Part shown: one piece after another, positions 1 through 64,000 of the stretch | How positions within the stretch are numbered: position 1 is the first letter of the stretch | Layout: the number at the start of each line of letters is the position of its first letter | The notes under the pieces: model-generated | Database searches by the model: none | Seen by the model: only the letters and a program-made list of their open reading frames with translations | What the model was told of the DNA's origin: nothing | Translations under genes and position numbers: made by a program | Origin: Alphaproteobacteria bacterium | Lineage (GTDB): Bacteria > Pseudomonadota > Alphaproteobacteria > Rs-D84 | Assembly (NCBI GenBank): GCA_017511715.1 | Contig: JAFWJF010000002.1 | Location: 62,001 to 126,000, forward strand | Direction of reading: 5' to 3' | DNA length: 64,000 nt

Positions 1-1
1 A

Positions 2-1321
2 AATGAACCTGTCACACTACAGGTTTTGGCAAATGATATAAACTCTATTACTGGAATCCCTGTTAAAATTGATAGTCAGGTTGATGCTGAAAAATTAAGA
101 AAAACTGTAGATGTGGCGTATACAGGAAAATTATCAGGTTTGCTTTCACAGATTGCGACAGATTTAGATTTGCTTTGGTATTATGACAAAGATTCAATAG
201 TTTTTTATGAAACAGAAACCCGTACCTATACATTATATGCATTGGGGACAGATGTGTCATATCAGTCTTCTGTTCAGACAGATTCTGGGAATCAGGTATC
301 ATTGGAATCAACGTTGAAAGAATGGGATGAAGTAGAGGCTACTATTAATTCTATTATAAATAATTCTAAGAATGCTCAATTTACGGTATCGCGCAGTTTG
401 GGGACGATTACAGTGACTGCTTCGCCATCTGTGCTGAATCGTGTGTCTGAATATATCGCAAAGCAAAATAAGCGTTTGTCTCAATTAGTAACAATAGATG
501 TAAAAGTTTTGCAGGTATCTTTGGCTAACGAATCGGCATTTGGTTTGAATTTAGCGGCTGCGATTAATTCTGCGTCAGGTCTGAATATTGTCGCAAATCC
601 AAAGAATAATTTGGCTTCGACGGAAACTTCGTCAATGAATGTTGCGGTATTGTCTAATGAATTAGCAAAAAGTGTGACGGGGCTTGATAATACATATTCG
701 GCAGATCAGATTAAAAATGGCTCTATGGCGCGTATGGCGGGCTCAAATGCTTTGATTGAGGCTTTGGCAAAGCAAGGCAAGGTTTCTTTGGTGACAAATG
801 TTGGGGTGACAACTCGTAATAATCGTGTCGCACCTGTGACAAATACAAAATCTACTGGGTATATCAAACGTTTTGAATCGCGTACATTTACAACTGTGGA
901 ATCAAGCACTGTTGACCAAGATGATTTGGAAACTGGTTTTTCAATGCAGTTATTGCCAAATGTTTTGGAAAATGGCAAAATCTTGCTTTTGTTTAAGATG
1001 TCCGTGCGTGAATTGTTGAAGATGTCGACCCAAACAATAGGTGCGGTTACATTGCAATTACCAGAAGTAGAAGAACGTTCCTTTATGCAGGAAGTTATAA
1101 TGGAATCTGGTCAGATGTTGGTTGTGTCTGGCTTTGAAAAACAAAGCAATAACGATACAAGATATGGCTTGGGCGATGCGGACTTTATGGCATTGTCTGG
1201 TTCGCGCGATACTTCTGCTTCGCGTGAAGTGTTGGTTGTTATCTTGACACCTCAGGTTTTAGTCAGTCCAATGGATGCAGAACGCAGCATACAACAACAT
1301 TGGGGCGCACCGTTGAATTAG
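2..1321 (+). CDS. Type IVb pilus/secretion-type secretin, 3' part (5' end outside window)
   Basis: The reading frame is open to the left edge, so the true start lies outside; a TTG at 26 is only internal. About 440 residues are visible. The C-terminal half reads as a secretin (outer-membrane multimeric channel) domain: TIDVKVLQVSLANESAFGLN, then GFSMQLLPNVLENGKILLLF, then the late segment EERSFMQEVIMESGQMLVVSG. This resembles the PilN/BfpB-type lipoprotein secretins of type IVb pili more than PilQ, from memory of the family. No lipobox can be checked because the N-terminus is missing. A pilin-like gene at 13761 and dprA at 5688 are in the same window, so a pilus or DNA-uptake role is possible but inferred. 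Confidence 0.75.
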   Translation, partial: NEPVTLQVLANDINSITGIPVKIDSQVDAEKLRKTVDVAYTGKLSGLLSQIATDLDLLWYYDKDSIVFYETETRTYTLYALGTDVSYQSSVQTDSGNQVSLESTLKEWDEVEATINSIINNSKNAQFTVSRSLGTITVTASPSVLNRVSEYIAKQNKRLSQLVTIDVKVLQVSLANESAFGLNLAAAINSASGLNIVANPKNNLASTETSSMNVAVLSNELAKSVTGLDNTYSADQIKNGSMARMAGSNALIEALAKQGKVSLVTNVGVTTRNNRVAPVTNTKSTGYIKRFESRTFTTVESSTVDQDDLETGFSMQLLPNVLENGKILLLFKMSVRELLKMSTQTIGAVTLQLPEVEERSFMQEVIMESGQMLVVSGFEKQSNNDTRYGLGDADFMALSGSRDTSASREVLVVILTPQVLVSPMDAERSIQQHWGAPLN

Positions 1322-1339
1322 TATAAAAGCAAAAAAAAC

Positions 1340-1362
1340 ACCGCCCGATTGGGCGGTTTATA
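1340..1362 (+). terminator. Intrinsic terminator after the secretin gene
   Basis: Stem ACCGCCC / GGGCGGT with loop GATT, followed by a weak T-rich tail (ttatattgtt). The same stem and loop recur at 3804 and 22630, with variants at 8285 and 63056. Confidence 0.8.
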
Positions 1363-1391
1363 TTGTTAATATGTATGATATGTGATATAAT
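1363..1391 (+). promoter_or_regulatory. Sigma70-type promoter for a leaderless transcript
   Basis: TTGTTA (1363-1368), 17-nt spacer, TATAAT (1386-1391). The ATG of the next gene is at 1400, eight nt after the -10 box, so transcription should start at or next to the start codon. No Shine-Dalgarno sequence is present. Confidence 0.65.
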
Positions 1392-1399
1392 TAAGCATT

Positions 1400-2341
1400 A
1401 TGAGAAAAAGATTTTCTTTTTTATTTTTGTTTCTTTTTATGTGTGGCGCATATGCCGATGATGCGTATGATTTAGAGGTAGCTTTGCAGAATACGTATCG
1501 TGCATGTGTTGGTATAGATGAAAGTTTGCATGATATAAAAGTCTTGGCAGGAATAAATACTGCAGTGACTGGTGTTGGAACAGGACTTGGGGTTGGTGCT
1601 GTTGCAACGGGTTTTGTCAAGCAAAATACAGATAATAGACTTGAAGAATTAGAACCATTATTACACGAGATCGAAGATTTGTCCGGGCGTTATACTGGAA
1701 AAGAGCCAGAAGCAGAAGACATAGCGCGTTTTTGGGAAGAATATAATAACTCTTATGATGTTGCAATCAATGAATCGGTCAAGAAAGAACAAGATAAATT
1801 AACACAAAAAAGTAAAAGACTTGGTAATTGGCGTACTGGTTTGATGGCAGGCAATACAGCAACGAATATTGCAGGGGCAATTATTGCCAGCAAGACAATA
1901 AATAAAGACGGTATCCAAGGACAAATTGAAACATGTATAAATGCAACCAAAGAATTAAATAGTGCGATAATTGCCGCCAAAATGTCAGGGGAAGATATAA
2001 GTGAAGCACAACAAATATATAATGCGTGTCGGGAATATGAATATGTAGACATTAGTCCGATAAACACTCGTGGTAAAGGTGCGATGATGGCTTCTTCTGT
2101 TGGGGCGGGGCTTGGCGGTGCTGGGACTGTGACAAGCGCGATAGCAAACAGCAACAAGAGCCGGAACGATAACACTGAAAAAGGAAAACAAAAAGAAAAG
2201 AATTTGAATACGGCTTCAAATGTGTTGGCGATAGGGGCAACAGCGGCATCAGCGACAGCAACAGTGTTTAATGCAACTCAAATAGCCGCGATAAAGAAAG
2301 TATCAAAAGTGTCTGAATCTTGCACAGGGGTATTGAAATGA
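1400..2341 (+). CDS. Secreted glycine-zipper hypothetical protein
   Basis: 313 residues, no family recognised. The N-terminus is a signal peptide (MRKRFSFLFLFLFMCGAYAD) with likely cleavage after AYA. Three small-residue-rich stretches look like glycine-zipper membrane segments: around residues 52-75 (TAVTGVGTGLGVGAVATGF), 228-248 (MMASSVGAGLGGAGTVTSAI) and 274-295 (VLAIGATAASATATVFNAT). Between them are charged, helical segments and a few cysteines. Its stop overlaps the next start (ATGA, 2338-2341), so it is translationally coupled to the L,D-transpeptidase-like gene. A periplasmic or membrane partner of that enzyme is a guess. The protein at 4837 has a similar glycine-zipper style. Confidence 0.7.
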   Translation: MRKRFSFLFLFLFMCGAYADDAYDLEVALQNTYRACVGIDESLHDIKVLAGINTAVTGVGTGLGVGAVATGFVKQNTDNRLEELEPLLHEIEDLSGRYTGKEPEAEDIARFWEEYNNSYDVAINESVKKEQDKLTQKSKRLGNWRTGLMAGNTATNIAGAIIASKTINKDGIQGQIETCINATKELNSAIIAAKMSGEDISEAQQIYNACREYEYVDISPINTRGKGAMMASSVGAGLGGAGTVTSAIANSNKSRNDNTEKGKQKEKNLNTASNVLAIGATAASATATVFNATQIAAIKKVSKVSESCTGVLK

Positions 2342-3780
2342 TAAAGAAAATATTCTGTGTGTTTTTTTCTGTTATGATGTGCAATTTTGCAAATGCCAAT
2401 ATTTATATATATGGCGAGATTGCTCGTGATGTAATATTGAAACACATAGATAAGGAGTATCAGATAGCTGCGCTGAAAGAATATAACGCGCAATTGAAGC
2501 AGAGTTCTAATTATACGATGTCGGGTCTTGGCTTATATAAGGTATGTGCAAAAGCAGGCTGGGATATTACAACCGATGAAGGTAAGAAAAAATGTGATAA
2601 TTTTGTAAACGCTTTGCTTGAACAAGGAAAATATAAATACTATAGCGTGTGTGGTAAAGATAAAGGAACCTCTGACGGAACAGAATATTGTGTGACAGAT
2701 ATTTTTAGTGATATAGAAGTTCAGCTGTTTCAGGCAAAAAAATTGGCTCAGGAATACGCACGCGTAAAATATAAAGATGATATCATTTGTTCTAGCGATA
2801 CGCGTAATGGTGCTATATCTATGATAGACGATTATCTGAAATGCACATCTAGATTAAAACCTGTGTATTATGAATTCAAATTTGATGATTTAAAAGAAGG
2901 TGATATGGCAAAGGCAAAATACCGAGAAATGCAATATCACAAAGCAATATGTGCCATACATGGTGGATTCGTCGATTCGCAAAGTGCAGATTCCAGCGGA
3001 AAAATTATGTTCGGAATAAAGAATCCAGATACCAGTGATTATGTCTGTGTTATAAGAAATGATGATAATTGCAGACACTTCAAAAGCGCGTTGTCGTCAA
3101 AAATGGGTGTAAAAGTAACCCCAATATCAAAACATGAATGTAAGATATCAAATTCAACAGTTTCTGCGAATGTTAAATATTATGCGGTGTTTGATGGCGA
3201 TGTTTTCACAATATATGATTCTGATAACAAGGCTATAAAAAAATGGTCTGCGCGATCAGGTCGCGGGAAAAAACCAGACGATGAAAACAAAACAGATTGT
3301 CAATTAGCGCAATATCAATATTGTCCAGATATTGGTCCAACGCCAAGCGGAAAATATTTGGTAAGGCAACAAGATGTTCAATATGCAAGAGATCGTAGCA
3401 TTGCTGATGCGTCTGTGGTGCGATGGGTTAAGGGTGGAACTCACTGGGACGGTAAAAAAAGGTCTGAATCAGAGGTGTCGTATGGGATGTTTCGGGTGCC
3501 GTTGATTCCGTTGCCGGGGACCGACACAAAAGGACGTGATTCGATGTATGTGCACGGTGGAAGATTCGCCGGTTCTGCGGGTTGTATAGATTTGGTGCAA
3601 CACAATAATGACTTTTTTGAATGGTTTCAATCGCAAGATTCTGATTTGGAAATAAATGTGAAATATAAAATAGATACTAATAAGTATTGTTCTTTGTGCG
3701 ATGGCGATTTTTGTGAACCGTGCAAGTGTAAAGAAGAAATAAACAAAAGCACACACGAAACAAATTGTGAATATATTTAA
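2338..3780 (+). CDS. Secreted Tlde1-like (DUF2778) L,D-transpeptidase-fold protein
   Basis: 480 residues from the ATG at 2338, which overlaps the previous stop; an in-frame TTG at 2320 is less likely because it would bury the signal peptide MIKKIFCVFFSVMMCNFANA. Residues ~20-280 are an unassigned cysteine-containing region. The C-terminal part matches the DUF2778/Tlde1 pattern: DGDVFTIYDSDNKAIKKWSA near 286-305, SG, IGPTPSGKY (~332-340), then H406 in MYVHGG and C416 in AGSAGCIDL. The ten-residue His-Cys spacing fits the known catalytic pair. Known Tlde1 proteins are type VI effectors that act on peptidoglycan tetrapeptides; here a Sec signal replaces such delivery. Cysteines cluster again at the C-terminus (CSLCDGDFCEPCKC). 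Role in envelope remodelling or attack is inferred. Confidence 0.75.
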   Translation: MIKKIFCVFFSVMMCNFANANIYIYGEIARDVILKHIDKEYQIAALKEYNAQLKQSSNYTMSGLGLYKVCAKAGWDITTDEGKKKCDNFVNALLEQGKYKYYSVCGKDKGTSDGTEYCVTDIFSDIEVQLFQAKKLAQEYARVKYKDDIICSSDTRNGAISMIDDYLKCTSRLKPVYYEFKFDDLKEGDMAKAKYREMQYHKAICAIHGGFVDSQSADSSGKIMFGIKNPDTSDYVCVIRNDDNCRHFKSALSSKMGVKVTPISKHECKISNSTVSANVKYYAVFDGDVFTIYDSDNKAIKKWSARSGRGKKPDDENKTDCQLAQYQYCPDIGPTPSGKYLVRQQDVQYARDRSIADASVVRWVKGGTHWDGKKRSESEVSYGMFRVPLIPLPGTDTKGRDSMYVHGGRFAGSAGCIDLVQHNNDFFEWFQSQDSDLEINVKYKIDTNKYCSLCDGDFCEPCKCKEEINKSTHETNCEYI

Positions 3781-3803
3781 GTAAAGGTCGGTATAAAAAT
3801 TAA

Positions 3804-3829
3804 ACCGCCCGATTGGGCGGTGTTTTTTT
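3804..3829. terminator. Intrinsic terminator between convergent genes
   Basis: ACCGCCC-GATT-GGGCGGT stem-loop followed by GTTTTTTT. It lies between the 3' ends of the transpeptidase-like gene and the convergent rpsT; the A-rich left side may let it serve both directions. Confidence 0.9.
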
Positions 3830-3841
3830 GTAAAAACTTAA

Positions 3842-4102
3842 TTAAGCAATTTTAGCAACTTTCTTTGCCAAACGAGAAACTTTGCGTGCTGCTGTTTTCT
3901 TTGGCATTGTTTTGCCTGCTGCTTTCATGATTTTGCTTTCTGCAGCGCGTGTTGCAGCAACTGCGGCAGCCTTATCACCAGATTCAATCGCTTTTAATGC
4001 TTTTTTTGTTTCTGTTTTAACAGCACTGCGACGTGCAGTATTGATTGCGTTCTTTTTTGCTGTCACTAAAATTCTTTTCTTACAAGACTTATGATTTGCC
4101 AC
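3842..4102 (-). CDS. rpsT: 30S ribosomal protein S20
   Basis: 86 residues, the usual length. It starts MANHKSCKKRILVTAKKNAI and is Lys/Ala-rich throughout, as expected for S20, which binds 16S rRNA at the base of the small subunit. The start codon is preceded on the minus strand by an AAAAGGAAA ribosome-binding site. It is a lone gene, divergent from plsY and convergent with the preceding transpeptidase-like gene. Confidence 0.97.
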   Translation of the reverse strand: MANHKSCKKRILVTAKKNAINTARRSAVKTETKKALKAIESGDKAAAVAATRAAESKIMKAAGKTMPKKTAARKVSRLAKKVAKIA

Positions 4103-4176
4103 TTTATTTTCCTTTTATTTTATATGGTTTTCTGTTATTTTATAGAAAACAAACACAAAATCAAGGGAAAATAACA

Positions 4177-4764
4177 ATGTTTTACATTTTTTCTTTAATC
4201 GTTTCTTATTTGTTGGGTTCAATACCTTTTGGGCTTTTGGTGGCTAAACTTTTCAACAAAGGTGATTTGCGCAAGGTTGGTTCTGGCAATATTGGTGCCA
4301 CAAATGTTATGCGTGTGGGGGGCTTGCGGTTGGCTGGCTTGACATGGATTTTAGATATGTTAAAGGCGATAATCGCTGTTTTTATAGGACGTTATGTTGG
4401 CGGTGATGCGTTTGGTGCGTGGTGTGGTTTTGCCGCAATTATTGGGCATTGTTTCCCAGTTTGGTTGAAATTTCACGGGGGCAAGGGTGTGTCTTCGCTT
4501 TTTGGGGTGCTTTTGGCAATAAATCCGATTTTGTTTGTTGTCGAAGGCCTTGAGTGGTTAATTGTTGCGCTGGGGACTGGTATTTCTTCGGCTGGGGCGA
4601 TGGTGGTGTTTTGTTTAATGCCAATATTAGGTTTCGTTATAAGTTCTGGTGTGGGTTGGGCTTTCTTGGCAATTTCATTGTTGTGTTTTGTTAAACATCG
4701 GGAAAATATTATTCGTCTTTTCAAAGGCCAAGAATCAAAAATAGAGTGGAAATGGAAAAAATAA
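4177..4764 (+). CDS. plsY: Acyl-phosphate:glycerol-3-phosphate acyltransferase PlsY
   Basis: 195 residues from the ATG at 4177, preceded by AAGGGAAA; a longer frame upstream overlaps rpsT and is not used. Integral membrane enzyme that puts the first acyl chain on glycerol 3-phosphate from acyl phosphate. Family motifs are visible: GSIPFG near residue 14, GSGNIGATN near 37-45, and HGGKGV near 103-108. Several hydrophobic segments agree with the multi-pass topology. PlsC, for the next step, is encoded at 25730. Confidence 0.95.
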   Translation: MFYIFSLIVSYLLGSIPFGLLVAKLFNKGDLRKVGSGNIGATNVMRVGGLRLAGLTWILDMLKAIIAVFIGRYVGGDAFGAWCGFAAIIGHCFPVWLKFHGGKGVSSLFGVLLAINPILFVVEGLEWLIVALGTGISSAGAMVVFCLMPILGFVISSGVGWAFLAISLLCFVKHRENIIRLFKGQESKIEWKWKK

Positions 4765-4780
4765 TTTCTCGATATTGTGT

Positions 4781-4809
4781 TTGTTTTTTTGTCGCTTTTG
4801 TGCTATAAT
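4781..4809 (+). promoter_or_regulatory. Sigma70-type promoter, extended -10
   Basis: TTGTTT (4781-4786), 17-nt spacer, TGC-TATAAT (-10 at 4804-4809). It stands 27 nt before the ATG of the secreted protein at 4837, which has an AGAGAGGAG ribosome-binding site. Confidence 0.65.
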
Positions 4810-4836
4810 ATACTGCATGAAGAGAGGAGTTATATA

Positions 4837-5628
4837 ATGAAATTCGTATCATTGGTTGTTTTGTCGTTGTTTTCATGCAGTGCTTTTGCTGCAACGCACA
4901 GTCGTCCGGCAATGTCTAATAAGATTATGTCGGGTACACGTTATACGGCATCGATTAATCAACTGAATGGGATGGCGGTTGCAAATGGCGTGGCTAATAC
5001 TGATAAAGAAACGGCAACGACTGTTGAAGAAAAAAAAGAGGTTGATAAGCGTGAGGCTGAACGTAATGCGTGCATTAATAATAATATTGGTATAGGAAAT
5101 ACTTTCGTTTGGGCATCGCGTTTAAGTGATTCTTCTAACTATACGACGATGGTTGAAGATACAGAACACCCAGAAAATAATGTTTGTTTTGTTCGTGTAG
5201 AATTGAAATCTGATAATGCATCAAGGGTTGATGTGTCTGATGTTAAATCAAAGTATTTTACGTGGGGCGAAACAATAAAGTGCGGTTCTTGGGTTAACGA
5301 AGATGAAATGGAAAAGCGCATTTTGGCGGCTAAAAAGGGCGCACGTGTAGGTGGTATTGTTGCGGGTGCTGTTGGTGGTACTGCGCTTGGTGTTGGTGCG
5401 ATGGAATTGTTTGGTAATAAACTTATCGGTGGCAAAGTTCAAGGTCAGAAATCTTTGGAAGACGAAAAACTTTGGCGCTCTGTTTTGTTGACATATAAAG
5501 ATAAGGAACCGGCAGAATACAAAAAGATTGTTGGTGCGTTGAAAACTATGAAGGAAGCATGCGATAATGATTCAAGTATGGCTTCTTGTGATAAGTATAG
5601 AGAATTAATCGCGGAATTTGCTGAATAA
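4837..5628 (+). CDS. Secreted glycine-zipper hypothetical protein
   Basis: 263 residues; start chosen at the ATG after AGAGAGGAG, giving the signal peptide MKFVSLVVLSLFSCSAFAA. No family recognised. Mature part: a Lys/Glu-rich region at ~60-75 (EEKKEVDKREAERNACINN), a middle domain with scattered cysteines, then a strong glycine zipper near 168-192 (GARVGGIVAGAVGGTALGVG) that could be a membrane segment or a helix-packing motif, then a charged helical tail with cysteines. Monocistronic: its own promoter lies upstream and a perfect hairpin downstream. It resembles the protein at 1400 in layout, not clearly in sequence. Confidence 0.7.
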   Translation: MKFVSLVVLSLFSCSAFAATHSRPAMSNKIMSGTRYTASINQLNGMAVANGVANTDKETATTVEEKKEVDKREAERNACINNNIGIGNTFVWASRLSDSSNYTTMVEDTEHPENNVCFVRVELKSDNASRVDVSDVKSKYFTWGETIKCGSWVNEDEMEKRILAAKKGARVGGIVAGAVGGTALGVGAMELFGNKLIGGKVQGQKSLEDEKLWRSVLLTYKDKEPAEYKKIVGALKTMKEACDNDSSMASCDKYRELIAEFAE

Positions 5629-5650
5629 TAGTTTTTTGCACTTTTTGCTT

Positions 5651-5683
5651 AAAAAGATTGTAGGTTTGTTCTACAATCTTTTT
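5651..5683 (+). terminator. Perfect 13-bp hairpin in front of dprA
   Basis: AAAAAGATTGTAG (5651-5663), loop GTTTGTT, CTACAATCTTTTT (5671-5683). It would terminate the upstream gene, but its right arm ends only four nt before the dprA ATG and contains TACAAT (5672-5677), which could be the dprA -10 box. The two signals are therefore superimposed. Confidence 0.7.
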
Positions 5684-5687
5684 CATT

Positions 5688-6698
5688 ATGAAAGATATGT
5701 TAACAAAACTTTTGATATTAAGGACATCTGGAATCGGGCCTGTTAAATACAGAAGTCTGATAGAAAAATTTGGGACGGATGAAAGTATCCTTTCGTATTT
5801 ATCGCCAAGTCAAGATTTTATTGATGCTGTAAAACGCGAAATGGATACGGCTTACAATCTTGGGATTGAATATATATCTGATACCGATTCGCGATATCCG
5901 ATTGGTTTGTTAAAGGCAAAGAACCATCCGATTGTTATAAGTGTTCGTGGAAATATCGAGACTATTTCTAAACCAAGTGTATCAATTGTTGGGACACGGC
6001 ATTCTACGGCGGCAGGGATGAATTTTATATCGGATATTGCAAATGAATTCGCAAATCATGGTTTTGTGGTGACGTCCGGTATGGCGATGGGAACAGATAC
6101 CGCGGCACATTTTGGGGCTTTGCGTGCAAAAGGCGATTCGCAAACGATTGCAGTCTTGGCAGGTGGGGCAGATTATATATGGCCATTGGAAAACGAATCT
6201 CTTTATTATGAGATATTGGAAAGAGGCGCGATAATAAGTGAAATGCCGGTCGGCATGATGCCAAATGCTCAGAATTTCGTTCAGAGGAATCGTTGGGTTG
6301 CTGCGATATCTGATACTCTTATTCTTGGAGAAGCAGATGAAAAATCTGGCAGTATGACAACCGCACGATTCGCAATCGATTACGGAAAAACTTTGTATGC
6401 TGTCCCCGGACACCCAAGTGATACGCGAAGTGCCGGTCCAAATTCTTTGATAAAAAATGGGTTGGCAACAATGTGTACTTGTGTAAAAGATTTTTTTGAT
6501 GATGAAAAAGAAATAAAAACACAAAAAAATATACATCCAGAAAATGAAATCTTGGATAAGCTAGGAATGATTCCTGTATCAGAATCTGTATTGGCAAATC
6601 TTGTCAAAAAAACTGTTTCGGAAATCAAAGCCGAATTAGTGGTGTTGGAATTACAAGGTTTAATAAGAAAACAAGATGGCGGTTATGTTCTGAATTGA
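5688..6698 (+). CDS. dprA: DNA processing protein DprA (Smf)
   Basis: 336 residues. DprA binds incoming single-stranded DNA during natural transformation and loads RecA. Visible: an N-terminal helix-hairpin-helix (SGIGPVKYRSLIEKFG, residues ~11-26); a Rossmann-like core with SIVGTRHSTAAGMNFISDIA, the GMAMGTDTAAH segment and the later PGHPSDTRSAGPNSLIKNGL; and a C-terminal winged helix (~285-336). No Shine-Dalgarno sequence precedes the ATG; a TACAAT box ends 10 nt upstream, so the mRNA may be nearly leaderless. dprA is also found in bacteria not known to be competent, so competence is only suggested, here supported by the secretin and the pilin-like gene. Confidence 0.95.
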   Translation: MKDMLTKLLILRTSGIGPVKYRSLIEKFGTDESILSYLSPSQDFIDAVKREMDTAYNLGIEYISDTDSRYPIGLLKAKNHPIVISVRGNIETISKPSVSIVGTRHSTAAGMNFISDIANEFANHGFVVTSGMAMGTDTAAHFGALRAKGDSQTIAVLAGGADYIWPLENESLYYEILERGAIISEMPVGMMPNAQNFVQRNRWVAAISDTLILGEADEKSGSMTTARFAIDYGKTLYAVPGHPSDTRSAGPNSLIKNGLATMCTCVKDFFDDEKEIKTQKNIHPENEILDKLGMIPVSESVLANLVKKTVSEIKAELVVLELQGLIRKQDGGYVLN

Positions 6699-6707
6699 TT
6701 TTTGTAA

Positions 6708-6728
6708 TGTATATACAGTGTATATACA
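6708..6728. promoter_or_regulatory. Tandem 10-bp palindromes, possible operator upstream of dnaA
   Basis: TGTATATACA occurs twice (6708-6717 and 6719-6728), separated by one G. Each copy is a perfect palindrome, and the 11-bp repeat places both on the same face of the helix. They lie in the 269-bp gap between dprA and dnaA. The rest of that gap is AT-rich; I see no convincing TTATCCACA-type DnaA box in it and no credible gene. Confidence 0.45.
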
Positions 6729-6967
6729 AAGTGCGAAAAACCAATAAAAAAACGAATCGTTGTCAAAAAGTAAATGTTGCAAAATTAGTTAAGGTTTGGT
6801 TGCAAACAGAAATTAATCTTATAAATTATTTAACATCAAAACGATTGATTTACATCAATCACCAAAGCGAGAAAAAAGAGAGTGGACGAAGCATAAAACG
6901 TTTTTGTGCGGATTGGGTTTATAACTGCTGATGGAAACTCTTTTTAACAAGGAAGGGAAAAAGGGAA

Positions 6968-8248
6968 ATGATGATGCAAGTGACGGCAATAAACAAAAAG
7001 GTAAATGTAGAATCTGTTATAAAGGCTTTTGCTGCCGAGATAGATTCTGCGGGATTTGCGACATGGATTGCACCTTTGCAAATAACCGTATGCGAAAATT
7101 GTCTGAACCTTGTTGCGCAAAATCAATTTACCGCCGACTATATCAAAAGAGAATATGGAAATGTTCTGAAGAATGTAGCGGCGGATTTTCTTTTAGACCT
7201 TAATATAACAGTGTGCGCAAAAAATGCATTTGTTAAATCTGCAAATGATAATGTTGTTTGTGAATTTAAGCCTGTGAAATCACCAGTTGTAAATAAAAAC
7301 AGTTTCGATTCGTTCATAGCCAGTGATGAAAATATGTTCGCGGTTGCAGCATGCAAGAAAATTGCTTTGACGGACGCTTCTTTTTCTCAGTTGTTTATTT
7401 ATGGTCCATCTGGTTCTGGCAAATCAATGTTGTTAGATTGTATTTGTGATACAACAGCAAAAAATGTTGTAAGGATGTCTGGTGGACAATTTGTTGCTGA
7501 TTTTGCACGTGCATTGCGCGATAAAACAATCTTTTCTTTCAAAGATTTTTGTCGCAACTGTGATATGTTTATTATGGACGATGTTTGTGCGTTAGCTGGG
7601 AAACATGCAACAAGTGAAGAATTTTTACAATTGATGATGGATTTGCATGCTGCGGGCAAAAGCATTGTTTTGACCGCTAATTGTGCACCAAGTGCATTAA
7701 ATGGTTTTGACAGACGTATTCAATCTTTGTTCGCATCAGGCTTGGTTGTGGATGTCGTTGCACCAAATGCGCATGTTCGTCGTTCGATGTTAATTCGCAA
7801 TGGTGTTGATACGGTTGTTGCTGACGAATTGTCCAAACAGATAAACGCTGATGGACATATGGTTAACGGTATTATTAATAAAATCAAAACTTATACTGAA
7901 TTGATGGGCGAATGTGTAAATATGGGTGTTGCATCTAAATTATTAGGCGATGTTTTGAATAAATCAAAAACACCTTTATCTATGGTCAAAGCAATGTGTG
8001 AAAAGATGGCGGTATCTTTTGATGAAATTTGTGGTAATTCGCGTGCACGTCGTCTGGTTCGTGCGCGTCAGGTGATGATGGCTGCATTGAAAAATGCAAC
8101 AAATTTATCTTTGTCAGAAATTGGAAATGTGTGTGGTGGGCGTGATCATGCAACAGTTGTTTATGCGCTGTCTCAAATTGAAAAACAAAAAAACACAGAT
8201 TTGATATTAAATGCAGAAATAGAAGACATGATAAAATTGTGCAAATAA
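6968..8248 (+). CDS. dnaA: Chromosomal replication initiator DnaA, divergent ATPase core
   Basis: 426 residues. Start at the first of two ATGs, after AAGGAAGGG and AAAAAGGG. Domain I (~10-85) includes FATWIAPLQ and FTADYIKREY; the linker is short; AAA+ domain ~105-315; domain IV (~340-426) ends with the DNA-binding signature GGRDHATVVYAL at 400-411. The ATPase core is odd. Walker A is GPSGSGKS (146-153), closer to Hda proteins than to the usual GLGKT; Walker B is FIMDD (211-215). Aligned by eye to E. coli DnaA, sensor 1 D269 is N248, the arginine finger R285 is L264 (R281 is kept as R260), and sensor 2 R334 is H307. It probably is the only initiator here, but ATP sensing may differ. It is not adjacent to dnaN. 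Confidence 0.88.
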   Translation: MMMQVTAINKKVNVESVIKAFAAEIDSAGFATWIAPLQITVCENCLNLVAQNQFTADYIKREYGNVLKNVAADFLLDLNITVCAKNAFVKSANDNVVCEFKPVKSPVVNKNSFDSFIASDENMFAVAACKKIALTDASFSQLFIYGPSGSGKSMLLDCICDTTAKNVVRMSGGQFVADFARALRDKTIFSFKDFCRNCDMFIMDDVCALAGKHATSEEFLQLMMDLHAAGKSIVLTANCAPSALNGFDRRIQSLFASGLVVDVVAPNAHVRRSMLIRNGVDTVVADELSKQINADGHMVNGIINKIKTYTELMGECVNMGVASKLLGDVLNKSKTPLSMVKAMCEKMAVSFDEICGNSRARRLVRARQVMMAALKNATNLSLSEIGNVCGGRDHATVVYALSQIEKQKNTDLILNAEIEDMIKLCK

Positions 8249-8284
8249 AAGTTTTGTTCCGTTGAACAAAAGAAGGGAGAGAAA

Positions 8285-8310
8285 CACCGCCCAAAACGGG
8301 CGGTGTTTTT
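8285..8310. terminator. Intrinsic terminator between convergent dnaA and dnaJ
   Basis: CACCGCCC (8285-8292), a short A-rich loop, GGGCGGTG (8298-8305), then TTTTT. It is a variant of the ACCGCCC/GGGCGGT terminators elsewhere in the window and sits where dnaA and dnaJ converge. Confidence 0.9.
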
Positions 8311-9428
8311 TAGAACCAGCCTTTCTTTTCGTTTTTGATTCCGGCGAATTCTGAAAGTGCCTTTTTTTGTTTTTCATTTAATTTTTTTGGAATTGTAATT
8401 CCAATTTCAACGTATAAATCACCAAAGCCACTGCGTCCGTTTGGCATACCGTGTCCGCGAATACGCAATTTTTCGCCAACCTGGGTTCCGCTTGGTATTT
8501 TTATGGACAGTTTTTTATCGTCTATTGTTTCTATTTCTATTTCGCCACCCATTGCCAGCGTTACGAAATCTAAATCTTGGTGCATTAACAAATCGTTGCC
8601 GATTCGTTCAAATGTTTTGTTGGGGCGAATATGAATATCTAGATAGAAATCGCCGCTTTCGCCACCGTTTGGGGCGGCTTCGCCCATGCCTGCCATACGA
8701 AGGCGCGCGCCATCCATGATTCCTGCCGGAATTTTCACATCCAGTGTGCGTTGTTTGTTTACTGTGCCGGTGCCATCACATGCGCTGCATTTTTTATCAA
8801 TCTTTTTGCCAAGTCCTTGACAATCAGGGCAGGGCGTTTCAACAGCAAAAAAGCCCTGACGGGTATGGACATAGCCGCTGCCACCACATGTTGGACACGG
8901 TTTTGCGGGTTTGCCATCTGATGTTCCGTTTCCGTCACATTTTTCACATTTTACATTGCTGGAAAATTTAACGGTGTGGGTTGTGCCGAAATAGGCATCT
9001 TTAAGGTCTATGATAACTTCATCCAGTAAATCGCGGCCGCGTTGTGGTCGTTGTGCGCCACCAAAACCACCGCTAAAACCAAAACCACGCATGGCTTCGC
9101 GTAAGATGTCTTCCATGCCACCCATGTCGCCACCGTTGAAATGGAATGACCCGTTCCCAAATGGATTGCCGTTAAAGCCTGCACCTGCGCTGGCCCCGTT
9201 TCCGCCGGCAAAAGCAGCATCGCCAAATCTGTCGTATGCGGCGCGTTTTTGTGGGTCTTTTAGGATGTCAAAGGCGTTATTGACTTCCTTGAATTTTTCT
9301 TCGGCTGATTTATCGCCCGGATTTTTATCTGGGTGGTATTTCATAACTAATTTATGATAGGCCTTTTTTATGTCGGCATCGCTGGCATCGCGTGCGACAC
9401 CCAAAACTTCATAAGGATTTTTGTTCAT
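8310..9428 (-). CDS. dnaJ: Chaperone DnaJ (Hsp40)
   Basis: 372 residues, normal length. Co-chaperone that delivers substrates to DnaK and stimulates its ATPase. J domain at 1-70 with the HPD motif in [11 protein letters not shown]; Gly/Phe-rich linker (~75-125); zinc-binding region with four CxxCxGxG repeats ([32 protein letters not shown]); C-terminal beta domains. dnaK is not next to it in this window. It is divergent from parE. Confidence 0.98.
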
Positions 9429-9541
9429 ATTTTTTACCTGTTAATTAACTTTGTATGAAATATATAGGGATATTATGTCGAAAATCAAGGGCTAATCGTG
9501 AGTATTTTTTGCCGTATTTTAGGCTAATTATCGGTTTTGGC

Positions 9542-9568
9542 TTGATAAAAATGCAAAAATGTTATAAT
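9542..9568 (+). promoter_or_regulatory. Possible promoter of parE
   Basis: TTGATA (9542-9547) and a perfect TATAAT (9563-9568), with a short 15-nt spacer. It lies 27 nt upstream of the parE ATG in the dnaJ-parE divergent gap (9429-9595), which contains nothing else I can name. Confidence 0.45.
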
Positions 9569-9595
9569 AATGTCCTGATAAATATAGGAAAAGTT

Positions 9596-11560
9596 ATGAA
9601 TAAATACGATGCATCAGATATCGAAGTTTTGGAGGGTTTAGAACCCGTTCGTTTGCGTCCGGGTATGTATATCGGCGGAACAGATGAAAAAGCATGGCAC
9701 CATTTGCCGGTTGAAATTATGGATAATTCTATTGATGAAGCGGTGGCGGGGTTTGCTAAAAAAATCGTTGTTAATTTGATTGATTCTAAAACCATAGAAA
9801 TAACCGATGATGGGCGCGGCATCCCTGTTGATGAGCATCCAAAGTACCCGGGAAAATCTGCGTTGGAAGTGATTTTGACAACGCTTCATTCTGGGGGGAA
9901 ATTTAATAATAATGTTTATAAAACCAGTGGTGGTTTGCATGGCGTGGGCAGTGCTGTTGTAAATGCGCTTTCTTCAAATATGGATGTCACAATTTCCAGG
10001 GATGGATACGAATGGAATCAGACTTTTTCGCGCGGAAAAGTGACAAGCCCGATTACAAAAGGAAGCGCAACCAAAGCACATGGAACAAAAATCAAATTTA
10101 CACTGGATGATCAAATTTTTGGTGAAAACGCAGTGTTTAAGCCTGTAAAAATTTATCGGATGGCACGTGCAAAGTCTTTCTTGTCGCGCGGGGTAAAGAT
10201 AGAATGGCATTGTAATCCGGCCTTGATTACCGAAGATATGAATATCCCGGCGGAAAAAGTTTTCTTTTATCCAAACGGTGTAGCAGATTTTGTTGCCGAA
10301 AAGACGGATTCTAAACCGCGTATTTTGCCAAAAATATTCAGTGGCAGTGTTGATTTTCCAGATGATACTGGTCGTGTTGAATGGGCGTTAACGGTATTAA
10401 CTGATGAAAATGGCGCGGCATCGGACGATGGGTTCTTTGCTTCTTATTGTAATACTATTGCGACAATTGATGGCGGAACACATGAAAACGGGTTCAAGGC
10501 GGCTATAACCAAGGGACTGAAAGCATACGGTGAAAAAATAAATAATAAAGCCGCGGCATCTATTATCAGTGAAGATGTTTTTGATTCTGTTGCGGCAATA
10601 GTATCTGTATTTTACAAGACGCCACAATTCTTAGGTCAGACCAAGGAAAAATTGTCTAATCCTGAAATTGCAAGATACACAGAAAATGCACTGCGGGATC
10701 CATGGGAAATGTTTTTAGCATCAGACCCAAAGACCGCTAATGCGCTGCTTGATTTTGTGGTGAATTTAGCAAACGCACGTATCAAGACTAAACAGGTTAA
10801 AGATGTTGCCCGTAAAACACCAACAAAAAGAATTCGTATGCCTGCTAAATTAGCAGATTGTTCTAAACATGGTGTGGAAGGGACTGAATTGTTTATTGTA
10901 GAGGGCGAATCTGCTGGTGGAACAGCCAAACAAGCACGAGATAGATCCACCCAGGCCATCATGCCTTTGCGTGGCAAGGTTCTTAACGTTTTGTCTAATT
11001 CAGATGAACGTTTCAGTGCGAATCGTGAATTAAATGATTTAATTGATATTATAGGCGCAGGAACAGCAAAAGATTGGGATGATAGTAAACTGCGCTATGA
11101 AAAGATTATCGTTATGACGGATGCTGATGTCGATGGCAGTCATATTGCGTCACTGCTTATGGCGTTCTTTTATCAGTATATGCCACAACTTATTTATGGG
11201 GGGCATTTATATTTATCTTGTCCGCCACTTTATAAATTAACATGTGGTACCGAATCGATTTATGTTGATACTGATGAAGAATTAGAAGAATTGAAAAATA
11301 CGAAATATAAAAATAAAAAGGTTGAAATATCTCGATTCAAGGGACTTGGTGAAATGATGCCGAATCAATTAAAAGAAACTACAATGTCCCCAAAAACAAG
11401 ACGTTTGATTCGTGTTGATTTGCCACCAAAAACAGAAGAGGGGCAAGAAGACACAGAAAAAACAAAAACTTTGGTGTATGATTTGATGGGTAAAAAGCCT
11501 GAATTTAGGTTCAAGTTTATTACAGAACATGCACAATTTGTAAAAGATTTGTTTGTGTAA
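9596..11560 (+). CDS. parE: DNA topoisomerase IV subunit B
   Basis: 654 residues from the ATG at 9596, after ATAGGAAAAG; an upstream in-frame extension of 47 codons is not supported. GHKL ATPase with DNSIDEAVAGFA, DDGRGIPVDEH and GGLHGVGSAVVNALS; transducer; TOPRIM with EGESAGG and DADVDGSH. It is called ParE rather than GyrB because of the length (GyrB is usually ~800) and the RPGMYIGGTDEKAWHHL and RDRSTQAIMPLRGKVLNV segments typical of alphaproteobacterial ParE. With ParC it decatenates daughter chromosomes. An intrinsic terminator follows at 11581. Confidence 0.9.
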   Translation: MNKYDASDIEVLEGLEPVRLRPGMYIGGTDEKAWHHLPVEIMDNSIDEAVAGFAKKIVVNLIDSKTIEITDDGRGIPVDEHPKYPGKSALEVILTTLHSGGKFNNNVYKTSGGLHGVGSAVVNALSSNMDVTISRDGYEWNQTFSRGKVTSPITKGSATKAHGTKIKFTLDDQIFGENAVFKPVKIYRMARAKSFLSRGVKIEWHCNPALITEDMNIPAEKVFFYPNGVADFVAEKTDSKPRILPKIFSGSVDFPDDTGRVEWALTVLTDENGAASDDGFFASYCNTIATIDGGTHENGFKAAITKGLKAYGEKINNKAAASIISEDVFDSVAAIVSVFYKTPQFLGQTKEKLSNPEIARYTENALRDPWEMFLASDPKTANALLDFVVNLANARIKTKQVKDVARKTPTKRIRMPAKLADCSKHGVEGTELFIVEGESAGGTAKQARDRSTQAIMPLRGKVLNVLSNSDERFSANRELNDLIDIIGAGTAKDWDDSKLRYEKIIVMTDADVDGSHIASLLMAFFYQYMPQLIYGGHLYLSCPPLYKLTCGTESIYVDTDEELEELKNTKYKNKKVEISRFKGLGEMMPNQLKETTMSPKTRRLIRVDLPPKTEEGQEDTEKTKTLVYDLMGKKPEFRFKFITEHAQFVKDLFV

Positions 11561-11580
11561 TTAAAATCTTTATATATTAA

Positions 11581-11610
11581 GAAATCTGCCGTATAGGCAG
11601 ATTTCTTTTT
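11581..11610. terminator. Intrinsic terminator between parE and pgsA
   Basis: GAAATCTGCC (11581-11590), loop GTATA, GGCAGATTTC (11596-11605), then TTTTT. Ten perfect base pairs between convergent genes. The loop and closing bases (GCC-GTATA-GGC) are shared with the efp terminator. Confidence 0.93.
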
Positions 11611-11622
11611 GATAAATTTTTC

Positions 11623-12255
11623 TTATTTTATTTTCTTTAATTTTTCAGAAAATGTTTTGGTATATTGCACAGCCGACCAAATAGATATAACCAATGCAGC
11701 CCATAAAATTGCAATACCAATTTCAGGCAACTTTGACACTATATACACCAATACTTTATTGCTAGGAATCTTGAAGATAGATACCGCCAATAATATAACT
11801 GTGATTGCAACCATTTGAAGTGTTGTCTTTATTTTTCCCATTGAAAAGCGAGCCTTTGGTACAGGCATTTCTATTTTTTGTGTCCCCAAGAATTCGCGCA
11901 GACCACTTATATATAATTCGCGGTCTATCATCAAAATAATAGGAACAATAATAAACCATAATTTACCAGAAATTGTGGCATAAAATGTTGAAATAAATGT
12001 TATATCAATTGGAATAAAAGGTAACAATATCAATGTATTGCATACTAATAATTTGTCGCCAATGTGATCCAATACACCGCCAATTTTAGAACAACAGTCA
12101 TATTTGCGGGCTAAATAGCCATCAAACCAGTCTGAAATTGCGCCAAGTAAAAACAGAATAAAAGAAACCAGATACCAATTCAATAACATTGTCGGTATCA
12201 GTGCGAATGCGGTTGCTATTCTGAATATTGATAAAAAATTAACAAAAGTTTTCAT
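11623..12255 (-). CDS. pgsA: CDP-diacylglycerol--glycerol-3-phosphate 3-phosphatidyltransferase
   Basis: 210 residues, membrane protein. Makes phosphatidylglycerophosphate, the committed step to phosphatidylglycerol and cardiolipin. The CDP-alcohol phosphatidyltransferase motif is complete: DG-YL-AR, eight residues, G, three, D, three, D (DGYLARKYDCC...GGVLDHIGDK, ~44-67). Several hydrophobic helices follow. It has an AAAAGGAG ribosome-binding site and lies 28 nt after uvrC, so the two are probably cotranscribed; uvrC-pgsA pairing is common in proteobacteria. Confidence 0.92.
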   Translation of the reverse strand: MKTFVNFLSIFRIATAFALIPTMLLNWYLVSFILFLLGAISDWFDGYLARKYDCCSKIGGVLDHIGDKLLVCNTLILLPFIPIDITFISTFYATISGKLWFIIVPIILMIDRELYISGLREFLGTQKIEMPVPKARFSMGKIKTTLQMVAITVILLAVSIFKIPSNKVLVYIVSKLPEIGIAILWAALVISIWSAVQYTKTFSEKLKKIK

Positions 12256-12283
12256 GTTTTCTCCTTTTTATATTACGTTATTG

Positions 12284-13711
12284 TTATAGCACGTCAGAAT
12301 GGAAATGTATATAAATTTTTTCTGCGGCTTTTTTTCCAAGGTCCGGGACCCGCATAAGTGCTTTCAAATCTGCATCCATAATTGCACGCACAGAACCAAA
12401 ATGTTGCAAAAGTTGCTTTTTGCGTTTTGGGCCAATGCCTTCAATAGAGTCAAGAACGGATGCAGTTAATTGCTTTGCGCGAATCGTTCGGTGATACGTT
12501 ATAACAAAACGGTGCGCTTCATCGCGAACTGCCCGTAACATTAAAAATAATGGTGAATCTTTTGGTAAATCTCTTTTTTCAGAACCGTCTGGCATGATAA
12601 AGTGTTCGTCTCCATTGCGAACCTCGCCTTTGGCAATTCCAAAAACAGGAACACGTTCTTGTGAAACGTGGTGCGCGATATTCCATTGTGCGATTCCCCC
12701 GTCAACAATTATTAAATCAAGATTCGGCATGTCTTTGATTGCGCGTGTGACAAATTCTTCCATCATCGCAATATCGTTTCCTGCGCGTTGCATATCGTGT
12801 AATTTGAAGTGACGATATGATGATTTTATAAAGCCGTTATGACCGAATGCTATCATTGCGCCAACGGGATGTTTGCCAAACAGGTGTGAATTATCAAAAA
12901 CACCAACTGTATTCAATTTTAGTCCTAGTAAATTTTCCAAATCAGTGACATTTTTATCCCATTGTAAATTTGGTGTATACGGTTGATTCTGTCGTATACC
13001 GCGATTTGTTGTTGTTGTTAATGCGGTTATTTTATCGCGTATTATTGCGGCATTTTCGTAATCTGTTTTATCGGAATATTCCTTCATTATTTTGGTTAGG
13101 TCGGCAATGATAGGTTCGCTGTCCCCGGTTAAAATTCTGCGTGCCAATTGAACATTTTTATCATAATCTTTTTGTGGTAAACAACAAGGCGCACTGCAAC
13201 GACCAATTTGGTAAAGCAGACAAGGCCGTGAACGATTTTTCATAAAAGTATCATTACAGGTTCTTAATTTGCAAACCCGTTGAATCGTCTTTATTGTGTC
13301 GTTCAGTGCGTAAACAGATGGATAGGGCCCAAAAACATCTTTGCGTTGTGATATTTTGCCACGAAATTTTAGCAGGCGTGGGAATTCATGTTTCGTCAAC
13401 GCTAACATAGGGTACATTTTCCCATCTGTTAACATGATGTTGTATTTTGGTTTCAGGGTTTTTATAAGATTCTGTTCCAATATTAACGCGTCTTGTTCAG
13501 TCTTTGTTGTTTCCCATTCCAAGCGTTTAACCAAGGAACGCATGACTTGTTTATGGTTTTCAAGTTTGGAAATATCAATATACTGACGCAGTCGGTTTAA
13601 CAGGTTTTTTGCTTTGCCGACATACAAAAGGTTCCCTTGGTCGTCATACATTTTGTATATTCCAGGGGACATGGGTGCGTTTTTAATTAAATCTCTAAAT
13701 TGAATATTCAT
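12284..13711 (-). CDS. uvrC: Excinuclease ABC subunit C, compact form
   Basis: 475 residues, clearly shorter than the usual ~600. All domains are nevertheless visible: GIY-YIG nuclease at the N-terminus (PGIYKMYDDQGNLLYVGKAK), a cysteine cluster (CKLRTCNDTF..RPCLLYQIGRCSAPC), UVR motif near 200-235 (YENAAIIRDKITAL), RNase H-like 3'-cut domain (GVFDNSHLFGK, IIVDGG, VRDEAHRF) and C-terminal helix-hairpin-helices (SIEGIGPKRKKQLLQHFG). The shortening falls mostly between the UVR motif and the nuclease. With UvrAB it incises on both sides of bulky lesions. TATAAT on the minus strand lies 12 nt from the ATG and no Shine-Dalgarno is seen, so it may be nearly leaderless. Confidence 0.93.
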   Translation of the reverse strand: MNIQFRDLIKNAPMSPGIYKMYDDQGNLLYVGKAKNLLNRLRQYIDISKLENHKQVMRSLVKRLEWETTKTEQDALILEQNLIKTLKPKYNIMLTDGKMYPMLALTKHEFPRLLKFRGKISQRKDVFGPYPSVYALNDTIKTIQRVCKLRTCNDTFMKNRSRPCLLYQIGRCSAPCCLPQKDYDKNVQLARRILTGDSEPIIADLTKIMKEYSDKTDYENAAIIRDKITALTTTTNRGIRQNQPYTPNLQWDKNVTDLENLLGLKLNTVGVFDNSHLFGKHPVGAMIAFGHNGFIKSSYRHFKLHDMQRAGNDIAMMEEFVTRAIKDMPNLDLIIVDGGIAQWNIAHHVSQERVPVFGIAKGEVRNGDEHFIMPDGSEKRDLPKDSPLFLMLRAVRDEAHRFVITYHRTIRAKQLTASVLDSIEGIGPKRKKQLLQHFGSVRAIMDADLKALMRVPDLGKKAAEKIYIHFHSDVL

Positions 13712-13760
13712 AATAAATATGATATTATATAAATTATAAAAATCAAATAGAGGTGATAAT

Positions 13761-14222
13761 ATGAGACAAGAATCTGGTCGATCGATGATAGAAATGGTCG
13801 GTGTGTTGGCTATTATGGGGATGTTAACGGCAACTGCATTTGCGCTTATATCCTTGGGAATTAATCGTCAGAAACAGGCTCGTGTGATGGACGATGTAGT
13901 GACAATGGTCTCTGGTGTTCGGGGACTTTTGGGTGATTATGATGATTTTTCTAATATAGATAATTCAACAATTTTTGCTGCGATTTCTGTAAGCAATAAA
14001 AATCCGTACGGTGGGACTTATGAATTGTCAGTAGATCCGGTTAATTCACGCCAATTTATTGTCAAGATTAACGGTCTGAACAAATCTGATTGCGAAGCGT
14101 TGGTGATGAAGGCGTGGGCAGATTCTGTCGGATATGTTTCTTCGGGACACAAAGAAAGTGGTGCAACGGGGACTTGCGTGGACAGCGGTAACAATGTTAT
14201 ATCTATTACATACGGCGAATAG
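13761..14222 (+). CDS. Type IV pilin-like protein
   Basis: 153 residues. The N-terminus has a short basic leader ending in G, then RSMIEMVGVLAIMGMLTATA, the hydrophobic helix of prepilins; cutting after the G puts Glu at +5, the conserved pilin position. The mature globular part has two cysteines (in SDCEALV and TGTCVDSG) that may form the C-terminal disulfide loop. Good ribosome-binding site (GAGGTGATAAT). It is divergent from uvrC and followed 6 nt later by an rluC/rluD-type gene. Major or minor pilin status cannot be told; the secretin at the left edge is a candidate partner. Confidence 0.8.
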   Translation: MRQESGRSMIEMVGVLAIMGMLTATAFALISLGINRQKQARVMDDVVTMVSGVRGLLGDYDDFSNIDNSTIFAAISVSNKNPYGGTYELSVDPVNSRQFIVKINGLNKSDCEALVMKAWADSVGYVSSGHKESGATGTCVDSGNNVISITYGE

Positions 14223-14228
14223 AAATAT

Positions 14229-15191
14229 ATGACGGAATTTTTGACTATTTCTGATGCAGAATCTGGTACACGTTTGTTGCGCTGGTTTTTACGTCATTAT
14301 CCAGGTATGTTGCAACGTGATTTTTATAAACTCTGTCGTGGGGGGCAGATAAGAATCAATTCTTCGCGATGCAAGGGGATGGAAGTGTTAAATGCAGGCG
14401 ATGTTATTCGTGTGCCGCCTACGTTGAATTCGTACAAGATTGTGAAAAAGACAGAAAACGGTGAAAATTTTTCTTTATCTGATTTAGAAAAATTAAGAAA
14501 TTGCATAATTCATGATGATGCAGATATTGTCGTTTTTAATAAACCTGCGGGGCTGGCGGTGCAGGGCGGAACAGGTATAAAAAAATCAATAGATAAAATG
14601 GCTGCGGCTCTTTTCCCGTATGATAAAATATCTTTGGTTCATAGAATAGACCGGGAAACAAGTGGTTTATTGGTGGTTGCTAAAAATCAAAAGGCTGCGC
14701 AAAATTTGGCCGCGCAGTTTCAGAACAAGGTGGCGCATAAAGAATATTTGGCGTTGTTACAGGGAAATGTTTCCAAAAAATCCGGTGTGATTGATAATTA
14801 TGTTGCCAAAGGGCAGGTGTTCAGAGATGAAAAGTCCGTGCCTGAAAATGTTTCTGTTCAACGTGCGGTTACAGAATATAAAGTGCTTGGTGAAACTGCC
14901 GGGGTTGTGACGTGGGTTCTGTTTTCGCCTAAAACCGGCAGAACACATCAATTAAGATTACACAGTGCTTTTTCTTTGGGGGCACCCATTGTCGGGGATG
15001 ATTTGTATGGGGAAAGGTCTGATAAGTTAGATAGCGTTTTAGGTTCTTTCCTTGCCACACAAAAATTATTTTTATTTGCGTATCGTATTACTTTTAGGCA
15101 TCCTAGCACTGGGAAAGAGATGACTTTGTGTGCAGATGTTCCAGATTTTATGCAATCAGTTATAAAATTTTTGGAATTTAAGTTACCATAA
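14229..15191 (+). CDS. 23S rRNA pseudouridine synthase, RluA family (RluC/RluD type)
   Basis: 320 residues. N-terminal S4 RNA-binding domain (~13-62) followed by the RluA catalytic domain: the ADIVVFNKPAGLAVQGG segment near 98-114 and HRIDRETSG near 138-146, with D141 as catalytic aspartate. The late RTHQLRLH segment is also conserved. RluC modifies 23S rRNA 955/2504/2580 and RluD 1911/1915/1917; I cannot separate them by eye. Its start lies 6 nt after the pilin-like gene and the next gene follows 11 nt later, so these genes likely share a transcript. Confidence 0.9.
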   Translation: MTEFLTISDAESGTRLLRWFLRHYPGMLQRDFYKLCRGGQIRINSSRCKGMEVLNAGDVIRVPPTLNSYKIVKKTENGENFSLSDLEKLRNCIIHDDADIVVFNKPAGLAVQGGTGIKKSIDKMAAALFPYDKISLVHRIDRETSGLLVVAKNQKAAQNLAAQFQNKVAHKEYLALLQGNVSKKSGVIDNYVAKGQVFRDEKSVPENVSVQRAVTEYKVLGETAGVVTWVLFSPKTGRTHQLRLHSAFSLGAPIVGDDLYGERSDKLDSVLGSFLATQKLFLFAYRITFRHPSTGKEMTLCADVPDFMQSVIKFLEFKLP

Positions 15192-15202
15192 GGAAAATAT
15201 TC

Positions 15203-17290
15203 GTGAGAAAGTTTTTATACGCTTTTTATAAAAAACATATCTGGCTTTTGCGAATAATAGCCTTGTTCTTTATGGGGTTGATGGTTGCGATTGGTATTGC
15301 GCTGTCCCAGGTAAACTTAGAATCGTTGCGCGGAAATATTTTATCTGTTTTGCGTGATAGTACAAATATGCCGGTTGAAATAGATGGAAAAATTTCATGG
15401 CATTTTTCTTTGCGTCCAGAAATAGAACTGAATGATGTGCGTATTCCAAACGCAGATTGGGCAAAAAATAAAAATTTATTTACTGCAAAAAAGATAGGTG
15501 TTCGTTTGGACTTGCTTTCGCTTTTCAAATCACATCCGGTTATAAGATATATTAAAGTTTATGATGCAAAAATATTTATTGAAAAAAACGATAAAGATGA
15601 GATATCTGTTGTGTTTAATAAACAGCAAACACCACAGAATGCACCGGATACAGAAAATACTGATATTCCAAAATACCCAATAGAACAATTTCCTTTTGGT
15701 GGATTAGATGTTGAAAAATTGTCTGTAAATTTGTATGGCGATAAATATGAACTTTCAAGTTTTGGTATAAGTAATTATATGCGGCATTCTAATCGTGAAT
15801 ATAGTGGTTGGGTCAAGCCTTATGATACAAACTTCCCATTTGTTATTCAGTTTTCAGAATATAATTCGGAAAGAAAAATTTATCCTGTACGAATCGCCTT
15901 TGCAACAGGTGGGGAAGCGTTGATTGCGGATATTGCCTTGGAGGGAACAAGCAAGATGCCGATAGATTTTGTTGTGCGTGGTGAAATACCTGATATAAAA
16001 AAATCTGGAAAATGGTTTAAGATTGATATGGTTGATTTGCCAAAAATGAAAATAAATGTTGCTGGTGGTATAGACAGAAAAAAAATATCTTTCAGAAAAT
16101 CTTCTGTCGCATTGAATGGTTCTTCTCTTAATTTTTCTGGAACATATGATTGGTCCAAGAAAACACCTGTTATAAAAGCAAATATTTCATCGGATCAGGT
16201 AAATTTATACAAGTCTTTCCCAAGTTGGTACGGGGTTGGCAAGACATGGATTCACCCAAATAGAGATTTAGTAGTGTTTAAGGACATGCCTTTGTTTGGA
16301 CAGTTTTTGTATAATGCAGATGCCGATATCATATTGAATTGGAAACATTTTGTTGTCTATCGTTCATTAGATTTATCAAATATGAATGTTAAGTTGAAAG
16401 TTAACAATCATAAGGCGCGTGCTGATATCAAGTTAGTTATAGGAGATGGTAAAGTTGATGCTGTATTGATGGCTGATATTTACAAAGATGGGATGTATGA
16501 TGCAACATTGGCTGCGGTTGGGAATAATGTTTATGTCGGTGAAATAATAAATCAAGTTGATGTAAAAAATATTCTTTCTGGATTGCCTGTGCACATAGAT
16601 TTATTTGTTAAGGCGCGTGGTAAAAATATGTCAGAAATAATGCAAACAATAACAGGACCTGTGTTGGTATATTCTACGGACAGGGGATATGCGCATGCTG
16701 ATTTGGTTGAATATATGTACGGTGGAGATTTTCTGACAACGCTTCGTCATAGTGTCGAAGATATGTTCACAGGCAACAAGCGTGATATGATAGAAATTGG
16801 CAGTGCAATTGTGAATGTCAAACTTCGCGATGGTTTAATTGAAACACAAAATGGGGTTGCTGTAGAAACAAGGGTTATAAATATGCGCCTTGCGGGCAGC
16901 CTTGATTTAGGCAAAGAAAAAATACAAATGTCTTTGGCTACTGTTCCTGTAAGGGGGTTGAAATTATCTTTGTCTGGTAATTTGGTTAATGCGATGCAAA
17001 TATCCGGAAATTTAGCAGAACCTGATTTCAAGATAAGTGGTGCGGCGGTTGCTGGCAAAGTTGGTTCGGCGGTGGGTTTTGGTTTGTTGTTGTCGCCTTT
17101 GACCGGTGGCTTAAGTATCGCAGGGGGCTTATTAGCAGGTGTGTTGGCTGGTGATTTATTAGAAGGGTGGTTGGCGGATGACAAGCCCTATCGGACGGCA
17201 AAAGAAAAAGGTGCACCGCGAAAACGCGATGATCCAGATTGGATGAATCAGCCGGTGCAAATATTGTCTAATTCTTTATTTATGGAGTAA
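15203..17290 (+). CDS. AsmA-family envelope protein
   Basis: 695 residues with GTG start after AAGGAAAA. One N-terminal membrane anchor (~14-36: LRIIALFFMGLMVAIGIALS), then a long beta-rich periplasmic region that begins with the AsmA-like segment on the inherited sequence PVEIDGKISWHFSLRPEIEL. AsmA-like proteins are thought to bridge the periplasm and move phospholipids between membranes. Near 613-650 is a glycine-rich stretch (GKVGSAVGFGLLLSPLTGG..GLLAGVLAGD), typical near the C-terminus of AsmA proteins. It sits three nt upstream of cdaA. Confidence 0.85.
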   Translation: MRKFLYAFYKKHIWLLRIIALFFMGLMVAIGIALSQVNLESLRGNILSVLRDSTNMPVEIDGKISWHFSLRPEIELNDVRIPNADWAKNKNLFTAKKIGVRLDLLSLFKSHPVIRYIKVYDAKIFIEKNDKDEISVVFNKQQTPQNAPDTENTDIPKYPIEQFPFGGLDVEKLSVNLYGDKYELSSFGISNYMRHSNREYSGWVKPYDTNFPFVIQFSEYNSERKIYPVRIAFATGGEALIADIALEGTSKMPIDFVVRGEIPDIKKSGKWFKIDMVDLPKMKINVAGGIDRKKISFRKSSVALNGSSLNFSGTYDWSKKTPVIKANISSDQVNLYKSFPSWYGVGKTWIHPNRDLVVFKDMPLFGQFLYNADADIILNWKHFVVYRSLDLSNMNVKLKVNNHKARADIKLVIGDGKVDAVLMADIYKDGMYDATLAAVGNNVYVGEIINQVDVKNILSGLPVHIDLFVKARGKNMSEIMQTITGPVLVYSTDRGYAHADLVEYMYGGDFLTTLRHSVEDMFTGNKRDMIEIGSAIVNVKLRDGLIETQNGVAVETRVINMRLAGSLDLGKEKIQMSLATVPVRGLKLSLSGNLVNAMQISGNLAEPDFKISGAAVAGKVGSAVGFGLLLSPLTGGLSIAGGLLAGVLAGDLLEGWLADDKPYRTAKEKGAPRKRDDPDWMNQPVQILSNSLFME

Positions 17291-17293
17291 AAA

Positions 17294-18064
17294 ATGATTA
17301 ATTGGTTAAATCTCGTTCAAGTTATAATAATAGCCTTGGTTTTATGGGGCTTTTACAGAGGCTTTATAAAAAACACTTCTTCGGAAAGGTTGGTTCATGG
17401 TTTGTTTGGTTTAGGGGGGCTTTGGTTTTTAAGTTTCTTGTTACCATGGATGCATTTATATATTCTTGGGCGTTTTTTGCACTGGATAGCTTTATTTTTA
17501 TCTGTTGGTTTGATAGTTATTTTTCAGCCAGAATTAAGAAAATTTTTAGCCTTGATAGGAAGTGTTCGCGGTTGGAAAAATCTTATTTATGTTTTTAAGC
17601 AAGATGTAAAAAAGACTTCTGATAAACAAAAATCTGTTGAAGAAATAATTAAGGCTGTGGTTTATATGTCAGAAAAACATACCGGGGCATTGATTGTTTT
17701 TCCGCCAGATATTGATGATGGTGTAATTGAAAGATTGGGAACAAAAATAGACGGCCTTATAACAAGTGAATTGTTGTTAACAATATTTTTCAATAAAACA
17801 CCATTGCATGATGGGGCGGTGATAATATCAGATAACAAAATTAAATACGCGGGGGCTATATTACCTGTGTCGCAGAATCAATTACAGTGGAAGTATGGAA
17901 CGCGACACAGGGCTGCGCTTGGCATGTCAGAAGCATCAAAAGCCACAATTTTGGTCGTGTCAGAAGAAACCGGTGACATATCTTTCGCAGAAAAAGGTTC
18001 TATTAAAAAATATGATGATGTGAAAAAAATAAAAAGTAAGTTAGAAAAAATATTGATAAAATAG
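17294..18064 (+). CDS. cdaA: Diadenylate cyclase CdaA (c-di-AMP synthase)
   Basis: 256 residues. Three N-terminal membrane helices (~7-85) followed by a DAC domain (~95-230). Active-site motifs are intact: LHDGAVII (DGA) and YGTRHRAALGMSEASKA (RHR). It would make cyclic di-AMP from two ATP. CdaA is well known from Firmicutes, cyanobacteria and some deltaproteobacteria; in alphaproteobacteria it is uncommon as far as I know. No cdaR or glmM is next to it here; instead it follows an AsmA-family gene by three nt. Targets (K+ channels, riboswitches) cannot be seen in this window. Confidence 0.92.
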   Translation: MINWLNLVQVIIIALVLWGFYRGFIKNTSSERLVHGLFGLGGLWFLSFLLPWMHLYILGRFLHWIALFLSVGLIVIFQPELRKFLALIGSVRGWKNLIYVFKQDVKKTSDKQKSVEEIIKAVVYMSEKHTGALIVFPPDIDDGVIERLGTKIDGLITSELLLTIFFNKTPLHDGAVIISDNKIKYAGAILPVSQNQLQWKYGTRHRAALGMSEASKATILVVSEETGDISFAEKGSIKKYDDVKKIKSKLEKILIK

Positions 18065-18110
18065 ACTTTTGTCAAATAAAAATAAAGTTTCTTTTTTAAC
18101 AGATTTGCTC

Positions 18111-18140
18111 TTGCACCGAATCGGTCTTTTTTGGTACACT
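18111..18140 (+). promoter_or_regulatory. Possible promoter of dnaN
   Basis: TTGCAC (18111-18116), 18-nt spacer, TACACT (18135-18140), 44 nt before the dnaN ATG. The start has an AACAGGAG ribosome-binding site. Confidence 0.5.
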
Positions 18141-18184
18141 CTGTGAAAGGAATTTAATGAAATAAGAAAGAACAGGAGCAAATT

Positions 18185-19297
18185 ATGGAATTTTCAGTGT
18201 TTCGTCAGGTTTTAATACGTGCGCTGGGGCATATGCAGTCTATTGTTGAAAAACGGGCGACGTTGCCTATATTGGTTAATGTTAAAATCGAAGTGGCAGA
18301 TGATTTAGTGTTATCTGCAACAAATGTCGATTTGGAATTGGTTGAACATGTTGCGGCTGATATTACTTTGGCTGGAAAAACAACTGTGCCGGTTCAGATG
18401 TTGTATGATATTGTTCGTAAACTTCCAGATGATGCAGAAATAAGTTTCAAGCAATCTGGTGACCAGTTGGTTGTGTCCAGTGGTCGTGCGGTATTCCATT
18501 TGCCTACATTGCCAGCAGAAAATTTCCCAGCAATGGCAGGGGGAAACTTAAGTACCAAATTCCAAATGACAACTGGTGATTTGGCGCATTTAATTAACCA
18601 GACAAAATTTGCAATTCCAACAGATGATGTGCGTTATCATTTGGGCGGTATATATTTCCATATATCAGAAGATACAGGTAAATTAACTGCTGTCGCAACA
18701 GATGCCCAGCGTATGGCACTGTGTGCGATTGATGCGCCAGCTGCGGCAAAGGATATGCCATCTGTTATTATCCCAAGACGTGTTATTGGTGAATTGTCAA
18801 AATTATTGGAAGATGCAAATGTTGACGATGTCTTGATTGAATTGTCGGATACCAAGGCGCGTTTTACAGTTGGGGCTGCGACATTAACCAGCAAATTGGT
18901 TGATGCACAATATCCTAATTATCGTGTTGTTATTCCAAAGGGTAATGACAAGATTGCAATTTTGGACAGAAAGCAATTTGTGAATGCGGTTGATTTGGTT
19001 TCTGTTGCAAGCGTTGACAAGACAAAGTCTGTTCAGTTGGCGTTTTCTATGAACAAATTGGTAATCAGTGCATCCAGCCCTGATGCGGGTGCTGCAACCC
19101 AGGAATTAGATGTGGAATATAATGGTGATGCAACGTTTACAATAAACTTTAATGTAAAGTTCTTGTTAGATGTTGCGGGTCAGGTCGAAGGCGAAAAATT
19201 CCAAATGGAAATGCAAGAACCGCTTTCCCCAACAATTATTAAATCTACGGAAAAAGATACTGATGCATTGTTCGTTTTAATGCCGATGCGCATGTAA
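18185..19297 (+). CDS. dnaN: DNA polymerase III sliding clamp (beta subunit)
   Basis: 370 residues, normal length: three clamp domains with typical segments VEKRATLPILVNVKIEV, GGIYFH...ATDAQRMAL and the C-terminal FVLMPMRM. The homodimeric ring tethers Pol III and other partners to DNA. Here it is separated from dnaA by about 10 kb and by parE, uvrC and cdaA. Its 3' flank carries the long hairpin element at 19296. Confidence 0.97.
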   Translation: MEFSVFRQVLIRALGHMQSIVEKRATLPILVNVKIEVADDLVLSATNVDLELVEHVAADITLAGKTTVPVQMLYDIVRKLPDDAEISFKQSGDQLVVSSGRAVFHLPTLPAENFPAMAGGNLSTKFQMTTGDLAHLINQTKFAIPTDDVRYHLGGIYFHISEDTGKLTAVATDAQRMALCAIDAPAAAKDMPSVIIPRRVIGELSKLLEDANVDDVLIELSDTKARFTVGAATLTSKLVDAQYPNYRVVIPKGNDKIAILDRKQFVNAVDLVSVASVDKTKSVQLAFSMNKLVISASSPDAGAATQELDVEYNGDATFTINFNVKFLLDVAGQVEGEKFQMEMQEPLSPTIIKSTEKDTDALFVLMPMRM

Positions 19298-19402
19298 AAA
19301 CAAATTATAACGGCACATCTGCTTGTCGTTATTGCGTTCATGTAGGTCTACTACACTTCACTTAATAACGACGGCGCATCTGCGCCGTTCTGATTTGTTT
19401 TT
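19296..19402. repeat. Long-hairpin element with conserved apex, copy 1 (after dnaN)
   Basis: Starts at the dnaN stop. Outer arms AAAAACAAAT (19296-19305) / ATTTGTTTTT (19393-19402); AACGGC / GCCGTT (19309-19314 / 19384-19389); inner arms GTCGTTATT / AATAACGAC (19325-19333 / 19364-19372). The 24-nt apex (19337-19360) holds its own hairpin TGTAG-GTCTA-CTACA. The apex is identical to that at 59279-59302 while the arms differ. The right half (ACGGCGC-ATCT-GCGCCGT, then TTTGTTTTTT) could also act as a terminator for dnaN. Confidence 0.75.
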
Positions 19403-19460
19403 TATCTTTTCTTGACGGTTGATTTTTTTGCTGTATCATTTTGTGCAAGAGGTTTTACAT

Positions 19461-20003
19461 ATGAATATTCAAGATATTACAGCGGGCAAAGAACCGCCAA
19501 AAAAGATGAACGCCATAATAGAAATTCCAGAAAATGGTGTTGTGAAGTACGAGATAAGTAAAGAGCTCGGAATGTTGCGAGTGGACAGGGTTTTGCATAC
19601 GCCGATGGCGTATCCTGCGAACTATGGTTATTTTCCGGGGACTTTGGGGGATGATGGCGATCCGTTAGATTGTGTGGTTGTTTGTAATGCGCCATTGATG
19701 CCCGGTGTTATTATTGAGGTTCGTCCAATTGGTGTTTTGGTTATGGAAGACCAGGCGGGGGGTGATGAAAAGATAATTTGTGTTCCGTTAAACAGAATTG
19801 ACCCATATTATGAAAAAACAACAGCATTAGAAGAATTGCCTGAAATCTTGCGGTCAAAGATAGAATATTTTTTCCAACACTATAAAGATTTACAGCCTAA
19901 TTCTTGGTCGAAAGTTATCGGTTGGGGCGACAGGGCAGCGGCTGATAAATGTATCATGGAATCAATAGACAGATATTGGATACATAAACGCGAATCGCAA
20001 TAA
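19461..20003 (+). CDS. ppa: Inorganic pyrophosphatase, soluble type I
   Basis: 180 residues from the ATG at 19461, after AAGAGG; the in-frame start 14 codons earlier is not supported. Hydrolyses pyrophosphate to drive biosynthesis. The metal-binding signature DDGDPLDCVV is near residues 68-77, and the substrate-binding HTPMAYPANYGYFPGT segment is near 47-62. Single gene with the hairpin element upstream and efp 64 nt downstream. Confidence 0.97.
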   Translation: MNIQDITAGKEPPKKMNAIIEIPENGVVKYEISKELGMLRVDRVLHTPMAYPANYGYFPGTLGDDGDPLDCVVVCNAPLMPGVIIEVRPIGVLVMEDQAGGDEKIICVPLNRIDPYYEKTTALEELPEILRSKIEYFFQHYKDLQPNSWSKVIGWGDRAAADKCIMESIDRYWIHKRESQ

Positions 20004-20067
20004 ATTGTTGCCAAAATCAAAAGTTTATTATATTCTTATCGGGTAAATTTTAACCAAGGGGTAAAAA

Positions 20068-20637
20068 ATGGCTTCTTTTATAGCAAATGATATGCGTGTG
20101 GGTTGGGTTATTTCTCACAATGGTAAACGTTATTCCGTGACATCAATCACAAAAGTAAAACCGGGCAAAGGTGGCGCTTTTGTTCAGGCTGATTTGCGTG
20201 ATATTGATTCTGGGAACAAAGGTGGCGATCGTTGGCGTGCAGAAGATAAAGTTGAAAAATTGATGGTCGAAGATATCGAATGCCAATATTTGTATTCTGA
20301 TGGGACAGATGCGTACTTTATGAATCTTAATGATTACGAACAATTCACAATGCCAAATGATTCTTTGGGTGAACAAATGAAATTCTTGGCACCAGAAATG
20401 TTGGTTAAGGCAAACTTTGTCGAAGGGCATCCAGTGTCAATCACTTTGCCAAAAACAGTTGTTGCAACTGTTGAAGAAACAGAACCTGCATTAAAAGGAC
20501 AAACAGCAACCAGCAGCGGTGGCAAACCTGCGATTCTTGATAACGGCGTTCGTGTTCAGGTTCCGACCTTTATTGAACAAGGTGAAAAGATTGTTGTGAA
20601 TACCGAAACATTAGAATACGTTGAAAGGGCAAAGTAG
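20068..20637 (+). CDS. efp: Elongation factor P
   Basis: 189 residues. Relieves ribosomes stalled on polyproline. Three beta domains; the tip loop of domain I is KPGKGGAFVQ, whose second lysine corresponds to the residue modified by EpmA/EpmB in E. coli; no modifying enzyme is seen in the window. Ribosome-binding site AAGGGG. An intrinsic terminator follows. Confidence 0.97.
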   Translation: MASFIANDMRVGWVISHNGKRYSVTSITKVKPGKGGAFVQADLRDIDSGNKGGDRWRAEDKVEKLMVEDIECQYLYSDGTDAYFMNLNDYEQFTMPNDSLGEQMKFLAPEMLVKANFVEGHPVSITLPKTVVATVEETEPALKGQTATSSGGKPAILDNGVRVQVPTFIEQGEKIVVNTETLEYVERAK

Positions 20638-20655
20638 TTTTTTTATAAAAGCCTC

Positions 20656-20681
20656 AAAATCCGCCGTATAGGCGGTTTTTT
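20656..20681. terminator. Intrinsic terminator between efp and fba
   Basis: CCGCC-GTATA-GGCGG stem-loop (20661-20675) flanked by AAAAT and TTTTTT, between convergent genes. Confidence 0.9.
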
Positions 20682-20687
20682 GGTTGC

Positions 20688-21629
20688 TTAAATTTTATAC
20701 CCAGAACCCATGATGTTTTGGATTTCGTCTATGCAATTTTTGGTCATTTCTTTTCGTGCCATGTCAAGATAACGTCGTGGGTCAAAAATTTCTGGTTCAG
20801 ATACAAGTGTTTTACGAACCGATGCGGTAAATGCGAATCGTGAATCAGAATCTATATTTACTTTTGCAATATGCATTGATATTGCACGTCTAATTTGGGC
20901 AGGGGATGTTCCGCGCGCATTTTTTATGTCGCCACCGAATTTATTTATTTGATTAACATATTTTTGTGGAATAGATGATGCACCATGTAAAACCAGCGGA
21001 ACATTTGGAATGTTGGTTGCAATTTGTTCCAATATGTCAAAACGAAGTGCTTCATTAGGGCTTTTCTTTTTATATGCGCCGTGTGTCGTTCCGATTGCAA
21101 CCGCCAACGAATCGGTTTTTGTTTGTTTTACAAAATCTTTTACTAAATCAGGGTCTGTGAAAGAGTGCGCTGATGCTTTTGTGTTTTGGTCTTCTGTGCC
21201 GGCAAGTACCCCGAGTTCTGTTTCCAGTGATACATCGAATTGGTGCACATAGTCAGCAACGCGGCGCGATTCGGAAATGTTTTTACTAAGTGGTAAAGCA
21301 CTGCCATCAAACATGACAGATGAAAACCCCAAATCTGTAGCGTATTTGCAAATATCAAAACTGTGCCCATGGTCAAGGTGCAATGCAATTTGTTCGCGTT
21401 TGTATTCTGCGCCCCGAATCATCCCCATTAATATTTCGCCCCCCATGTATTCCAATGCACTTTCAGATACAGCCAATATAATCGGGCTTTGTGTGATTTT
21501 TGCGGCATCCAAAATTGCCTGCAAAGTTTCCATGTTGTAAAAATTAAATGCTGGGACCGCATAGCCTTTGTGCAGTGCGCGGTTAAGTAGTTTTTTCGTA
21601 TTTGCCAGACCAAAATCAGAATAATGCAT
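20688..21629 (-). CDS. fba: Fructose-bisphosphate aldolase, class II
   Basis: 313 residues from the ATG at 21629, which has AGAAGGA in front; an ATG eight codons earlier would overlap that site. Zinc-dependent cleavage of fructose 1,6-bisphosphate. Features: the first zinc ligand region IALHLDHGHSFD, the SVMFDGSALPLSKNI segment, the second ligand TTHGAYK and LVLHGASSIP near the phosphate site. It belongs to the class II group close to the Calvin-cycle/CbbA-like or GatY-like types; the exact subgroup is uncertain. No glycolysis genes adjoin it. Confidence 0.93.
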   Translation of the reverse strand: MHYSDFGLANTKKLLNRALHKGYAVPAFNFYNMETLQAILDAAKITQSPIILAVSESALEYMGGEILMGMIRGAEYKREQIALHLDHGHSFDICKYATDLGFSSVMFDGSALPLSKNISESRRVADYVHQFDVSLETELGVLAGTEDQNTKASAHSFTDPDLVKDFVKQTKTDSLAVAIGTTHGAYKKKSPNEALRFDILEQIATNIPNVPLVLHGASSIPQKYVNQINKFGGDIKNARGTSPAQIRRAISMHIAKVNIDSDSRFAFTASVRKTLVSEPEIFDPRRYLDMARKEMTKNCIDEIQNIMGSGYKI

Positions 21630-21775
21630 GTTTTTTCCTTCTTTCCGTTGCATTATATCACAAATATTATGTTTTTTCAGGTTTTACTTAAAAACTTGAC
21701 AACAGAAATGTTTGTGCAACAATTTAACTAAACGAATCGGGGTGTTGAAGAGAGATAAAAAAACAAGGAAAACAA

Positions 21776-22153
21776 ATGAAAAAAGTTATTTTATCTGTGT
21801 TGGGTTTGACATTAATCGCCGGATGTTCTGGTTATGATTATTACGAAACAAATGTTCGTTATCGTCAAAAAGGTAAAGATTGTATCTATTACTACAGTGA
21901 AGACGGTAAAAACTTTAATAGCGAAATTCGCAATTTGGAAGATGCTAAACAGATTGTTTACCGCAATACAAAATGCGAAGATTTGTATGGCAAAGACAGC
22001 TTTGGTTATACACAACGCGACAGAAGCGCGATTGTTCCTGTGCGTGTTCAAGAAGAAAAGCCTGTGGTTGCAACACCATGCGGTTGCCAAACTTGTGCGA
22101 AAAAGCAAGTCTTGAAAAGCAGATATATTATCGTTCCGGCTTATAATGGCTAA
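21776..22153 (+). CDS. Small secreted lipoprotein, hypothetical
   Basis: 125 residues. Lipoprotein signal peptide MKKVILSVLGLTLIAGCSGY with lipobox LIAGC, so Cys16 or Cys17 region is lipidated. The remainder is tyrosine-rich at first (YDYYETNVRYRQKGKDCIYYY), with a CGCQTC cluster near 101-106; no family recognised. A TTGACA box at 21696-21701 may be its -35 element; the -10 is unclear. Ribosome-binding site AAGGAAAAC. It ends in its own terminator at 22172. Confidence 0.75.
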   Translation: MKKVILSVLGLTLIAGCSGYDYYETNVRYRQKGKDCIYYYSEDGKNFNSEIRNLEDAKQIVYRNTKCEDLYGKDSFGYTQRDRSAIVPVRVQEEKPVVATPCGCQTCAKKQVLKSRYIIVPAYNG

Positions 22154-22171
22154 TGGGATGAAAGCGAAAAA

Positions 22172-22200
22172 ATGCGCCATGGTTAAAATGGCGCGTTTTT
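22172..22200 (+). terminator. Intrinsic terminator
   Basis: GCGCCAT (22174-22180), loop, ATGGCGC (22188-22194), then GTTTTTTTG. Downstream of the lipoprotein gene. Confidence 0.9.
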
Positions 22201-22204
22201 TTGT

Positions 22205-22232
22205 TTGAGAATCTGCTTTTTTGTGATAAAAT
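22205..22232 (+). promoter_or_regulatory. Possible promoter of the VirB2-like gene
   Basis: TTGAGA (22205-22210), 16-nt spacer, TAAAAT (22227-22232), 25 nt before the ATG. A similar TGATAAAAT box precedes the large cysteine-rich gene at 60331. Confidence 0.5.
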
Positions 22233-22257
22233 AAAAGGAAATAAAAGGAGTTTTTAT

Positions 22258-22608
22258 ATGAAAAAGATTATGAATAAAATTAATTTTGCAATTATCAGTT
22301 TGATGGTATCTGTTCCTGCGTTCGCTGCACCTGCAGATAACGGTATGTGTGAGGCATTACAAAAATTGCATGGTGTGTTCAATCTGTTAAGAACAATGGC
22401 ATTTATTGGTGCGGCGTTTTATATTGCTCAGTGGGCATGGAAATACATTTCCAGTGGAGATGTTAAAATGGATGACATCAAAGACAAAGGTACTGCTTTG
22501 TTAGTGGGTTTTAGTTTGTTGTTTATGATTGGTGTGATATTGTCGTTTATTATGTCTGCTACTGGTGCAAAATTTATTGGTTGTGCGGATGTTATCAAAA
22601 CTTGGTAA
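22258..22608 (+). CDS. VirB2/TrbC-like small membrane protein
   Basis: 116 residues from the ATG after AAAAGGAG. Signal peptide (~1-27, ending VPAFAAPAD), then two hydrophobic helices (~47-66 LRTMAFIGAAFYIAQWAWKY and ~82-103 ALLVGFSLLFMIGVILSFIM) joined by a short charged loop, and a single late Cys. This is the layout of VirB2/TrbC pilins of type IV secretion systems. No other VirB gene is in the window, and the sequence is too short for a firm call. A terminator follows directly. Confidence 0.5.
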   Translation: MKKIMNKINFAIISLMVSVPAFAAPADNGMCEALQKLHGVFNLLRTMAFIGAAFYIAQWAWKYISSGDVKMDDIKDKGTALLVGFSLLFMIGVILSFIMSATGAKFIGCADVIKTW

Positions 22609-22629
22609 TCATAAAAATAAAATTAAATG

Positions 22630-22653
22630 CCGCCCGATTGGGCGGTGTTTTTT
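22630..22653. terminator. Intrinsic terminator between convergent genes
   Basis: CCGCCC-GATT-GGGCGG, then TGTTTTTT. Identical stem and loop to the terminators at 1340 and 3804. Confidence 0.9.
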
Positions 22654-23566
22654 ATCGTAATGATTGTGGATAGTTTTCTTGCCAGAATTTTTTACGTGCG
22701 TTGCGAATCTTTTCAATTATATGATAAGAATTCTTTTTCAACAATTGAAGTTCGGGCGAAGAACCGTATCTAAAGAATTCTGCACGGGCAAATTTTGCTT
22801 TTTCTTTTGCGATATAGCGAACTTCGTTTATTGAATATTCAGATTTATTTGTAAATTGTAATGCGATTTCTTGCAACATTGCATCAATAAAGCGCAGTGT
22901 TTGTGATTTCATATAATCAATAGGCGATGTCTTTACGTTGTATTTAAGGCGTAACGTTTCCATCGATTTGACATTGTAAAGCGTTTGCCAAATTGTTGAC
23001 CAGATATCGCGGAAAGAGTTTTTATTGGAATCTTTTGCGCGGTTTATAATCGCAGAAATCAGATTGCTGGTTCTGGCGATTTGGTTGCGACGATTCTCGA
23101 ATTTTAATTCTTGGGCGGCGGCAGTTAATTCAACGCTGTTTTTGTTTGGGTACAAAAAGCATGCTTGTTCCAATTCTGTGCCGCTGTGTTGCCCGAATAA
23201 GTATTCGCAAGCCACACCGGTCAAATATTGATTTGGTGCATTGCGAAGTGTTTTTATTTGATTGCGCTGTTTTATATATATGTTGTAAGTATCCTTGGTT
23301 GTCAAAATGTGAACAGGGCGTGGTGTTAATGTTGTAAATTCAGGAATTGCATGCCGTATTGTGCTGTGCATTTTGTTGATAACTAATTGAGAAATTGGTT
23401 CGCGTACATCAAAAAAGTTTGGATATAAAATTGCCAGGTCTGATAATTTCCAAAATATTGGCATGTTTGTATCCTGGGCGAATAGGTCGTTGTTTTGACA
23501 GACCTTGGTGTTCAATGTTTGACGTATTAATTCTGCGTTGGACGGTGTTTCTTTGTGTGGAATCAT
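22652..23566 (-). CDS. Unknown protein paired with an RHH regulator
   Basis: 304 residues, no family recognised. It has no signal peptide and is probably soluble and cytosolic. The sequence is helical, with basic patches near 100-115 (KDTYNIYIKQRNQIKTLRN) and at the C-terminus (IEKIRNARKKFWQENYPQSLR). It begins 2 nt after the RHH gene's stop and shares its promoter. That order (small DNA-binding protein first, larger partner second) fits a toxin-antitoxin or phage-regulator pair, but no toxin motif is visible. A plasmid- or phage-derived accessory role is also possible. Confidence 0.6.
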   Translation of the reverse strand: MIPHKETPSNAELIRQTLNTKVCQNNDLFAQDTNMPIFWKLSDLAILYPNFFDVREPISQLVINKMHSTIRHAIPEFTTLTPRPVHILTTKDTYNIYIKQRNQIKTLRNAPNQYLTGVACEYLFGQHSGTELEQACFLYPNKNSVELTAAAQELKFENRRNQIARTSNLISAIINRAKDSNKNSFRDIWSTIWQTLYNVKSMETLRLKYNVKTSPIDYMKSQTLRFIDAMLQEIALQFTNKSEYSINEVRYIAKEKAKFARAEFFRYGSSPELQLLKKNSYHIIEKIRNARKKFWQENYPQSLR

Positions 23567-23568
23567 GT

Positions 23569-23799
23569 TTAGTCCTTTTTTGATTCGTCGATATTTGCCA
23601 GCGAAAACAGTACTGACGATATCAAAGATTGATAGGGAACATGTTGGGCATCTGCCAGCTCTTTAATTTTTTCAACTATTTGATGTGGAATTCGCATGTT
23701 GATTACGCAATCTGATTTGTTAAAGGCGCGATAAGCCGCGTATTCTTTTAACAAAGATTCAATGTTCATCACGAATAATTGTTGCATTACATTCGGCAT
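23569..23799 (-). CDS. Ribbon-helix-helix DNA-binding protein (BrnA/CopG-like)
   Basis: 76 residues. The second half is an RHH fold: beta strand CVINMRIP, helix HQIVEKIKELADAQ, turn, helix YQSLISSVLFSLA. The strand-helix-helix order and 'PYQSLISSVL' phrase resemble BrnA and CopG antitoxins. It is expected to dimerise and repress its own promoter, just upstream at 23833-23860 with direct repeats. Ribosome-binding site AGGAG. Confidence 0.75.
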   Translation of the reverse strand: MPNVMQQLFVMNIESLLKEYAAYRAFNKSDCVINMRIPHQIVEKIKELADAQHVPYQSLISSVLFSLANIDESKKD

Positions 23800-23832
23800 A
23801 GACTAACTCCTATACTTCAGTGATTACAACTG

Positions 23833-23869
23833 ACTATATCATTGTATTTACATTTGTCAATACATTTGT
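23833..23869 (-). promoter_or_regulatory. Promoter and candidate operator of the RHH operon
   Basis: On the minus strand TTGACA (23855-23860), 16-nt spacer, TATAGT (23833-23838). On the plus strand ACATTTGT occurs twice (23850-23857 and 23862-23869), 12 bp apart and overlapping the -35 box, as expected for an RHH operator. Confidence 0.6.
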
Positions 23870-23932
23870 GTATAAGCCTGTAATGGCGGAAATATAGGCA
23901 TTTGTGTTGTTGGGTGTATTGTTGTTAAATTT

Positions 23933-23962
23933 TTGCTTTTTTATATTAAAGTGTGCTAAAAT
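23933..23962 (+). promoter_or_regulatory. Possible promoter of tolB
   Basis: TTGCTT (23933-23938), 18-nt spacer, TGC-TAAAAT (-10 at 23957-23962), 31 nt before the tolB ATG, which has GGAAAGGA. Confidence 0.5.
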
Positions 23963-23993
23963 CACCACAGGTAAATAAAGGAAAGGATTTTCT

Positions 23994-25316
23994 ATGCGTA
24001 AGTTATTGTCTTTTTTGATGTCTGTTATTGCGGTTTTGTTTGTATCAAGTGCGCATGCGGAATTACATGTTGATATTGTTGCGGGCGGGACTGAACCAAT
24101 TGCGATTGCTGTTCAAAAGTTCGAAACAGTTGGCAAAGTGTCAAATTCTGATGCCAAAATGTTGCGTGAAGTTGTTGAAAACGATTTGAAACGCACCGGG
24201 CTTTTTAGAATTGTCAATCATGATGCGTTCCCTGAATTTGTAAAAATGAACGAAATGCCTAATTTCAAAAGTTGGGCAGCAATCAAGACCCAGGCGCTTG
24301 TTCAGGCAAGCCTGCGTCCAGAAGGTAAAGATAGTTATAAACTGGAATTCTATCTTTGGGATGTTAACGGTCAGGAACAAATAGAGGCACAAAGTTTAAT
24401 CGCATCGAAAAAATCTGCCCGCCGTTTGGCACATATTATGGCCGACGCAATTTATGAAAGATTAACTGGCGAAATAGGTTATTTTGATACCCAGATAGTC
24501 TTTATCGCAGAAACCGGTCCGGTGGACAATCGTACAAAACGTATGGCGATTATGGATCAAGATGGATATGGTATGCGTTATTTGTCTGATAAAAATACTT
24601 TCGTTATGTCGCCACATTTTTCGCCCAATATGTCAACTGTGGTATTTTTATCTTATCGTAATGACGATCCAATGGTTTGGGCATTAGATTTGGAAACTGG
24701 CGATCAGACTAAATTGGGTAATTTTGGTGGGATGAGTTTTGCACCACGTTTTTCACCAGATGGTACCAAGGTCGCTTTATCTTTGGTTAAAAATGGGATT
24801 ACTAATATATATGAATATAATATTGAAACCAGGGCACTTAAACAGTTAACTTTTGGGAATCATATTGATACAAGTCCGTCTTATTCACCAGATGGGCGTT
24901 ATATGGCTTTCAATTCTGATTCCACGGGTTCACAACAAATACATGTTCTTGATTTGCAGTCAGGAAAACACAAGCGCATAACCTTTGGGGCAGGGCGTTA
25001 TGCGACACCCGCTTGGTCGCCTGATGGTAATTATATTGCGTTCACTAAAATCGCGGAAAATACTTTCTATATCGGAATTATGAATCCAGAAGGGCGACAT
25101 GAAAAAATATTAGCAGGCGGCTGGTACATGGAAGCACCGTCTTGGGCACCTGGGTCGCGCCGGTTGGTGTATTATGAAACAGAAAAAGCATCAGATGGCG
25201 AAGAACGTATCAGCCACATCCGCAGTGTCGATATAATGGGGCAAAACCTTTACGACATTGAATTGAAAGATGGAATAAACGGGGTTGAGCCAACTTGGTC
25301 GCCAAAGTTGCCATAA
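23994..25316 (+). CDS. tolB: Tol-Pal system protein TolB
   Basis: 440 residues: signal peptide (MRKLLSFLMSVIAVLFVSSA, cut near AHA), N-terminal alpha/beta domain (~22-165) and a six-bladed beta-propeller with repeated FSPDGTKVA, YSPDGRYMA and WSPDGNYIA segments. Periplasmic hub binding Pal, TolA and colicins; supports outer-membrane constriction. The other tol genes (tolQRA, pal) are not in the window. Its stop overlaps the next gene's start (TAATG). Confidence 0.95.
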   Translation: MRKLLSFLMSVIAVLFVSSAHAELHVDIVAGGTEPIAIAVQKFETVGKVSNSDAKMLREVVENDLKRTGLFRIVNHDAFPEFVKMNEMPNFKSWAAIKTQALVQASLRPEGKDSYKLEFYLWDVNGQEQIEAQSLIASKKSARRLAHIMADAIYERLTGEIGYFDTQIVFIAETGPVDNRTKRMAIMDQDGYGMRYLSDKNTFVMSPHFSPNMSTVVFLSYRNDDPMVWALDLETGDQTKLGNFGGMSFAPRFSPDGTKVALSLVKNGITNIYEYNIETRALKQLTFGNHIDTSPSYSPDGRYMAFNSDSTGSQQIHVLDLQSGKHKRITFGAGRYATPAWSPDGNYIAFTKIAENTFYIGIMNPEGRHEKILAGGWYMEAPSWAPGSRRLVYYETEKASDGEERISHIRSVDIMGQNLYDIELKDGINGVEPTWSPKLP

Positions 25317-25729
25317 TGAAGAATTTGTTGCCTTTTGTTTGTGCGTGTGTTGTTTGCCAAAGTTGTTTGGCAACACCCGTGCGCGTCGCGTATATCATAG
25401 ACGGAGATACTTTTGTCGGTGATGTTTTGTTAGCAGATAAAACAGAAGTAAAATCTGTAAAGGTTCGTTTGCGTAATGTTGATACGCCCGAATTGCATGG
25501 TAATTGCGAATCAGAAATAAAACAGGCAAAGTTCGCAAAACAAAGGTTGGGTGAATTAATACCAATAGATTCTGTTGTTGAAATTGAAAATGTGAAAAAC
25601 GATAAATATGCAGGTCGTATAGATGCCAATGTTTATGATGCTGCAAATCGTGATGTTGGTCGGGTATTGGTCAAAGAAAAAGTTGGTCGCTCTTACAATG
25701 GGGGCAAGCGAAAATCCTGGTGTGAATAA
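25316..25729 (+). CDS. Staphylococcal nuclease-like (thermonuclease family) secreted protein
   Basis: 137 residues. Start at the ATG overlapping tolB's stop, giving the signal peptide MKNLLPFVCACVVCQSCLAT. SNase fold: YIIDGDTFVGD, VRLRNVDTPELHG (catalytic Arg and Glu) and DKYAGRIDANV (second catalytic Arg). Such proteins cut DNA and RNA in the periplasm or outside with Ca2+. Extra cysteines (C59-type NCESE, final WCE) may form disulfides. Translational coupling to tolB is unusual but the partner role is unknown. Its stop abuts the stop of convergent plsC. Confidence 0.85.
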   Translation: MKNLLPFVCACVVCQSCLATPVRVAYIIDGDTFVGDVLLADKTEVKSVKVRLRNVDTPELHGNCESEIKQAKFAKQRLGELIPIDSVVEIENVKNDKYAGRIDANVYDAANRDVGRVLVKEKVGRSYNGGKRKSWCE

Positions 25730-26437
25730 TCAGGCGCTGTGGCGATTTATGGCTTCGCTTATTTCTTCCAATGTTGCCGATGAAGGTAATTCGTTTCCAA
25801 AATATATGTGTGCAGTACCTGGTTTCATTTTTCCGTGTTTTGGCCAATACAGCCCTGTATCTGTTCCAACAGGTGTTATTGGTAATTTTAGATGCGATGC
25901 CAAAAACAATAAACCGCGTTTTAACTTTGGTCGAACCCCAGGCTTAACCCTTGTGCCTTCTGGGAATATTATAAGTGTCATTCCTTTCATGATGTTGTTT
26001 GTGACTTTTTCAGCAAGGGCATTCATGTTTGTAGCACCGGGTTTGCGGTTAACACCTATCAGACCAATTCGTGCAAATGCCCACCCATAGATAGGTATCC
26101 ATAATAATTCGCGTTTCATTATGAAAAAATAATTCGGGATATGTGTTAATAATATCGCCACTTCCAATACAGACATATGCTTTGCCGCGATAATGGAACG
26201 TCCATCCAATCTTTGGTTTATATTATGTTTTAATGGAATGCCGTCTTCGTTTGTGGACGGATAATGTATTTCATATTTTATGCCTGCGATTATTCGGGCA
26301 AGAAATAATACACCAAGTGCATCTAGGAATATAAATTTACGTTCCAATTTGAACGATATCAATCCTACCACCAAAAATGGTATAAATAAAATAAACCAAA
26401 TAAAAAGAAGCATTTTGAATATAATGGTGCGAAGCAT
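25730..26437 (-). CDS. plsC: 1-acyl-sn-glycerol-3-phosphate acyltransferase
   Basis: 235 residues. Adds the second acyl chain to lysophosphatidic acid. N-terminal membrane helix (~8-30); catalytic motif KHMSVLE, an H-x4-E version of the H-x4-D box, as in some alphaproteobacterial relatives; FPEGTRVKPG is the substrate-binding motif. Last gene of the ftsE-ftsX-YdcF-like-plsC run, two nt after the previous one. Confidence 0.9.
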   Translation of the reverse strand: MLRTIIFKMLLFIWFILFIPFLVVGLISFKLERKFIFLDALGVLFLARIIAGIKYEIHYPSTNEDGIPLKHNINQRLDGRSIIAAKHMSVLEVAILLTHIPNYFFIMKRELLWIPIYGWAFARIGLIGVNRKPGATNMNALAEKVTNNIMKGMTLIIFPEGTRVKPGVRPKLKRGLLFLASHLKLPITPVGTDTGLYWPKHGKMKPGTAHIYFGNELPSSATLEEISEAINRHSA

Positions 26438-26439
26438 TT

Positions 26440-26952
26440 CTAACTTTCCTTTATTCCAAGTAGTGTAACAATATATTTAATGTATTCGATAGTCCATCTT
26501 TTTACACGCGCGGGTGTTGGCATGCCAGTTAGTGATGCGGGGCATGCAATAATGTCTGTGTCGGGTAATGTTTCGCGCAGTAAATACAAAGCACGATTCA
26601 TGTGGTCTTCGGTTGTGACAATAACTATGCGATTTAAGTTATTATCGTTGACTATTTTTTTTATCGCCAGTGCATTTTGATAAGTTGATTTTGATGTGGC
26701 TTCTATATTTACATGTGTGTGGTTTGGTATTGCTGTCAGGGCGCCTGCGCCAATAATGTAAAGGTTTCCGTATCGCAGGGAATCCAATTTTTTTAATGCA
26801 TACGGGATACGACGCGCATCGCCTGTTAATACAAATATATTATCGTCTTGCTGTAATGTTTGACACTTTAGCGGGGTCATAGACTTGAACATGATTCCGC
26901 CGAATACGAAACAAAATATTAAGACCAAAGATACAGGAATATATTTTATCAT
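26440..26952 (-). CDS. YdcF/SanA-like (DUF218) membrane-anchored protein
   Basis: 170 residues. One N-terminal membrane helix (MIKYIPVSLVLIFCFVFGGI), then a DUF218 alpha/beta domain: IFVLTGDARRIPYALKKL, a small IEATSKSTYQNALAIKKIV helix region, and IVIVTTEDHMNRALYLLRE. DUF218 proteins such as ElyC/SanA affect envelope integrity; their enzymology is poorly known. The start overlaps the ftsX stop (ATGA), so the gene is tied to cell-division/envelope functions. Confidence 0.8.
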   Translation of the reverse strand: MIKYIPVSLVLIFCFVFGGIMFKSMTPLKCQTLQQDDNIFVLTGDARRIPYALKKLDSLRYGNLYIIGAGALTAIPNHTHVNIEATSKSTYQNALAIKKIVNDNNLNRIVIVTTEDHMNRALYLLRETLPDTDIIACPASLTGMPTPARVKRWTIEYIKYIVTLLGIKES

Positions 26953-27788
26953 TTTTCTGATAATATCTTAAACGTTGTCTTTTTAGTTATATAAATTGAT
27001 AGCATGACAATCAGTATTGGCAACAAAAACAATGTTAGCCAATTTAGACCAGATAACGATAATGTTGACATCAGACCTATGCGGGCAGAATGTGCCGTTG
27101 CTAAAATCATCAATATAATTGGCAGGGCGCATATAAAACCAACGCCACAAGCAACCATACTTATTTTTGCAACAATTATTTGCATCTGATTTGCGATAAA
27201 TTTGTCTGTTGCGCCAACTTGATTTAATATTTCCAGTTCGTGCTTATGCAACATTGCAATATTTCGTGATATATATGATACACATAAACCGATTGATACC
27301 AATATTATAATTAAAATCAAACCTGTTATAGACACCAGTTTCCATCCTGCAGATATGGATGTTTTTAATGCAGATGTGTGTGTCAAAAACTTTGCATATG
27401 GTGAAACTTTTTCCTTTATTAAATTCATATCAGATGAATTTTTCAGTTTTACTTCGTACATGACAGGAAGATATTTGCTTAATCTTGCGCCGCTTGAAAC
27501 CCAAGGCTGTAACATCTGTTCCATTTCGTTCTTAGAAATTTCTTGGATGCTTGCAAATTTACTGGCATTTTCTGCAAATATTTTTTTTACCGAATTCGTG
27601 TTGTCTGAATTTGCAATTTGTATGGTAGCGTATTTGTCCCATTGGGTGTTCCAGCGGATAACGCTGCCCCCCACAGACAACGCAACCCCCAATGCTAATA
27701 CCGCCAAAAAAGACAATATCGACAATACTATCGTCATAAATACTGATTGTTCACGAACCAATGAAAATACAAGTTTAGTTTTTTTCAT
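26949..27788 (-). CDS. ftsX: Cell division ABC transporter permease FtsX
   Basis: 279 residues. One N-terminal membrane helix (~18-40), a periplasmic domain (~45-150), then three C-terminal helices (~155-178, 208-232, 250-272). This four-helix layout and its position after ftsE identify it. FtsEX signals across the membrane to activate peptidoglycan hydrolases at the septum. Overlaps both neighbours (ftsE by one base, YdcF-like by four). Confidence 0.9.
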   Translation of the reverse strand: MKKTKLVFSLVREQSVFMTIVLSILSFLAVLALGVALSVGGSVIRWNTQWDKYATIQIANSDNTNSVKKIFAENASKFASIQEISKNEMEQMLQPWVSSGARLSKYLPVMYEVKLKNSSDMNLIKEKVSPYAKFLTHTSALKTSISAGWKLVSITGLILIIILVSIGLCVSYISRNIAMLHKHELEILNQVGATDKFIANQMQIIVAKISMVACGVGFICALPIILMILATAHSARIGLMSTLSLSGLNWLTLFLLPILIVMLSIYITKKTTFKILSEK

Positions 27789-28567
27789 TATGCTTTTCCG
27801 ATACCTTCGAATTGTTTAGAAATTTCAGAGAAATAATTTTGAGGTTGCGGCCCTTTCCATTTGCGTGCAGCGGCGTCTTGGTCTGTTTTTGCGCCTGAAA
27901 AAGCGACATGATGATTTTCTACTGTAATTATTGGGAACTTATATGTTTCTAACAATTTTTTATTATGTGTTGCCAATATAATGGTTGTTCCAAACATTTT
28001 GTTCATTTTGATAAACAGTTCCATAAGGCGTGATGCATTTTCATCATCCAGATTACCGGTTGGTTCGTCTGCTAATAAAACAGCAGGCTGTATTATAATT
28101 GCGCGTGCCACAGATACGCGTTGTTGTTGGCCACCACTTAATTCCATGGGATAGGCATCTGCGTATTTACCAAGTCCGACCCATTCAAGGGTTTTTGTGA
28201 CAAGTTTTTTGATTTTATCATTATTTACACCGCGAACACGCAAAGGCAGTGCAACATTATCAAATACCGTCATGTGTGAAATTAAAGAATATTCTTGAAA
28301 AACAATAGCCATTTTTTGACGCAACTTGGATATTTCATCGCGCGATAACTGAGTACAATCATGCCCAAATAATTTGATAGTACCAGTTGTTGGTGCGTGT
28401 AATTGATAAATTAACCTTAATAGTGTGGTTTTTCCTGCGCCACTGGCACCAGTTAAAAAATAAAATGCGCCATTGCTGATATTGAAAGACACATCAGACA
28501 AAACGTCGTCGCCGTGGTCATAATTCGCAGATACATTTGCAAAAGATATAGTTGTCTTGCTTTCCAT
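27788..28567 (-). CDS. ftsE: Cell division ATP-binding protein FtsE
   Basis: 259 residues from the ATG at 28567. Complete ABC ATPase: Walker [11 protein letters not shown]-loop VFQEYSLI, signature [14 protein letters not shown], Walker [15 protein letters not shown] and switch His in ILATHNK. It is about 35 residues longer than E. coli FtsE, with a C-terminal tail [20 protein letters not shown] of unknown role. No Shine-Dalgarno is visible; on the minus strand TTGCCC, 17 nt and TAAGAT end about 10 nt before the ATG, so the message may be nearly leaderless. Confidence 0.9.
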
Positions 28568-28696
28568 GATGTTGTTTATCTTAGTAAAAAAAAAACAACC
28601 GGGCAAGACCTTTGTTTATAAAATAAAAAAAATCTCTTTGGAAATAAGGGGTCGGTATGATAAAATAAATACCTGAAAAAGATAAGAGGGGGGGTA

Positions 28697-29434
28697 ATGA
28701 AAAAATATTTAACAGGTTTTGTCATTTTATGTGTTTTGCCAATGTCTGCATTTGCAGCAAAAGATATGGCTGGTTTTGATGATAGTGTGCCATTATCAGA
28801 AAAACTGTTGCGCCAATATAAACCGGGCAGCCCAAATGTTATTTATCGTGATAGAAAAACCGCTGAACGCATAGGTAAATATTATGCGGGCTTACGTGGC
28901 GATTTGTCTTTCTTGACATGGAAAAATGAATATAAAGGTACAGAATCTGGCAGTGATAGTTTTTCTTTTAAGCCAGTAATGGGGCTTGATTTATCTGTGG
29001 GCTACAGGATTAATCAAAAATGGCGCGTTGATGGTGAATTGGGCTATGTTGGAAAGTTTTCTGAAACAGAAACAGAAAAGTTTGTTGGTTTCTCGGTTCA
29101 AAAGACAGAGTTTAATTTAGAAACATATTATATCAATGCTAATGCTTATTATGATTTAGCCTATGGCCTCTATGTTGGTGCCGGTGCAGGATTGGCAATT
29201 GTTGACATTTCTGCGGATGATAGCACCGTCACAGAAGCGTCTGCAACAAATGTGTCGCCTATGGGGGCTGTTATGTTTGGATGGACATATATGTTGGACG
29301 AAAAGGTTGATTTTGATGTTCGTTATCGCTTGGCCGTGTATGGTGGTGGCGATTTGAATATCGGTGGTGTTGATGTTGATACAGGAGTTATTCTGAATAA
29401 TTCATTGTCAGCAGGAATCAGATATCATTTCTAG
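28697..29434 (+). CDS. Outer-membrane beta-barrel protein
   Basis: 245 residues with signal peptide MKKYLTGFVILCVLPMSAFAA. After a ~45-residue polar stretch, alternating strands with glycine and aromatic girdle residues run to the C-terminus, which ends ..LSAGIRYHF with the terminal Phe used by the BAM machinery. Similar in style to OmpW/OmpA-like eight-stranded barrels of alphaproteobacteria. Substrate unknown. Strong ribosome-binding site (GAGGGGGGG); own terminator. Confidence 0.85.
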   Translation: MKKYLTGFVILCVLPMSAFAAKDMAGFDDSVPLSEKLLRQYKPGSPNVIYRDRKTAERIGKYYAGLRGDLSFLTWKNEYKGTESGSDSFSFKPVMGLDLSVGYRINQKWRVDGELGYVGKFSETETEKFVGFSVQKTEFNLETYYINANAYYDLAYGLYVGAGAGLAIVDISADDSTVTEASATNVSPMGAVMFGWTYMLDEKVDFDVRYRLAVYGGGDLNIGGVDVDTGVILNNSLSAGIRYHF

Positions 29435-29441
29435 AAATAAA

Positions 29442-29466
29442 AAACGGATTTTTAATCCGTTTTTTT
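29442..29466. terminator. Intrinsic terminator between convergent genes
   Basis: AAACGGATT (29442-29450), loop TTT, AATCCGTTT, followed by TTTT. Works for the outer-membrane protein gene and, by its A-rich left side, possibly for the convergent DedA-like gene. Confidence 0.88.
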
Positions 29467-30037
29467 ATACCAATGTTATTATCAATAGCCCCAAAAGCGC
29501 GAATATTATTGCCGCCAGTGTTATTTGCCACGAATATTTTTGGAATATCGCGTTTGCGCGTTCTTGAAACCGCCAAAGCAAAAAGCCGATAATTGCAAAA
29601 CGACCAGTTCTGAATATCGCAGACACCCCCAAGAATACGAGAAGTGGATATTGCAAAAAACCCGCGCATAAGGCCAATAATTTATACGGTATTGGGGTAA
29701 TTGCGGTTGCAATAATTATCAAAACACCATATTTATTAAATAAAGATTTAGTTAAATCGAATTTTTCCATTGATGCAAAGTTTTCAATAAGCCACATCCC
29801 GACCGTATCAAACAGCCACAGCCCAATAAGATATGTTATAAGACCACCGACAATTGACCCTAATGCTGCGGCTAATACAATAGGGCGGGCGCGTTTTTTA
29901 TCTGAAATAATTGCGGGTGTCATAAAAACTTCGGGTGGTATAAACAAAAATATCGATTCGCATATTGTCATAAAAAACACCACCCATGAATACCAAGGGC
30001 GTGAAGACTTATCTAAAATTTTATTTATAATTTTCAT
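29465..30037 (-). CDS. DedA/YqaA-like membrane protein
   Basis: 190 residues if started at the ATG at 30037; ATG 30049 and a TTG at 30076 are in frame, and no start has a good ribosome-binding site. SNARE-associated/DedA (VTT) family: the segment ICESIFLFIPPEVFMTP, then GSIVGGLITYLIGLWL, then ITPIPYKLLALCAGF and the basic FRTGRFAIIGF. DedA proteins flip or carry polyprenyl and phospholipids. It is divergent from rbfA with only ~100 nt between. Confidence 0.8.
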   Translation of the reverse strand: MKIINKILDKSSRPWYSWVVFFMTICESIFLFIPPEVFMTPAIISDKKRARPIVLAAALGSIVGGLITYLIGLWLFDTVGMWLIENFASMEKFDLTKSLFNKYGVLIIIATAITPIPYKLLALCAGFLQYPLLVFLGVSAIFRTGRFAIIGFLLWRFQERANAIFQKYSWQITLAAIIFALLGLLIITLV

Positions 30038-30140
30038 ACGGTTTAACATAGACGATTTATTGATTTTATTCAACACTTTAATAATTTACTTGTGTTTTTT
30101 ATATACCGGTGTATCATTGCCGCAAAAGGTATTTGCGATT

Positions 30141-30491
30141 ATGATAAAGAAACAAACAAATTCCAACAGAAGCGAAAAAATAGCAAGCAAAGTGCAAACT
30201 TTGGTTGCTGAAATCTTACAGCGCAATTTTTCAGATGATAAATTGATAAATGGTGTGTCGTTGGTTGGCGCCGAATCGCATGGTGGTATGCAGTATGTGA
30301 AAATATTTTTCTATGCACATGATGATATAGATGCCACACAAAAAAGATTAGACGAAATAACTAAAATGGTGCGGTTCGAATTGGCTCAAAAAATTGACCA
30401 GAAATATGTGCCAGAAATTCGATTCGTTTATGATGATACTTTGGAACGTGCAAACCGAATCGAAGAATTGCTGAATAATCTTGATATGTAA
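30141..30491 (+). CDS. rbfA: Ribosome-binding factor A
   Basis: 116 residues from the ATG at 30141, after AAAGGT; the upstream in-frame extension overlaps the DedA-like start and is not used. KH-type fold; expected opening (NSNRSEKIASKVQTLVAEIL) and the late FVYDDTLERANRIEELL segment. Matures the 5' end of 16S rRNA in cold and late 30S assembly. lepA follows 18 nt later. Confidence 0.93.
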   Translation: MIKKQTNSNRSEKIASKVQTLVAEILQRNFSDDKLINGVSLVGAESHGGMQYVKIFFYAHDDIDATQKRLDEITKMVRFELAQKIDQKYVPEIRFVYDDTLERANRIEELLNNLDM

Positions 30492-30509
30492 AACAATAGC
30501 GGGGAAAGG

Positions 30510-32303
30510 ATGAAGCAAAGTAATATCAGAAACTTTTCAATTGTTGCACACATTGACCATGGTAAATCGACTTTGTCTGACCGTTTGATAGAATATACAG
30601 GTGGTCTGGAATCTCGCGAAATGAAGGCACAGGTTCTTGATTCTATGGATATCGAACGTGAACGTGGGATTACTATCAAGGCGCAAACGGTTCGGCTTAA
30701 TTACAAAGCGAAAAATGGTGAAACTTATCAATTAAATTTAATGGATACGCCGGGACATGTAGATTTTTCTTACGAGGTTTCGCGTTCGTTGGCGGCATGT
30801 GAAGGTGCGATAATTCTTGTTGATGCAACACAGGGTGTTCAGGCACAAACTTTGGCGAACGCGTATCTTGCGCTGGATAACGATTTGGAAATGTTGCCGG
30901 TATTAAATAAAATTGATTTGCCGTCCAGTGATGTTCAATCCACGCGCGAACAAATCGCGGATGTTATTGGTATGGACGCATCAAATGCGTTGTGTGTTTC
31001 TGGGAAAACTGGCGCGGGTGTTCCAGAATTATTGGAAGAAATTGTAAATAAATTGCCCGCGCCAAGTGGTGATGAAAATGCGCCAACGCGTGCGTTGCTG
31101 GTTGATTCGTGGTACGATTCGTACCTGGGCGTTGTGGTTTTGGTTCGTGTGGTTGATGGTAAATTATCGCGCGGACAAAAAATAAAATTTATCGCAACTG
31201 GGGCAGAATACGTTGTTGAAAAGGTCGGTTATTTTACACCAAAGATGGAAAATGTAGATTCCCTTTCAACCGGCGAAATAGGTTTTATTATAACAGGTAT
31301 GAAAACGATTCACGATTGTAAGGTAGGCGATACAATCTGTGATGCAAAAAGTAATGTGGAAATGTTGCCGGGGTTTAAGCCTTCTGTACCGGTGGTGTTT
31401 TCTTCGTTCTTTCCAGTGGAAGCAAATGATTATCCAGATTTACGTGAAGGTGCAGAAAAACTGGCATTGAATGATGCGTCATTTGTGTTTACAACTGAAA
31501 AATCTTCGGCACTTGGTTTTGGTTTGCGGTGTGGTTTTTTGGGGCTGCTTCATATGGAAATTATAAGCGAAAGATTAAATCGCGAATTTAATTTATCGCT
31601 TATCAATACGGTGCCAAGCGTGCTTTATAAAATTCATTTGCGCGATGGTTCAATAATAGATTTAGAAAATCCTGCAGATATGCCCGAAATAACCAGAATT
31701 GAATCTATTGAAGAACCGTGGGTGCGTGCAACAATTATGATGCCCGATAAATATCTTGGGGCGATTATGGAATTGTGTGCCACGCGGCGTGGTGTCCAAG
31801 AAAATATTTCTTATGTTGGAAATCGTGCGGTGTTGGTTTATCAGTTGCCTTTGTCTGAAATAGTTTTTGATTTTTATGACCGGGTTAAGTCTTTGTCGTC
31901 GGGTTATGCTTCGTTTGATTATGTTTTGTATGATTATCGTGTAAGCGATTTGGTAAAGGTTTCGATTTTGGTTAATGATGAAAATGTAGAACCTTTGTCT
32001 TTCCTTTGTCATCGCGCGGCAGCGGAAAAACGTGGCCGTCAAATTGTTGAAAAACTGAAAGATTTAATTCCGCGTCATCAGTTTAAGATTCCTCTTCAGG
32101 CTGCAATCGGGGGAAAAATTATCGCACGCGAAACAATCGCTGCATATCGCAAAGATGTGACCGCGAAATGCTATGGTGGCGATATCACGCGTAAAAGAAA
32201 ATTGTTGGAAAAACAGAAAGAAGGTAAAAAGCGTCTGCGTACTTTTGGTAATGTGGAAATTCCGCAAAGCGCATTTATTAATGCATTAAAGGTTGGCGAA
32301 TAA
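30510..32303 (+). CDS. lepA: Elongation factor 4 (LepA)
   Basis: 597 residues, full length. Translational GTPase: P-loop [29 protein letters not shown]-like domains II, III and V; LepA-specific C-terminal domain with [20 protein letters not shown] and [20 protein letters not shown]. Ribosome-binding site GGGGAAAGG. An integrase-like gene follows 16 nt downstream, probably in the same transcript. Confidence 0.98.
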
Positions 32304-32319
32304 ACAAAAGGAAAATAAA

Positions 32320-33318
32320 ATGGCACATCAATTTTTCTTTAATTCTTATATATTAGATAGTTTGCCATCTCCAGAAACTGGTTTCGATGTTGTCCAAGAT
32401 TTATCTGAACCGCGTTTGCGTATGTATATAACACAACGTGGTGTAAAAAGTTTCTTTGTTCGTAAACGTATTAACGGTCGTGACAAACGAATTATTATCG
32501 GAAAATATCCAGAAACAGATATAGAAGATGCACGTGCCAAAGTTGCAGATGTTCTGGATAATGCAACCAAAAAAATTCCAACGCGACGTAAAAAAATATC
32601 TTTTCGTGATTTTGTTGATTTGTACCTGAATCACAAGGTGCGTCGCAGTGAAGATTCCTTAAATAAATTGAAACGTTCCATAAATACTCATTTCAGAGAT
32701 TTGTTCGATAAAAATATTCAAGATATAACTGAAAGCGATTTACAAAAATCTTTGGATAATATTGCGGGGCGTGCGATGGCCCTGCGTATGCAAGAATTAT
32801 TACAAAGCATTTTCAATTATGCGGTTGATATGGGCTACAGGAAAGACAACCCTTCAGAACATATCGTCAAAATAAAAGTTATGCGCCGCGAAAGAAAATT
32901 AAATAAGTCTGGATTACAAAAATTGTTGACCGCGATAAAAAAAGAACAAAATATCAATTTACGTTCAGCATTTTTGATGTTGATTTATGGTTTTGCGCCA
33001 AAGACGAAAGTGTTCAAGATGCGCTGGGAAGATTTAGATTTTAATCATGATATGTGGGGTGATATGCCTTTGTCCGACAGGGCGGTGTTGTTATTACAAG
33101 ATTTGCCCCAAGATGGCGAATGGGTGTTTATTGGTCGCGGGCGTTTCCATTTGACTGACCCGCGAACAGCCTGGAAACGTGTTGTTCATAATGCCCATAT
33201 GCCAGATGTGACAATGGACGATGTTCATAAATTCCTTATGCGCGCATTAGTTTGGAACCCAGACAAGGATAATTTGCGTAATAATATGAACGATTTATTG
33301 GATGATTTATTCGCATAA
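32320..33318 (+). CDS. Degenerate tyrosine-recombinase (P4-integrase-like) protein, probably catalytically dead
   Basis: 332 residues from the ATG at 32320, after AAAAGGAAA. N-terminal DUF4102-like arm-binding region (RLRMYITQRGVKSFFVRKRI, then GKYPETDIEDARAKVADVL), then a SAM-like core-binding domain (~95-195), then a catalytic domain that still has MRWEDLDF, MPLSDRAVLLLQ and HLTDPRTAWKRVV. The catalytic residues are gone: the first Arg region reads GFAPKTKVFKMRW (Pro where Arg is expected), HxLRR reads VHKFLMR, and no GH or active Tyr follows; the end is DNLRNNMNDLLDDLFA. The frame is intact, so it looks domesticated as a DNA-binding protein rather than decaying. Function unknown. Confidence 0.8.
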   Translation: MAHQFFFNSYILDSLPSPETGFDVVQDLSEPRLRMYITQRGVKSFFVRKRINGRDKRIIIGKYPETDIEDARAKVADVLDNATKKIPTRRKKISFRDFVDLYLNHKVRRSEDSLNKLKRSINTHFRDLFDKNIQDITESDLQKSLDNIAGRAMALRMQELLQSIFNYAVDMGYRKDNPSEHIVKIKVMRRERKLNKSGLQKLLTAIKKEQNINLRSAFLMLIYGFAPKTKVFKMRWEDLDFNHDMWGDMPLSDRAVLLLQDLPQDGEWVFIGRGRFHLTDPRTAWKRVVHNAHMPDVTMDDVHKFLMRALVWNPDKDNLRNNMNDLLDDLFA

Positions 33319-33454
33319 TATATTTTTTGTAAAAGTCAACACTTTGTTATCATTTGTTATAATTTCTTGACACTGTTGCCATAAAATGATATTTTGTAAG
33401 AAAGGTGCCGGGGTAAAAACGGGCCACAAGATAAACGTAAATAAAGGATATGAA

Positions 33455-33688
33455 ATGTCTACTTTTGAAAAAGTAAAAAAAATAGTATGTGACAAATTGG
33501 GTGTTGATGAATCTAAGGTTACAGAAACAGCATCTTTTGTAAATGATTTGGGTGCTGATTCTTTGGATGTTGTAGAATTTGTTATGGAAGTTGAAAAAGA
33601 ATTTAACATCACTATCCCAGATGAAGAAGCTACAAAATTGACTACTGTTGGTGATGCTGTTAAATATATTGAAGCACACGCAAAATAA
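33455..33688 (+). CDS. acpP: Acyl carrier protein
   Basis: 77 residues from the ATG at 33455, after AAAGGATATGAA. The 4'-phosphopantetheine attachment site is [10 protein letters not shown]. Acidic four-helix protein carrying acyl chains in fatty acid synthesis. Precedes fabF by 126 nt, the usual acpP-fabF pairing. The 136-nt gap upstream (33319-33454) shows no gene. Confidence 0.97.
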
Positions 33689-33814
33689 TAGTGTATGTTT
33701 GTGTTATTGAAGTGGTGTCGTCGTGTTTGGCGACACTATTTTTTTTATCTCGTTGATTTAGTGAAGTTTTTATTGTATGATTCCCCGCGAGATATTATTA
33801 AAAAGGATAGTTTT

Positions 33815-35065
33815 ATGAAAAGAGTTGTTATTACTGGTATGGGAATCGTATCGCCGGTTGGTACGGGTATTGAATATGCGTGGAAAAATTTGTTGGCAGG
33901 GAAAAGCGGCGTTCGTAAAGTGACGGAATTTGATGTGTCTGATATTGCGTCTCAAATTGCAGGTGTGCCAGTGTGCGGAACAAATCCTGGGGAATACAAT
34001 CCTGATTCAGTAATTGACCCACGCGAACAACGCAAAACGGAAAAGACAATAATGTATGCGATGGTCGCTGCAAATGAAGCAATCAAAGATGCGGGTTTGG
34101 AAGATTATGATGGCGATAAAACACGTATCGGTGTATCTGTCGGCAGTGGCGTTGGGGGGCTTTCAACCATATCAAACACAGATTCAGACATGATTCAAAA
34201 TGGTGCTAAATTCGTAAGTCCGTTTTTTGTTCCAAAATCAATTATAAATATGCCGGCGGGATATATTTCTATAAAATATGGTTTCGGGGGGCCAAATATT
34301 GCGATGTCAACAGCCTGTGCGACCGGGGCGCATTCTATTGGAGAGGCCGCAGAAATTATTAAACGCGGTGATGCTGATGTTATGATTTGTGGTGGTTCTG
34401 AATCTGCGGTGTGTCGTTTGGGAATGGCTGGGTTTGCAGCGATGCGTGCTTTGAGTACGCGAAATGACGAACCAGAACGTGCTTCGCGTCCATGGGACAA
34501 AGACAGAGATGGTTTTGTTATCGCGGAAGGTGCGGGTATTTTGGTTTTGGAAGAATATGAACACGCGGTTAAACGTGGCGCAAAGATTTATGCTGAAGTT
34601 GCCGGGTTCGGAATGTCTGCTGATGCACATCATATAACTGCGCCGGCACCAAACGGCGAAGGTGGCAAACGCGCGATGTTAATTGCGGTGGAAAAATCTG
34701 GCTTGAAACCAAGTGATATAGATTATGTGAATGCACACGGCACATCAACAGGACTGGGAGATTTGGGGGAACTGGTTGCAGTCAAAGAATTATTTGGTAA
34801 TGGCAATACGTGTATGTCTTCAACTAAATCTATGACTGGGCATTTGTTGGGCGCAGCTGGTGCAGTTGAAGCAATCTTTTCTGCATTAGCGATTCGTGAT
34901 AATATTGTGCCACCAACAATTAATTTGGAAAATCCGATTGATGAAGTAGGGGACTTTAACTTGGTCCCAAACAAAGCACAAAAACGCAAAGTTGATGCCG
35001 CATTAAGTAATTCTTTTGGGTTTGGTGGAACAAATGCAACCTTGGTTCTGAAACGGGTGAAATAA
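33815..35065 (+). CDS. fabF: Beta-ketoacyl-ACP synthase II
   Basis: 416 residues from the ATG at 33815, after AAAAGGATAG. Chain-elongating condensing enzyme. Thiolase fold with active Cys in STACATGAHS, His in NAHGTSTGLGD and His in STKSMTGHLLGAAG; C-terminal SFGFGGTNATLV. Two unknown genes follow at 2-nt and overlapping spacing and are probably cotranscribed. Confidence 0.97.
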   Translation: MKRVVITGMGIVSPVGTGIEYAWKNLLAGKSGVRKVTEFDVSDIASQIAGVPVCGTNPGEYNPDSVIDPREQRKTEKTIMYAMVAANEAIKDAGLEDYDGDKTRIGVSVGSGVGGLSTISNTDSDMIQNGAKFVSPFFVPKSIINMPAGYISIKYGFGGPNIAMSTACATGAHSIGEAAEIIKRGDADVMICGGSESAVCRLGMAGFAAMRALSTRNDEPERASRPWDKDRDGFVIAEGAGILVLEEYEHAVKRGAKIYAEVAGFGMSADAHHITAPAPNGEGGKRAMLIAVEKSGLKPSDIDYVNAHGTSTGLGDLGELVAVKELFGNGNTCMSSTKSMTGHLLGAAGAVEAIFSALAIRDNIVPPTINLENPIDEVGDFNLVPNKAQKRKVDAALSNSFGFGGTNATLVLKRVK

Positions 35066-35067
35066 AC

Positions 35068-35796
35068 ATGCTGTTTGAATTAGCAAGATTAGAATATGAA
35101 CGAGATATGTTAACCAGTCTTTGTTCTGTGTTGAATTCGGTATATAATAATGCTCTGGTAGATTTAGAGAAATTTAATTTGAATGAGGTCTCTGAATTTG
35201 ACAGAAGTCATTATCGGAATTTATATCGTATGGTGTATGATGGTGCGTGTCCGGTAAAAAGTGTCCCAATAACAGATGATACAATTAAACGCGATTTGTG
35301 GGATTGTGCAAAATGTTATACTGTTTCGGATATAAATGATACTTTGGCATATACTTGCTTAGTTGGTATACCAAGAAATCAGGAAACTGTTATTTCAGAA
35401 AAAACAAGAAATGCTTTGGGGGTGCATGTCGGTGATTTGGGGGGAGTGAAACTTCAAGACAACTTTTTATCAAAAAGTCTGGGGGTGTTGCTGTACGATG
35501 TCGTCTTTCCTGAAAGTCTAATAAATTTTGGGCGCGTTCCACCAGTCGTTTGTATGCGTTTGTTTAACGACAGCAGAAATATGATTAACCGTAACGGTAA
35601 AAAATATGAATTGTATGATAACGATGGTTCTTTGATTTTGTCCGCAGAACCCGCGAAAACTTTCTTCACAAGGCGAGATACTGCTCAAATAAAATACCCA
35701 CGCGGCGGAATAAAAATTTTTGATAATCCAAGTGTTATTGGACGGCGGGAGATATTGGCTGAATTGGCAAGACGATATAAAGCGAAAGGTAAATAA
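35068..35796 (+). CDS. Unknown protein in the fabF operon
   Basis: 242 residues, no family recognised. It has no signal peptide or membrane helix. It opens with a helical region (LFELARLEYERDMLTSLCSV), has cysteines at DGACPVKS and WDCAKCYT, a middle KLQDNFLSKSLGVLLYDVVF stretch and a late PRGGIKIFDNPSVIGRREIL. Starts 2 nt after the fabF stop; its own stop overlaps the next start (TAATG). Confidence 0.65.
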   Translation: MLFELARLEYERDMLTSLCSVLNSVYNNALVDLEKFNLNEVSEFDRSHYRNLYRMVYDGACPVKSVPITDDTIKRDLWDCAKCYTVSDINDTLAYTCLVGIPRNQETVISEKTRNALGVHVGDLGGVKLQDNFLSKSLGVLLYDVVFPESLINFGRVPPVVCMRLFNDSRNMINRNGKKYELYDNDGSLILSAEPAKTFFTRRDTAQIKYPRGGIKIFDNPSVIGRREILAELARRYKAKGK

Positions 35797-36113
35797 TGTC
35801 ATATAATATAAATTGGTTTGAAGATAATTTTGTGGCGATACCTTCTGGTGTTTTTGGTAATTGTAGCGCATGTTGTTTTCGTAATTTAAGCAAAGAATTA
35901 TTTTGCAAAAAACTGCAGTGTGTTGATGAAAACAGCGGCGTTTGCGTTTATTGGGATACCAAAGTTCCTGGCGAAAAAAGAGAACTTTTGATGGGCATGC
36001 CTTCGAAAGAAATGATAGAATGGTTTAATGGCACGCCTCTTTGTCGTGCACGAAGATTTAGTTTGGGCATTGTAAATAAAGCGTTGCAAAATCGCAAACA
36101 AAATGTAAAATGA
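35796..36113 (+). CDS. Small cysteine-rich protein, unknown
   Basis: 105 residues with eight cysteines, several paired (CSACC near 23-27, FCKKLQC, GVCVYW, LCRARRF), suggesting metal binding or disulfides. It has no signal peptide, which favours a cytosolic zinc-type protein. Translationally coupled to the preceding unknown gene. The tRNA-Pro follows 9 nt after its stop. Confidence 0.6.
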   Translation: MSYNINWFEDNFVAIPSGVFGNCSACCFRNLSKELFCKKLQCVDENSGVCVYWDTKVPGEKRELLMGMPSKEMIEWFNGTPLCRARRFSLGIVNKALQNRKQNVK

Positions 36114-36122
36114 AGTTGTTTT

Positions 36123-36180
<58 letters not shown>

Positions 36181-36199
<19 letters not shown>

Positions 36200-36237
36200 A
36201 AATTTAAACCACCACTTTTTGTGGTGGTTTTAATTTT
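36181..36237 (+). repeat. Direct repeat, left copy: tRNA-Pro 3' end plus terminator
   Basis: The last 19 nt of the tRNA, the following AT stretch and the hairpin AAACCACCAC/GTGGTGGTTT. The first 33 nt (36181-36213) are identical to 36361-36393, exactly 180 nt later; similarity continues through the hairpin. Arrangement like attL/attR at a tRNA gene. Confidence 0.85.
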
Positions 36238-36238
36238 G
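36201..36238 (+). terminator. Intrinsic terminator after tRNA-Pro(CGG)
   Basis: AAAATTTAAACCACCAC pairs with GTGGTGGTTTTAATTTT across a T5 loop, leaving TTTTAATTTT at the 3' side. Confidence 0.8.
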
Positions 36239-36360
36239 CCAGGCGCAACATTATGATAAGATACATCGCAACGCAGTTGCAGGTTCGACAATGAGTAGAT
36301 TTCGCAAACAAAGTGCAGTGAAATCGTTACGAATGCGTCGAAGGCAAGAAATGCCGAGAC

Positions 36361-36416
36361 AATCTTGTTGCCCCGACCAAAATTTAAACCACCGCTTTTG
36401 TGGTGGTTTTAATTTT
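36361..36416 (+). repeat. Direct repeat, right copy: duplicated tRNA tail plus shared terminator
   Basis: Second copy of the tRNA 3' end and its hairpin (one-base loop change, A to G at 36394). It is not a tRNA itself. Upstream, GTTGCAGGTTCGA (36276-36288) resembles the tRNA T arm as well. The hairpin runs into the CCA end of the convergent tRNA-Pro(GGG), giving a longer inverted repeat CCGACCAAAATT..AATTTTGGTCGG. Confidence 0.8.
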
Positions 36417-36492
36417 GGTCGGAGTGGCGGGGTTCGAACCCGCGACCTTTTGCCCCCCAGACAAACGCGCTACCAGGCTGCGCTACACCCCG
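36416..36492 (-). tRNA. tRNA-Pro (anticodon GGG)
   Basis: Minus strand. Acceptor CGGGGTG / CACTCCG with one G-T pair, anticodon stem TTTGT/GCAAA with loop CTGGGGG (anticodon GGG, codons CCC/CCT), T arm CGGGTTCGAACCC, encoded CCA. Convergent with tRNA-Pro(CGG). Confidence 0.93.
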
Positions 36493-36550
36493 AAATAACA
36501 AACCCATTTTAAGCATCTTGTAAAAAATAACAAGTAAAATAGTTATTTTA

Positions 36551-36578
36551 TTGCTTTTATCAAAACATAGTTTACAAT
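36551..36578 (+). promoter_or_regulatory. Promoter of mltG, leaderless type
   Basis: TTGCTT (36551-36556), 16-nt spacer, TACAAT (36573-36578). The mltG ATG at 36586 is seven nt after the -10 box, and there is no Shine-Dalgarno sequence. Confidence 0.6.
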
Positions 36579-36585
36579 CATTCCC

Positions 36586-37602
36586 ATGAAATTATCGGGA
36601 CGCAAATTCAGAAAAATTAAAGATTGGATAAAGTTTGGGCTGGCAATAGCCTGCGTTGTTGTTTTTATCGTATTTTTTATATTTAATGTTTGGTCGCCGA
36701 TTCGTAAACCGGTCAGTGTTGTTGTGCCACGTGGCGCTTCGGTGACAGGGATGACAAATTACCTTTATAAAAATCACATTATTAAATCTAAAGATTTGTT
36801 TTATTTTTCGATTCGCCTTAATGGTGGAAAAATTCAGGCCGGCGAATATGATATTCCGCGCGGCAGTGGAATCTGGACCGTTGCTTCTATGTTGGCAAAG
36901 GGAAAAATTGCAACAACAACAATCACTATTCCAGAAGGTTTGACAGTTATTCAAATAAAAAATATGTTGATGAATACCCAATATTTAACAGGCGAAGTTG
37001 ATTGCGATAAAGATTTGCCAGTGTGTGATTTGCATGATGGTGATATATTTCCGGATACTTATCGAATTGCTCGTGGAACAAGACGTTTGGACGTGTTGGA
37101 ATTAGCGCGAAAAAAGATGATAGAAATAAAAGAATCTTTTGCCGGGGCTAAATACCCAGAACCCCTGAAAACGTGGGAAGAGGTGTTGGTGTTGGCTTCT
37201 ATTGTGCAAAAGGAAACACCGCAAAAGCGTGAAATGCCTATCGTTGCCAGTGTTTACCTTAATCGTTTGAATATAAATATGCGATTGCAGGCAGATCCCA
37301 CAGTTGTTTATGCTTTAACCGATTCGGAAGGCGATATGCATGGCGCGCCTTTGTTATCAGGTCATCTTAAAATCGACAGTCCGTATAATACTTATGTTAA
37401 CAATGGTTTGCCACCACATCCAATTGCAAATGTTGGGCGCGATGCGATTCGTGGCGTTCTTAAACCCGCGCACACAAAATATTTATTCTTTGTTGCAGAT
37501 GGTCGTGGTGGGCATAAGTTTTCTAAAGATTATGCTGAACACCAAAAGCATCATGAAAGTTGGCGCAGGATAAAAAAAGAAAAAAATTCATCCTTGCGAT
37601 GA
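36586..37602 (+). CDS. mltG: Endolytic murein transglycosylase MltG
   Basis: 338 residues. N-terminal cytosolic basic tail, one membrane helix (~16-36), LysM-like small domain, then the YceG catalytic domain with LASIVQKE (residues ~203-210, E210 as candidate catalytic residue), NRLNINMRLQADPTVVYAL and the SPYNTY..GLPPHPIANVG segment. Cuts nascent glycan strands and sets their length. In many bacteria mltG lies near fabF, which fits. The 202-nt gap after it holds an AT-rich palindrome (37708-37726) and the next promoter. Confidence 0.95.
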   Translation: MKLSGRKFRKIKDWIKFGLAIACVVVFIVFFIFNVWSPIRKPVSVVVPRGASVTGMTNYLYKNHIIKSKDLFYFSIRLNGGKIQAGEYDIPRGSGIWTVASMLAKGKIATTTITIPEGLTVIQIKNMLMNTQYLTGEVDCDKDLPVCDLHDGDIFPDTYRIARGTRRLDVLELARKKMIEIKESFAGAKYPEPLKTWEEVLVLASIVQKETPQKREMPIVASVYLNRLNINMRLQADPTVVYALTDSEGDMHGAPLLSGHLKIDSPYNTYVNNGLPPHPIANVGRDAIRGVLKPAHTKYLFFVADGRGGHKFSKDYAEHQKHHESWRRIKKEKNSSLR

Positions 37603-37721
37603 TAAAGAATTTGGGTTCGGTTATATCTGGTGAAATAAAAAATTCAATCTTGTATTTATAGACACATACAATCACTACTAGTATATCATCTTTTGTGTTA
37701 ATAATCAAGAAATATATTTTC

Positions 37722-37750
37722 TTGTTAATTGCGCTTTTGTGTGAGATAAT
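37722..37750 (+). promoter_or_regulatory. Promoter of the porin-like gene
   Basis: TTGTTA (37722-37727), 17-nt spacer, GATAAT (37745-37750). The ~50-nt 5' leader has a small hairpin CAGG-AAAAAG-CCTG and the ribosome-binding site AAAAAGGAAT. Confidence 0.6.
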
Positions 37751-37804
37751 ATTCATATCAGGAAAAAGCCTGAGATAAGTTTAACAGAGAAAAAGGAATA
37801 AATT

Positions 37805-38578
37805 ATGAAAAAATTAGCTTTGACTTCTTTATTGGCGGTTGTTGCTGCATCTGGCGCACATGCTGCTAACGTAATTGATGGCAATCCTTTGTATTTGCCA
37901 GGTCAAAATCATTTTTACAGCGAGACATCTTTGGGATCTCATTCTGATCATTTTGGCACATGGGGCTTAAATGAAGATTTTGGATATGGTATCACAGACA
38001 GATTGGCTGTTAATGTTTCTACAACTGTTGTGGATGAACAATCATTCAACAAATGGTCTTGGAACGAAATGTCTTTCGGCACAAAATTCCGCGTATTGGA
38101 TATGGGTGGCTGGAAAGCTGATTTGGTTGGTGCTTATACAGTTGATCCATTCTGGGGTGATCATGAACCTTGGTTGGACAAAGATTATACAAACTATACA
38201 TGGACAGCAGGTGTTCGTGGTGGTTATGTAGGTTCTTGGTGGACAGTTGCAGCACATGCTTTGTTTAACTATGAAAACACAGAATCTTTCAATTGGGATG
38301 ATGACGGTGCTCACTTCTGGAAATTGGGCGTAGATGGTCAATTGGTTTTGTGCCGCCACTGGTCTTTGTTGGCAGGTGTTGAATACACAGGCTATACAGA
38401 TTCTTGGGCACACAATGCAGGTTCTTGGGATGCACAATTGGGTGCTAACTTGAACATTGACCCAACTAAATTCATTGGTTTGTATGTATCCAGCGGTTTG
38501 GAACATAAAAACAATGGCAGCAGCTGGGAAATCGAAGACGGATTTGGTTTTGGTGCTAAATTCGGAATTGATTTCTAA
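37805..38578 (+). CDS. Outer-membrane beta-barrel (porin-like) protein
   Basis: 257 residues. Signal peptide MKKLALTSLLAVVAASGAHA, then a Trp/Tyr-rich protein of alternating strands ending ..GFGAKFGIDF with a terminal Phe. Unusually rich in Trp. Codon choice is more uniform than in the neighbours (GGT, GCT, TTG), consistent with high expression. The specific family is not recognised; related to bacterial outer-membrane barrels by pattern only. Own promoter and terminator. Confidence 0.85.
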   Translation: MKKLALTSLLAVVAASGAHAANVIDGNPLYLPGQNHFYSETSLGSHSDHFGTWGLNEDFGYGITDRLAVNVSTTVVDEQSFNKWSWNEMSFGTKFRVLDMGGWKADLVGAYTVDPFWGDHEPWLDKDYTNYTWTAGVRGGYVGSWWTVAAHALFNYENTESFNWDDDGAHFWKLGVDGQLVLCRHWSLLAGVEYTGYTDSWAHNAGSWDAQLGANLNIDPTKFIGLYVSSGLEHKNNGSSWEIEDGFGFGAKFGIDF

Positions 38579-38596
38579 TCTGTTCTTTGGAAATAA

Positions 38597-38622
38597 AAAA
38601 CCGGCCGATAGGTCGGTTTTTT
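38597..38622 (+). terminator. Intrinsic terminator
   Basis: AAAACCGGCC-GATA-GGTCGGTTTT (one G-T pair) followed by TTT. After the porin-like gene. The following ~135 nt up to the rpsL promoter contain no gene I can support. Confidence 0.9.
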
Positions 38623-38761
38623 TGTGTCTTAAACTTTATGGAAATGATTTTATTTTCGTTGTGTGAATAGGGTTTGTACAATATGTTTGTTTTGTCATGT
38701 GCTTGTTTGACAAAAGTATAGAATTTCAGCGGTTTTTATAAATAAATGTCCGATAATTTTC

Positions 38762-38789
38762 TTGACAATTTGCGGTCTGGGATTATAAT
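38762..38789 (+). promoter_or_regulatory. Consensus promoter of the rpsL translation super-operon
   Basis: TTGACA (38762-38767), 16-nt spacer, TATAAT (38784-38789): both boxes are perfect consensus, the best promoter in the window. Confidence 0.85.
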
Positions 38790-38942
38790 ATGCTTGCTTT
38801 CCGTGTAATGAAGGAAAGTAAGAAGCACAGAAAACCGCATTTTTGCGAGATTTATAATCGGGTGCGAAGCGCCGGAAATAAGTCTGCTTGCGGGTTTCGT
38901 ATGGTCAAAAAAAAAGAGAATAAAAAAACAAAGAGAATTTTA
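38790..38942 (+). other. Structured ~150-nt 5' leader of rpsL
   Basis: Between the promoter and rpsL. It can form TGCTTGCTTTCC / GGAAAGTAAGAAGCA near 38790-38829, then small hairpins CGCATTTTTGCG and GCGAAGCGC. The rpsL frame is open through it, but it starts directly at the -10 box, so an N-terminal extension of S12 is unlikely. It may be an autoregulatory or antitermination leader. Confidence 0.5.
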
Positions 38943-39314
38943 ATGCCAACAGTAAATCAACTGATTCGGAAACCTCGTAAGAAAGTCACAGTAAAATCTA
39001 CTGCGCCTGATATGATGTCGAATCCTCAGAAACGTGGTGTTTGCACACGTGTTTATACGACTACACCAAAAAAACCTAACTCTGCTCAACGTAAGGTTGC
39101 GCGTGTTAAATTGGCTAACGGTCACGAAGTGACTGCTTATATTCCGGGTGAAGGTCATAATCTTCAGGAACATAGCGTTGTTATGATTCGTGGTGGTCGT
39201 GTAAAGGACTTGCCAGGGGTTAAATATCATATTATTCGTGGGGTTCTTGATACAAAAGGCGTCGAAAGTAGAAAGCAGGGTCGTTCCTTGTACGGCGCAA
39301 AAGGTAAAAAATAA
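38943..39314 (+). CDS. rpsL: 30S ribosomal protein S12
   Basis: 123 residues from [10 protein letters not shown]. Decoding-centre protein; TTPKKPNSA and [14 protein letters not shown], where streptomycin-resistance mutations fall, have the wild-type residues. First gene of the str-S10-spc-alpha super-cluster, 65 nt before rpsG. Confidence 0.98.
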
Positions 39315-39379
39315 TACACATTGTTTATCGATGTGAGTAATTTGGGAAACCAAGTGAAGAAACAAAAAGGAAAATAAAT

Positions 39380-39853
39380 ATGTCAAGACGTAAAGCTGCA
39401 ACAAAACGCGAAATTTTGCCAGATTCTAAATATCATAATCTGGTTGTTGCAAAATGTATTAATGTTGTTATGTGGGATGGTAAAAAAGAAGTTGCTGAAA
39501 ACATAGTTTATGGAGCAATGGAAAAATTGAAAACTATCGCAAAAGACAAAGATGAATTAACAACTTTTTTGGAAGCGGTAGATGCTTTGAAACCATCTGT
39601 AGAAGTTAAAGGGCGTCGCGTTGGTGGTGCTACTTACCAGGTTCCAGTAGAAGTTCGTAAAGATCGTCAACAAACACTGGCATTGCGTTGGTTGGTGATG
39701 TTTGCAAGAAAACGTGGCGAACGTTCTATGGAAGAAAGATTGTTTGCAGAATTGCGTGATGCGCTTAATGGTCAAGGTGGCGCATTCAAAAAGAAATTAG
39801 ACACACACAGAATGGCAGAAGCAAATAAAGCATTTGCTCACTTCCGTTGGTAA
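39380..39853 (+). CDS. rpsG: 30S ribosomal protein S7
   Basis: 157 residues, normal length. Nucleates assembly of the 30S head. Begins [20 protein letters not shown] and holds [15 protein letters not shown] and [16 protein letters not shown]. Ribosome-binding site AAAAGGAAA; fusA follows after 24 nt. Confidence 0.98.
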
Positions 39854-39877
39854 TAATAAAGAAATAAGGAAAGACAC

Positions 39878-41959
39878 ATGTCAGTTGGAAAAACCGCATC
39901 TTTGGATATGTACCGCAATATTGGAATTATGGCCCATATTGACGCAGGTAAAACAACTACTTCTGAACGTATTTTGTTCTATACCGGTAAAACATATAAA
40001 ATTGGTGAAGTGCACGATGGTGCTGCAACAATGGACTGGATGGTTCAAGAACAAGAACGTGGTATTACAATTACTTCGGCTGCGACAACTTGTTTCTGGC
40101 GCGACCATCGTATCAATTTGATTGATACCCCGGGACACGTTGACTTTACAATGGAAGTAGAACGTTCTTTACGTGTTTTGGACGGTGCTGTGGCTGTATT
40201 TGAGTCTGTGTCTGGTGTGCAACCACAAACAGAAACAGTATGGCGTCAGGCAGATCGTTATAATGTTCCACGTATTTGCTTTATTAATAAGATGGACAGA
40301 ACAGGGGCAAACTTCTTCCGTTGTGTGGATATGATTCGTGAACGTTTGGGTGCTAACCCGTTGGTTGTTAATTTCCCAATCGGTCAAGAACAAGATTTCA
40401 AGGGCGTTGTTGATGTTGTCGAAATGAAGGCTATTATCTGGGAAGATGAAAATGGCTCTCATCCAAAGACAGAAGAAATTCCTGCCGAATTGAAAGATAA
40501 AGCAGAAGAACTGCACAACAAATTGATAGAAGAAGTTGTGACGTTGGATGACGCCATCATGGAAGAATACATGGAAGGCAAAATTCCGGATACGGCAACA
40601 ATCAAAAAATTATTACGCAAGGGGACAATCGCTCAAAACTTTGTTCCTGTGTTGTGTGGTACTGCATTTAAGAACAAAGGTGTTCAACCACTGTTGGATG
40701 CTATCGTAGATTATTTGCCATCACCATTGGATATCCCTGCAATTAAAGGAACCAAGATGGACGGCGAAACAGAGACAGAACGTCATGCTGATCCAAAAGA
40801 ACCTTTCAGTGCTTTGGCATTTAAGGTTGCGAATGACCCGTTTGTTGGAAATTTGATGTTTATTCGTATTTATTCTGGTAAATTGACTTCTGGTTCGTAT
40901 ATCTATAATTCTAACCGTGATAAACGTGAACGCGTTGGTCGTATGTTGTTGATGCATGCGAATGCACGTGAAGAAATCAAAGAAGCATCGGCTGGTGATA
41001 TTATCACATTGGTTGGTATGAAAGAAACTATTACTGGTGACACATTATGCGATGAAGCAAATCCAATTATTTTGGAATCAATTCACGTTCCAGAACCAGT
41101 TATTTCTATTGCAGTTGAACCAAAAACAAAAGCAGATATTGAAAAGATGTCTTTGGGCTTGCAAGCGTTGGCCAAAGAAGATCCTTCGTTCCGTGTATCT
41201 GTTGATGAAGAATCTGGTCAAACAATTTTGGCTGGTGTTGGTGAATTGCACTTGGAAATTTTGGTTGACAGATTATTGCGTGAATTCAAGGTAGACGTTA
41301 ATGTTGGTGAACCACGTATCGCATATCGTGAAACATTCCGCAAACCTGTATTGGAAGAATATACACACAAGAAACAATCTGGTGGTTCCGGTCAGTATGC
41401 TCAGGTTAAAATCCAATTTGAACCATTGGAACCAGGTGCTGGCTATGAATTCGAAAACAAGATTGTTGGTGGTGCAATTCCAAAAGAATACATCCCTGGT
41501 GTAGAAAAAGGTTTGAAGATAGCACAACAAACAGGTGTTTTGATTGGCTATCCAACAGTAGATTTCAAGGCCACATTGGTAGATGGTAAGTATCACGAAG
41601 TTGACTCTAATGTGTTGTGCTTTGAAATTGCGGCGCGTGCTTGCTTCCGCGAAGCGATGAAGAAAGCGGCACCAAAATTATTGGAACCGATTATGAAGCT
41701 TTCGGTTAACACACCGGAAGAATACGTCGGTGACATTATTGGCGATTTGAACAGTCGCCGCGGACAAATCAATGGTATCGAAACCAGATTCGGCAGCCAG
41801 TTAATCACTGCGTTTGTCCCTCTGGCTAATTTGTTCGGGTATGTCAAAACATTACGTTCTTTGTCACAAGGTCGTGCCAATCCTTATATGGAATTGTCAC
41901 ACTATGACGAAGTGCCACAAAATGTTGCTGACGAAGTAATCAAAAAAATGACAAAATAA
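39878..41959 (+). CDS. fusA: Elongation factor G
   Basis: 693 residues. Translocation GTPase: [35 protein letters not shown]; five domains, with domain IV containing [14 protein letters not shown]. One codon-biased copy in the canonical place between rpsG and tuf. Confidence 0.99.
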
Positions 41960-42001
41960 ACAGTTTACAACTTAAATAACTAACAGCCTAAGGAGAAAAC
42001 T

Positions 42002-43189
42002 ATGGCAAAAGAAAAGTATGTAAGAACAAAACCTCACGTCAATATTGGTACGATTGGTCACGTTGACCATGGTAAAACAACTTTGACAGCTGCAATTGTT
42101 CACTACTATGGCGTTGGTATCGACGCACAAAAAGGTGTTGATCAAATTGATAATGCACCAGAAGAAAAAGCACGTGGTATAACAATTAACACTGCTCACG
42201 TTGAATATGAAACAGCAAATCGTCACTATGCTCACGTTGACTGCCCAGGACACGCGGACTATGTTAAAAACATGATTACCGGTGCTGCCCAGATGGACGG
42301 TGCAATCTTGGTGGTTGCTGCAACTGATGGTCCAATGCCACAAACACGTGAACACATTTTGTTGGCACGTCAGGTAGGTATTCCAAAAATCGTAGTTTAC
42401 TTGAACAAATGCGATTTGGCGAACGATCCTGAATTGTTGGAATTGGTTGAAATGGAAATTCGTGAATTGTTGTCTGCTAATGACTTTGATGGTGACAATG
42501 CACCAATTATCCGTGGTTCTGCTATTTCCGCATTGGAAGGCAAAAACGATGGTTTGGGCAAAGAATCTATTGACGCATTGTTGGCAGCATGTGATTCATA
42601 TATCCCAATGCCAGATCGTCCAGTTGATAAACCTTTCTTGATGCCAATTGAAGACGTGTTCTCTATCACAGGTCGTGGTACAGTGGTAACAGGTCGTGTT
42701 GAATCTGGTGTCATCAAAGTAGGTGACGAATGCGAAATCGTAGGTTTGAAACCAACACAAAAAACAACAGTCACAGGCGTTGAAATGTTCCGCAAATTGT
42801 TGGATCAAGGTGAAGCCGGTGATAACGTAGGTTTGTTGTTGCGTGGTACAAAGAAAGAAGATGTAGAACGTGGTCAAATCATCTGCAAACCAGGTTCCAT
42901 CACACCACACACAGAATTTGAAGCTGAAGTTTATATTTTGACGAAAGAAGAAGGTGGCCGTCATACAGCGTTCTTCTCTAACTATCGTCCACAATTCTAT
43001 TTCAGCACAACAGACGTAACAGGTACAATTACTTTGCCAGCTGACAAAGAAATGGTATTGCCAGGTGATAACGTTCGTATCAGCGTGCAATTGATTGCAC
43101 CTATTGCTATGAGCGAAGGTCGCCGCTTTGCTATCCGTGAAGGCGGACGCACAGTTGGTGCAGGTGTTGTATCTAAAATTGTTAAATAA
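42002..43189 (+). CDS. tuf: Elongation factor Tu
   Basis: 395 residues. Delivers aminoacyl-tRNA to the ribosome: [31 protein letters not shown], and the C-terminal beta-barrels. Ribosome-binding site AAGGAGAA is strong. Only one tuf copy is seen in this window. Confidence 0.99.
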
Positions 43190-43198
43190 TTGTTGCAA

Positions 43199-43233
43199 TT
43201 TGCGGGTTAAAGGTTTATCCTTTGGCCCGCAAA
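43199..43233 (+). other. Strong hairpin between tuf and rpsJ
   Basis: TTTGCGGG / CCCGCAAA (43199-43206 / 43226-43233) with inner AAAGG / CCTTT and loop TTTAT. No T-run follows, so it is more likely a processing site, mRNA stabiliser or partial attenuator than a full terminator. Confidence 0.65.
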
Positions 43234-43259
43234 ACAACTAACAATAAGGAAAACGAACA

Positions 43260-43571
43260 ATGGTACCAGCATCTAAGATTCGCATCAAATTGATAGCTTT
43301 CGACCACAGGGTCTTGATGGAATCAGTAGAAGAAATAGTAAAAACAGCAAAGCGCACCGGCGCCGATGTCGTTGGACCCGTTCGCTTGCCAACTTTGATT
43401 CAAAAGTTTACAGTGAACCGTTCCCCACACGTTGATAAAAAATCACGTGAACAATTCGAAATCCGTAATCATAAAGCGGTTGTCGATATTGTTAACCCAA
43501 CCCCTCAGACAGTTGATGCATTGATGAAGTTGGATTTGGCATCTGGTGTTGATGTAAAAATTAAATTATAA
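43260..43571 (+). CDS. rpsJ: 30S ribosomal protein S10
   Basis: 103 residues: [28 protein letters not shown] and [17 protein letters not shown] are all S10 hallmarks. Also the NusE partner in transcription antitermination. Opens the S10 part of the cluster. Confidence 0.98.
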
Positions 43572-43628
43572 AATGTGTATGTTGATGGATGTGTGTAATC
43601 CATTAACCACTGACAAAAAGGCAAAAAA

Positions 43629-44348
43629 ATGAAACGTAGCGGATTAATTACAACAAAAATAGGGATGACACGTCTTTATGATGAAAGTGGCGTGGCCCAT
43701 GCAGTAACAGTTTTATCTGTTGGAGATTGTGCTGTTATTGGAAATCGTACAACAGAAAAAAATGGTTATGTTGCAAATATTTTGGGTTTGCGTGAAGCAA
43801 AAGCAAAACATGTTGCGAAACCTCAAGCAGTAGCAGCAGAAAAAGCGGGTGTAAAACCTTATCGTAAGGTTGTAGAGTTCCGCGTTTCTGATGATTGTGT
43901 AATTCCAGCAGGAACACAATTATCTGCCGCACATTTTATTGCCGGTCAATATGTTGATGTTCAAGCAACCAGCAAAGGTAAAGGTTTTCAGGGTGCTATG
44001 AAACGCCACAATTTTGGTGGTAAGGAAGCAACCCACGGTGTGTTAAAGGCTCATCGTTCCCTTGGTGGTACAGGTATGCGTGAATGGCCAGGTCGTGTCT
44101 TGAAAGGTAAAAAGATGTCCGGTCAAATGGGTAACGAAACAGTGACTGTCCAGAACTTGAAAGTTTTCGGAACAGACTTGAATGAAAATTTGATTTTTGT
44201 TGAAGGTGCAGTTCCAGGCAGCAACGGAACATTTGTGTTGGTTAATGATGCTATTAAGAAAGTTCAAGACCAATTGCCTGTTCCAACATTTACTGCAGTA
44301 AAAGAAGAAGTCGCAGCAGAACCTGTTAATGAAGCTGAACAAGCGTAA
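43629..44348 (+). CDS. rplC: 50S ribosomal protein L3
   Basis: 239 residues, slightly long: an acidic tail (VKEEVAAEPVNEAEQA) extends the usual C-terminus. Start MKRSGLITTKIGMTRLYDE; central QGAMKRHNFGGKEATHGVLK reaches the peptidyl-transferase centre. Preceded by a small ATGGAT/ATCCAT hairpin in the rpsJ-rplC gap. Confidence 0.98.
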   Translation: MKRSGLITTKIGMTRLYDESGVAHAVTVLSVGDCAVIGNRTTEKNGYVANILGLREAKAKHVAKPQAVAAEKAGVKPYRKVVEFRVSDDCVIPAGTQLSAAHFIAGQYVDVQATSKGKGFQGAMKRHNFGGKEATHGVLKAHRSLGGTGMREWPGRVLKGKKMSGQMGNETVTVQNLKVFGTDLNENLIFVEGAVPGSNGTFVLVNDAIKKVQDQLPVPTFTAVKEEVAAEPVNEAEQA

Positions 44349-44372
44349 TGACACAATATTAAGGTGAATAAA

Positions 44373-44993
44373 ATGCAAGTAGAAATTTTTAATTTAGATG
44401 GTAAATCAGTCGGAAAAGTAGAATTGACCGACAGCATCTTTGGAATTGATCCACGTGCAGACATTTTGCACCGTGTTGTTACATGGCAACGTGCAAATGC
44501 TCGTGCTGGCACTCATGCTGTTAAGACAGTGTCTGATGTTGCAGGAAGTGGTAAAAAAGCGTTCAAACAAAAGAAAACTGGTAACGCACGTGAAGGTGAA
44601 AGATATAATGTTCACATGCGTGGCGGTGGTGTAGTTCATGGACCTGTCGTTCGTGATCATAACATCGATTTGCCAAAAAAAGTTCGTTCTTTGGGATTGA
44701 AAATGGCTTTGTCTTCAAAAGTAAAAGAAGGCGCTTTGATTGTTATCGATAGTGAAAAAATGAGCGAAGCAAAAACAAACACTTTGGCAAAACAATTGAA
44801 AAAATTGAATATTGCATCTGCGTTGTTTGTTGGTGCTGAAAGTGTTGATGCAAATTTCAAGAAATCTGCTGCAAACATCGCTAATGTTGACGTTTTGCCA
44901 ACAATTGGTTTGAATGTTTTGGATATCTTGAAACACGAAAAATTAGTTTTGACAGCCGATGCTGTTAAAGCCGTAGAAGCGAGACTTTCATAA
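44373..44993 (+). CDS. rplD: 50S ribosomal protein L4
   Basis: 206 residues. The ATG at 44373 is chosen because AAGGTG sits just before it; the in-frame GTG at 44364 lies within that site. Contains the extended loop KKAFKQKKTGNAREG that lines the exit tunnel. In E. coli L4 represses this operon; no matching leader site is obvious here. Confidence 0.97.
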   Translation: MQVEIFNLDGKSVGKVELTDSIFGIDPRADILHRVVTWQRANARAGTHAVKTVSDVAGSGKKAFKQKKTGNAREGERYNVHMRGGGVVHGPVVRDHNIDLPKKVRSLGLKMALSSKVKEGALIVIDSEKMSEAKTNTLAKQLKKLNIASALFVGAESVDANFKKSAANIANVDVLPTIGLNVLDILKHEKLVLTADAVKAVEARLS

Positions 44994-45009
44994 TTAAAGG
45001 TTTGAAGAT

Positions 45010-45336
45010 ATGGCAGAAAAAAAAGTAGAAAAGAAATTAGTTGCGACGGCAAACACATATGACGTGTTGCGTCGTCCAATCATTTCGGAAAAGGCAGCAC
45101 GTCTTTCCGAAAGCAACGGTGTTGTGTTCGAAGTAGCAATGTCTGCAACAAAAGAGGATGTTGCGAAAGCGATGGAAGTTTTGTTTGGTATCAAACCAAC
45201 AAAAATCAACATGGTTATCACCAAGGGTAAAGTAAAAACTTTCCGTGGTCGTAGCACTGGTACACAACGCAAGGTTAAAAAAGCATACGTATCTTTGCCG
45301 AAAGACGCAAAATTAGATTTGGCAACAGATATGTAA
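45010..45336 (+). CDS. rplW: 50S ribosomal protein L23
   Basis: 108 residues. VLRRPIISEKAARLSE opening and the KVKTFRGRSTGTQRKVKKAY loop are typical; docks SRP and trigger factor at the tunnel exit. Starts 17 nt after rplD. Confidence 0.97.
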   Translation: MAEKKVEKKLVATANTYDVLRRPIISEKAARLSESNGVVFEVAMSATKEDVAKAMEVLFGIKPTKINMVITKGKVKTFRGRSTGTQRKVKKAYVSLPKDAKLDLATDM

Positions 45337-45345
45337 TAAACAACT

Positions 45346-45388
45346 GTTTTGACAGAGAACCCTAATAAGCGGGTGTTAGTGTCAAAAC
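45346..45388 (+). other. Hairpin between rplW and rplB
   Basis: GTTTTGACA / TGTCAAAAC (45346-45354 / 45380-45388) with inner ACCC / GGGT. No T-run follows; the rplB ribosome-binding site is just downstream. Confidence 0.65.
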
Positions 45389-45408
45389 TTAAAAAAAGGT
45401 AAAACAAA

Positions 45409-46242
45409 ATGGCATTGAAACATTACAAGCCAACAACACCGGGAACACGTGGTTTAACACTGATTGACCACAGTGAATTGCACAAAGGTGCACCTGAAAA
45501 GTCTTTGACAGTTGGCTTAAAGTCCAAAGGTGGACGTAATAATTTTGGTCATGTCACGGTTCCACACCAAGGTGGTGGACACAAACGTAAATATCGTTTG
45601 ATTGATTTTGACCGCAAGAAAAAAGATATTCCTGCAACAGTGGTTCGTTTGGAATATGATCCAAATCGTACTGCATTTATTGCATTGATTGAATATAAAG
45701 ATGGTATCCGTTCTTATATCTTGGCACCACGTGATTTGAAACCAGGCGATACGGTTATTTCTGGAACACGTGAAGATATTAAGCCAGGTAATGCAATGCC
45801 ATTGAAAAATATGCCAATCGGAACAATTGTTCATAACGTTGAATTGAAACCTGGTGCAGGTGGTCAATTGGCCAGAAGTGCTGGTTGTTATGCTCAATTG
45901 ATGGGTAAAGATGGTGTGTATGCTCAAATTAAAATGAACAGCGGCGAATTGCGCAAAGTTCATTCTGAATGTTTGGCAACAGTTGGCAGTGTTTCTAACC
46001 CTGAACAACGTAATGTTAATTTGGGTAAGGCGGGTCGTGCACGTTGGTTGGGAATTCGCCCATCTACACGTGGTATGGCTATGAACCCGAACGATCACCC
46101 AATGGGTGGTGGTAACGGTCATTCCAAAGGACATGAACCTGTATCCCGCACAGGTATTCCAGCCAAGGGATATCGTACGCGTAGCAATAAACGTACTGCA
46201 AAGATGATTATCCGCAGCAGACATTTGGCAAAGAAGAAATAA
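45409..46242 (+). CDS. rplB: 50S ribosomal protein L2
   Basis: 277 residues. Begins [16 protein letters not shown]; the functional His segment near the C-terminus is present ([18 protein letters not shown]). Required for subunit joining and peptidyl transfer. Confidence 0.99.
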
Positions 46243-46254
46243 TAGGAGTGTAAA

Positions 46255-46533
46255 ATGTCTCGTTCAGTATGGAAAGGTCCTTATGTTCACCCATCTATCT
46301 TGAAAAAGGTAGCGGTGGCTATTGAAAAAGATGACCATAAACCTATCAAAACATGGTCAAGGGGCAGTACAATTGTACCACCTATGGTTGGTTTGACATT
46401 TGATGTTCATAACGGTAACAAATTTATTCCTGTATCAATCGTTGAAGATATGATTGGTCATAAATTGGGTGAATTTGCACCAACTCGTACATTTAAAGGT
46501 CATGCCGCAAATAAAAAAGCAGCAGCAAAATAA
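46255..46533 (+). CDS. rpsS: 30S ribosomal protein S19
   Basis: 92 residues: [18 protein letters not shown] and [13 protein letters not shown] mark S19, which contacts S13 in the 30S head. AGGAGTG ribosome-binding site, 12-nt gap to rplB. Confidence 0.98.
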
Positions 46534-46548
46534 GGGTAGGGTGAAATT

Positions 46549-46944
46549 ATGACAAGATATGGAATAAAAGACAATCAGGTTCGTGCGTTCAACAAAATGA
46601 TTCGCATCAGCCACCAGAAATTAAATCTGGTTTGTGATATGGTTCGCGGCTTGCCAGTTGACCGTGCCGTTGACGTTCTTAAGTTTTCTAAGAAACGCGT
46701 TTCTGACGAAGTTCTGAAAACATTGTTGTCTGCTGTTGCAAATGCAGAACACAATAAAAACTTGTCTGTGGACACTTTGTTCATCAAAGAAATTTGGTGT
46801 GGTAAAGCGTTGACGATGAAACGTATCATGGCAGGACCTCGTGGAAGTGCTCGTCCAATTTTGAAACCATTTTCTAATTTGACAATTGTTTTGGAAAGTG
46901 GGGCGGCTCCTGGAAAGAAAAAAACTAAAAAAGTAACAAAATAA
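46549..46944 (+). CDS. rplV: 50S ribosomal protein L22
   Basis: 131 residues. [19 protein letters not shown] and [20 protein letters not shown]; its beta hairpin lines the exit tunnel. A Lys-rich tail ([10 protein letters not shown]) ends it. Confidence 0.96.
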
Positions 46945-46960
46945 AAGTGGAGTGAAAAAA

Positions 46961-47662
46961 ATGGGACAAAAAGTATCACCAATTTCATTACGCGAATTTA
47001 TTAACAAGATTACAGATTCTCGTTGGATTGCTGGTAAAAAAGACTATGCAACATTGTTGGCGGAAGATGTAAAAATCCGTAAATTCGTTGAAAAGAAATT
47101 AAAGAAAGCAGGATTAGCCAAGGTCGTTATTGAACGTTTTGCTAAAAAGGTAGTTGTCACTATCCACACATCACGTCCAGGTATGATTATTGGTAAAAAC
47201 GGTGCAGATATCGAAGCGTTACGTAACGATATCAAAAAATTGGTCAAGAACGATCAGGTTGTTGTTAACATCTATGAAGTTCGCCGTCCAGATTTGAATG
47301 CACAATTGGTTGCACAAAATATTGCACAACAAATTGAAGGTCGTGTATCTTTCAAACGTGCGATGAAAAAGGCTGTTCAGAATGCACAAAAAGCAGGTGC
47401 CCAAGGTATCAAAGTAATGTGTTCTGGTCGTTTGAATGGTGCTGAAATTGCGCGTAGCGAACAAATTCGCGAAGGACGTATTCCACTTCATACATTACGC
47501 GCAGATATTGACTATGCGTCAATTCAAGCCAAAACAACATACGGTGTTATCGGTGTTAAAGTTTGGATTTACACTGGTGATGTTGTGAACAAAGAAAAGC
47601 TGGCGTCTGAAATGGCGCGTCCGACTGAATATGCCGGCAGCAGCGAAAAGAAAAGCAAATAA
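46961..47662 (+). CDS. rpsC: 30S ribosomal protein S3
   Basis: 233 residues from [14 protein letters not shown] at 46961, with GTGGAGTG before it; the GTG at 46952 is part of that site. KH domain ([19 protein letters not shown]) and C-terminal domain at the mRNA entry. Confidence 0.97.
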
Positions 47663-47688
47663 TAATTAAAATTCAAAGGGTTTTAATC

Positions 47689-48102
47689 ATGTTAATGCCA
47701 AATAAAACAAAATTTCGCAAACAGCACAAAGGTCGTATTCACGGGGCTGCCAAAGGCGGAAGTGAATTGGCGTTTGGGTCGTTTGGACTGAAAGCTATGT
47801 CTCCTGAACGTGTTACGGCACGTCAGATAGAAGCCGCTCGTCGTGCTATCACCCGTCATATGAGACGTCAGGGTAAATTATGGATTCGTATTTTCCCAGA
47901 TGTTCCAGTGACTGCAAAACCAGGTGGTGTTCGTATGGGTAAAGGTAAAGGTGCTGTTGAATACTGGATTTGCCGTGTTAAACCAGGTCGCATCATGTTC
48001 GAATTGGATGGTGTTAAACCAGAAATCGCATATGAAGCGTTTGCGTTGGCTGCTGCAAAATTACCAGTTAAAACAAAAATCGTAGACCGCAAAGTAAACT
48101 AA
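47689..48102 (+). CDS. rplP: 50S ribosomal protein L16
   Basis: 137 residues: [36 protein letters not shown]. Helps place the A-site tRNA. Confidence 0.98.
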
Positions 48103-48125
48103 TACAAGTGCAAAAGGTAAAAGAA

Positions 48126-48338
48126 ATGGCAGAAAAGAAAACAGCAAAAACAGCTAAAACAGCCGAAAAAGAAGCCCTGACAAAGGAAGCTTTGCAGAGC
48201 AAATTGGTTGATTTGAAAAAAGAACAAATGAATCAACGCTTTCAACTGGCTGCGGGTCAATTGCCAAAAACTCATGTTTTGCGTAAAACTCGCCGTGAAA
48301 TTGCACGTGTAAAAACCAAGTTGAATGCTGCGAAATAA
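48126..48338 (+). CDS. rpmC: 50S ribosomal protein L29
   Basis: 70 residues from the ATG at 48126, after AAAAGGTAAAAG. It carries a Lys/Ala/Thr tail at the N-terminus ([16 protein letters not shown]) before the usual helical hairpin with [19 protein letters not shown]. Confidence 0.94.
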
Positions 48339-48411
48339 TAACTAAATCTTTGACTTTTGATTTTTTTAGTGTAAAATCAGAAGCCGGAAATAAAAAATAA
48401 GGACTAAAGTT

Positions 48412-48678
48412 ATGCCAAGACGTATACTGCAAGGAACTGTGAAAAGTACAGCAAATGACAAAACTGTCGTTGTAGAAGTTGAACGTCGTTTTCGTCATCC
48501 TTTGTACGGAAAGTTCGTGAAGCAGAATAAAAAATACAAGGCACACGATGAAAACAACGAATATAAAGTTGGCGAAGTCGTTGCTATTGAAGAACATCGT
48601 CCTATTTCCAAGACAAAATCTTGGGTTGTAAAAGGTCGTGTTGGGGTCAGCAAAGACACAACTGTTAATGTTGACTAA
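48412..48678 (+). CDS. rpsQ: 30S ribosomal protein S17
   Basis: 88 residues: [33 protein letters not shown] and [11 protein letters not shown]. Early 16S rRNA binder. The rpmC-rpsQ gap is 73 nt, longer than usual. Confidence 0.97.
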
Positions 48679-48687
48679 TAAATTGGT

Positions 48688-48774
48688 GGGTTTTTTGAGG
48701 TCTTGAATCTGAAACATTAACGCAAAATTCAAGACAGTCGAAACCCGGTAACAAAGCAGTGGGGGATGGCCCCA
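48688..48774 (+). other. Two hairpins in the rpsQ-rplN gap
   Basis: GGGTTT..AAACCC (48688-48693 / 48741-48746) encloses GTCTTGAAT / ATTCAAGAC (48700-48708 / 48727-48735); then TGGGG-GATGG-CCCCA near 48760-48774, close to the rplN ribosome-binding site. Possibly a translational or processing signal at the S10/spc boundary. Confidence 0.6.
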
Positions 48775-48798
48775 TTTGCAGGATTAAGGAAAAAAGTT

Positions 48799-49173
48799 AT
48801 GATACAAAATGAAACAGTTATGACAGTTGCAGATAACTCTGGTGCGCGTAAAGCCATGTGCATCAAGGTTTTGGGCGGTTCTCATCGCCGTTATGCAACA
48901 GTTGGCGACAAAATTGTTGTCGCGATTAAGGATGCAATTCCACGTGGTAAAGTTCAGAAAGGAACAGTTCAACGTGCAATAATCGTAAGAACAAAATTCC
49001 CTGTGAAACGTCCAGATGGTTCTATTATCCGTTTTGATGATAATGCGGTTGTTTTGATTAACAAAAACAATTTCGAACCAATTGGAACACGTATTTTTGG
49101 CCCAATCGCACGTGAAGTTCGTCGTAAATACGATGTTCAGAAGATTGTGTCTTTGGCACCGGAAGTAATATAA
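48799..49173 (+). CDS. rplN: 50S ribosomal protein L14
   Basis: 124 residues from [20 protein letters not shown] at 48799, after TTAAGGAAAA; the in-frame ATG at 48766 is not used because it would add an unusual 11-residue leader. Ends [10 protein letters not shown] as expected. First gene of the spc part. Confidence 0.97.
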
Positions 49174-49201
49174 TACTTTTGACTAACTAAAAGGCGAAAA
49201 G

Positions 49202-49504
49202 ATGAAAATTAAGAAAGGCGACGAAGTCGTAGTTATTTCGGGAAAATATAAAGGCGTCAAAGGTAAAGTATTACAAGCACGTCCAAGTGAATCCCGTGTT
49301 GTTGTCGAAGGTGTGAACCGTCATAAATGGCACATCAAACCAACACAAGAACAACCAGGTCATATTGTTGATCGCGAAGCACCTATACATGTATCTAATG
49401 TTGCATTGATTGATCCAAAAACCAAAAAAGCAACACGTGCAGGATATGAAATGAAAGGTGACAAGAAGATTCGCGTTTCTAAAAAATCTGGGTCAGAAAT
49501 CTAA
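49202..49504 (+). CDS. rplX: 50S ribosomal protein L24
   Basis: 100 residues. KOW motif [20 protein letters not shown], then [20 protein letters not shown]. Starts assembly of the 50S subunit. Confidence 0.97.
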
Positions 49505-49511
49505 ACCAAAT

Positions 49512-49531
49512 GATTCCGCTGTTACGGAATC
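49512..49531 (+). other. Hairpin with CTGTTA loop between rplX and rplE
   Basis: GATTCCG / CGGAATC closing the hexaloop CTGTTA. The same loop closes a related stem at 51466. Confidence 0.65.
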
Positions 49532-49551
49532 GATAACGAAAAGGTACAAAA

Positions 49552-50097
49552 ATGCAAAGCAGATTGCGTGAAATTTATGAAAAAAATATTGTTCCTGAAT
49601 TGATTAAAGAATTTGGGTACAAGAACACATTTGCAGTTCCGAAACTTACCAAAATCGTTTTGAATATGGGTGTTGGCGAAGCTGTATCTGATAAAAAGAA
49701 ATTGGACAGTGCTGCTGCTGATTTAACAGCGATTGCTGCACAAAAATCAATCATCACACATGCAAAGAAATCAATTGCTACTTATCGTTTACGTGAAGGT
49801 CAGGCAATTGGAACAAAAGTGACTTTGCGTGGCAAAAGAATGTATGATTTCTTGGATAAGTTGATTACGGTGGCTTTGCCACGTGTAAAAGACTTCCGTG
49901 GGTTATCAAAATCTAAATTTGATGGTCGTGGAAATTATGCGTTCGGTATCAAAGAACATTTGATATTCCCAGAAATTTCTGTTGATAAAATTGATGCTAT
50001 CCGTGGTATGGATATCGTCATTGTGACAACAGCAAAAACAGATGATGAAGCCCGTGCATTGCTGACAAAAATCGGCTTGCCATTGGTTTTGAAATAA
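49552..50097 (+). CDS. rplE: 50S ribosomal protein L5
   Basis: 181 residues: [33 protein letters not shown] and [17 protein letters not shown]. 5S rRNA-binding protein of the central protuberance. Confidence 0.98.
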
Positions 50098-50113
50098 TTA
50101 TAAGGAAATAAAA

Positions 50114-50416
50114 ATGGCTAAATTAGCATTGATAAACAAACAAAAAAGACGTGAAAAATTGGTTGCGCAATATGCAAAAAAACGCGAATCAATTAAAGCA
50201 AAGATGTCTGTTAATGCGACACCAGAAGAACGTATGGATGCCATGAAAAAATTGGCAAAGTTGCCACGCAACGCAAATCCAACACGTTTGCATAACCGTT
50301 GTTCTGTGACAGGGCGTGCACGTGGTTTTTCTCGCTTGTTCGGTTTGTGCCGTCAACAGGTTCGTACAATGGCATCTGAAGGTAAATTGCCAGGCGTTCG
50401 TAAATCAAGCTGGTAA
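50114..50416 (+). CDS. rpsN: 30S ribosomal protein S14
   Basis: 100 residues, the long zinc-free (C-minus) form; ends RLFGLCRQQVRTMASEGKLP..KSSW. Starts 16 nt after rplE. Confidence 0.98.
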   Translation: MAKLALINKQKRREKLVAQYAKKRESIKAKMSVNATPEERMDAMKKLAKLPRNANPTRLHNRCSVTGRARGFSRLFGLCRQQVRTMASEGKLPGVRKSSW

Positions 50417-50492
50417 TATAAATAAAAAGCAAGCTGTGGACAATGCAGCCCAAGCGCAAAAGGTAAAACTTTTGCAAAACAAGGAGTAAAAA

Positions 50493-50891
50493 ATGTCAAT
50501 ATCACATCCAATCGGAGATATGGTCACCCGCATCCGCAACGGACAAAATGCCGGTAAAGAATATGTCTCTGTTCCAAATAGTAAATTGCGTGCGGCAGTT
50601 TTAACCGTATTGAAAGATGAAGGGTTCATAACAGATTTTCGCGAAGAAAAAATTGATGATAAACGCGCGAATTTGGTTATTGAATTGAAATATGTCAATG
50701 GCAATGGTGCAATCCAAGAAATAAGTGCTGTTTCTAAACCGGGGCGTCGTGTATATTCGTCTTGTGCGAAAATGCCACGTGTTTTGAATGGCTTGGGTAT
50801 CGCTGTTGTGTCAACACCAAATGGTGTTATGACAGATCACAAAGCGCGCTTGATGAATGTCGGCGGTGAAGTATTATGCAAAGTTATCTAA
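50493..50891 (+). CDS. rpsH: 30S ribosomal protein S8
   Basis: 132 residues: SISHPIGDMVTRIRNGQNAG, SKPGRRVYS and the C-terminal GLGIAVVSTPNGVMTDHKAR. In E. coli S8 represses the spc operon by binding near rplE. Confidence 0.98.
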   Translation: MSISHPIGDMVTRIRNGQNAGKEYVSVPNSKLRAAVLTVLKDEGFITDFREEKIDDKRANLVIELKYVNGNGAIQEISAVSKPGRRVYSSCAKMPRVLNGLGIAVVSTPNGVMTDHKARLMNVGGEVLCKVI

Positions 50892-50907
50892 TCAAAAGGA
50901 AATCGTT

Positions 50908-51459
50908 ATGTCTCGTGCAGGAAAATATCCAGTAGAAATTAAAAATGGCGTATCGGTTGAATTGACAGATAACGCTGTGGTTGTAAAAGGTCCAAAAGGC
51001 GAATTGAAAGTTTCTTTGGAAACTAAAAACGCAAATTTGGTTGATATTAAAGTAGAAGATGGTCATGTCGTTGTTACACCAAAAAACGCAGAAGATAAAG
51101 CTTCGCGTGCTATGTGGGGAACAATGACTCGTAATATCAAATCTGCAGTCCAAGGTGTATCAGAAGGATTTGCAAAACCTATGTATATGAAAGGTGTTGG
51201 TTATAAAGCATCTGTTAAAGGGAACATCTTTACATTGGTTGTTGGTTTTTCTCATGATGTTGTTATGGAAATTCCAAACGGTTTGACTGTTACAATGGGT
51301 GAAACACCAACAGAATTTACAATTTCTGGTATCGACAAGAATTTGTTGGGGCAATTTGCTGACAAGATTCATAAAATCCGCAAAGCAGACCCATATAAAG
51401 GTAAAGGTATCTTCTATAAAGACGAATATATCCGTCGCAAAGAAGGCAAAAAGAAATAA
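50908..51459 (+). CDS. rplF: 50S ribosomal protein L6
   Basis: 183 residues from MSRAGKYPVEI at 50908, after AAAAGGAAAT. Two repeat domains; GVSEGFAKPMYMKGVGYKAS and DPYKGKGIFYKDEYIRRKEG are typical. Confidence 0.97.
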   Translation: MSRAGKYPVEIKNGVSVELTDNAVVVKGPKGELKVSLETKNANLVDIKVEDGHVVVTPKNAEDKASRAMWGTMTRNIKSAVQGVSEGFAKPMYMKGVGYKASVKGNIFTLVVGFSHDVVMEIPNGLTVTMGETPTEFTISGIDKNLLGQFADKIHKIRKADPYKGKGIFYKDEYIRRKEGKKK

Positions 51460-51465
51460 TAAATA

Positions 51466-51485
51466 ATTCCCGCTGTTACGGGAAT
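51466..51485 (+). other. Hairpin with CTGTTA loop between rplF and rplR
   Basis: ATTCCCG / CGGGAAT closing CTGTTA. Stem differs by a base pair from the 49512 hairpin while the loop is identical. Confidence 0.65.
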
Positions 51486-51505
51486 GCGAACAAAGGAAAA
51501 ATAAA

Positions 51506-51862
51506 ATGTTAAGACATTTATCTTCACAGGAAAGACGTACATTGGCAAATCGCGGTGCGTTGAAAAGAAAGAATCCTGGCAAAGTTCGTTTGTCAGTGTT
51601 CCGTTCAGATCGTCATATTGAAATCCAGGCAATTGATGATGTAAAAGGTCACACATTGTGTGCTGCATCTTCGAAAGAAAAAGATTTCAAGGGCAAAGGT
51701 TGGAATATTGCAGGGGCTGAAATGGTTGGCAAAATGTTTGCAGAGCGTATGGCCAAAGCAGGCATCAAAGACAACTATTATTTTGATCGTGGTCGTTATC
51801 TGTATCATGGTCGTGTGAAAGCTTTGGGCGATGCAATGCGCGCAAACGGAATGAAAATTTAA
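51506..51862 (+). CDS. rplR: 50S ribosomal protein L18
   Basis: 118 residues: [49 protein letters not shown]. Binds 5S rRNA with L5. Confidence 0.97.
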
Positions 51863-51882
51863 TATAGATGGAGCGTAAAACA

Positions 51883-52437
51883 ATGGCACGTTTTGATGAA
51901 AAAAAATTACAGTCAGATAATTTAGTGGATAAATTAGTTGCTATCAACCGCGTTTCCAAAACAGTGAAGGGCGGACGTAATATGTCTTTTTCTGCGTTGG
52001 TTGTTGTTGGTGACAAAGCAGGTATGGTTGGATTTGGCAAAGGTAAAGCTTTGGAAGTTCAAGCCGCTGTCCAAAAAGCAACAAAAGCAGCAAAAGCAAA
52101 GATGTTGCGTGTTCCTTTGAAAGAAGGTCGTACATTGCATCATGATACTTCTGCAAAATATGGTGCAAGCAAATTGATTGTTCGCAGTGCTGTTCCTGGT
52201 ACTGGTATTATTGCCGGTGGTGCATTGCGTGCAGTGTTCGAATGTTTGGGCGTTCAGGACGTTGTTGTGAAATCACAAGGTTCTAATAATCCAAACAATA
52301 TGATTCGTGCTGCGTTCTTGGCTTTCGAAAAAATGAATTCTCCGAAAACTGTTGCGGCACGTCGTGGTAAAACAGTTGCAGAAATCATTGCTGGTCGTGA
52401 TGGTAAGAAATTAGAAACAGCAACCGAGGCAAAATAA
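51883..52437 (+). CDS. rpsE: 30S ribosomal protein S5
   Basis: 184 residues from [20 protein letters not shown] at 51883; ATGGAG just upstream is its ribosome-binding site, so the ATG at 51868 is not the start. Central [20 protein letters not shown]. The usual next gene, rpmD (L30), is missing: rplO follows 80 nt later. Confidence 0.96.
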
Positions 52438-52452
52438 TAAAATTAACCGAGT

Positions 52453-52495
52453 ACATAATCTTGAATTATGTGCGACAAGGACTATATAAATAGTC
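52453..52495 (+). other. Two hairpins in the rpsE-rplO gap (rpmD position)
   Basis: ACATAAT-CTTGA-ATTATGT (52453-52471) and GACTAT-ATAA-ATAGTC (52480-52495). No L30-like frame exists in these 80 nt. Confidence 0.6.
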
Positions 52496-52517
52496 ATAGG
52501 AATAAGAGGAAAAAGAA

Positions 52518-52976
52518 ATGAAACTTAATGCATTAATGGATAATTTTGGTGCACGTAAAGATGTTAAGCGCGTTGGTCGTGGGATGGCATCTGGGTATGG
52601 TAAAACATCTGGTCGTGGTAACAAAGGTCAAAAATCACGTTCTGGATCACGTAAACAGGCCACTTTCCAAGGTGGACAAATGCCTATTTTGCGTCGTTTC
52701 CCAAAATTTGGTTTTAATAATCCTTTCCACAAAGAATATGCGACAATTAACCTGGGCGATATTGAAAAATTTATTGCATCGGGTAAGATTGATGCAAAGA
52801 AAGAAATCACTTTAGATTCTTTGTTTGATGCTAAAATTCTGAACCGTAAAATGGACGGTCTTAAAGTTTTGGCAAAGGGTGAAATCAAAACTGCGGTGAA
52901 TATAATTGCTGATAAATGGTCTAAATCAGCCGAAGCAGCAATCGTTAAAGCCGGTGGAAAAATCGCATCCAAATAA
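52518..52976 (+). CDS. rplO: 50S ribosomal protein L15
   Basis: 152 residues: GYGKTSGRGNKGQKSRSG and FQGGQMPILRRFPKFGFNN. Followed by a hairpin and secY. Confidence 0.97.
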   Translation: MKLNALMDNFGARKDVKRVGRGMASGYGKTSGRGNKGQKSRSGSRKQATFQGGQMPILRRFPKFGFNNPFHKEYATINLGDIEKFIASGKIDAKKEITLDSLFDAKILNRKMDGLKVLAKGEIKTAVNIIADKWSKSAEAAIVKAGGKIASK

Positions 52977-52983
52977 TAATCTG

Positions 52984-53009
52984 ACGCATTCGGTTTTTGC
53001 CGGATGCGT
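52984..53009 (+). other. Hairpin between rplO and secY
   Basis: ACGCATTCGG / CCGGATGCGT with one mismatch, loop TTTTTG. No poly-T tail, so not a clear terminator. Confidence 0.6.
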
Positions 53010-53031
53010 TCAACCATAAAGTTCATAAATC

Positions 53032-54348
53032 ATGAAATTTCTGAAAAATATTTTTGGCAATCTGACAGATTTACAAAAACGTATCTTGTTCACGCTTGGT
53101 GCGTTGATTGTTTATCGTATTGGTTCTTTTATTCCATTACCTGGTGTTAATGCCAGTGCTGTTTTACATCTGTTTAATGGCGATAATGGAATGATGGGAA
53201 TGTTTGATATGTTTTCAGGTGGGTCGTTGTCCCGTATGTCAGTATTGGCATTAAATATTTTCCCGTACATTTCTGCATCTATCGTATTGCAATTATTAAC
53301 GGCAACAAGTAAATCTTTGAACGATTTGCGCAAAGAAGGCGAATCTGGTCGTATAAAAATAAATCAGTACACACGTTATTTGGCAGTGTTGTTGGCTGTG
53401 GTTCAAGGTTGGGCTGTGGTTCGTGGGCTTGAATCAATGTCTGCGGTTAATGGGGTACCGGCGGTTGCCAATCCTGGGTTTGCGTTTGAATTGTCTGCGA
53501 TAGTTGCGCTGGTTGGTGGTACTGTGTTTGTTATGTGGTTGGCAGAACAAATTACGGCGCGTGGAATCGGGCAGGGCGCATCTTTGTTAATTTTTGCAGG
53601 TATTATTGCCGAAGTGCCCAGCGGAATTGCCAAATTGTTTTCTTTGATTGGTGTTGGACAAATGTCGCCAGCAAAGATTGCTTTTGTTTTGGCTTTCGTG
53701 ATAGGTATTGTCGCGCTTATTGCATTCATGGAACAGGCGCAACGCCGTATTCAGATTTTGTATCCACGTCAGGCGATGGCCAATGGTGTTATGAACACAA
53801 ATGTTTCTTATTTGCCGATTAAGGTAAATATGTCTGGGGTTATGGGACCTGTGTTCGCGGCATCTATCATGATGTTGCCTGCGTTCATTCAACGATTTGT
53901 ACAAAGTGAAAACTTGATTGTGCAAAATATACTTGGTTTCTTTACGTATGGAACATGGTCTTATGTGTTGCTGTACACTGTATTGATTGCGTTCTTTGCA
54001 TATTTCCAGACAGCGGTTGTATTTAACAGCGAAGAAACAAGTAATAATCTGAAAAATATGGGTGGATATATCCCAGGCGTTCGTCCTGGTGAACAGACCA
54101 TGCATTATTTGGATGGTGTTGTATCAAGAACAACCGCAATAGGTGTTGTTTATTTGATAGTTGTTTGCGTTTTGCCGATTATATTGAATACCCGTGGTGG
54201 TATGCCATTGATGATTGGCGGAACAAGTGTTTTAATCGTTGCCGGGGTGGTGTTGGATACGATGAATCAGGTAAAGTCTTACTTGGTTGAAAAACAATAC
54301 ACTGGCGTTGTGAACAAAGCACAAAAGAAAGGTCGTTTTCGCGGCTAA
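53032..54348 (+). CDS. secY: Protein translocase subunit SecY
   Basis: 438 residues, ten membrane helices. Channel of the Sec translocon. Typical GSFIPLPGVN, SALNIFPYISASIVLQLLT-like LALNIFPYISASIVLQLLT and RPGEQTMHYLDGVVSRTT. adk, usually next in alphaproteobacteria, is absent: a 147-nt gap leads to rpsM. Confidence 0.98.
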   Translation: MKFLKNIFGNLTDLQKRILFTLGALIVYRIGSFIPLPGVNASAVLHLFNGDNGMMGMFDMFSGGSLSRMSVLALNIFPYISASIVLQLLTATSKSLNDLRKEGESGRIKINQYTRYLAVLLAVVQGWAVVRGLESMSAVNGVPAVANPGFAFELSAIVALVGGTVFVMWLAEQITARGIGQGASLLIFAGIIAEVPSGIAKLFSLIGVGQMSPAKIAFVLAFVIGIVALIAFMEQAQRRIQILYPRQAMANGVMNTNVSYLPIKVNMSGVMGPVFAASIMMLPAFIQRFVQSENLIVQNILGFFTYGTWSYVLLYTVLIAFFAYFQTAVVFNSEETSNNLKNMGGYIPGVRPGEQTMHYLDGVVSRTTAIGVVYLIVVCVLPIILNTRGGMPLMIGGTSVLIVAGVVLDTMNQVKSYLVEKQYTGVVNKAQKKGRFRG

Positions 54349-54448
54349 ATAAAAGATTTGATTTTTATATCAACGCATGATATTTTTGGTTGGTATGGAA
54401 ATCAGGGTACATTCAAAAAACGTGTGGATTTTGGATGTATTAGGGTGG

Positions 54449-54464
54449 CGAATGGAAACATTCG
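54449..54464 (+). other. Tetraloop hairpin in the secY-rpsM gap
   Basis: CGAATG-GAAA-CATTCG, a GNRA loop, in a 147-nt gap (54349-54495) where adk or rpmJ would be expected; no coding frame for either is seen there. Confidence 0.6.
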
Positions 54465-54495
54465 AATAAAATAAAAAATAAAAGGAAAATAAAAG

Positions 54496-54873
54496 ATGGC
54501 ACGTATAGCAGGTGTTAACATCCCGTCCGAAAAACGCATAGAAGTTGCGTTGCAATACATTCATGGTATTGGGCCGGCTAAATCTGCACAGATTTGTTCT
54601 GCATTGAAATTGAAAGACGGTCTGCGCGCGAAAGATTTGACTGACGAAGATGTTATCAAAATTTCTAATTATATTGAACAAAACTTTAAGGTAGAAGGTG
54701 ACGTTCGTCGCGAAGTTGCAATGAATATCAAACGTTTGCAAGATCTTAAAACATATCGCGGAATTCGTCATCGTAATCGTTTACCAGTTCGTGGTCAACG
54801 CACACAAACTAACGCAAGAACTCGTAAGGGAAAGCGTATTGTTGTTGCAGGTTCTGCGACCAAGGGTAAATAA
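54496..54873 (+). CDS. rpsM: 30S ribosomal protein S13
   Basis: 125 residues: [20 protein letters not shown], helix-hairpin-helix [11 protein letters not shown], and the C-terminal RTKTNART-like [13 protein letters not shown]. First gene of the alpha part. Confidence 0.98.
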
Positions 54874-54934
54874 TTTTAATTGGGTAGAGATTAACACGAT
54901 AGTTAATTGAAGACATCTAAATAAGGAAATACAA

Positions 54935-55318
54935 ATGGCAATTACAAAATCAAAAAAGAAAGTTGTAAAAAAAGTATCACATGGTATTGCGCATGTGGTT
55001 GCAACAAATAATAACACACGTATAACAATCACAGACCAAACAGGTGCCGTATTAACATGGGCCACCGCTGGGGCTAATAATTTCAAGGGCGCAAAAAAAT
55101 CTACACCTTATGCTGCGACAGTTGTTGCTGATGCAGTTGGCAAAAAAGTTGCTGAAATGGGTATGAAGACAGTTGATGTTTTGATGCGCGGTATTGGTCA
55201 GGGTCGTGAATCTGCGGTGCGTGGTTTGGCAAATGCAGGATTGATTGTTCAATCTATTACAGATACGACACGTATTCCACACAACGGGTGCCGTCCAAAA
55301 AAAGTTCGTCGTGTTTAA
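54935..55318 (+). CDS. rpsK: 30S ribosomal protein S11
   Basis: 127 residues: HVVATNNNTRITITDQTG and DTTRIPHNGCRPKKVRRV. Directly followed by a strong terminator, so the operon stops here rather than continuing into rpoA. Confidence 0.98.
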   Translation: MAITKSKKKVVKKVSHGIAHVVATNNNTRITITDQTGAVLTWATAGANNFKGAKKSTPYAATVVADAVGKKVAEMGMKTVDVLMRGIGQGRESAVRGLANAGLIVQSITDTTRIPHNGCRPKKVRRV

Positions 55319-55343
55319 TTATACGCATTTGCGAACAAGATAT

Positions 55344-55370
55344 ATACCGTTGGAAACAACGGTATTTTTT
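55344..55370 (+). terminator. Intrinsic terminator after rpsK
   Basis: ATACCGTTG (55344-55352), loop GAAA, CAACGGTAT (55357-55365), then TTTTT. Nine perfect pairs with a GNRA loop, separating rpsK from the inserted gene. Confidence 0.93.
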
Positions 55371-55393
55371 GTTAAATAAATTGATTTTTTACA

Positions 55394-55422
55394 TTGCGCA
55401 TAAAAAATAAAATTGTTATCAT
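55394..55422 (+). promoter_or_regulatory. Possible promoter of the inserted cysteine-rich gene
   Basis: TTGCGC (55394-55399), 17-nt spacer, TATCAT (55417-55422). Transcription would start near 55429, after the ATG at 55423, which supports the start at 55450. Confidence 0.5.
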
Positions 55423-55449
55423 ATGCAAAAGAAAGGAAATCTGCGGTTT

Positions 55450-58107
55450 ATGAAAAAAATATTGCTCTGTTTTATGATGCTTTTTCCATTTGTCATCACA
55501 GATGCGCACAGTAGCTCTTGCCCTGCCGGGTATTATTGGGACAACAATGGGTGTACACTTTGCCCAAATTTTGTAGATAGTAATTTCTTTGATGATAATT
55601 TATATGAATTTCACAAAGCTGAAGATAGCGATGATATAGAAAGTTGTGCACTTAAACTGAAACTTGGTGGGGAAAATGGCAGTAAATGTGGTGCGGATAC
55701 CGAAGTCATTTATAGCTATAATAAGACTCAACAAAAATATATTTTAGCAAAGGCAGACGTGAAGCCTAATTGCACTCTGAATTATGAAACAGATAAATGT
55801 TTTTTGCGCCGGCTTGAAGATGACCAAGTTTTTGGCAATAGAGATTTTTGCGGCGAATGCGCCGTTTGGGATGGGGCTTATTATGAAGACGCAGAACACA
55901 GATGTCGGGCCTGTCCAAATTTGAATGGGAATATAGGATTAGATGGTGATGATTATGATGTGGACAACAAATTGTACAATTTTATTCCACTTTCACGAAG
56001 AGATACTCTTGATGATTTTGTTAATGTTACGGGGATGCCGGATGATATAGAGGCATATAATTATAATGCCGTCACATTCGGACAAACTGGTGCTGCGGAC
56101 GAAGAAAACTCAGAACTTGCCAAATATCCAGTCAGTTGTGAAGTAGAATTTAATTATTATGCAATTTCAAGTTCGTGCCCCAATGAACGTGATTACGCTA
56201 ATGATGGATCTGGTGGATTTACGAGCGTTTGGTATGTTTATGATTTTAATCAAGGAAAGTATGTGCTTGCCCCTAATTATAATCCGTATATATATTTACC
56301 AAATAATAGTTGTAATGATAGTGCCCAAAGTTGTCTTTTAGCAAAGCCTCTTCCAGAAGAATTGAATGAAGATAATGTCAATGAAGATCTTTGCGCGGAA
56401 TGTGATTTCAAGGGAAATTACAAGGCGTACCATTGTCCGTTTGGACTGAGGTGTTCTGATATAAATGGTCGGTATCAATATTGTGCGGCATGTCCAATGA
56501 CTTTTAACACTAATTTATATGAATTCGTCTATGGGGATGATAACAGAACCTGTACGATTAAACTGAAAGTTGGTGGCGAAAACGGCAGTAAATGTGGCGC
56601 GGGGACAAATGTTGTTTATACTTACGATTTTTCTGTAAGAAAATATGTGCGGGATGCAAATGTTCAGGTAAATGTGGATGCCGGTTATTATGGTGATGAA
56701 AACAGTGGCCCTTATGCTGATTATTGTAAGGCGTGTCCAGAACCGTCAGGTGGTTTTAATTCTGATTTATATGAATTTTATCATTATGGTGATACCGATG
56801 GTATAGAAAGTTGTGCACTTAAACTGAAAGTTGGTGGTGCAAAAGGCAGTAAATGCGGCGCAGGAACAAATGTTGTTTATCGTTATAGTGGTAGGAAAGG
56901 ATATGAGTTAGCAGATGAAACAAGTGTACAAACTGTTTGTCAGCCACAGTCAAGAACTGATACATGTTTCTTGCGTAAACCAGATGATACTGTTGATTTT
57001 CAGAATGATTTTTGCACTGAATGCGACGTGGGGGCGGGAACACATTATGCAGATGATGATAAAAGATGCATGAAGTGTCCGGACCTGAGTACAAAGCATA
57101 CTGAAGGCGATATTTTTTATGAATTTTTAACATACCCTTCTAACACGTCAAAGGGTAGTGGGTGTATCGCGAAATTAGATGTTAACAAAAGTAAGTGCAA
57201 CAATGAATCAAATGTTCAATATGTTTATAATTTTGGAACAAAAGAGTATGAACTTAGTGGGACAGCGCGAACAGTGATTGCAAACCAGTGTACGGGGGCA
57301 GATAATTGTTTTCTTCCTGTTACGTCGATCCCAACCGTTTTAGATATTCGTGAAGATTTGTGTGTGGCCTGTGGAATAGGCCAAGGGGCGTATATAGGAA
57401 ACGACCAATGTAAATCATGTCCAGATTTTAATTGGCAATGTGACGGCAATAATTGTGGTAATTTATATGTTTATACATTAATTGACGGTATTTTTTCCGA
57501 GCTGGATAGTTGCGCACTCAAATTAAATGTTGGTGAAGGCGGTGGCAGTAAATGTGGCGCGGATACAAATGTGTTTTATAAATATGACACTACTCAAGGC
57601 AAATACATAAGGCAAACCCAGTATAAGGTAACCAAAGGTAGTACTGATGTTTTGAGCCTGGACCAGCAACCAAAAAATTTCGAATTGAAAGATTATTGCA
57701 AGGCAAATTGTAGTGGAGGGTATTATATGAATGGCAATGTTTGTGAGCAATGTCCGGCCGGTTATAAGTGTCCGGCGTACACAAATGATATTTCTGCGTG
57801 CGAGTCAGACACCTCTTCAAACTGTATGAAAGCGTGCCCTGTAAATTCCTATTCAGAGAAAGGGGCACTTGAATGTAAACAGTGTCCTGAAAGGTCGGGT
57901 GCAACAACAGTAGGTAGTAAATATTGCGATGTGGATGGTACAGCGTGTCGGGACTGGCGGGCTTGTTCGGCAACAAGGATGCCGGTATTGTGTCTGAATA
58001 GTGATTGTGACGACAACAACATTATTGATTTTGGTGATGAAACATATAAAGATATTATTGAAATATTATCAATCAACAAATCGGTTTATCAGAAAAAAAA
58101 ACAGTGA
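55450..58107 (+). CDS. Large secreted cysteine-rich repeat protein inserted in the alpha operon
   Basis: 885 residues from the ATG at 55450 with AAAGGAAA before it. Signal peptide MKKILLCFMMLFPFVITDAH. About six repeats of ~90-140 residues follow, with the core LYEF...ESCALKLKVGG, then GSKCGAGTNVVYTY and an aromatic-rich end; clear copies start near residues 53, 358, 440 and 682, with diverged ones between. Interspersed are CPAGYY..GC..CP modules (first at 26-40, again near 760-780) resembling EGF/TNFR-like cysteine modules. No C-terminal membrane helix or sorting signal is visible. No function can be assigned; a surface or secreted adhesin-like protein is plausible. It separates rpsK from rpoA and has its own promoter. 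Confidence 0.8.
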   Translation: MKKILLCFMMLFPFVITDAHSSSCPAGYYWDNNGCTLCPNFVDSNFFDDNLYEFHKAEDSDDIESCALKLKLGGENGSKCGADTEVIYSYNKTQQKYILAKADVKPNCTLNYETDKCFLRRLEDDQVFGNRDFCGECAVWDGAYYEDAEHRCRACPNLNGNIGLDGDDYDVDNKLYNFIPLSRRDTLDDFVNVTGMPDDIEAYNYNAVTFGQTGAADEENSELAKYPVSCEVEFNYYAISSSCPNERDYANDGSGGFTSVWYVYDFNQGKYVLAPNYNPYIYLPNNSCNDSAQSCLLAKPLPEELNEDNVNEDLCAECDFKGNYKAYHCPFGLRCSDINGRYQYCAACPMTFNTNLYEFVYGDDNRTCTIKLKVGGENGSKCGAGTNVVYTYDFSVRKYVRDANVQVNVDAGYYGDENSGPYADYCKACPEPSGGFNSDLYEFYHYGDTDGIESCALKLKVGGAKGSKCGAGTNVVYRYSGRKGYELADETSVQTVCQPQSRTDTCFLRKPDDTVDFQNDFCTECDVGAGTHYADDDKRCMKCPDLSTKHTEGDIFYEFLTYPSNTSKGSGCIAKLDVNKSKCNNESNVQYVYNFGTKEYELSGTARTVIANQCTGADNCFLPVTSIPTVLDIREDLCVACGIGQGAYIGNDQCKSCPDFNWQCDGNNCGNLYVYTLIDGIFSELDSCALKLNVGEGGGSKCGADTNVFYKYDTTQGKYIRQTQYKVTKGSTDVLSLDQQPKNFELKDYCKANCSGGYYMNGNVCEQCPAGYKCPAYTNDISACESDTSSNCMKACPVNSYSEKGALECKQCPERSGATTVGSKYCDVDGTACRDWRACSATRMPVLCLNSDCDDNNIIDFGDETYKDIIEILSINKSVYQKKKQ

Positions 58108-58114
58108 ATAATAA

Positions 58115-58143
58115 TTGACTTTCCGTATTTTTTGGTATAGAAT
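58115..58143 (+). promoter_or_regulatory. Promoter of rpoA-rplQ
   Basis: TTGACT (58115-58120), 17-nt spacer, TAGAAT (58138-58143). It restores transcription of rpoA after the inserted gene. The ribosome-binding site is GATGGAG before the ATG at 58214. Confidence 0.6.
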
Positions 58144-58213
58144 TCGCGGGCGCGATAGGAAAAATCGTGCAAGTCTGGTGAAAATAATAAACTAAGCCTG
58201 ATGGAGTATAAAA

Positions 58214-59242
58214 ATGATTGAAAAAAACTGGATGACTTTGATTAAGCCAAAAAAATTGAATATCAAAGTCGATGAAAAAAATCCGAATATTGCAACTTTA
58301 ATCGCAGAACCTTTGGAAAAGGGTTTTGGTTTGACGCTTGGGACTGCGTTGCGTCGCGTTTTGTTGTCGTCCTTGCAAGGGTGCGCACCAATTTATGTTA
58401 AAATTGATGGTGTCCAACACGAATTCAGCAGCATCAGCGGTGTTCGCGAAGATGTCACAGATATCCTTTTGAATTTGAAAGGTGTTTATTTCAAAGCGTT
58501 AACCGAAGGTCAACACAAAGCAACAATTAAAGTCAAAGGACCAGCAGTTGTCACGGCGGGCATGATTGAAACAAGTGCTAATGTCGAAGTGATGAACAAA
58601 GATGCAGAAATTTGCACACTTGATAATGGTGCGTCCTTGGATATGGAAATAACATTGGCATCAGGTCGTGGTTATGTTCCGGCATCTGTTAATGCAACAA
58701 ATTTGCCATTGGGAACAATACCAGTAGATTCTATTTATTCACCAATTTTGAATGTGGCATCTAATGTTTCACAAACCCGTGTTGGTCAATCTACTGATTA
58801 CGATAAATTGGAATTGACAGTAAAAACAAACGGTTCTGTTACCCCAGAAGATGCTATTGCATTTGCCGCGCGTATTTTGACAGACCAATTGAATGTATTT
58901 ATCAATTTCGAAGATCCAACAGCAACAAATGCTTTGAATGACGAAGAAAATGCAAAAGATGTTTTGCCATTTGATTCTAAGTTGTTAAAGCATGTTGATG
59001 AACTGGAATTGTCTGTTCGTGCAACAAATTGCTTGAAAAATGACAAGATTAACTGGTTGGGTGAATTGGTGCAAAAGACTGAAAACGACATGTTAAAGAC
59101 ACCAAACTTTGGTCGTAAGTCTTTGAATGAAATCAAGGCTCAATTGGAAGCAATGGGATTGTCTTTGGGTATGGAAGTGCCAGGTTGGCCGCCAGAAAAT
59201 GTGGCAGAATTGGCAAAGAAATACGAAGACCCCTATAAATAA
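58214..59242 (+). CDS. rpoA: RNA polymerase alpha subunit
   Basis: 342 residues. N-terminal dimerisation domain ([20 protein letters not shown]), C-terminal alpha-CTD ([31 protein letters not shown]). Full length; the only interruption of its usual context is the gene upstream. Its stop is the first base pair group of the second long-hairpin element. Confidence 0.99.
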
Positions 59243-59342
59243 ATTAAATTCTGTGGGCGCTTGTTGTGGTTGCCATTTTTCATGTAGGTCTACTACACTT
59301 CAAAATGTCAACCACTTCCAATCGTCTCGCATAATTTAATTT
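59241..59342. repeat. Long-hairpin element with conserved apex, copy 2 (after rpoA)
   Basis: Outer arms AAATTAAATT (59241-59250) / AATTTAATTT (59333-59342), inner arms GTGGTTGCCATTT (59266-59278) / AAATGTCAACCAC (59303-59315) with one mismatch, and the 24-nt apex at 59279-59302 identical to 19337-59360's counterpart at 19337-19360. Arms share no sequence with copy 1. No T-run follows, so termination is doubtful here. Confidence 0.75.
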
Positions 59343-59425
59343 CTCGCTTGGCTAGGAGTTGAGTGGAAGATTCTAACAATTTTCTAACCTTGCTAGGGAT
59401 TAGGAAAAAGCAAAAGGTTTATGAA

Positions 59426-59560
59426 ATGGCAAAGGAAATAAAAAAAGCAACAAAACCAAAAGAAAAAGCGTTTATTAACGCGACCGAAGGTCTAAAGGGC
59501 TTTTTTGCACAATTATTACGTGGTGTATTTGCTATTCCAGAACCTAAAAATCAAAGATAA
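59426..59560 (+). CDS. Possible small basic protein between rpoA and rplQ
   Basis: 44 residues (MAKEIKKATKPKEKAFINAT and a hydrophobic-basic tail GFFAQLLRGVFAIPEPKNQR). AAAAGG lies 8 nt before the ATG; a GTG at 59363 would make it 65 residues, also with a nearby AGGAG. No family recognised and the frame is short, so it may not be real. It could be a membrane-touching amphipathic peptide. Confidence 0.4.
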   Translation: MAKEIKKATKPKEKAFINATEGLKGFFAQLLRGVFAIPEPKNQR

Positions 59561-59653
59561 AATCCCCACAATTCTGGTGGTGTTGTACCATCTGGTTGTG
59601 GTGTCTCAAAAATCCCCAGATAAAAAAAGGGGCAGAAACAAAAGGAGTAATCA

Positions 59654-60220
59654 ATGAGACATATGAAAGCTGGTCGTACTTTCAATCGCGACACAAATGC
59701 CAGAAAAGCCTTGTTTATTGGTTTGGCGAAAAACTTGATTGAAAAAGAACAAATTAAAACAACCTTGCCAAAGGCAAAAGATTTGCGCCGTGTGGTCGAA
59801 AAATTGATTACCCGCGCGAAAGCTGATACAGTTGCGAACCGTCGTTTGACTGCATCTGAATTAGGAAACGGTTCTGACAAAGCAGTTAAAAAATTGTTTT
59901 CTGTGTTGGGACCACGTTATGCAAAACGTCCAGGGGGATATACGCGCGTTCTGAAAGCGGGTTTCCGTTATGGTGATGCGGCACCTATGGCAATTATAGA
60001 ATTGGTTGATCGTGATGAAAATGCCAAGAAAGTTGCGCCAAAAACTGTTGCAGCAGAAAAAGCAGAACCTGTTGAAAAGGAAGCCGTTGCGGAAAAAACA
60101 CCAAAGGCTGTTAAAGAAGCCAAAGCAACCAAGGTTGCAGCGGAAAAGAAAGCCGCCACGCCAAAAGCAACTGGTGCTAAAAAGACGGTCGCTGTTAAAC
60201 GTCGTGCAACAGGTAAATAA
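59654..60220 (+). CDS. rplQ: 50S ribosomal protein L17 with C-terminal extension
   Basis: 188 residues, against ~120-140 usually. The first ~118 are standard L17 ([55 protein letters not shown]). The last ~65 are a low-complexity Ala/Lys/Glu tail ([20 protein letters not shown] and more). Ribosome-binding site AAAAGGAG. The gap before it (59561-59653) holds weak inverted repeats (CCACAA/TTGTGG). Confidence 0.96.
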
Positions 60221-60240
60221 TAGATTTATTCGTTCCTGTG

Positions 60241-60268
60241 AATCGCCCATTTGGGCGATTTTTTTTAT
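60241..60268 (+). terminator. Intrinsic terminator after rplQ
   Basis: AATCGCCC-ATTT-GGGCGATT followed by TTTTTT. Ends the translation super-cluster. Confidence 0.93.
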
Positions 60269-60330
60269 AAATTTGTTTGTAATAAGGCATGGTTTGTGAT
60301 AAAATGTAAAAAAGGAATAAGGAGATTTTT

Positions 60331-63051
60331 ATGCGCAAGTCGTTGTTTTTAACGTTCGTTTTATCGTTGTGTGTGCTTGATTTTGGGGCTTTTGCTGCAA
60401 CGTCACGTCGTACTGCAACAACAAATGCTGCCACGGCGCGTTCTTCTGCACCAGTTGCAGCACGTGCAGCGAAAGCAGTGGTTGTGCCACAAAAAACAGC
60501 GTCAACGGCAAAACCAGGGGTGACGGCGCGCGCCGCAACGCAAAAAGCGTTAAATCTTGGAACAAAAGTTATTGTCGCCACCGCAAATACAGTTGTTGAT
60601 GAAGAATGTCAAAATGCCTATTATGGATGTATGGATGCTTTTTGTATGTTGGATAATGCTGCGGGTGGGCGTTGCCAATGTAGCGATAGGATTTCTGAAT
60701 TAAATGAAGTCCTTGATGAAATATTGAAACTTGATGAACAGAGTGTTCGTATCGCCACAGAAGGTGTCGAAAGAGTTCAAATGGGGGAGTATGCGGATCA
60801 AATAACAGGCAGGGCGAATTCTATTGAATCAGAAATTGTTCAACCAACAAGTGCGGACAAAGCAAAAGCAGCGTCGCAAAAACGACTTGATTTGACTTCG
60901 TTGTTAACCACGAACATATTTGATGCTGCGACTGATGATGATGATTTGTTTGGTGCAGATGTGGCATATAATGATATTGCTGATAAAACTGGCGATGCGT
61001 TGCAAAATGCAGCTGCCAAGGTGTGTGTTGAAAGAATACCAAGCGCCTGTAAAAACAGTTCAACATTGTTGCAAATGGCATACATACAAAAGGTAAAATC
61101 TGATTGTATCGCTTTCGAGAATGCCCTTAAACAACAAAAAATGGCGAGTCAGCAAAAATTACTGACAGCACAAAAAGCAGTGCGCGAAGCAGTATTAACA
61201 GATGTGCGCGAAAAGAATAAATATGAAACAACGGGCGAGTGCGCGGTTGCTTTCGACAGATGTATGCAGACAACTGCGGGGTGTAAATCTGATTATACAG
61301 GTTGTGTGACGTTAGCTGCCTCTGAAAATGTAAGGAATAATAAATCTGGGCCTGCGGCAAAACAAACAACAATAAAAGGACTTGTTTCCGGAGCTGATAT
61401 TACATTGGCGGCATCCACAATGGAACAGTTGTTGGCCAAGAAAGAAATCTGTGCCAGTGTGACACGTCAATGTGTTAATGCAAACAGAAATGATGCAGTG
61501 TGGAATTTGTATTTGCGTAATATTGCGCCTGTGTTGAAATCTGCGGAATTGATAGCAGAACAAGATCTTCGTTCTAATTGTATTCCGGCTGCGGCGGAAT
61601 GTTTCAAAAACGCATGTAGGGCACAGTTCCTTGAAGACGAAGAAAGTTATGATATGTGTTTAAGTAATCCGGCATATTACAAAAATGCATGTAAGGTCCA
61701 ATTGGAACCTTGTTTGGAAATGTCCGGGGGCAGTTTTGATAAACCGGAAGCTTCTTCGCTTTGGAACGGTTTAGTTGCAATGTTGAATGCGATGAAAGTC
61801 GATGCGTGTACGCAACAAGTCAAAAGTTGTATTACAAAACGGTGTGGAGATGATTATTCAGAATGTATCGGCTTGGATACTTATTCAATTGGTAAATTGT
61901 GCTTAACTGATGAATTGACAGCATGTATGACTGCGACAGATCCAAAAGATGGAACACCATATTACAAAGATGAAGATGCTATTCGTGAATATGTTGCACA
62001 GGTTGCACAAGGTTTGGCTTTGCAGATTGATAATGCATTGGCTGTCGCGTGTCAAAATGCGGCTGATGAAGCAATGATAAAGGTCTGTGGCGATACAGAA
62101 AATTGTGATGGTATAGAATTAGATTTAAATGCCATGAAAAATGTGATGAAGGTTCAGGCGTGTTCAATAAATGCGGACGGAACAGGAACTTGTTTGCCAG
62201 ATGTGACACAGTTTAGTGAAGATGAAGTTTACAGCCTTGATTATTCAAGTAAAACAGAAGATGCGAAATTGGTTCGTAAATCAAATCAATACGGCGTGTA
62301 CGCAAAATTGTTGAATCAACCAGATATTTCTAATATTGTTTTTGGTTCTGAAAACGAAAAGTTTTACGCACAAAATGTTGCTAATGGAGTAAATGATAAT
62401 GGCGCAGCAACCAGTGTAAATGATTTTAGTCAAAAATCTACCGATGCAACAGCAGCAATATTGCAAGGTGTTTTTGATAGACTGATGGGACAAATCGAAT
62501 CTGATCCGAAAGTCATTTATTGTAAAACTGGACGAGAAGTTCAAGGCTTTAAGGCAGGCGAAAAGTTCGGGACAAGAGGAGGGAAAAATGCAAGATTCCC
62601 TGAATTAACAGACAAATATAAGTATGTTGTGGCACAGGGTTTATTAAGCAGTATGTATGAAGAAATGTCGAAGATACAAGAAGATTTTGATGAAGATATT
62701 TCTGAAATGGATGAAAGTATCGCGAAACGTGTTGCGGAAATTGCTAAAAAACGCGGCGATAATGTAGAGGTTGTGATTGATGGGCAAAATGAGAAAACTT
62801 GTGCGGCGAAAACCCCGTCTAAAGACAACGGTATTATTTATCGTTTTGGGGGATATGATGATGAAGTTTCTAGATTAATAATAACCAGCTCTTATGATTC
62901 ACAAAATAATGTTTGTACCGTAACAAAAAAATTGGAAGTCTGTGTGCGTACTTATTGGTCAGGATACCATGGTAAAAGAGTGTGCGAATCTGGTGGATGG
63001 CAAGAATCAGAAACCACAAGAGAAGAAATCCCAATGTCAAGGGTACAATAA
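60331..63051 (+). CDS. Large secreted cysteine-rich protein of unknown function
   Basis: 906 residues with signal peptide MRKSLFLTFVLSLCVLDFGA (cut near AFA). An Ala/Thr-rich low-complexity region (~23-80) follows. The rest has spaced cysteine pairs: CQNAYYGCMDAFC, CQCSDRI, CAVAFDRCMQTTAGCKSDY, CIPAAAECFKNACRAQF, CTQQVKSCITKRCGDDYSEC; many have a helical C-x(6-9)-C spacing, unlike the beta-type repeats at 55450. Coiled-coil-like acidic stretch near 795-830 (EEMSKIQEDFDEDISEMDES). No homolog recognised. Ribosome-binding site AAGGAG; terminator follows. Confidence 0.8.
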   Translation: MRKSLFLTFVLSLCVLDFGAFAATSRRTATTNAATARSSAPVAARAAKAVVVPQKTASTAKPGVTARAATQKALNLGTKVIVATANTVVDEECQNAYYGCMDAFCMLDNAAGGRCQCSDRISELNEVLDEILKLDEQSVRIATEGVERVQMGEYADQITGRANSIESEIVQPTSADKAKAASQKRLDLTSLLTTNIFDAATDDDDLFGADVAYNDIADKTGDALQNAAAKVCVERIPSACKNSSTLLQMAYIQKVKSDCIAFENALKQQKMASQQKLLTAQKAVREAVLTDVREKNKYETTGECAVAFDRCMQTTAGCKSDYTGCVTLAASENVRNNKSGPAAKQTTIKGLVSGADITLAASTMEQLLAKKEICASVTRQCVNANRNDAVWNLYLRNIAPVLKSAELIAEQDLRSNCIPAAAECFKNACRAQFLEDEESYDMCLSNPAYYKNACKVQLEPCLEMSGGSFDKPEASSLWNGLVAMLNAMKVDACTQQVKSCITKRCGDDYSECIGLDTYSIGKLCLTDELTACMTATDPKDGTPYYKDEDAIREYVAQVAQGLALQIDNALAVACQNAADEAMIKVCGDTENCDGIELDLNAMKNVMKVQACSINADGTGTCLPDVTQFSEDEVYSLDYSSKTEDAKLVRKSNQYGVYAKLLNQPDISNIVFGSENEKFYAQNVANGVNDNGAATSVNDFSQKSTDATAAILQGVFDRLMGQIESDPKVIYCKTGREVQGFKAGEKFGTRGGKNARFPELTDKYKYVVAQGLLSSMYEEMSKIQEDFDEDISEMDESIAKRVAEIAKKRGDNVEVVIDGQNEKTCAAKTPSKDNGIIYRFGGYDDEVSRLIITSSYDSQNNVCTVTKKLEVCVRTYWSGYHGKRVCESGGWQESETTREEIPMSRVQ

Positions 63052-63055
63052 AACA

Positions 63056-63080
63056 ACCGCCCGTTTGGGCGGTGTTTTTA
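63056..63080. terminator. Intrinsic terminator between convergent genes
   Basis: ACCGCCC-GTTT-GGGCGGT (63056-63073) followed by GTTTTTA. Loop variant of the family at 1340, 3804 and 22630. Confidence 0.9.
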
Positions 63081-64000
63081 TAATTCAGTCAGTGATGTTA
63101 TAACGCGGATGCCGACAGATTCAAATTGTTCGATGACTTTTTCAATATCCATTATGTTTTGTGATGCAAGATAAAGAACAGGTATCAGTCCATTTTGTTG
63201 CGCTAAATCTCTTAATTCGTCAATCGGTGAATCAATTTGTTTGCCAGATGCAAACCAAATATTTTCATCCATTATCCAAAAGTCTTTGTCGTTGTGTTCG
63301 TATATGACATATTTTTCAGTCGCCACAAATTGTTTGTATGTTTCATATTCTATATTTTTTGATGCCAAATATTTTGTCGTGTCATTTTCAAGATTTTTGA
63401 TTTCGGTTTCGTCAAAGTTTATATCTGTGAATGTTGGTATTTGCGATTCGCCGAATACATCAGAATCTGATAAATCAAAATCTGTTGGAATTGGAACAGA
63501 TGTATTATTTTCGTTTTGTTCATAAATATCTTGTGTGGCAGGTGCTATTTTTTGTTTGTTATATGCCGATACCGCGCCGGTCAAAGACATGTTGTTTTTT
63601 GCGCGCATGTATGGGACACGTAATTCCGGGGGCAGGTCATCGGGGTATTCAAGTGCGGGCGTTTCGGAAACTTTTTGTTCTGCCTCTGGTTCTGGTGTTT
63701 GGGGTTGTGCAGGCTGTTTTTGCGGAAAAAGTTTTGATATAAATGCAAAAACTTTATCAATAAACGGTATGGTGATAATTAATTCTTTTTTGCGATAAAT
63801 AACGGCTGTTGTCGCGATATAAATTGGTATTGCAGTGTATATTAAAAGTCCAAATACAAAGCCGCCAAACCCATGCAACGTTGCATGAGAAAATTTCCAC
63901 CAATAATGTGCGCTGAACATGTCAAAGCGAAATACAAATCGCAATATTAACCATAATACAAAAAAGTACCATACTGTCCATTTGGCAACAATAATATTTG
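63078..64000 (-). CDS. Membrane protein of unknown function, 5' end outside window
   Basis: The frame stays open to the right edge, so the start lies beyond it; the TTG at 63944 is internal. About 307 residues are visible. Two membrane segments (WTVWYFFVLWLILRFVF and GFGGFVFGLLIYTAIPIYIA) precede a cytosolic or periplasmic region rich in Pro/Glu (QPQTPEPEAEQKVSETPALE), a low-complexity acidic middle, and a compact C-terminal domain (KYVIYEHNDKDFWIMDENIW, IPVLYLASQNIMDIEKVIEQ). No family recognised. Confidence 0.65.
   Translation of the reverse strand, partial: NIIVAKWTVWYFFVLWLILRFVFRFDMFSAHYWWKFSHATLHGFGGFVFGLLIYTAIPIYIATTAVIYRKKELIITIPFIDKVFAFISKLFPQKQPAQPQTPEPEAEQKVSETPALEYPDDLPPELRVPYMRAKNNMSLTGAVSAYNKQKIAPATQDIYEQNENNTSVPIPTDFDLSDSDVFGESQIPTFTDINFDETEIKNLENDTTKYLASKNIEYETYKQFVATEKYVIYEHNDKDFWIMDENIWFASGKQIDSPIDELRDLAQQNGLIPVLYLASQNIMDIEKVIEQFESVGIRVITSLTEL

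Follow-up and report, generated by a model that had tools for sequence, protein, structure and literature searches.

Two long hairpins in the stretch of DNA analysed here (64 kb, hereafter the window) are members of a family that had not been annotated before, whose elements lie directly behind gene ends in many Proteobacteria. Their structure and their standing as a family are secure, while the comparison of copies makes mobility likely; a putative role at transcript 3' ends is supported as well, mainly by the way in which the element replaces other hairpins in the same slot.

The two copies and their fold

The 24-mer TTCATGTAGGTCTACTACACTTCA forms the apex of both hairpins (Table 1) and has no third occurrence in the window, where simple counting gives a chance expectation of about 1e-5 for one 24-mer found twice in 64 kb. 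Predicted RNA folds are strong, at -44.7 kcal/mol for the copy behind dnaN and -36.5 kcal/mol for the copy behind rpoA, and in neither case was any of 200 shuffled sequences as good. An earlier sequence-only reading had proposed two copies with identical 24-nt apices and with arms unlike in sequence; the coordinates, the exact match, the folds and the dissimilarity of the arms all bear this out. It had also noted TGTAG-GTCTA-CTACA within the apex, a stem that is indeed present but is not part of one perfect hairpin: the UGUAG/CUACA pairing stands above a conserved asymmetric internal loop in which UCA lies opposite CUUC, and more conserved loops occur lower in the stem. Because the dnaN open reading frame ends at 19297 and that of rpoA at 59242, both hairpins begin within stop codons. 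The second copy lies inside a classical operon, since the next classical gene 3' of rpoA is rplQ, which we take the following open reading frame to be, judging from its start sequence (13 residues).

Table 1. Hairpin elements and associated genes in the window.
Feature	Position	Strand	Evidence
Element copy 1 (dnaN type), long imperfect hairpin, 5' end within dnaN stop codon	19296..19402	+	Fold z -10.0; R2 covariance model 87.2 bits, E 3.5e-16 (rough)
Copy 1 apex: UCA/CUUC internal loop and UGUAG-GUCUA-CUACA stem-loop	19337..19360	+	Identical 24-mer; apex plan common to order-wide copies
Element copy 2 (rpoA type), long imperfect hairpin, 5' end within rpoA stop codon, rpoA-rplQ spacer	59241..59342	+	Fold z -8.15; R1 126 bits, R2 71.1 bits; covariation over 20 species
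Copy 2 apex, same sequence as copy 1 apex	59279..59302	+	Identical 24-mer
dnaN, host gene of copy 1	18185..19297	+	Pfam DNA_pol3_beta domains
rpoA, host gene of copy 2	58214..59242	+	Pfam RNA_pol_A domains
rplQ (presumed), next classical operon gene; copy 2 lies between rpoA and rplQ	59654..60220	+	ORF and translation

Throughout the family, each copy is a single long stem of about 100-118 nt whose arm sequence is nearly free provided that the arms pair, topped by an apex of the plan YUCA-UGUAN-loop-N'UACA-CUNC. At the rpoA site of 20 species, 98.3% of alignment cells are paired and double changes occur in 20 of 39 pairs, with a covariation score of 0.345 against 0.134 for shuffled and at most 0.064 for slid alignments. 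Among 55 dissimilar copies, double changes reach 37 of 41 pairs and the score is 0.537 against 0.162; as this set was gathered with an apex pattern, the apex stem seems invariant there in its four lower pairs. A copy found otherwise (C5:97747) does carry a compensated change in this stem, UGCAG/CUGCA, and the closing pair of the apex varies between G-C, U-A and C-G. Nearly all copies retain the unpaired UCA/CUNC and the lower AUCU-like loops, and those of the rpoA type also a Y.Y mismatch, an argument for recognition of the folded form and against mere copy-correction of a palindrome as the source of the pairing. The earlier suggestion that selection acts on the structure together with the loop sequence is thus strongly supported, by covariation at one orthologous site and family-wide and by loops that stay unpaired.

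These unpaired places also weigh against the reading of the compensatory changes as a by-product of replication, in which template switching at a quasi-palindrome rewrites one arm from the other and so keeps old duplicated hairpins paired. Very long, near-perfect stems of near-random sequence would be expected from such a process, as would a placement oriented with replication and, in the broad set of inner stems, G-U mismatches about as numerous as A-C ones (22 vs 16, as against 16 vs 3 in the rpoA orthologs). Correction of this kind would, however, erase the fixed UCA/CUNC, lower AUCU and rpoA-type Y.Y sites, and it leaves the placement at gene ends unexplained; we therefore regard it as very improbable.

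Distribution and placement at gene ends

The source genome (845,597 bases, with the window at C7:62001-126000), whose near relatives in named collections are alphaproteobacterial MAGs from the rumen, holds five copies, located behind dnaN, rpoA, a T2SS-F gene, yebC and tRNA-Thr(GGT). A search with the exact 24-nt apex, as the sequence-only reading had advised, recovers the two copies of the window but misses the other three, which are less similar (C5:97747, C5:142746 and C5:105941). A covariance model (R1) built from the first 20 copies found matches in 49 of the 59 genus members, with a maximum of 22 per genome. The arm-free pattern ATGTA-N6-9-TACACTNC occurs in 46 of 59 genomes of the genus and in 127 of 201 of the order, representing 16 of 23 genera, with up to 35 matches per genome against 0-3 per strand for reversed-pattern controls. 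Copy number differs from 0 to 35 even among sister species, and many sister genomes are without the element.

There are clear relatives in other Alphaproteobacteria. At class level, a second covariance model (R2) matched 16 of 289 genomes at E<=0.001, a threshold to be read as rough given that the E-values come from a shortened calibration, and among the matched genomes are some from other families, which hold 13, 6, 6 and 4 copies. These copies also adjoin stop codons or, at one locus (L306), tRNA-Val. Phylum-wide matches to R2 are few and weaker. A stricter apex, TCATGTA-N6-9-TACACTNCGC, is present in 17 of 398 genomes of the phylum, with up to 16 copies and one control hit, and most of these loci fold with the UCA/CUNC loop and paired arms. 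Because the E-values are rough, the extension of the family to Gammaproteobacteria is probable, not proven. Viral contigs contain 63 exact 15-mer matches, whose arms are unpaired and whose count fits chance, and plasmids and phages searched with a gammaproteobacterial copy or consensus gave no match.

Of 157 hairpin copies in the sampled DNA, 107 lie directly behind a stop codon on the same strand and 33 more are second or later units of arrays; the hairpin filter that defines these copies is loose (it passes 17 of 70 control-pattern matches), and the position effect is independent of it. The apex is mostly found 38-48 nt downstream of the stop codon, so that the stem begins 0 to a few nt past it. 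Several of the remaining copies adjoin the CCA of a tRNA gene, as in tRNA-Thr of the source genome and at three further loci (L189, L193 and L260), and in genome G005 the end of tRNA-Gly bears a copy that is followed by tRNA-Tyr. The element takes the orientation of the gene upstream. As copies also follow tRNA genes, the positional rule concerns the gene 3' end rather than the stop codon: the earlier observation that the hairpins start at the stop codon holds generally, yet is properly a statement about gene ends that includes those of tRNAs. The same copies demote a translation-specific role such as ribosome stalling at stop codons. Some copies are intra-operon (rpsM-rpsK, rpoA-rplQ, tRNA-Gly/tRNA-Tyr). 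The host genes, tRNA genes among them, share no common function, and one element-bearing gene of 542 amino acids encodes a secretin according to Pfam.

Within the order, copies are also nearly confined to the leading strand. With GC skew as its proxy, 106 of the 107 stop-adjacent copies lie on the strand of positive local skew, compared with 889 of 1334 genes (67%) on the sampled contigs; when gene families are collapsed, 33 of 34 obey the rule (binomial P 2e-5). Expression level could contribute to this bias. Among contigs for which several pattern matches are listed, none has both orientations; one of them (G092:C2), for instance, has 17 minus-strand copies across 207 kb. Two relatives (G293 and G305) likewise show a single orientation per contig. 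The gammaproteobacterial relatives do not follow this rule.

Taken with the host genes, the strand rule makes it improbable that the element is a dedicated, protein-bound regulatory RNA of the 3' UTR that marks a regulon in cis and owes its spread mainly to descent. Orthologous sites common to several species, the conserved loops and the excess of G-U over A-C in rpoA orthologs would all fit such an RNA. A regulon is weakened by the list of functionally unrelated hosts with its tRNA genes, and the absence of the element from many sister genomes, the near-identical copies possible within one genome and the strand rule itself count against descent as the main route.

Probable mobility and the transcript-end slot

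Near-identical copies stand behind unrelated genes in genomes G071 and G005, where arrays reach four or five units. In three loci (L003, L104 and L101), an intact copy of type A is separated from the rpoA stop codon by a copy of type C, so arrays can extend at their gene-proximal end. The rpsM-rpsK spacer is empty in the source genome and filled in G005 and G071. Filled and empty pairs of this kind are few, and their A/T-rich, mutually pairing ends mask the junction, where a target duplication of 3-26 bp, as in YPAL, would lie. G005 and G071 have many element-bearing genes in common, with arms that agree within each genome and differ between the two, a pattern to be expected if copies either entered these gene ends more than once or evolved in concert. 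The element had been described as something other than a simple duplicated repeat; its structure is indeed maintained, but it is also a dispersed, array-forming repeat with virtually identical copies in some genomes, and mobility and structure have to be combined.

Two further features were seen in these regions. A small conserved motif, CUUGC-N3-4-GCAAGGAG, follows many of the hairpins (window 59343-59360; arrays of G003, G005 and G071), its G071 form being GCACCUGAUGUGC-like, and the outer 5' arm is often missing from later array copies, as though it had been the entry point of another copy. As candidate mobilisers, we considered and rejected a Y1 transposase, whose domain (PF01797) is present in one of 59 genus genomes, G028, itself element-free, and a reverse transcriptase; neither tracks copy number.

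Strand preference, near-identical copies and arrays, and copy numbers of 0 to 35 between sister species are what one would expect of a purely selfish hairpin of single-stranded DNA, on which a candidate enzyme would act in the lagging-strand template, with no role for the RNA and with the gene-end placement left by selection among survivors. The lack of a clear G-U excess in the broad inner stems agrees with this as well. The stem, however, starts no more than a few nt from the gene end in nearly all copies, more tightly than survival alone predicts, rpoA copies with compensatory changes have been maintained in many species, and carriers have no Y1 transposase; on balance we think it unlikely that the element is selfish DNA and nothing else.

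Evidence for a part in transcript ends comes from the slot that the element occupies. Read by eye, all nine dnaN orthologs without the element have a GC hairpin and T-run directly behind the gene, and this canonical terminator is absent in both of the two orthologs with it. In element-less genomes, the hairpins behind rpoA are of other kinds and include canonical terminators. Across G005 and G071, a canonical terminator follows 4 of 24 element genes vs 151 of 369 ordinary operon ends. A simple rule for canonical terminators, which asks for a GC-rich hairpin with a T-run immediately after it, is passed by 2 of 24 elements; given this count and the existence of intra-operon copies, we only infer that the element takes over the role of the 3' hairpin. 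Two of the identities suggested for the element, an RNA element of the 3' UTR and a palindromic mobile sequence, are each partly right. In the window itself, intrinsic terminators near 1339, 3804, 22629 and 63056 have the core CCGCCCGATTGGGCGG in identical or almost identical form, as though copying around the source genome had extended to terminators.

The explanation that we favour, at a probability of roughly 0.6, is a MITE/REP/YPAL-like mobile hairpin repeat that is copied into the 3' ends of leading-strand genes and there replaces the transcript-end hairpin. Immediately behind the gene 3' end, new copies would enter the strand that lies exposed while it is the template for lagging-strand synthesis, with the folded apex serving as recognition site for a putative factor. 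The inserted hairpin would then stand in for the intrinsic terminator as the 3' hairpin of the transcript, in termination or in protection from 3' exonucleases, and this replacement would render it tolerable or useful to the host, so that many species retain copies, for example at rpoA. Against this mobile reading count the low number of terminator-like elements (2 of 24), the intra-operon copies, the failure to find a mobilising enzyme (Y1 or reverse transcriptase) and the gammaproteobacterial relatives without a strand rule. Precise placement behind gene ends is also not a usual habit of transposons.

A broader proposal, which we hold to be doubtful, is that the hairpins form a Proteobacteria-wide class of transcript ends distinct from intrinsic terminators, in which the folded apex UCA-UGUAN...N'UACA-CUNC would be read by a conserved putative factor that both copies the element into leading-strand 3' ends and lets it set the 3' ends of transcripts. 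The family brings together dispersed palindromes, the 3' ends of transcripts and the polarity of replication, topics that are usually kept separate. Should the strand and gene-end rules hold, it offers a natural experiment on how short hairpins can harmlessly invade compact genomes, and apex, distance and strand together make a testable signature for a so far unnamed mobilising or RNA-binding factor. It would also account for the way in which some genes in these genomes end without a recognisable terminator.

Comparison with known repeats and neighbouring features

No Rfam covariance model matches the element at its gathering score, and literature searches with strings of its sequence found no match. 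The earlier impression that it belongs to no described family thus holds for Rfam, but its positional behaviour resembles that of YPAL and of stop-proximal REP elements. The original 2006 description of YPAL, or RU-2, of Yersinia reportedly places these elements close behind stop codons, over terminator-like sequences, and the present element is also found close behind stop codons at terminator-like sites, a functional analogy and not membership. YPAL is a mobile palindromic repeat whose targets span or neighbour dyad symmetries, with a possible influence on the stability of the upstream transcript (PMC2229807). RU-2 differs in being 168 bp long and not A+T-rich, as compared with about 105 nt here, and its printed sequence has another fold and no UGUA-UACA apex on either strand.

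A fraction of REP elements lie 15 nt or less from stop codons, where they can reduce translation, and REP hairpins can protect mRNA (PMC12306157). They are, like our element, dispersed extragenic palindromes that are partly stop-proximal. REPs are nevertheless 20-40 bp long, more numerous, often alternating in orientation and associated with a RAYT gene of the Y1 type (PMC2817692), whereas the present element (and the same holds against BIMEs) measures about 105 nt, has 0-35 copies and one orientation per contig, and its carriers have no Y1 gene. R178 of Pseudomonas fluorescens, with 101 bp, an internal inverted repeat and 9-28 copies per genome (PMC2718517), is similar in length, inverted repeat and copy number, a likeness taken from its description only. 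Some large genomes among the gammaproteobacterial matches (e.g. G724) have the same apex, and R178 may be a described relative of the family.

Intrinsic terminators share with the element the slot behind dnaN, rpoA and other genes and the A-rich 5' and T-rich 3' flanks of the stem, but the hairpins reported here have a conserved apex and internal loops, combine a GC stem with an immediate T-run in only 2 of 24 cases and also occur within operons. Integron attC sites differ as well: on inspection, the base of the stem has no GTTRRRY/RYYYAAC boxes but variable A/T pairing, and conservation lies at the apex. In behaviour the family is closest to YPAL and the stop-proximal REPs, and its sequence, its length, the absence of a RAYT gene and its uniform orientation set it apart.

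Three neighbouring features of the window deserve mention. In the rpoA-rplQ gap, the stretch before rplQ (59560-59653, and L274-L294) looks conserved across species, with CUGAAA...UUUCAGG-like, GUCUCA and AUCCCC...GGGGCAGAA parts followed by AAAAGGAG, and may represent the leader RNA of a ribosomal-protein gene, one for which Rfam has no match. Between two convergent tRNA genes, at 36123-36492, a terminator-like unit of 56 nt is duplicated (84% identical). Upstream of rpoA, an open reading frame of 894 amino acids (55423-58107) contains internal DNA repeats of 104-133 nt that are 60-77% alike.
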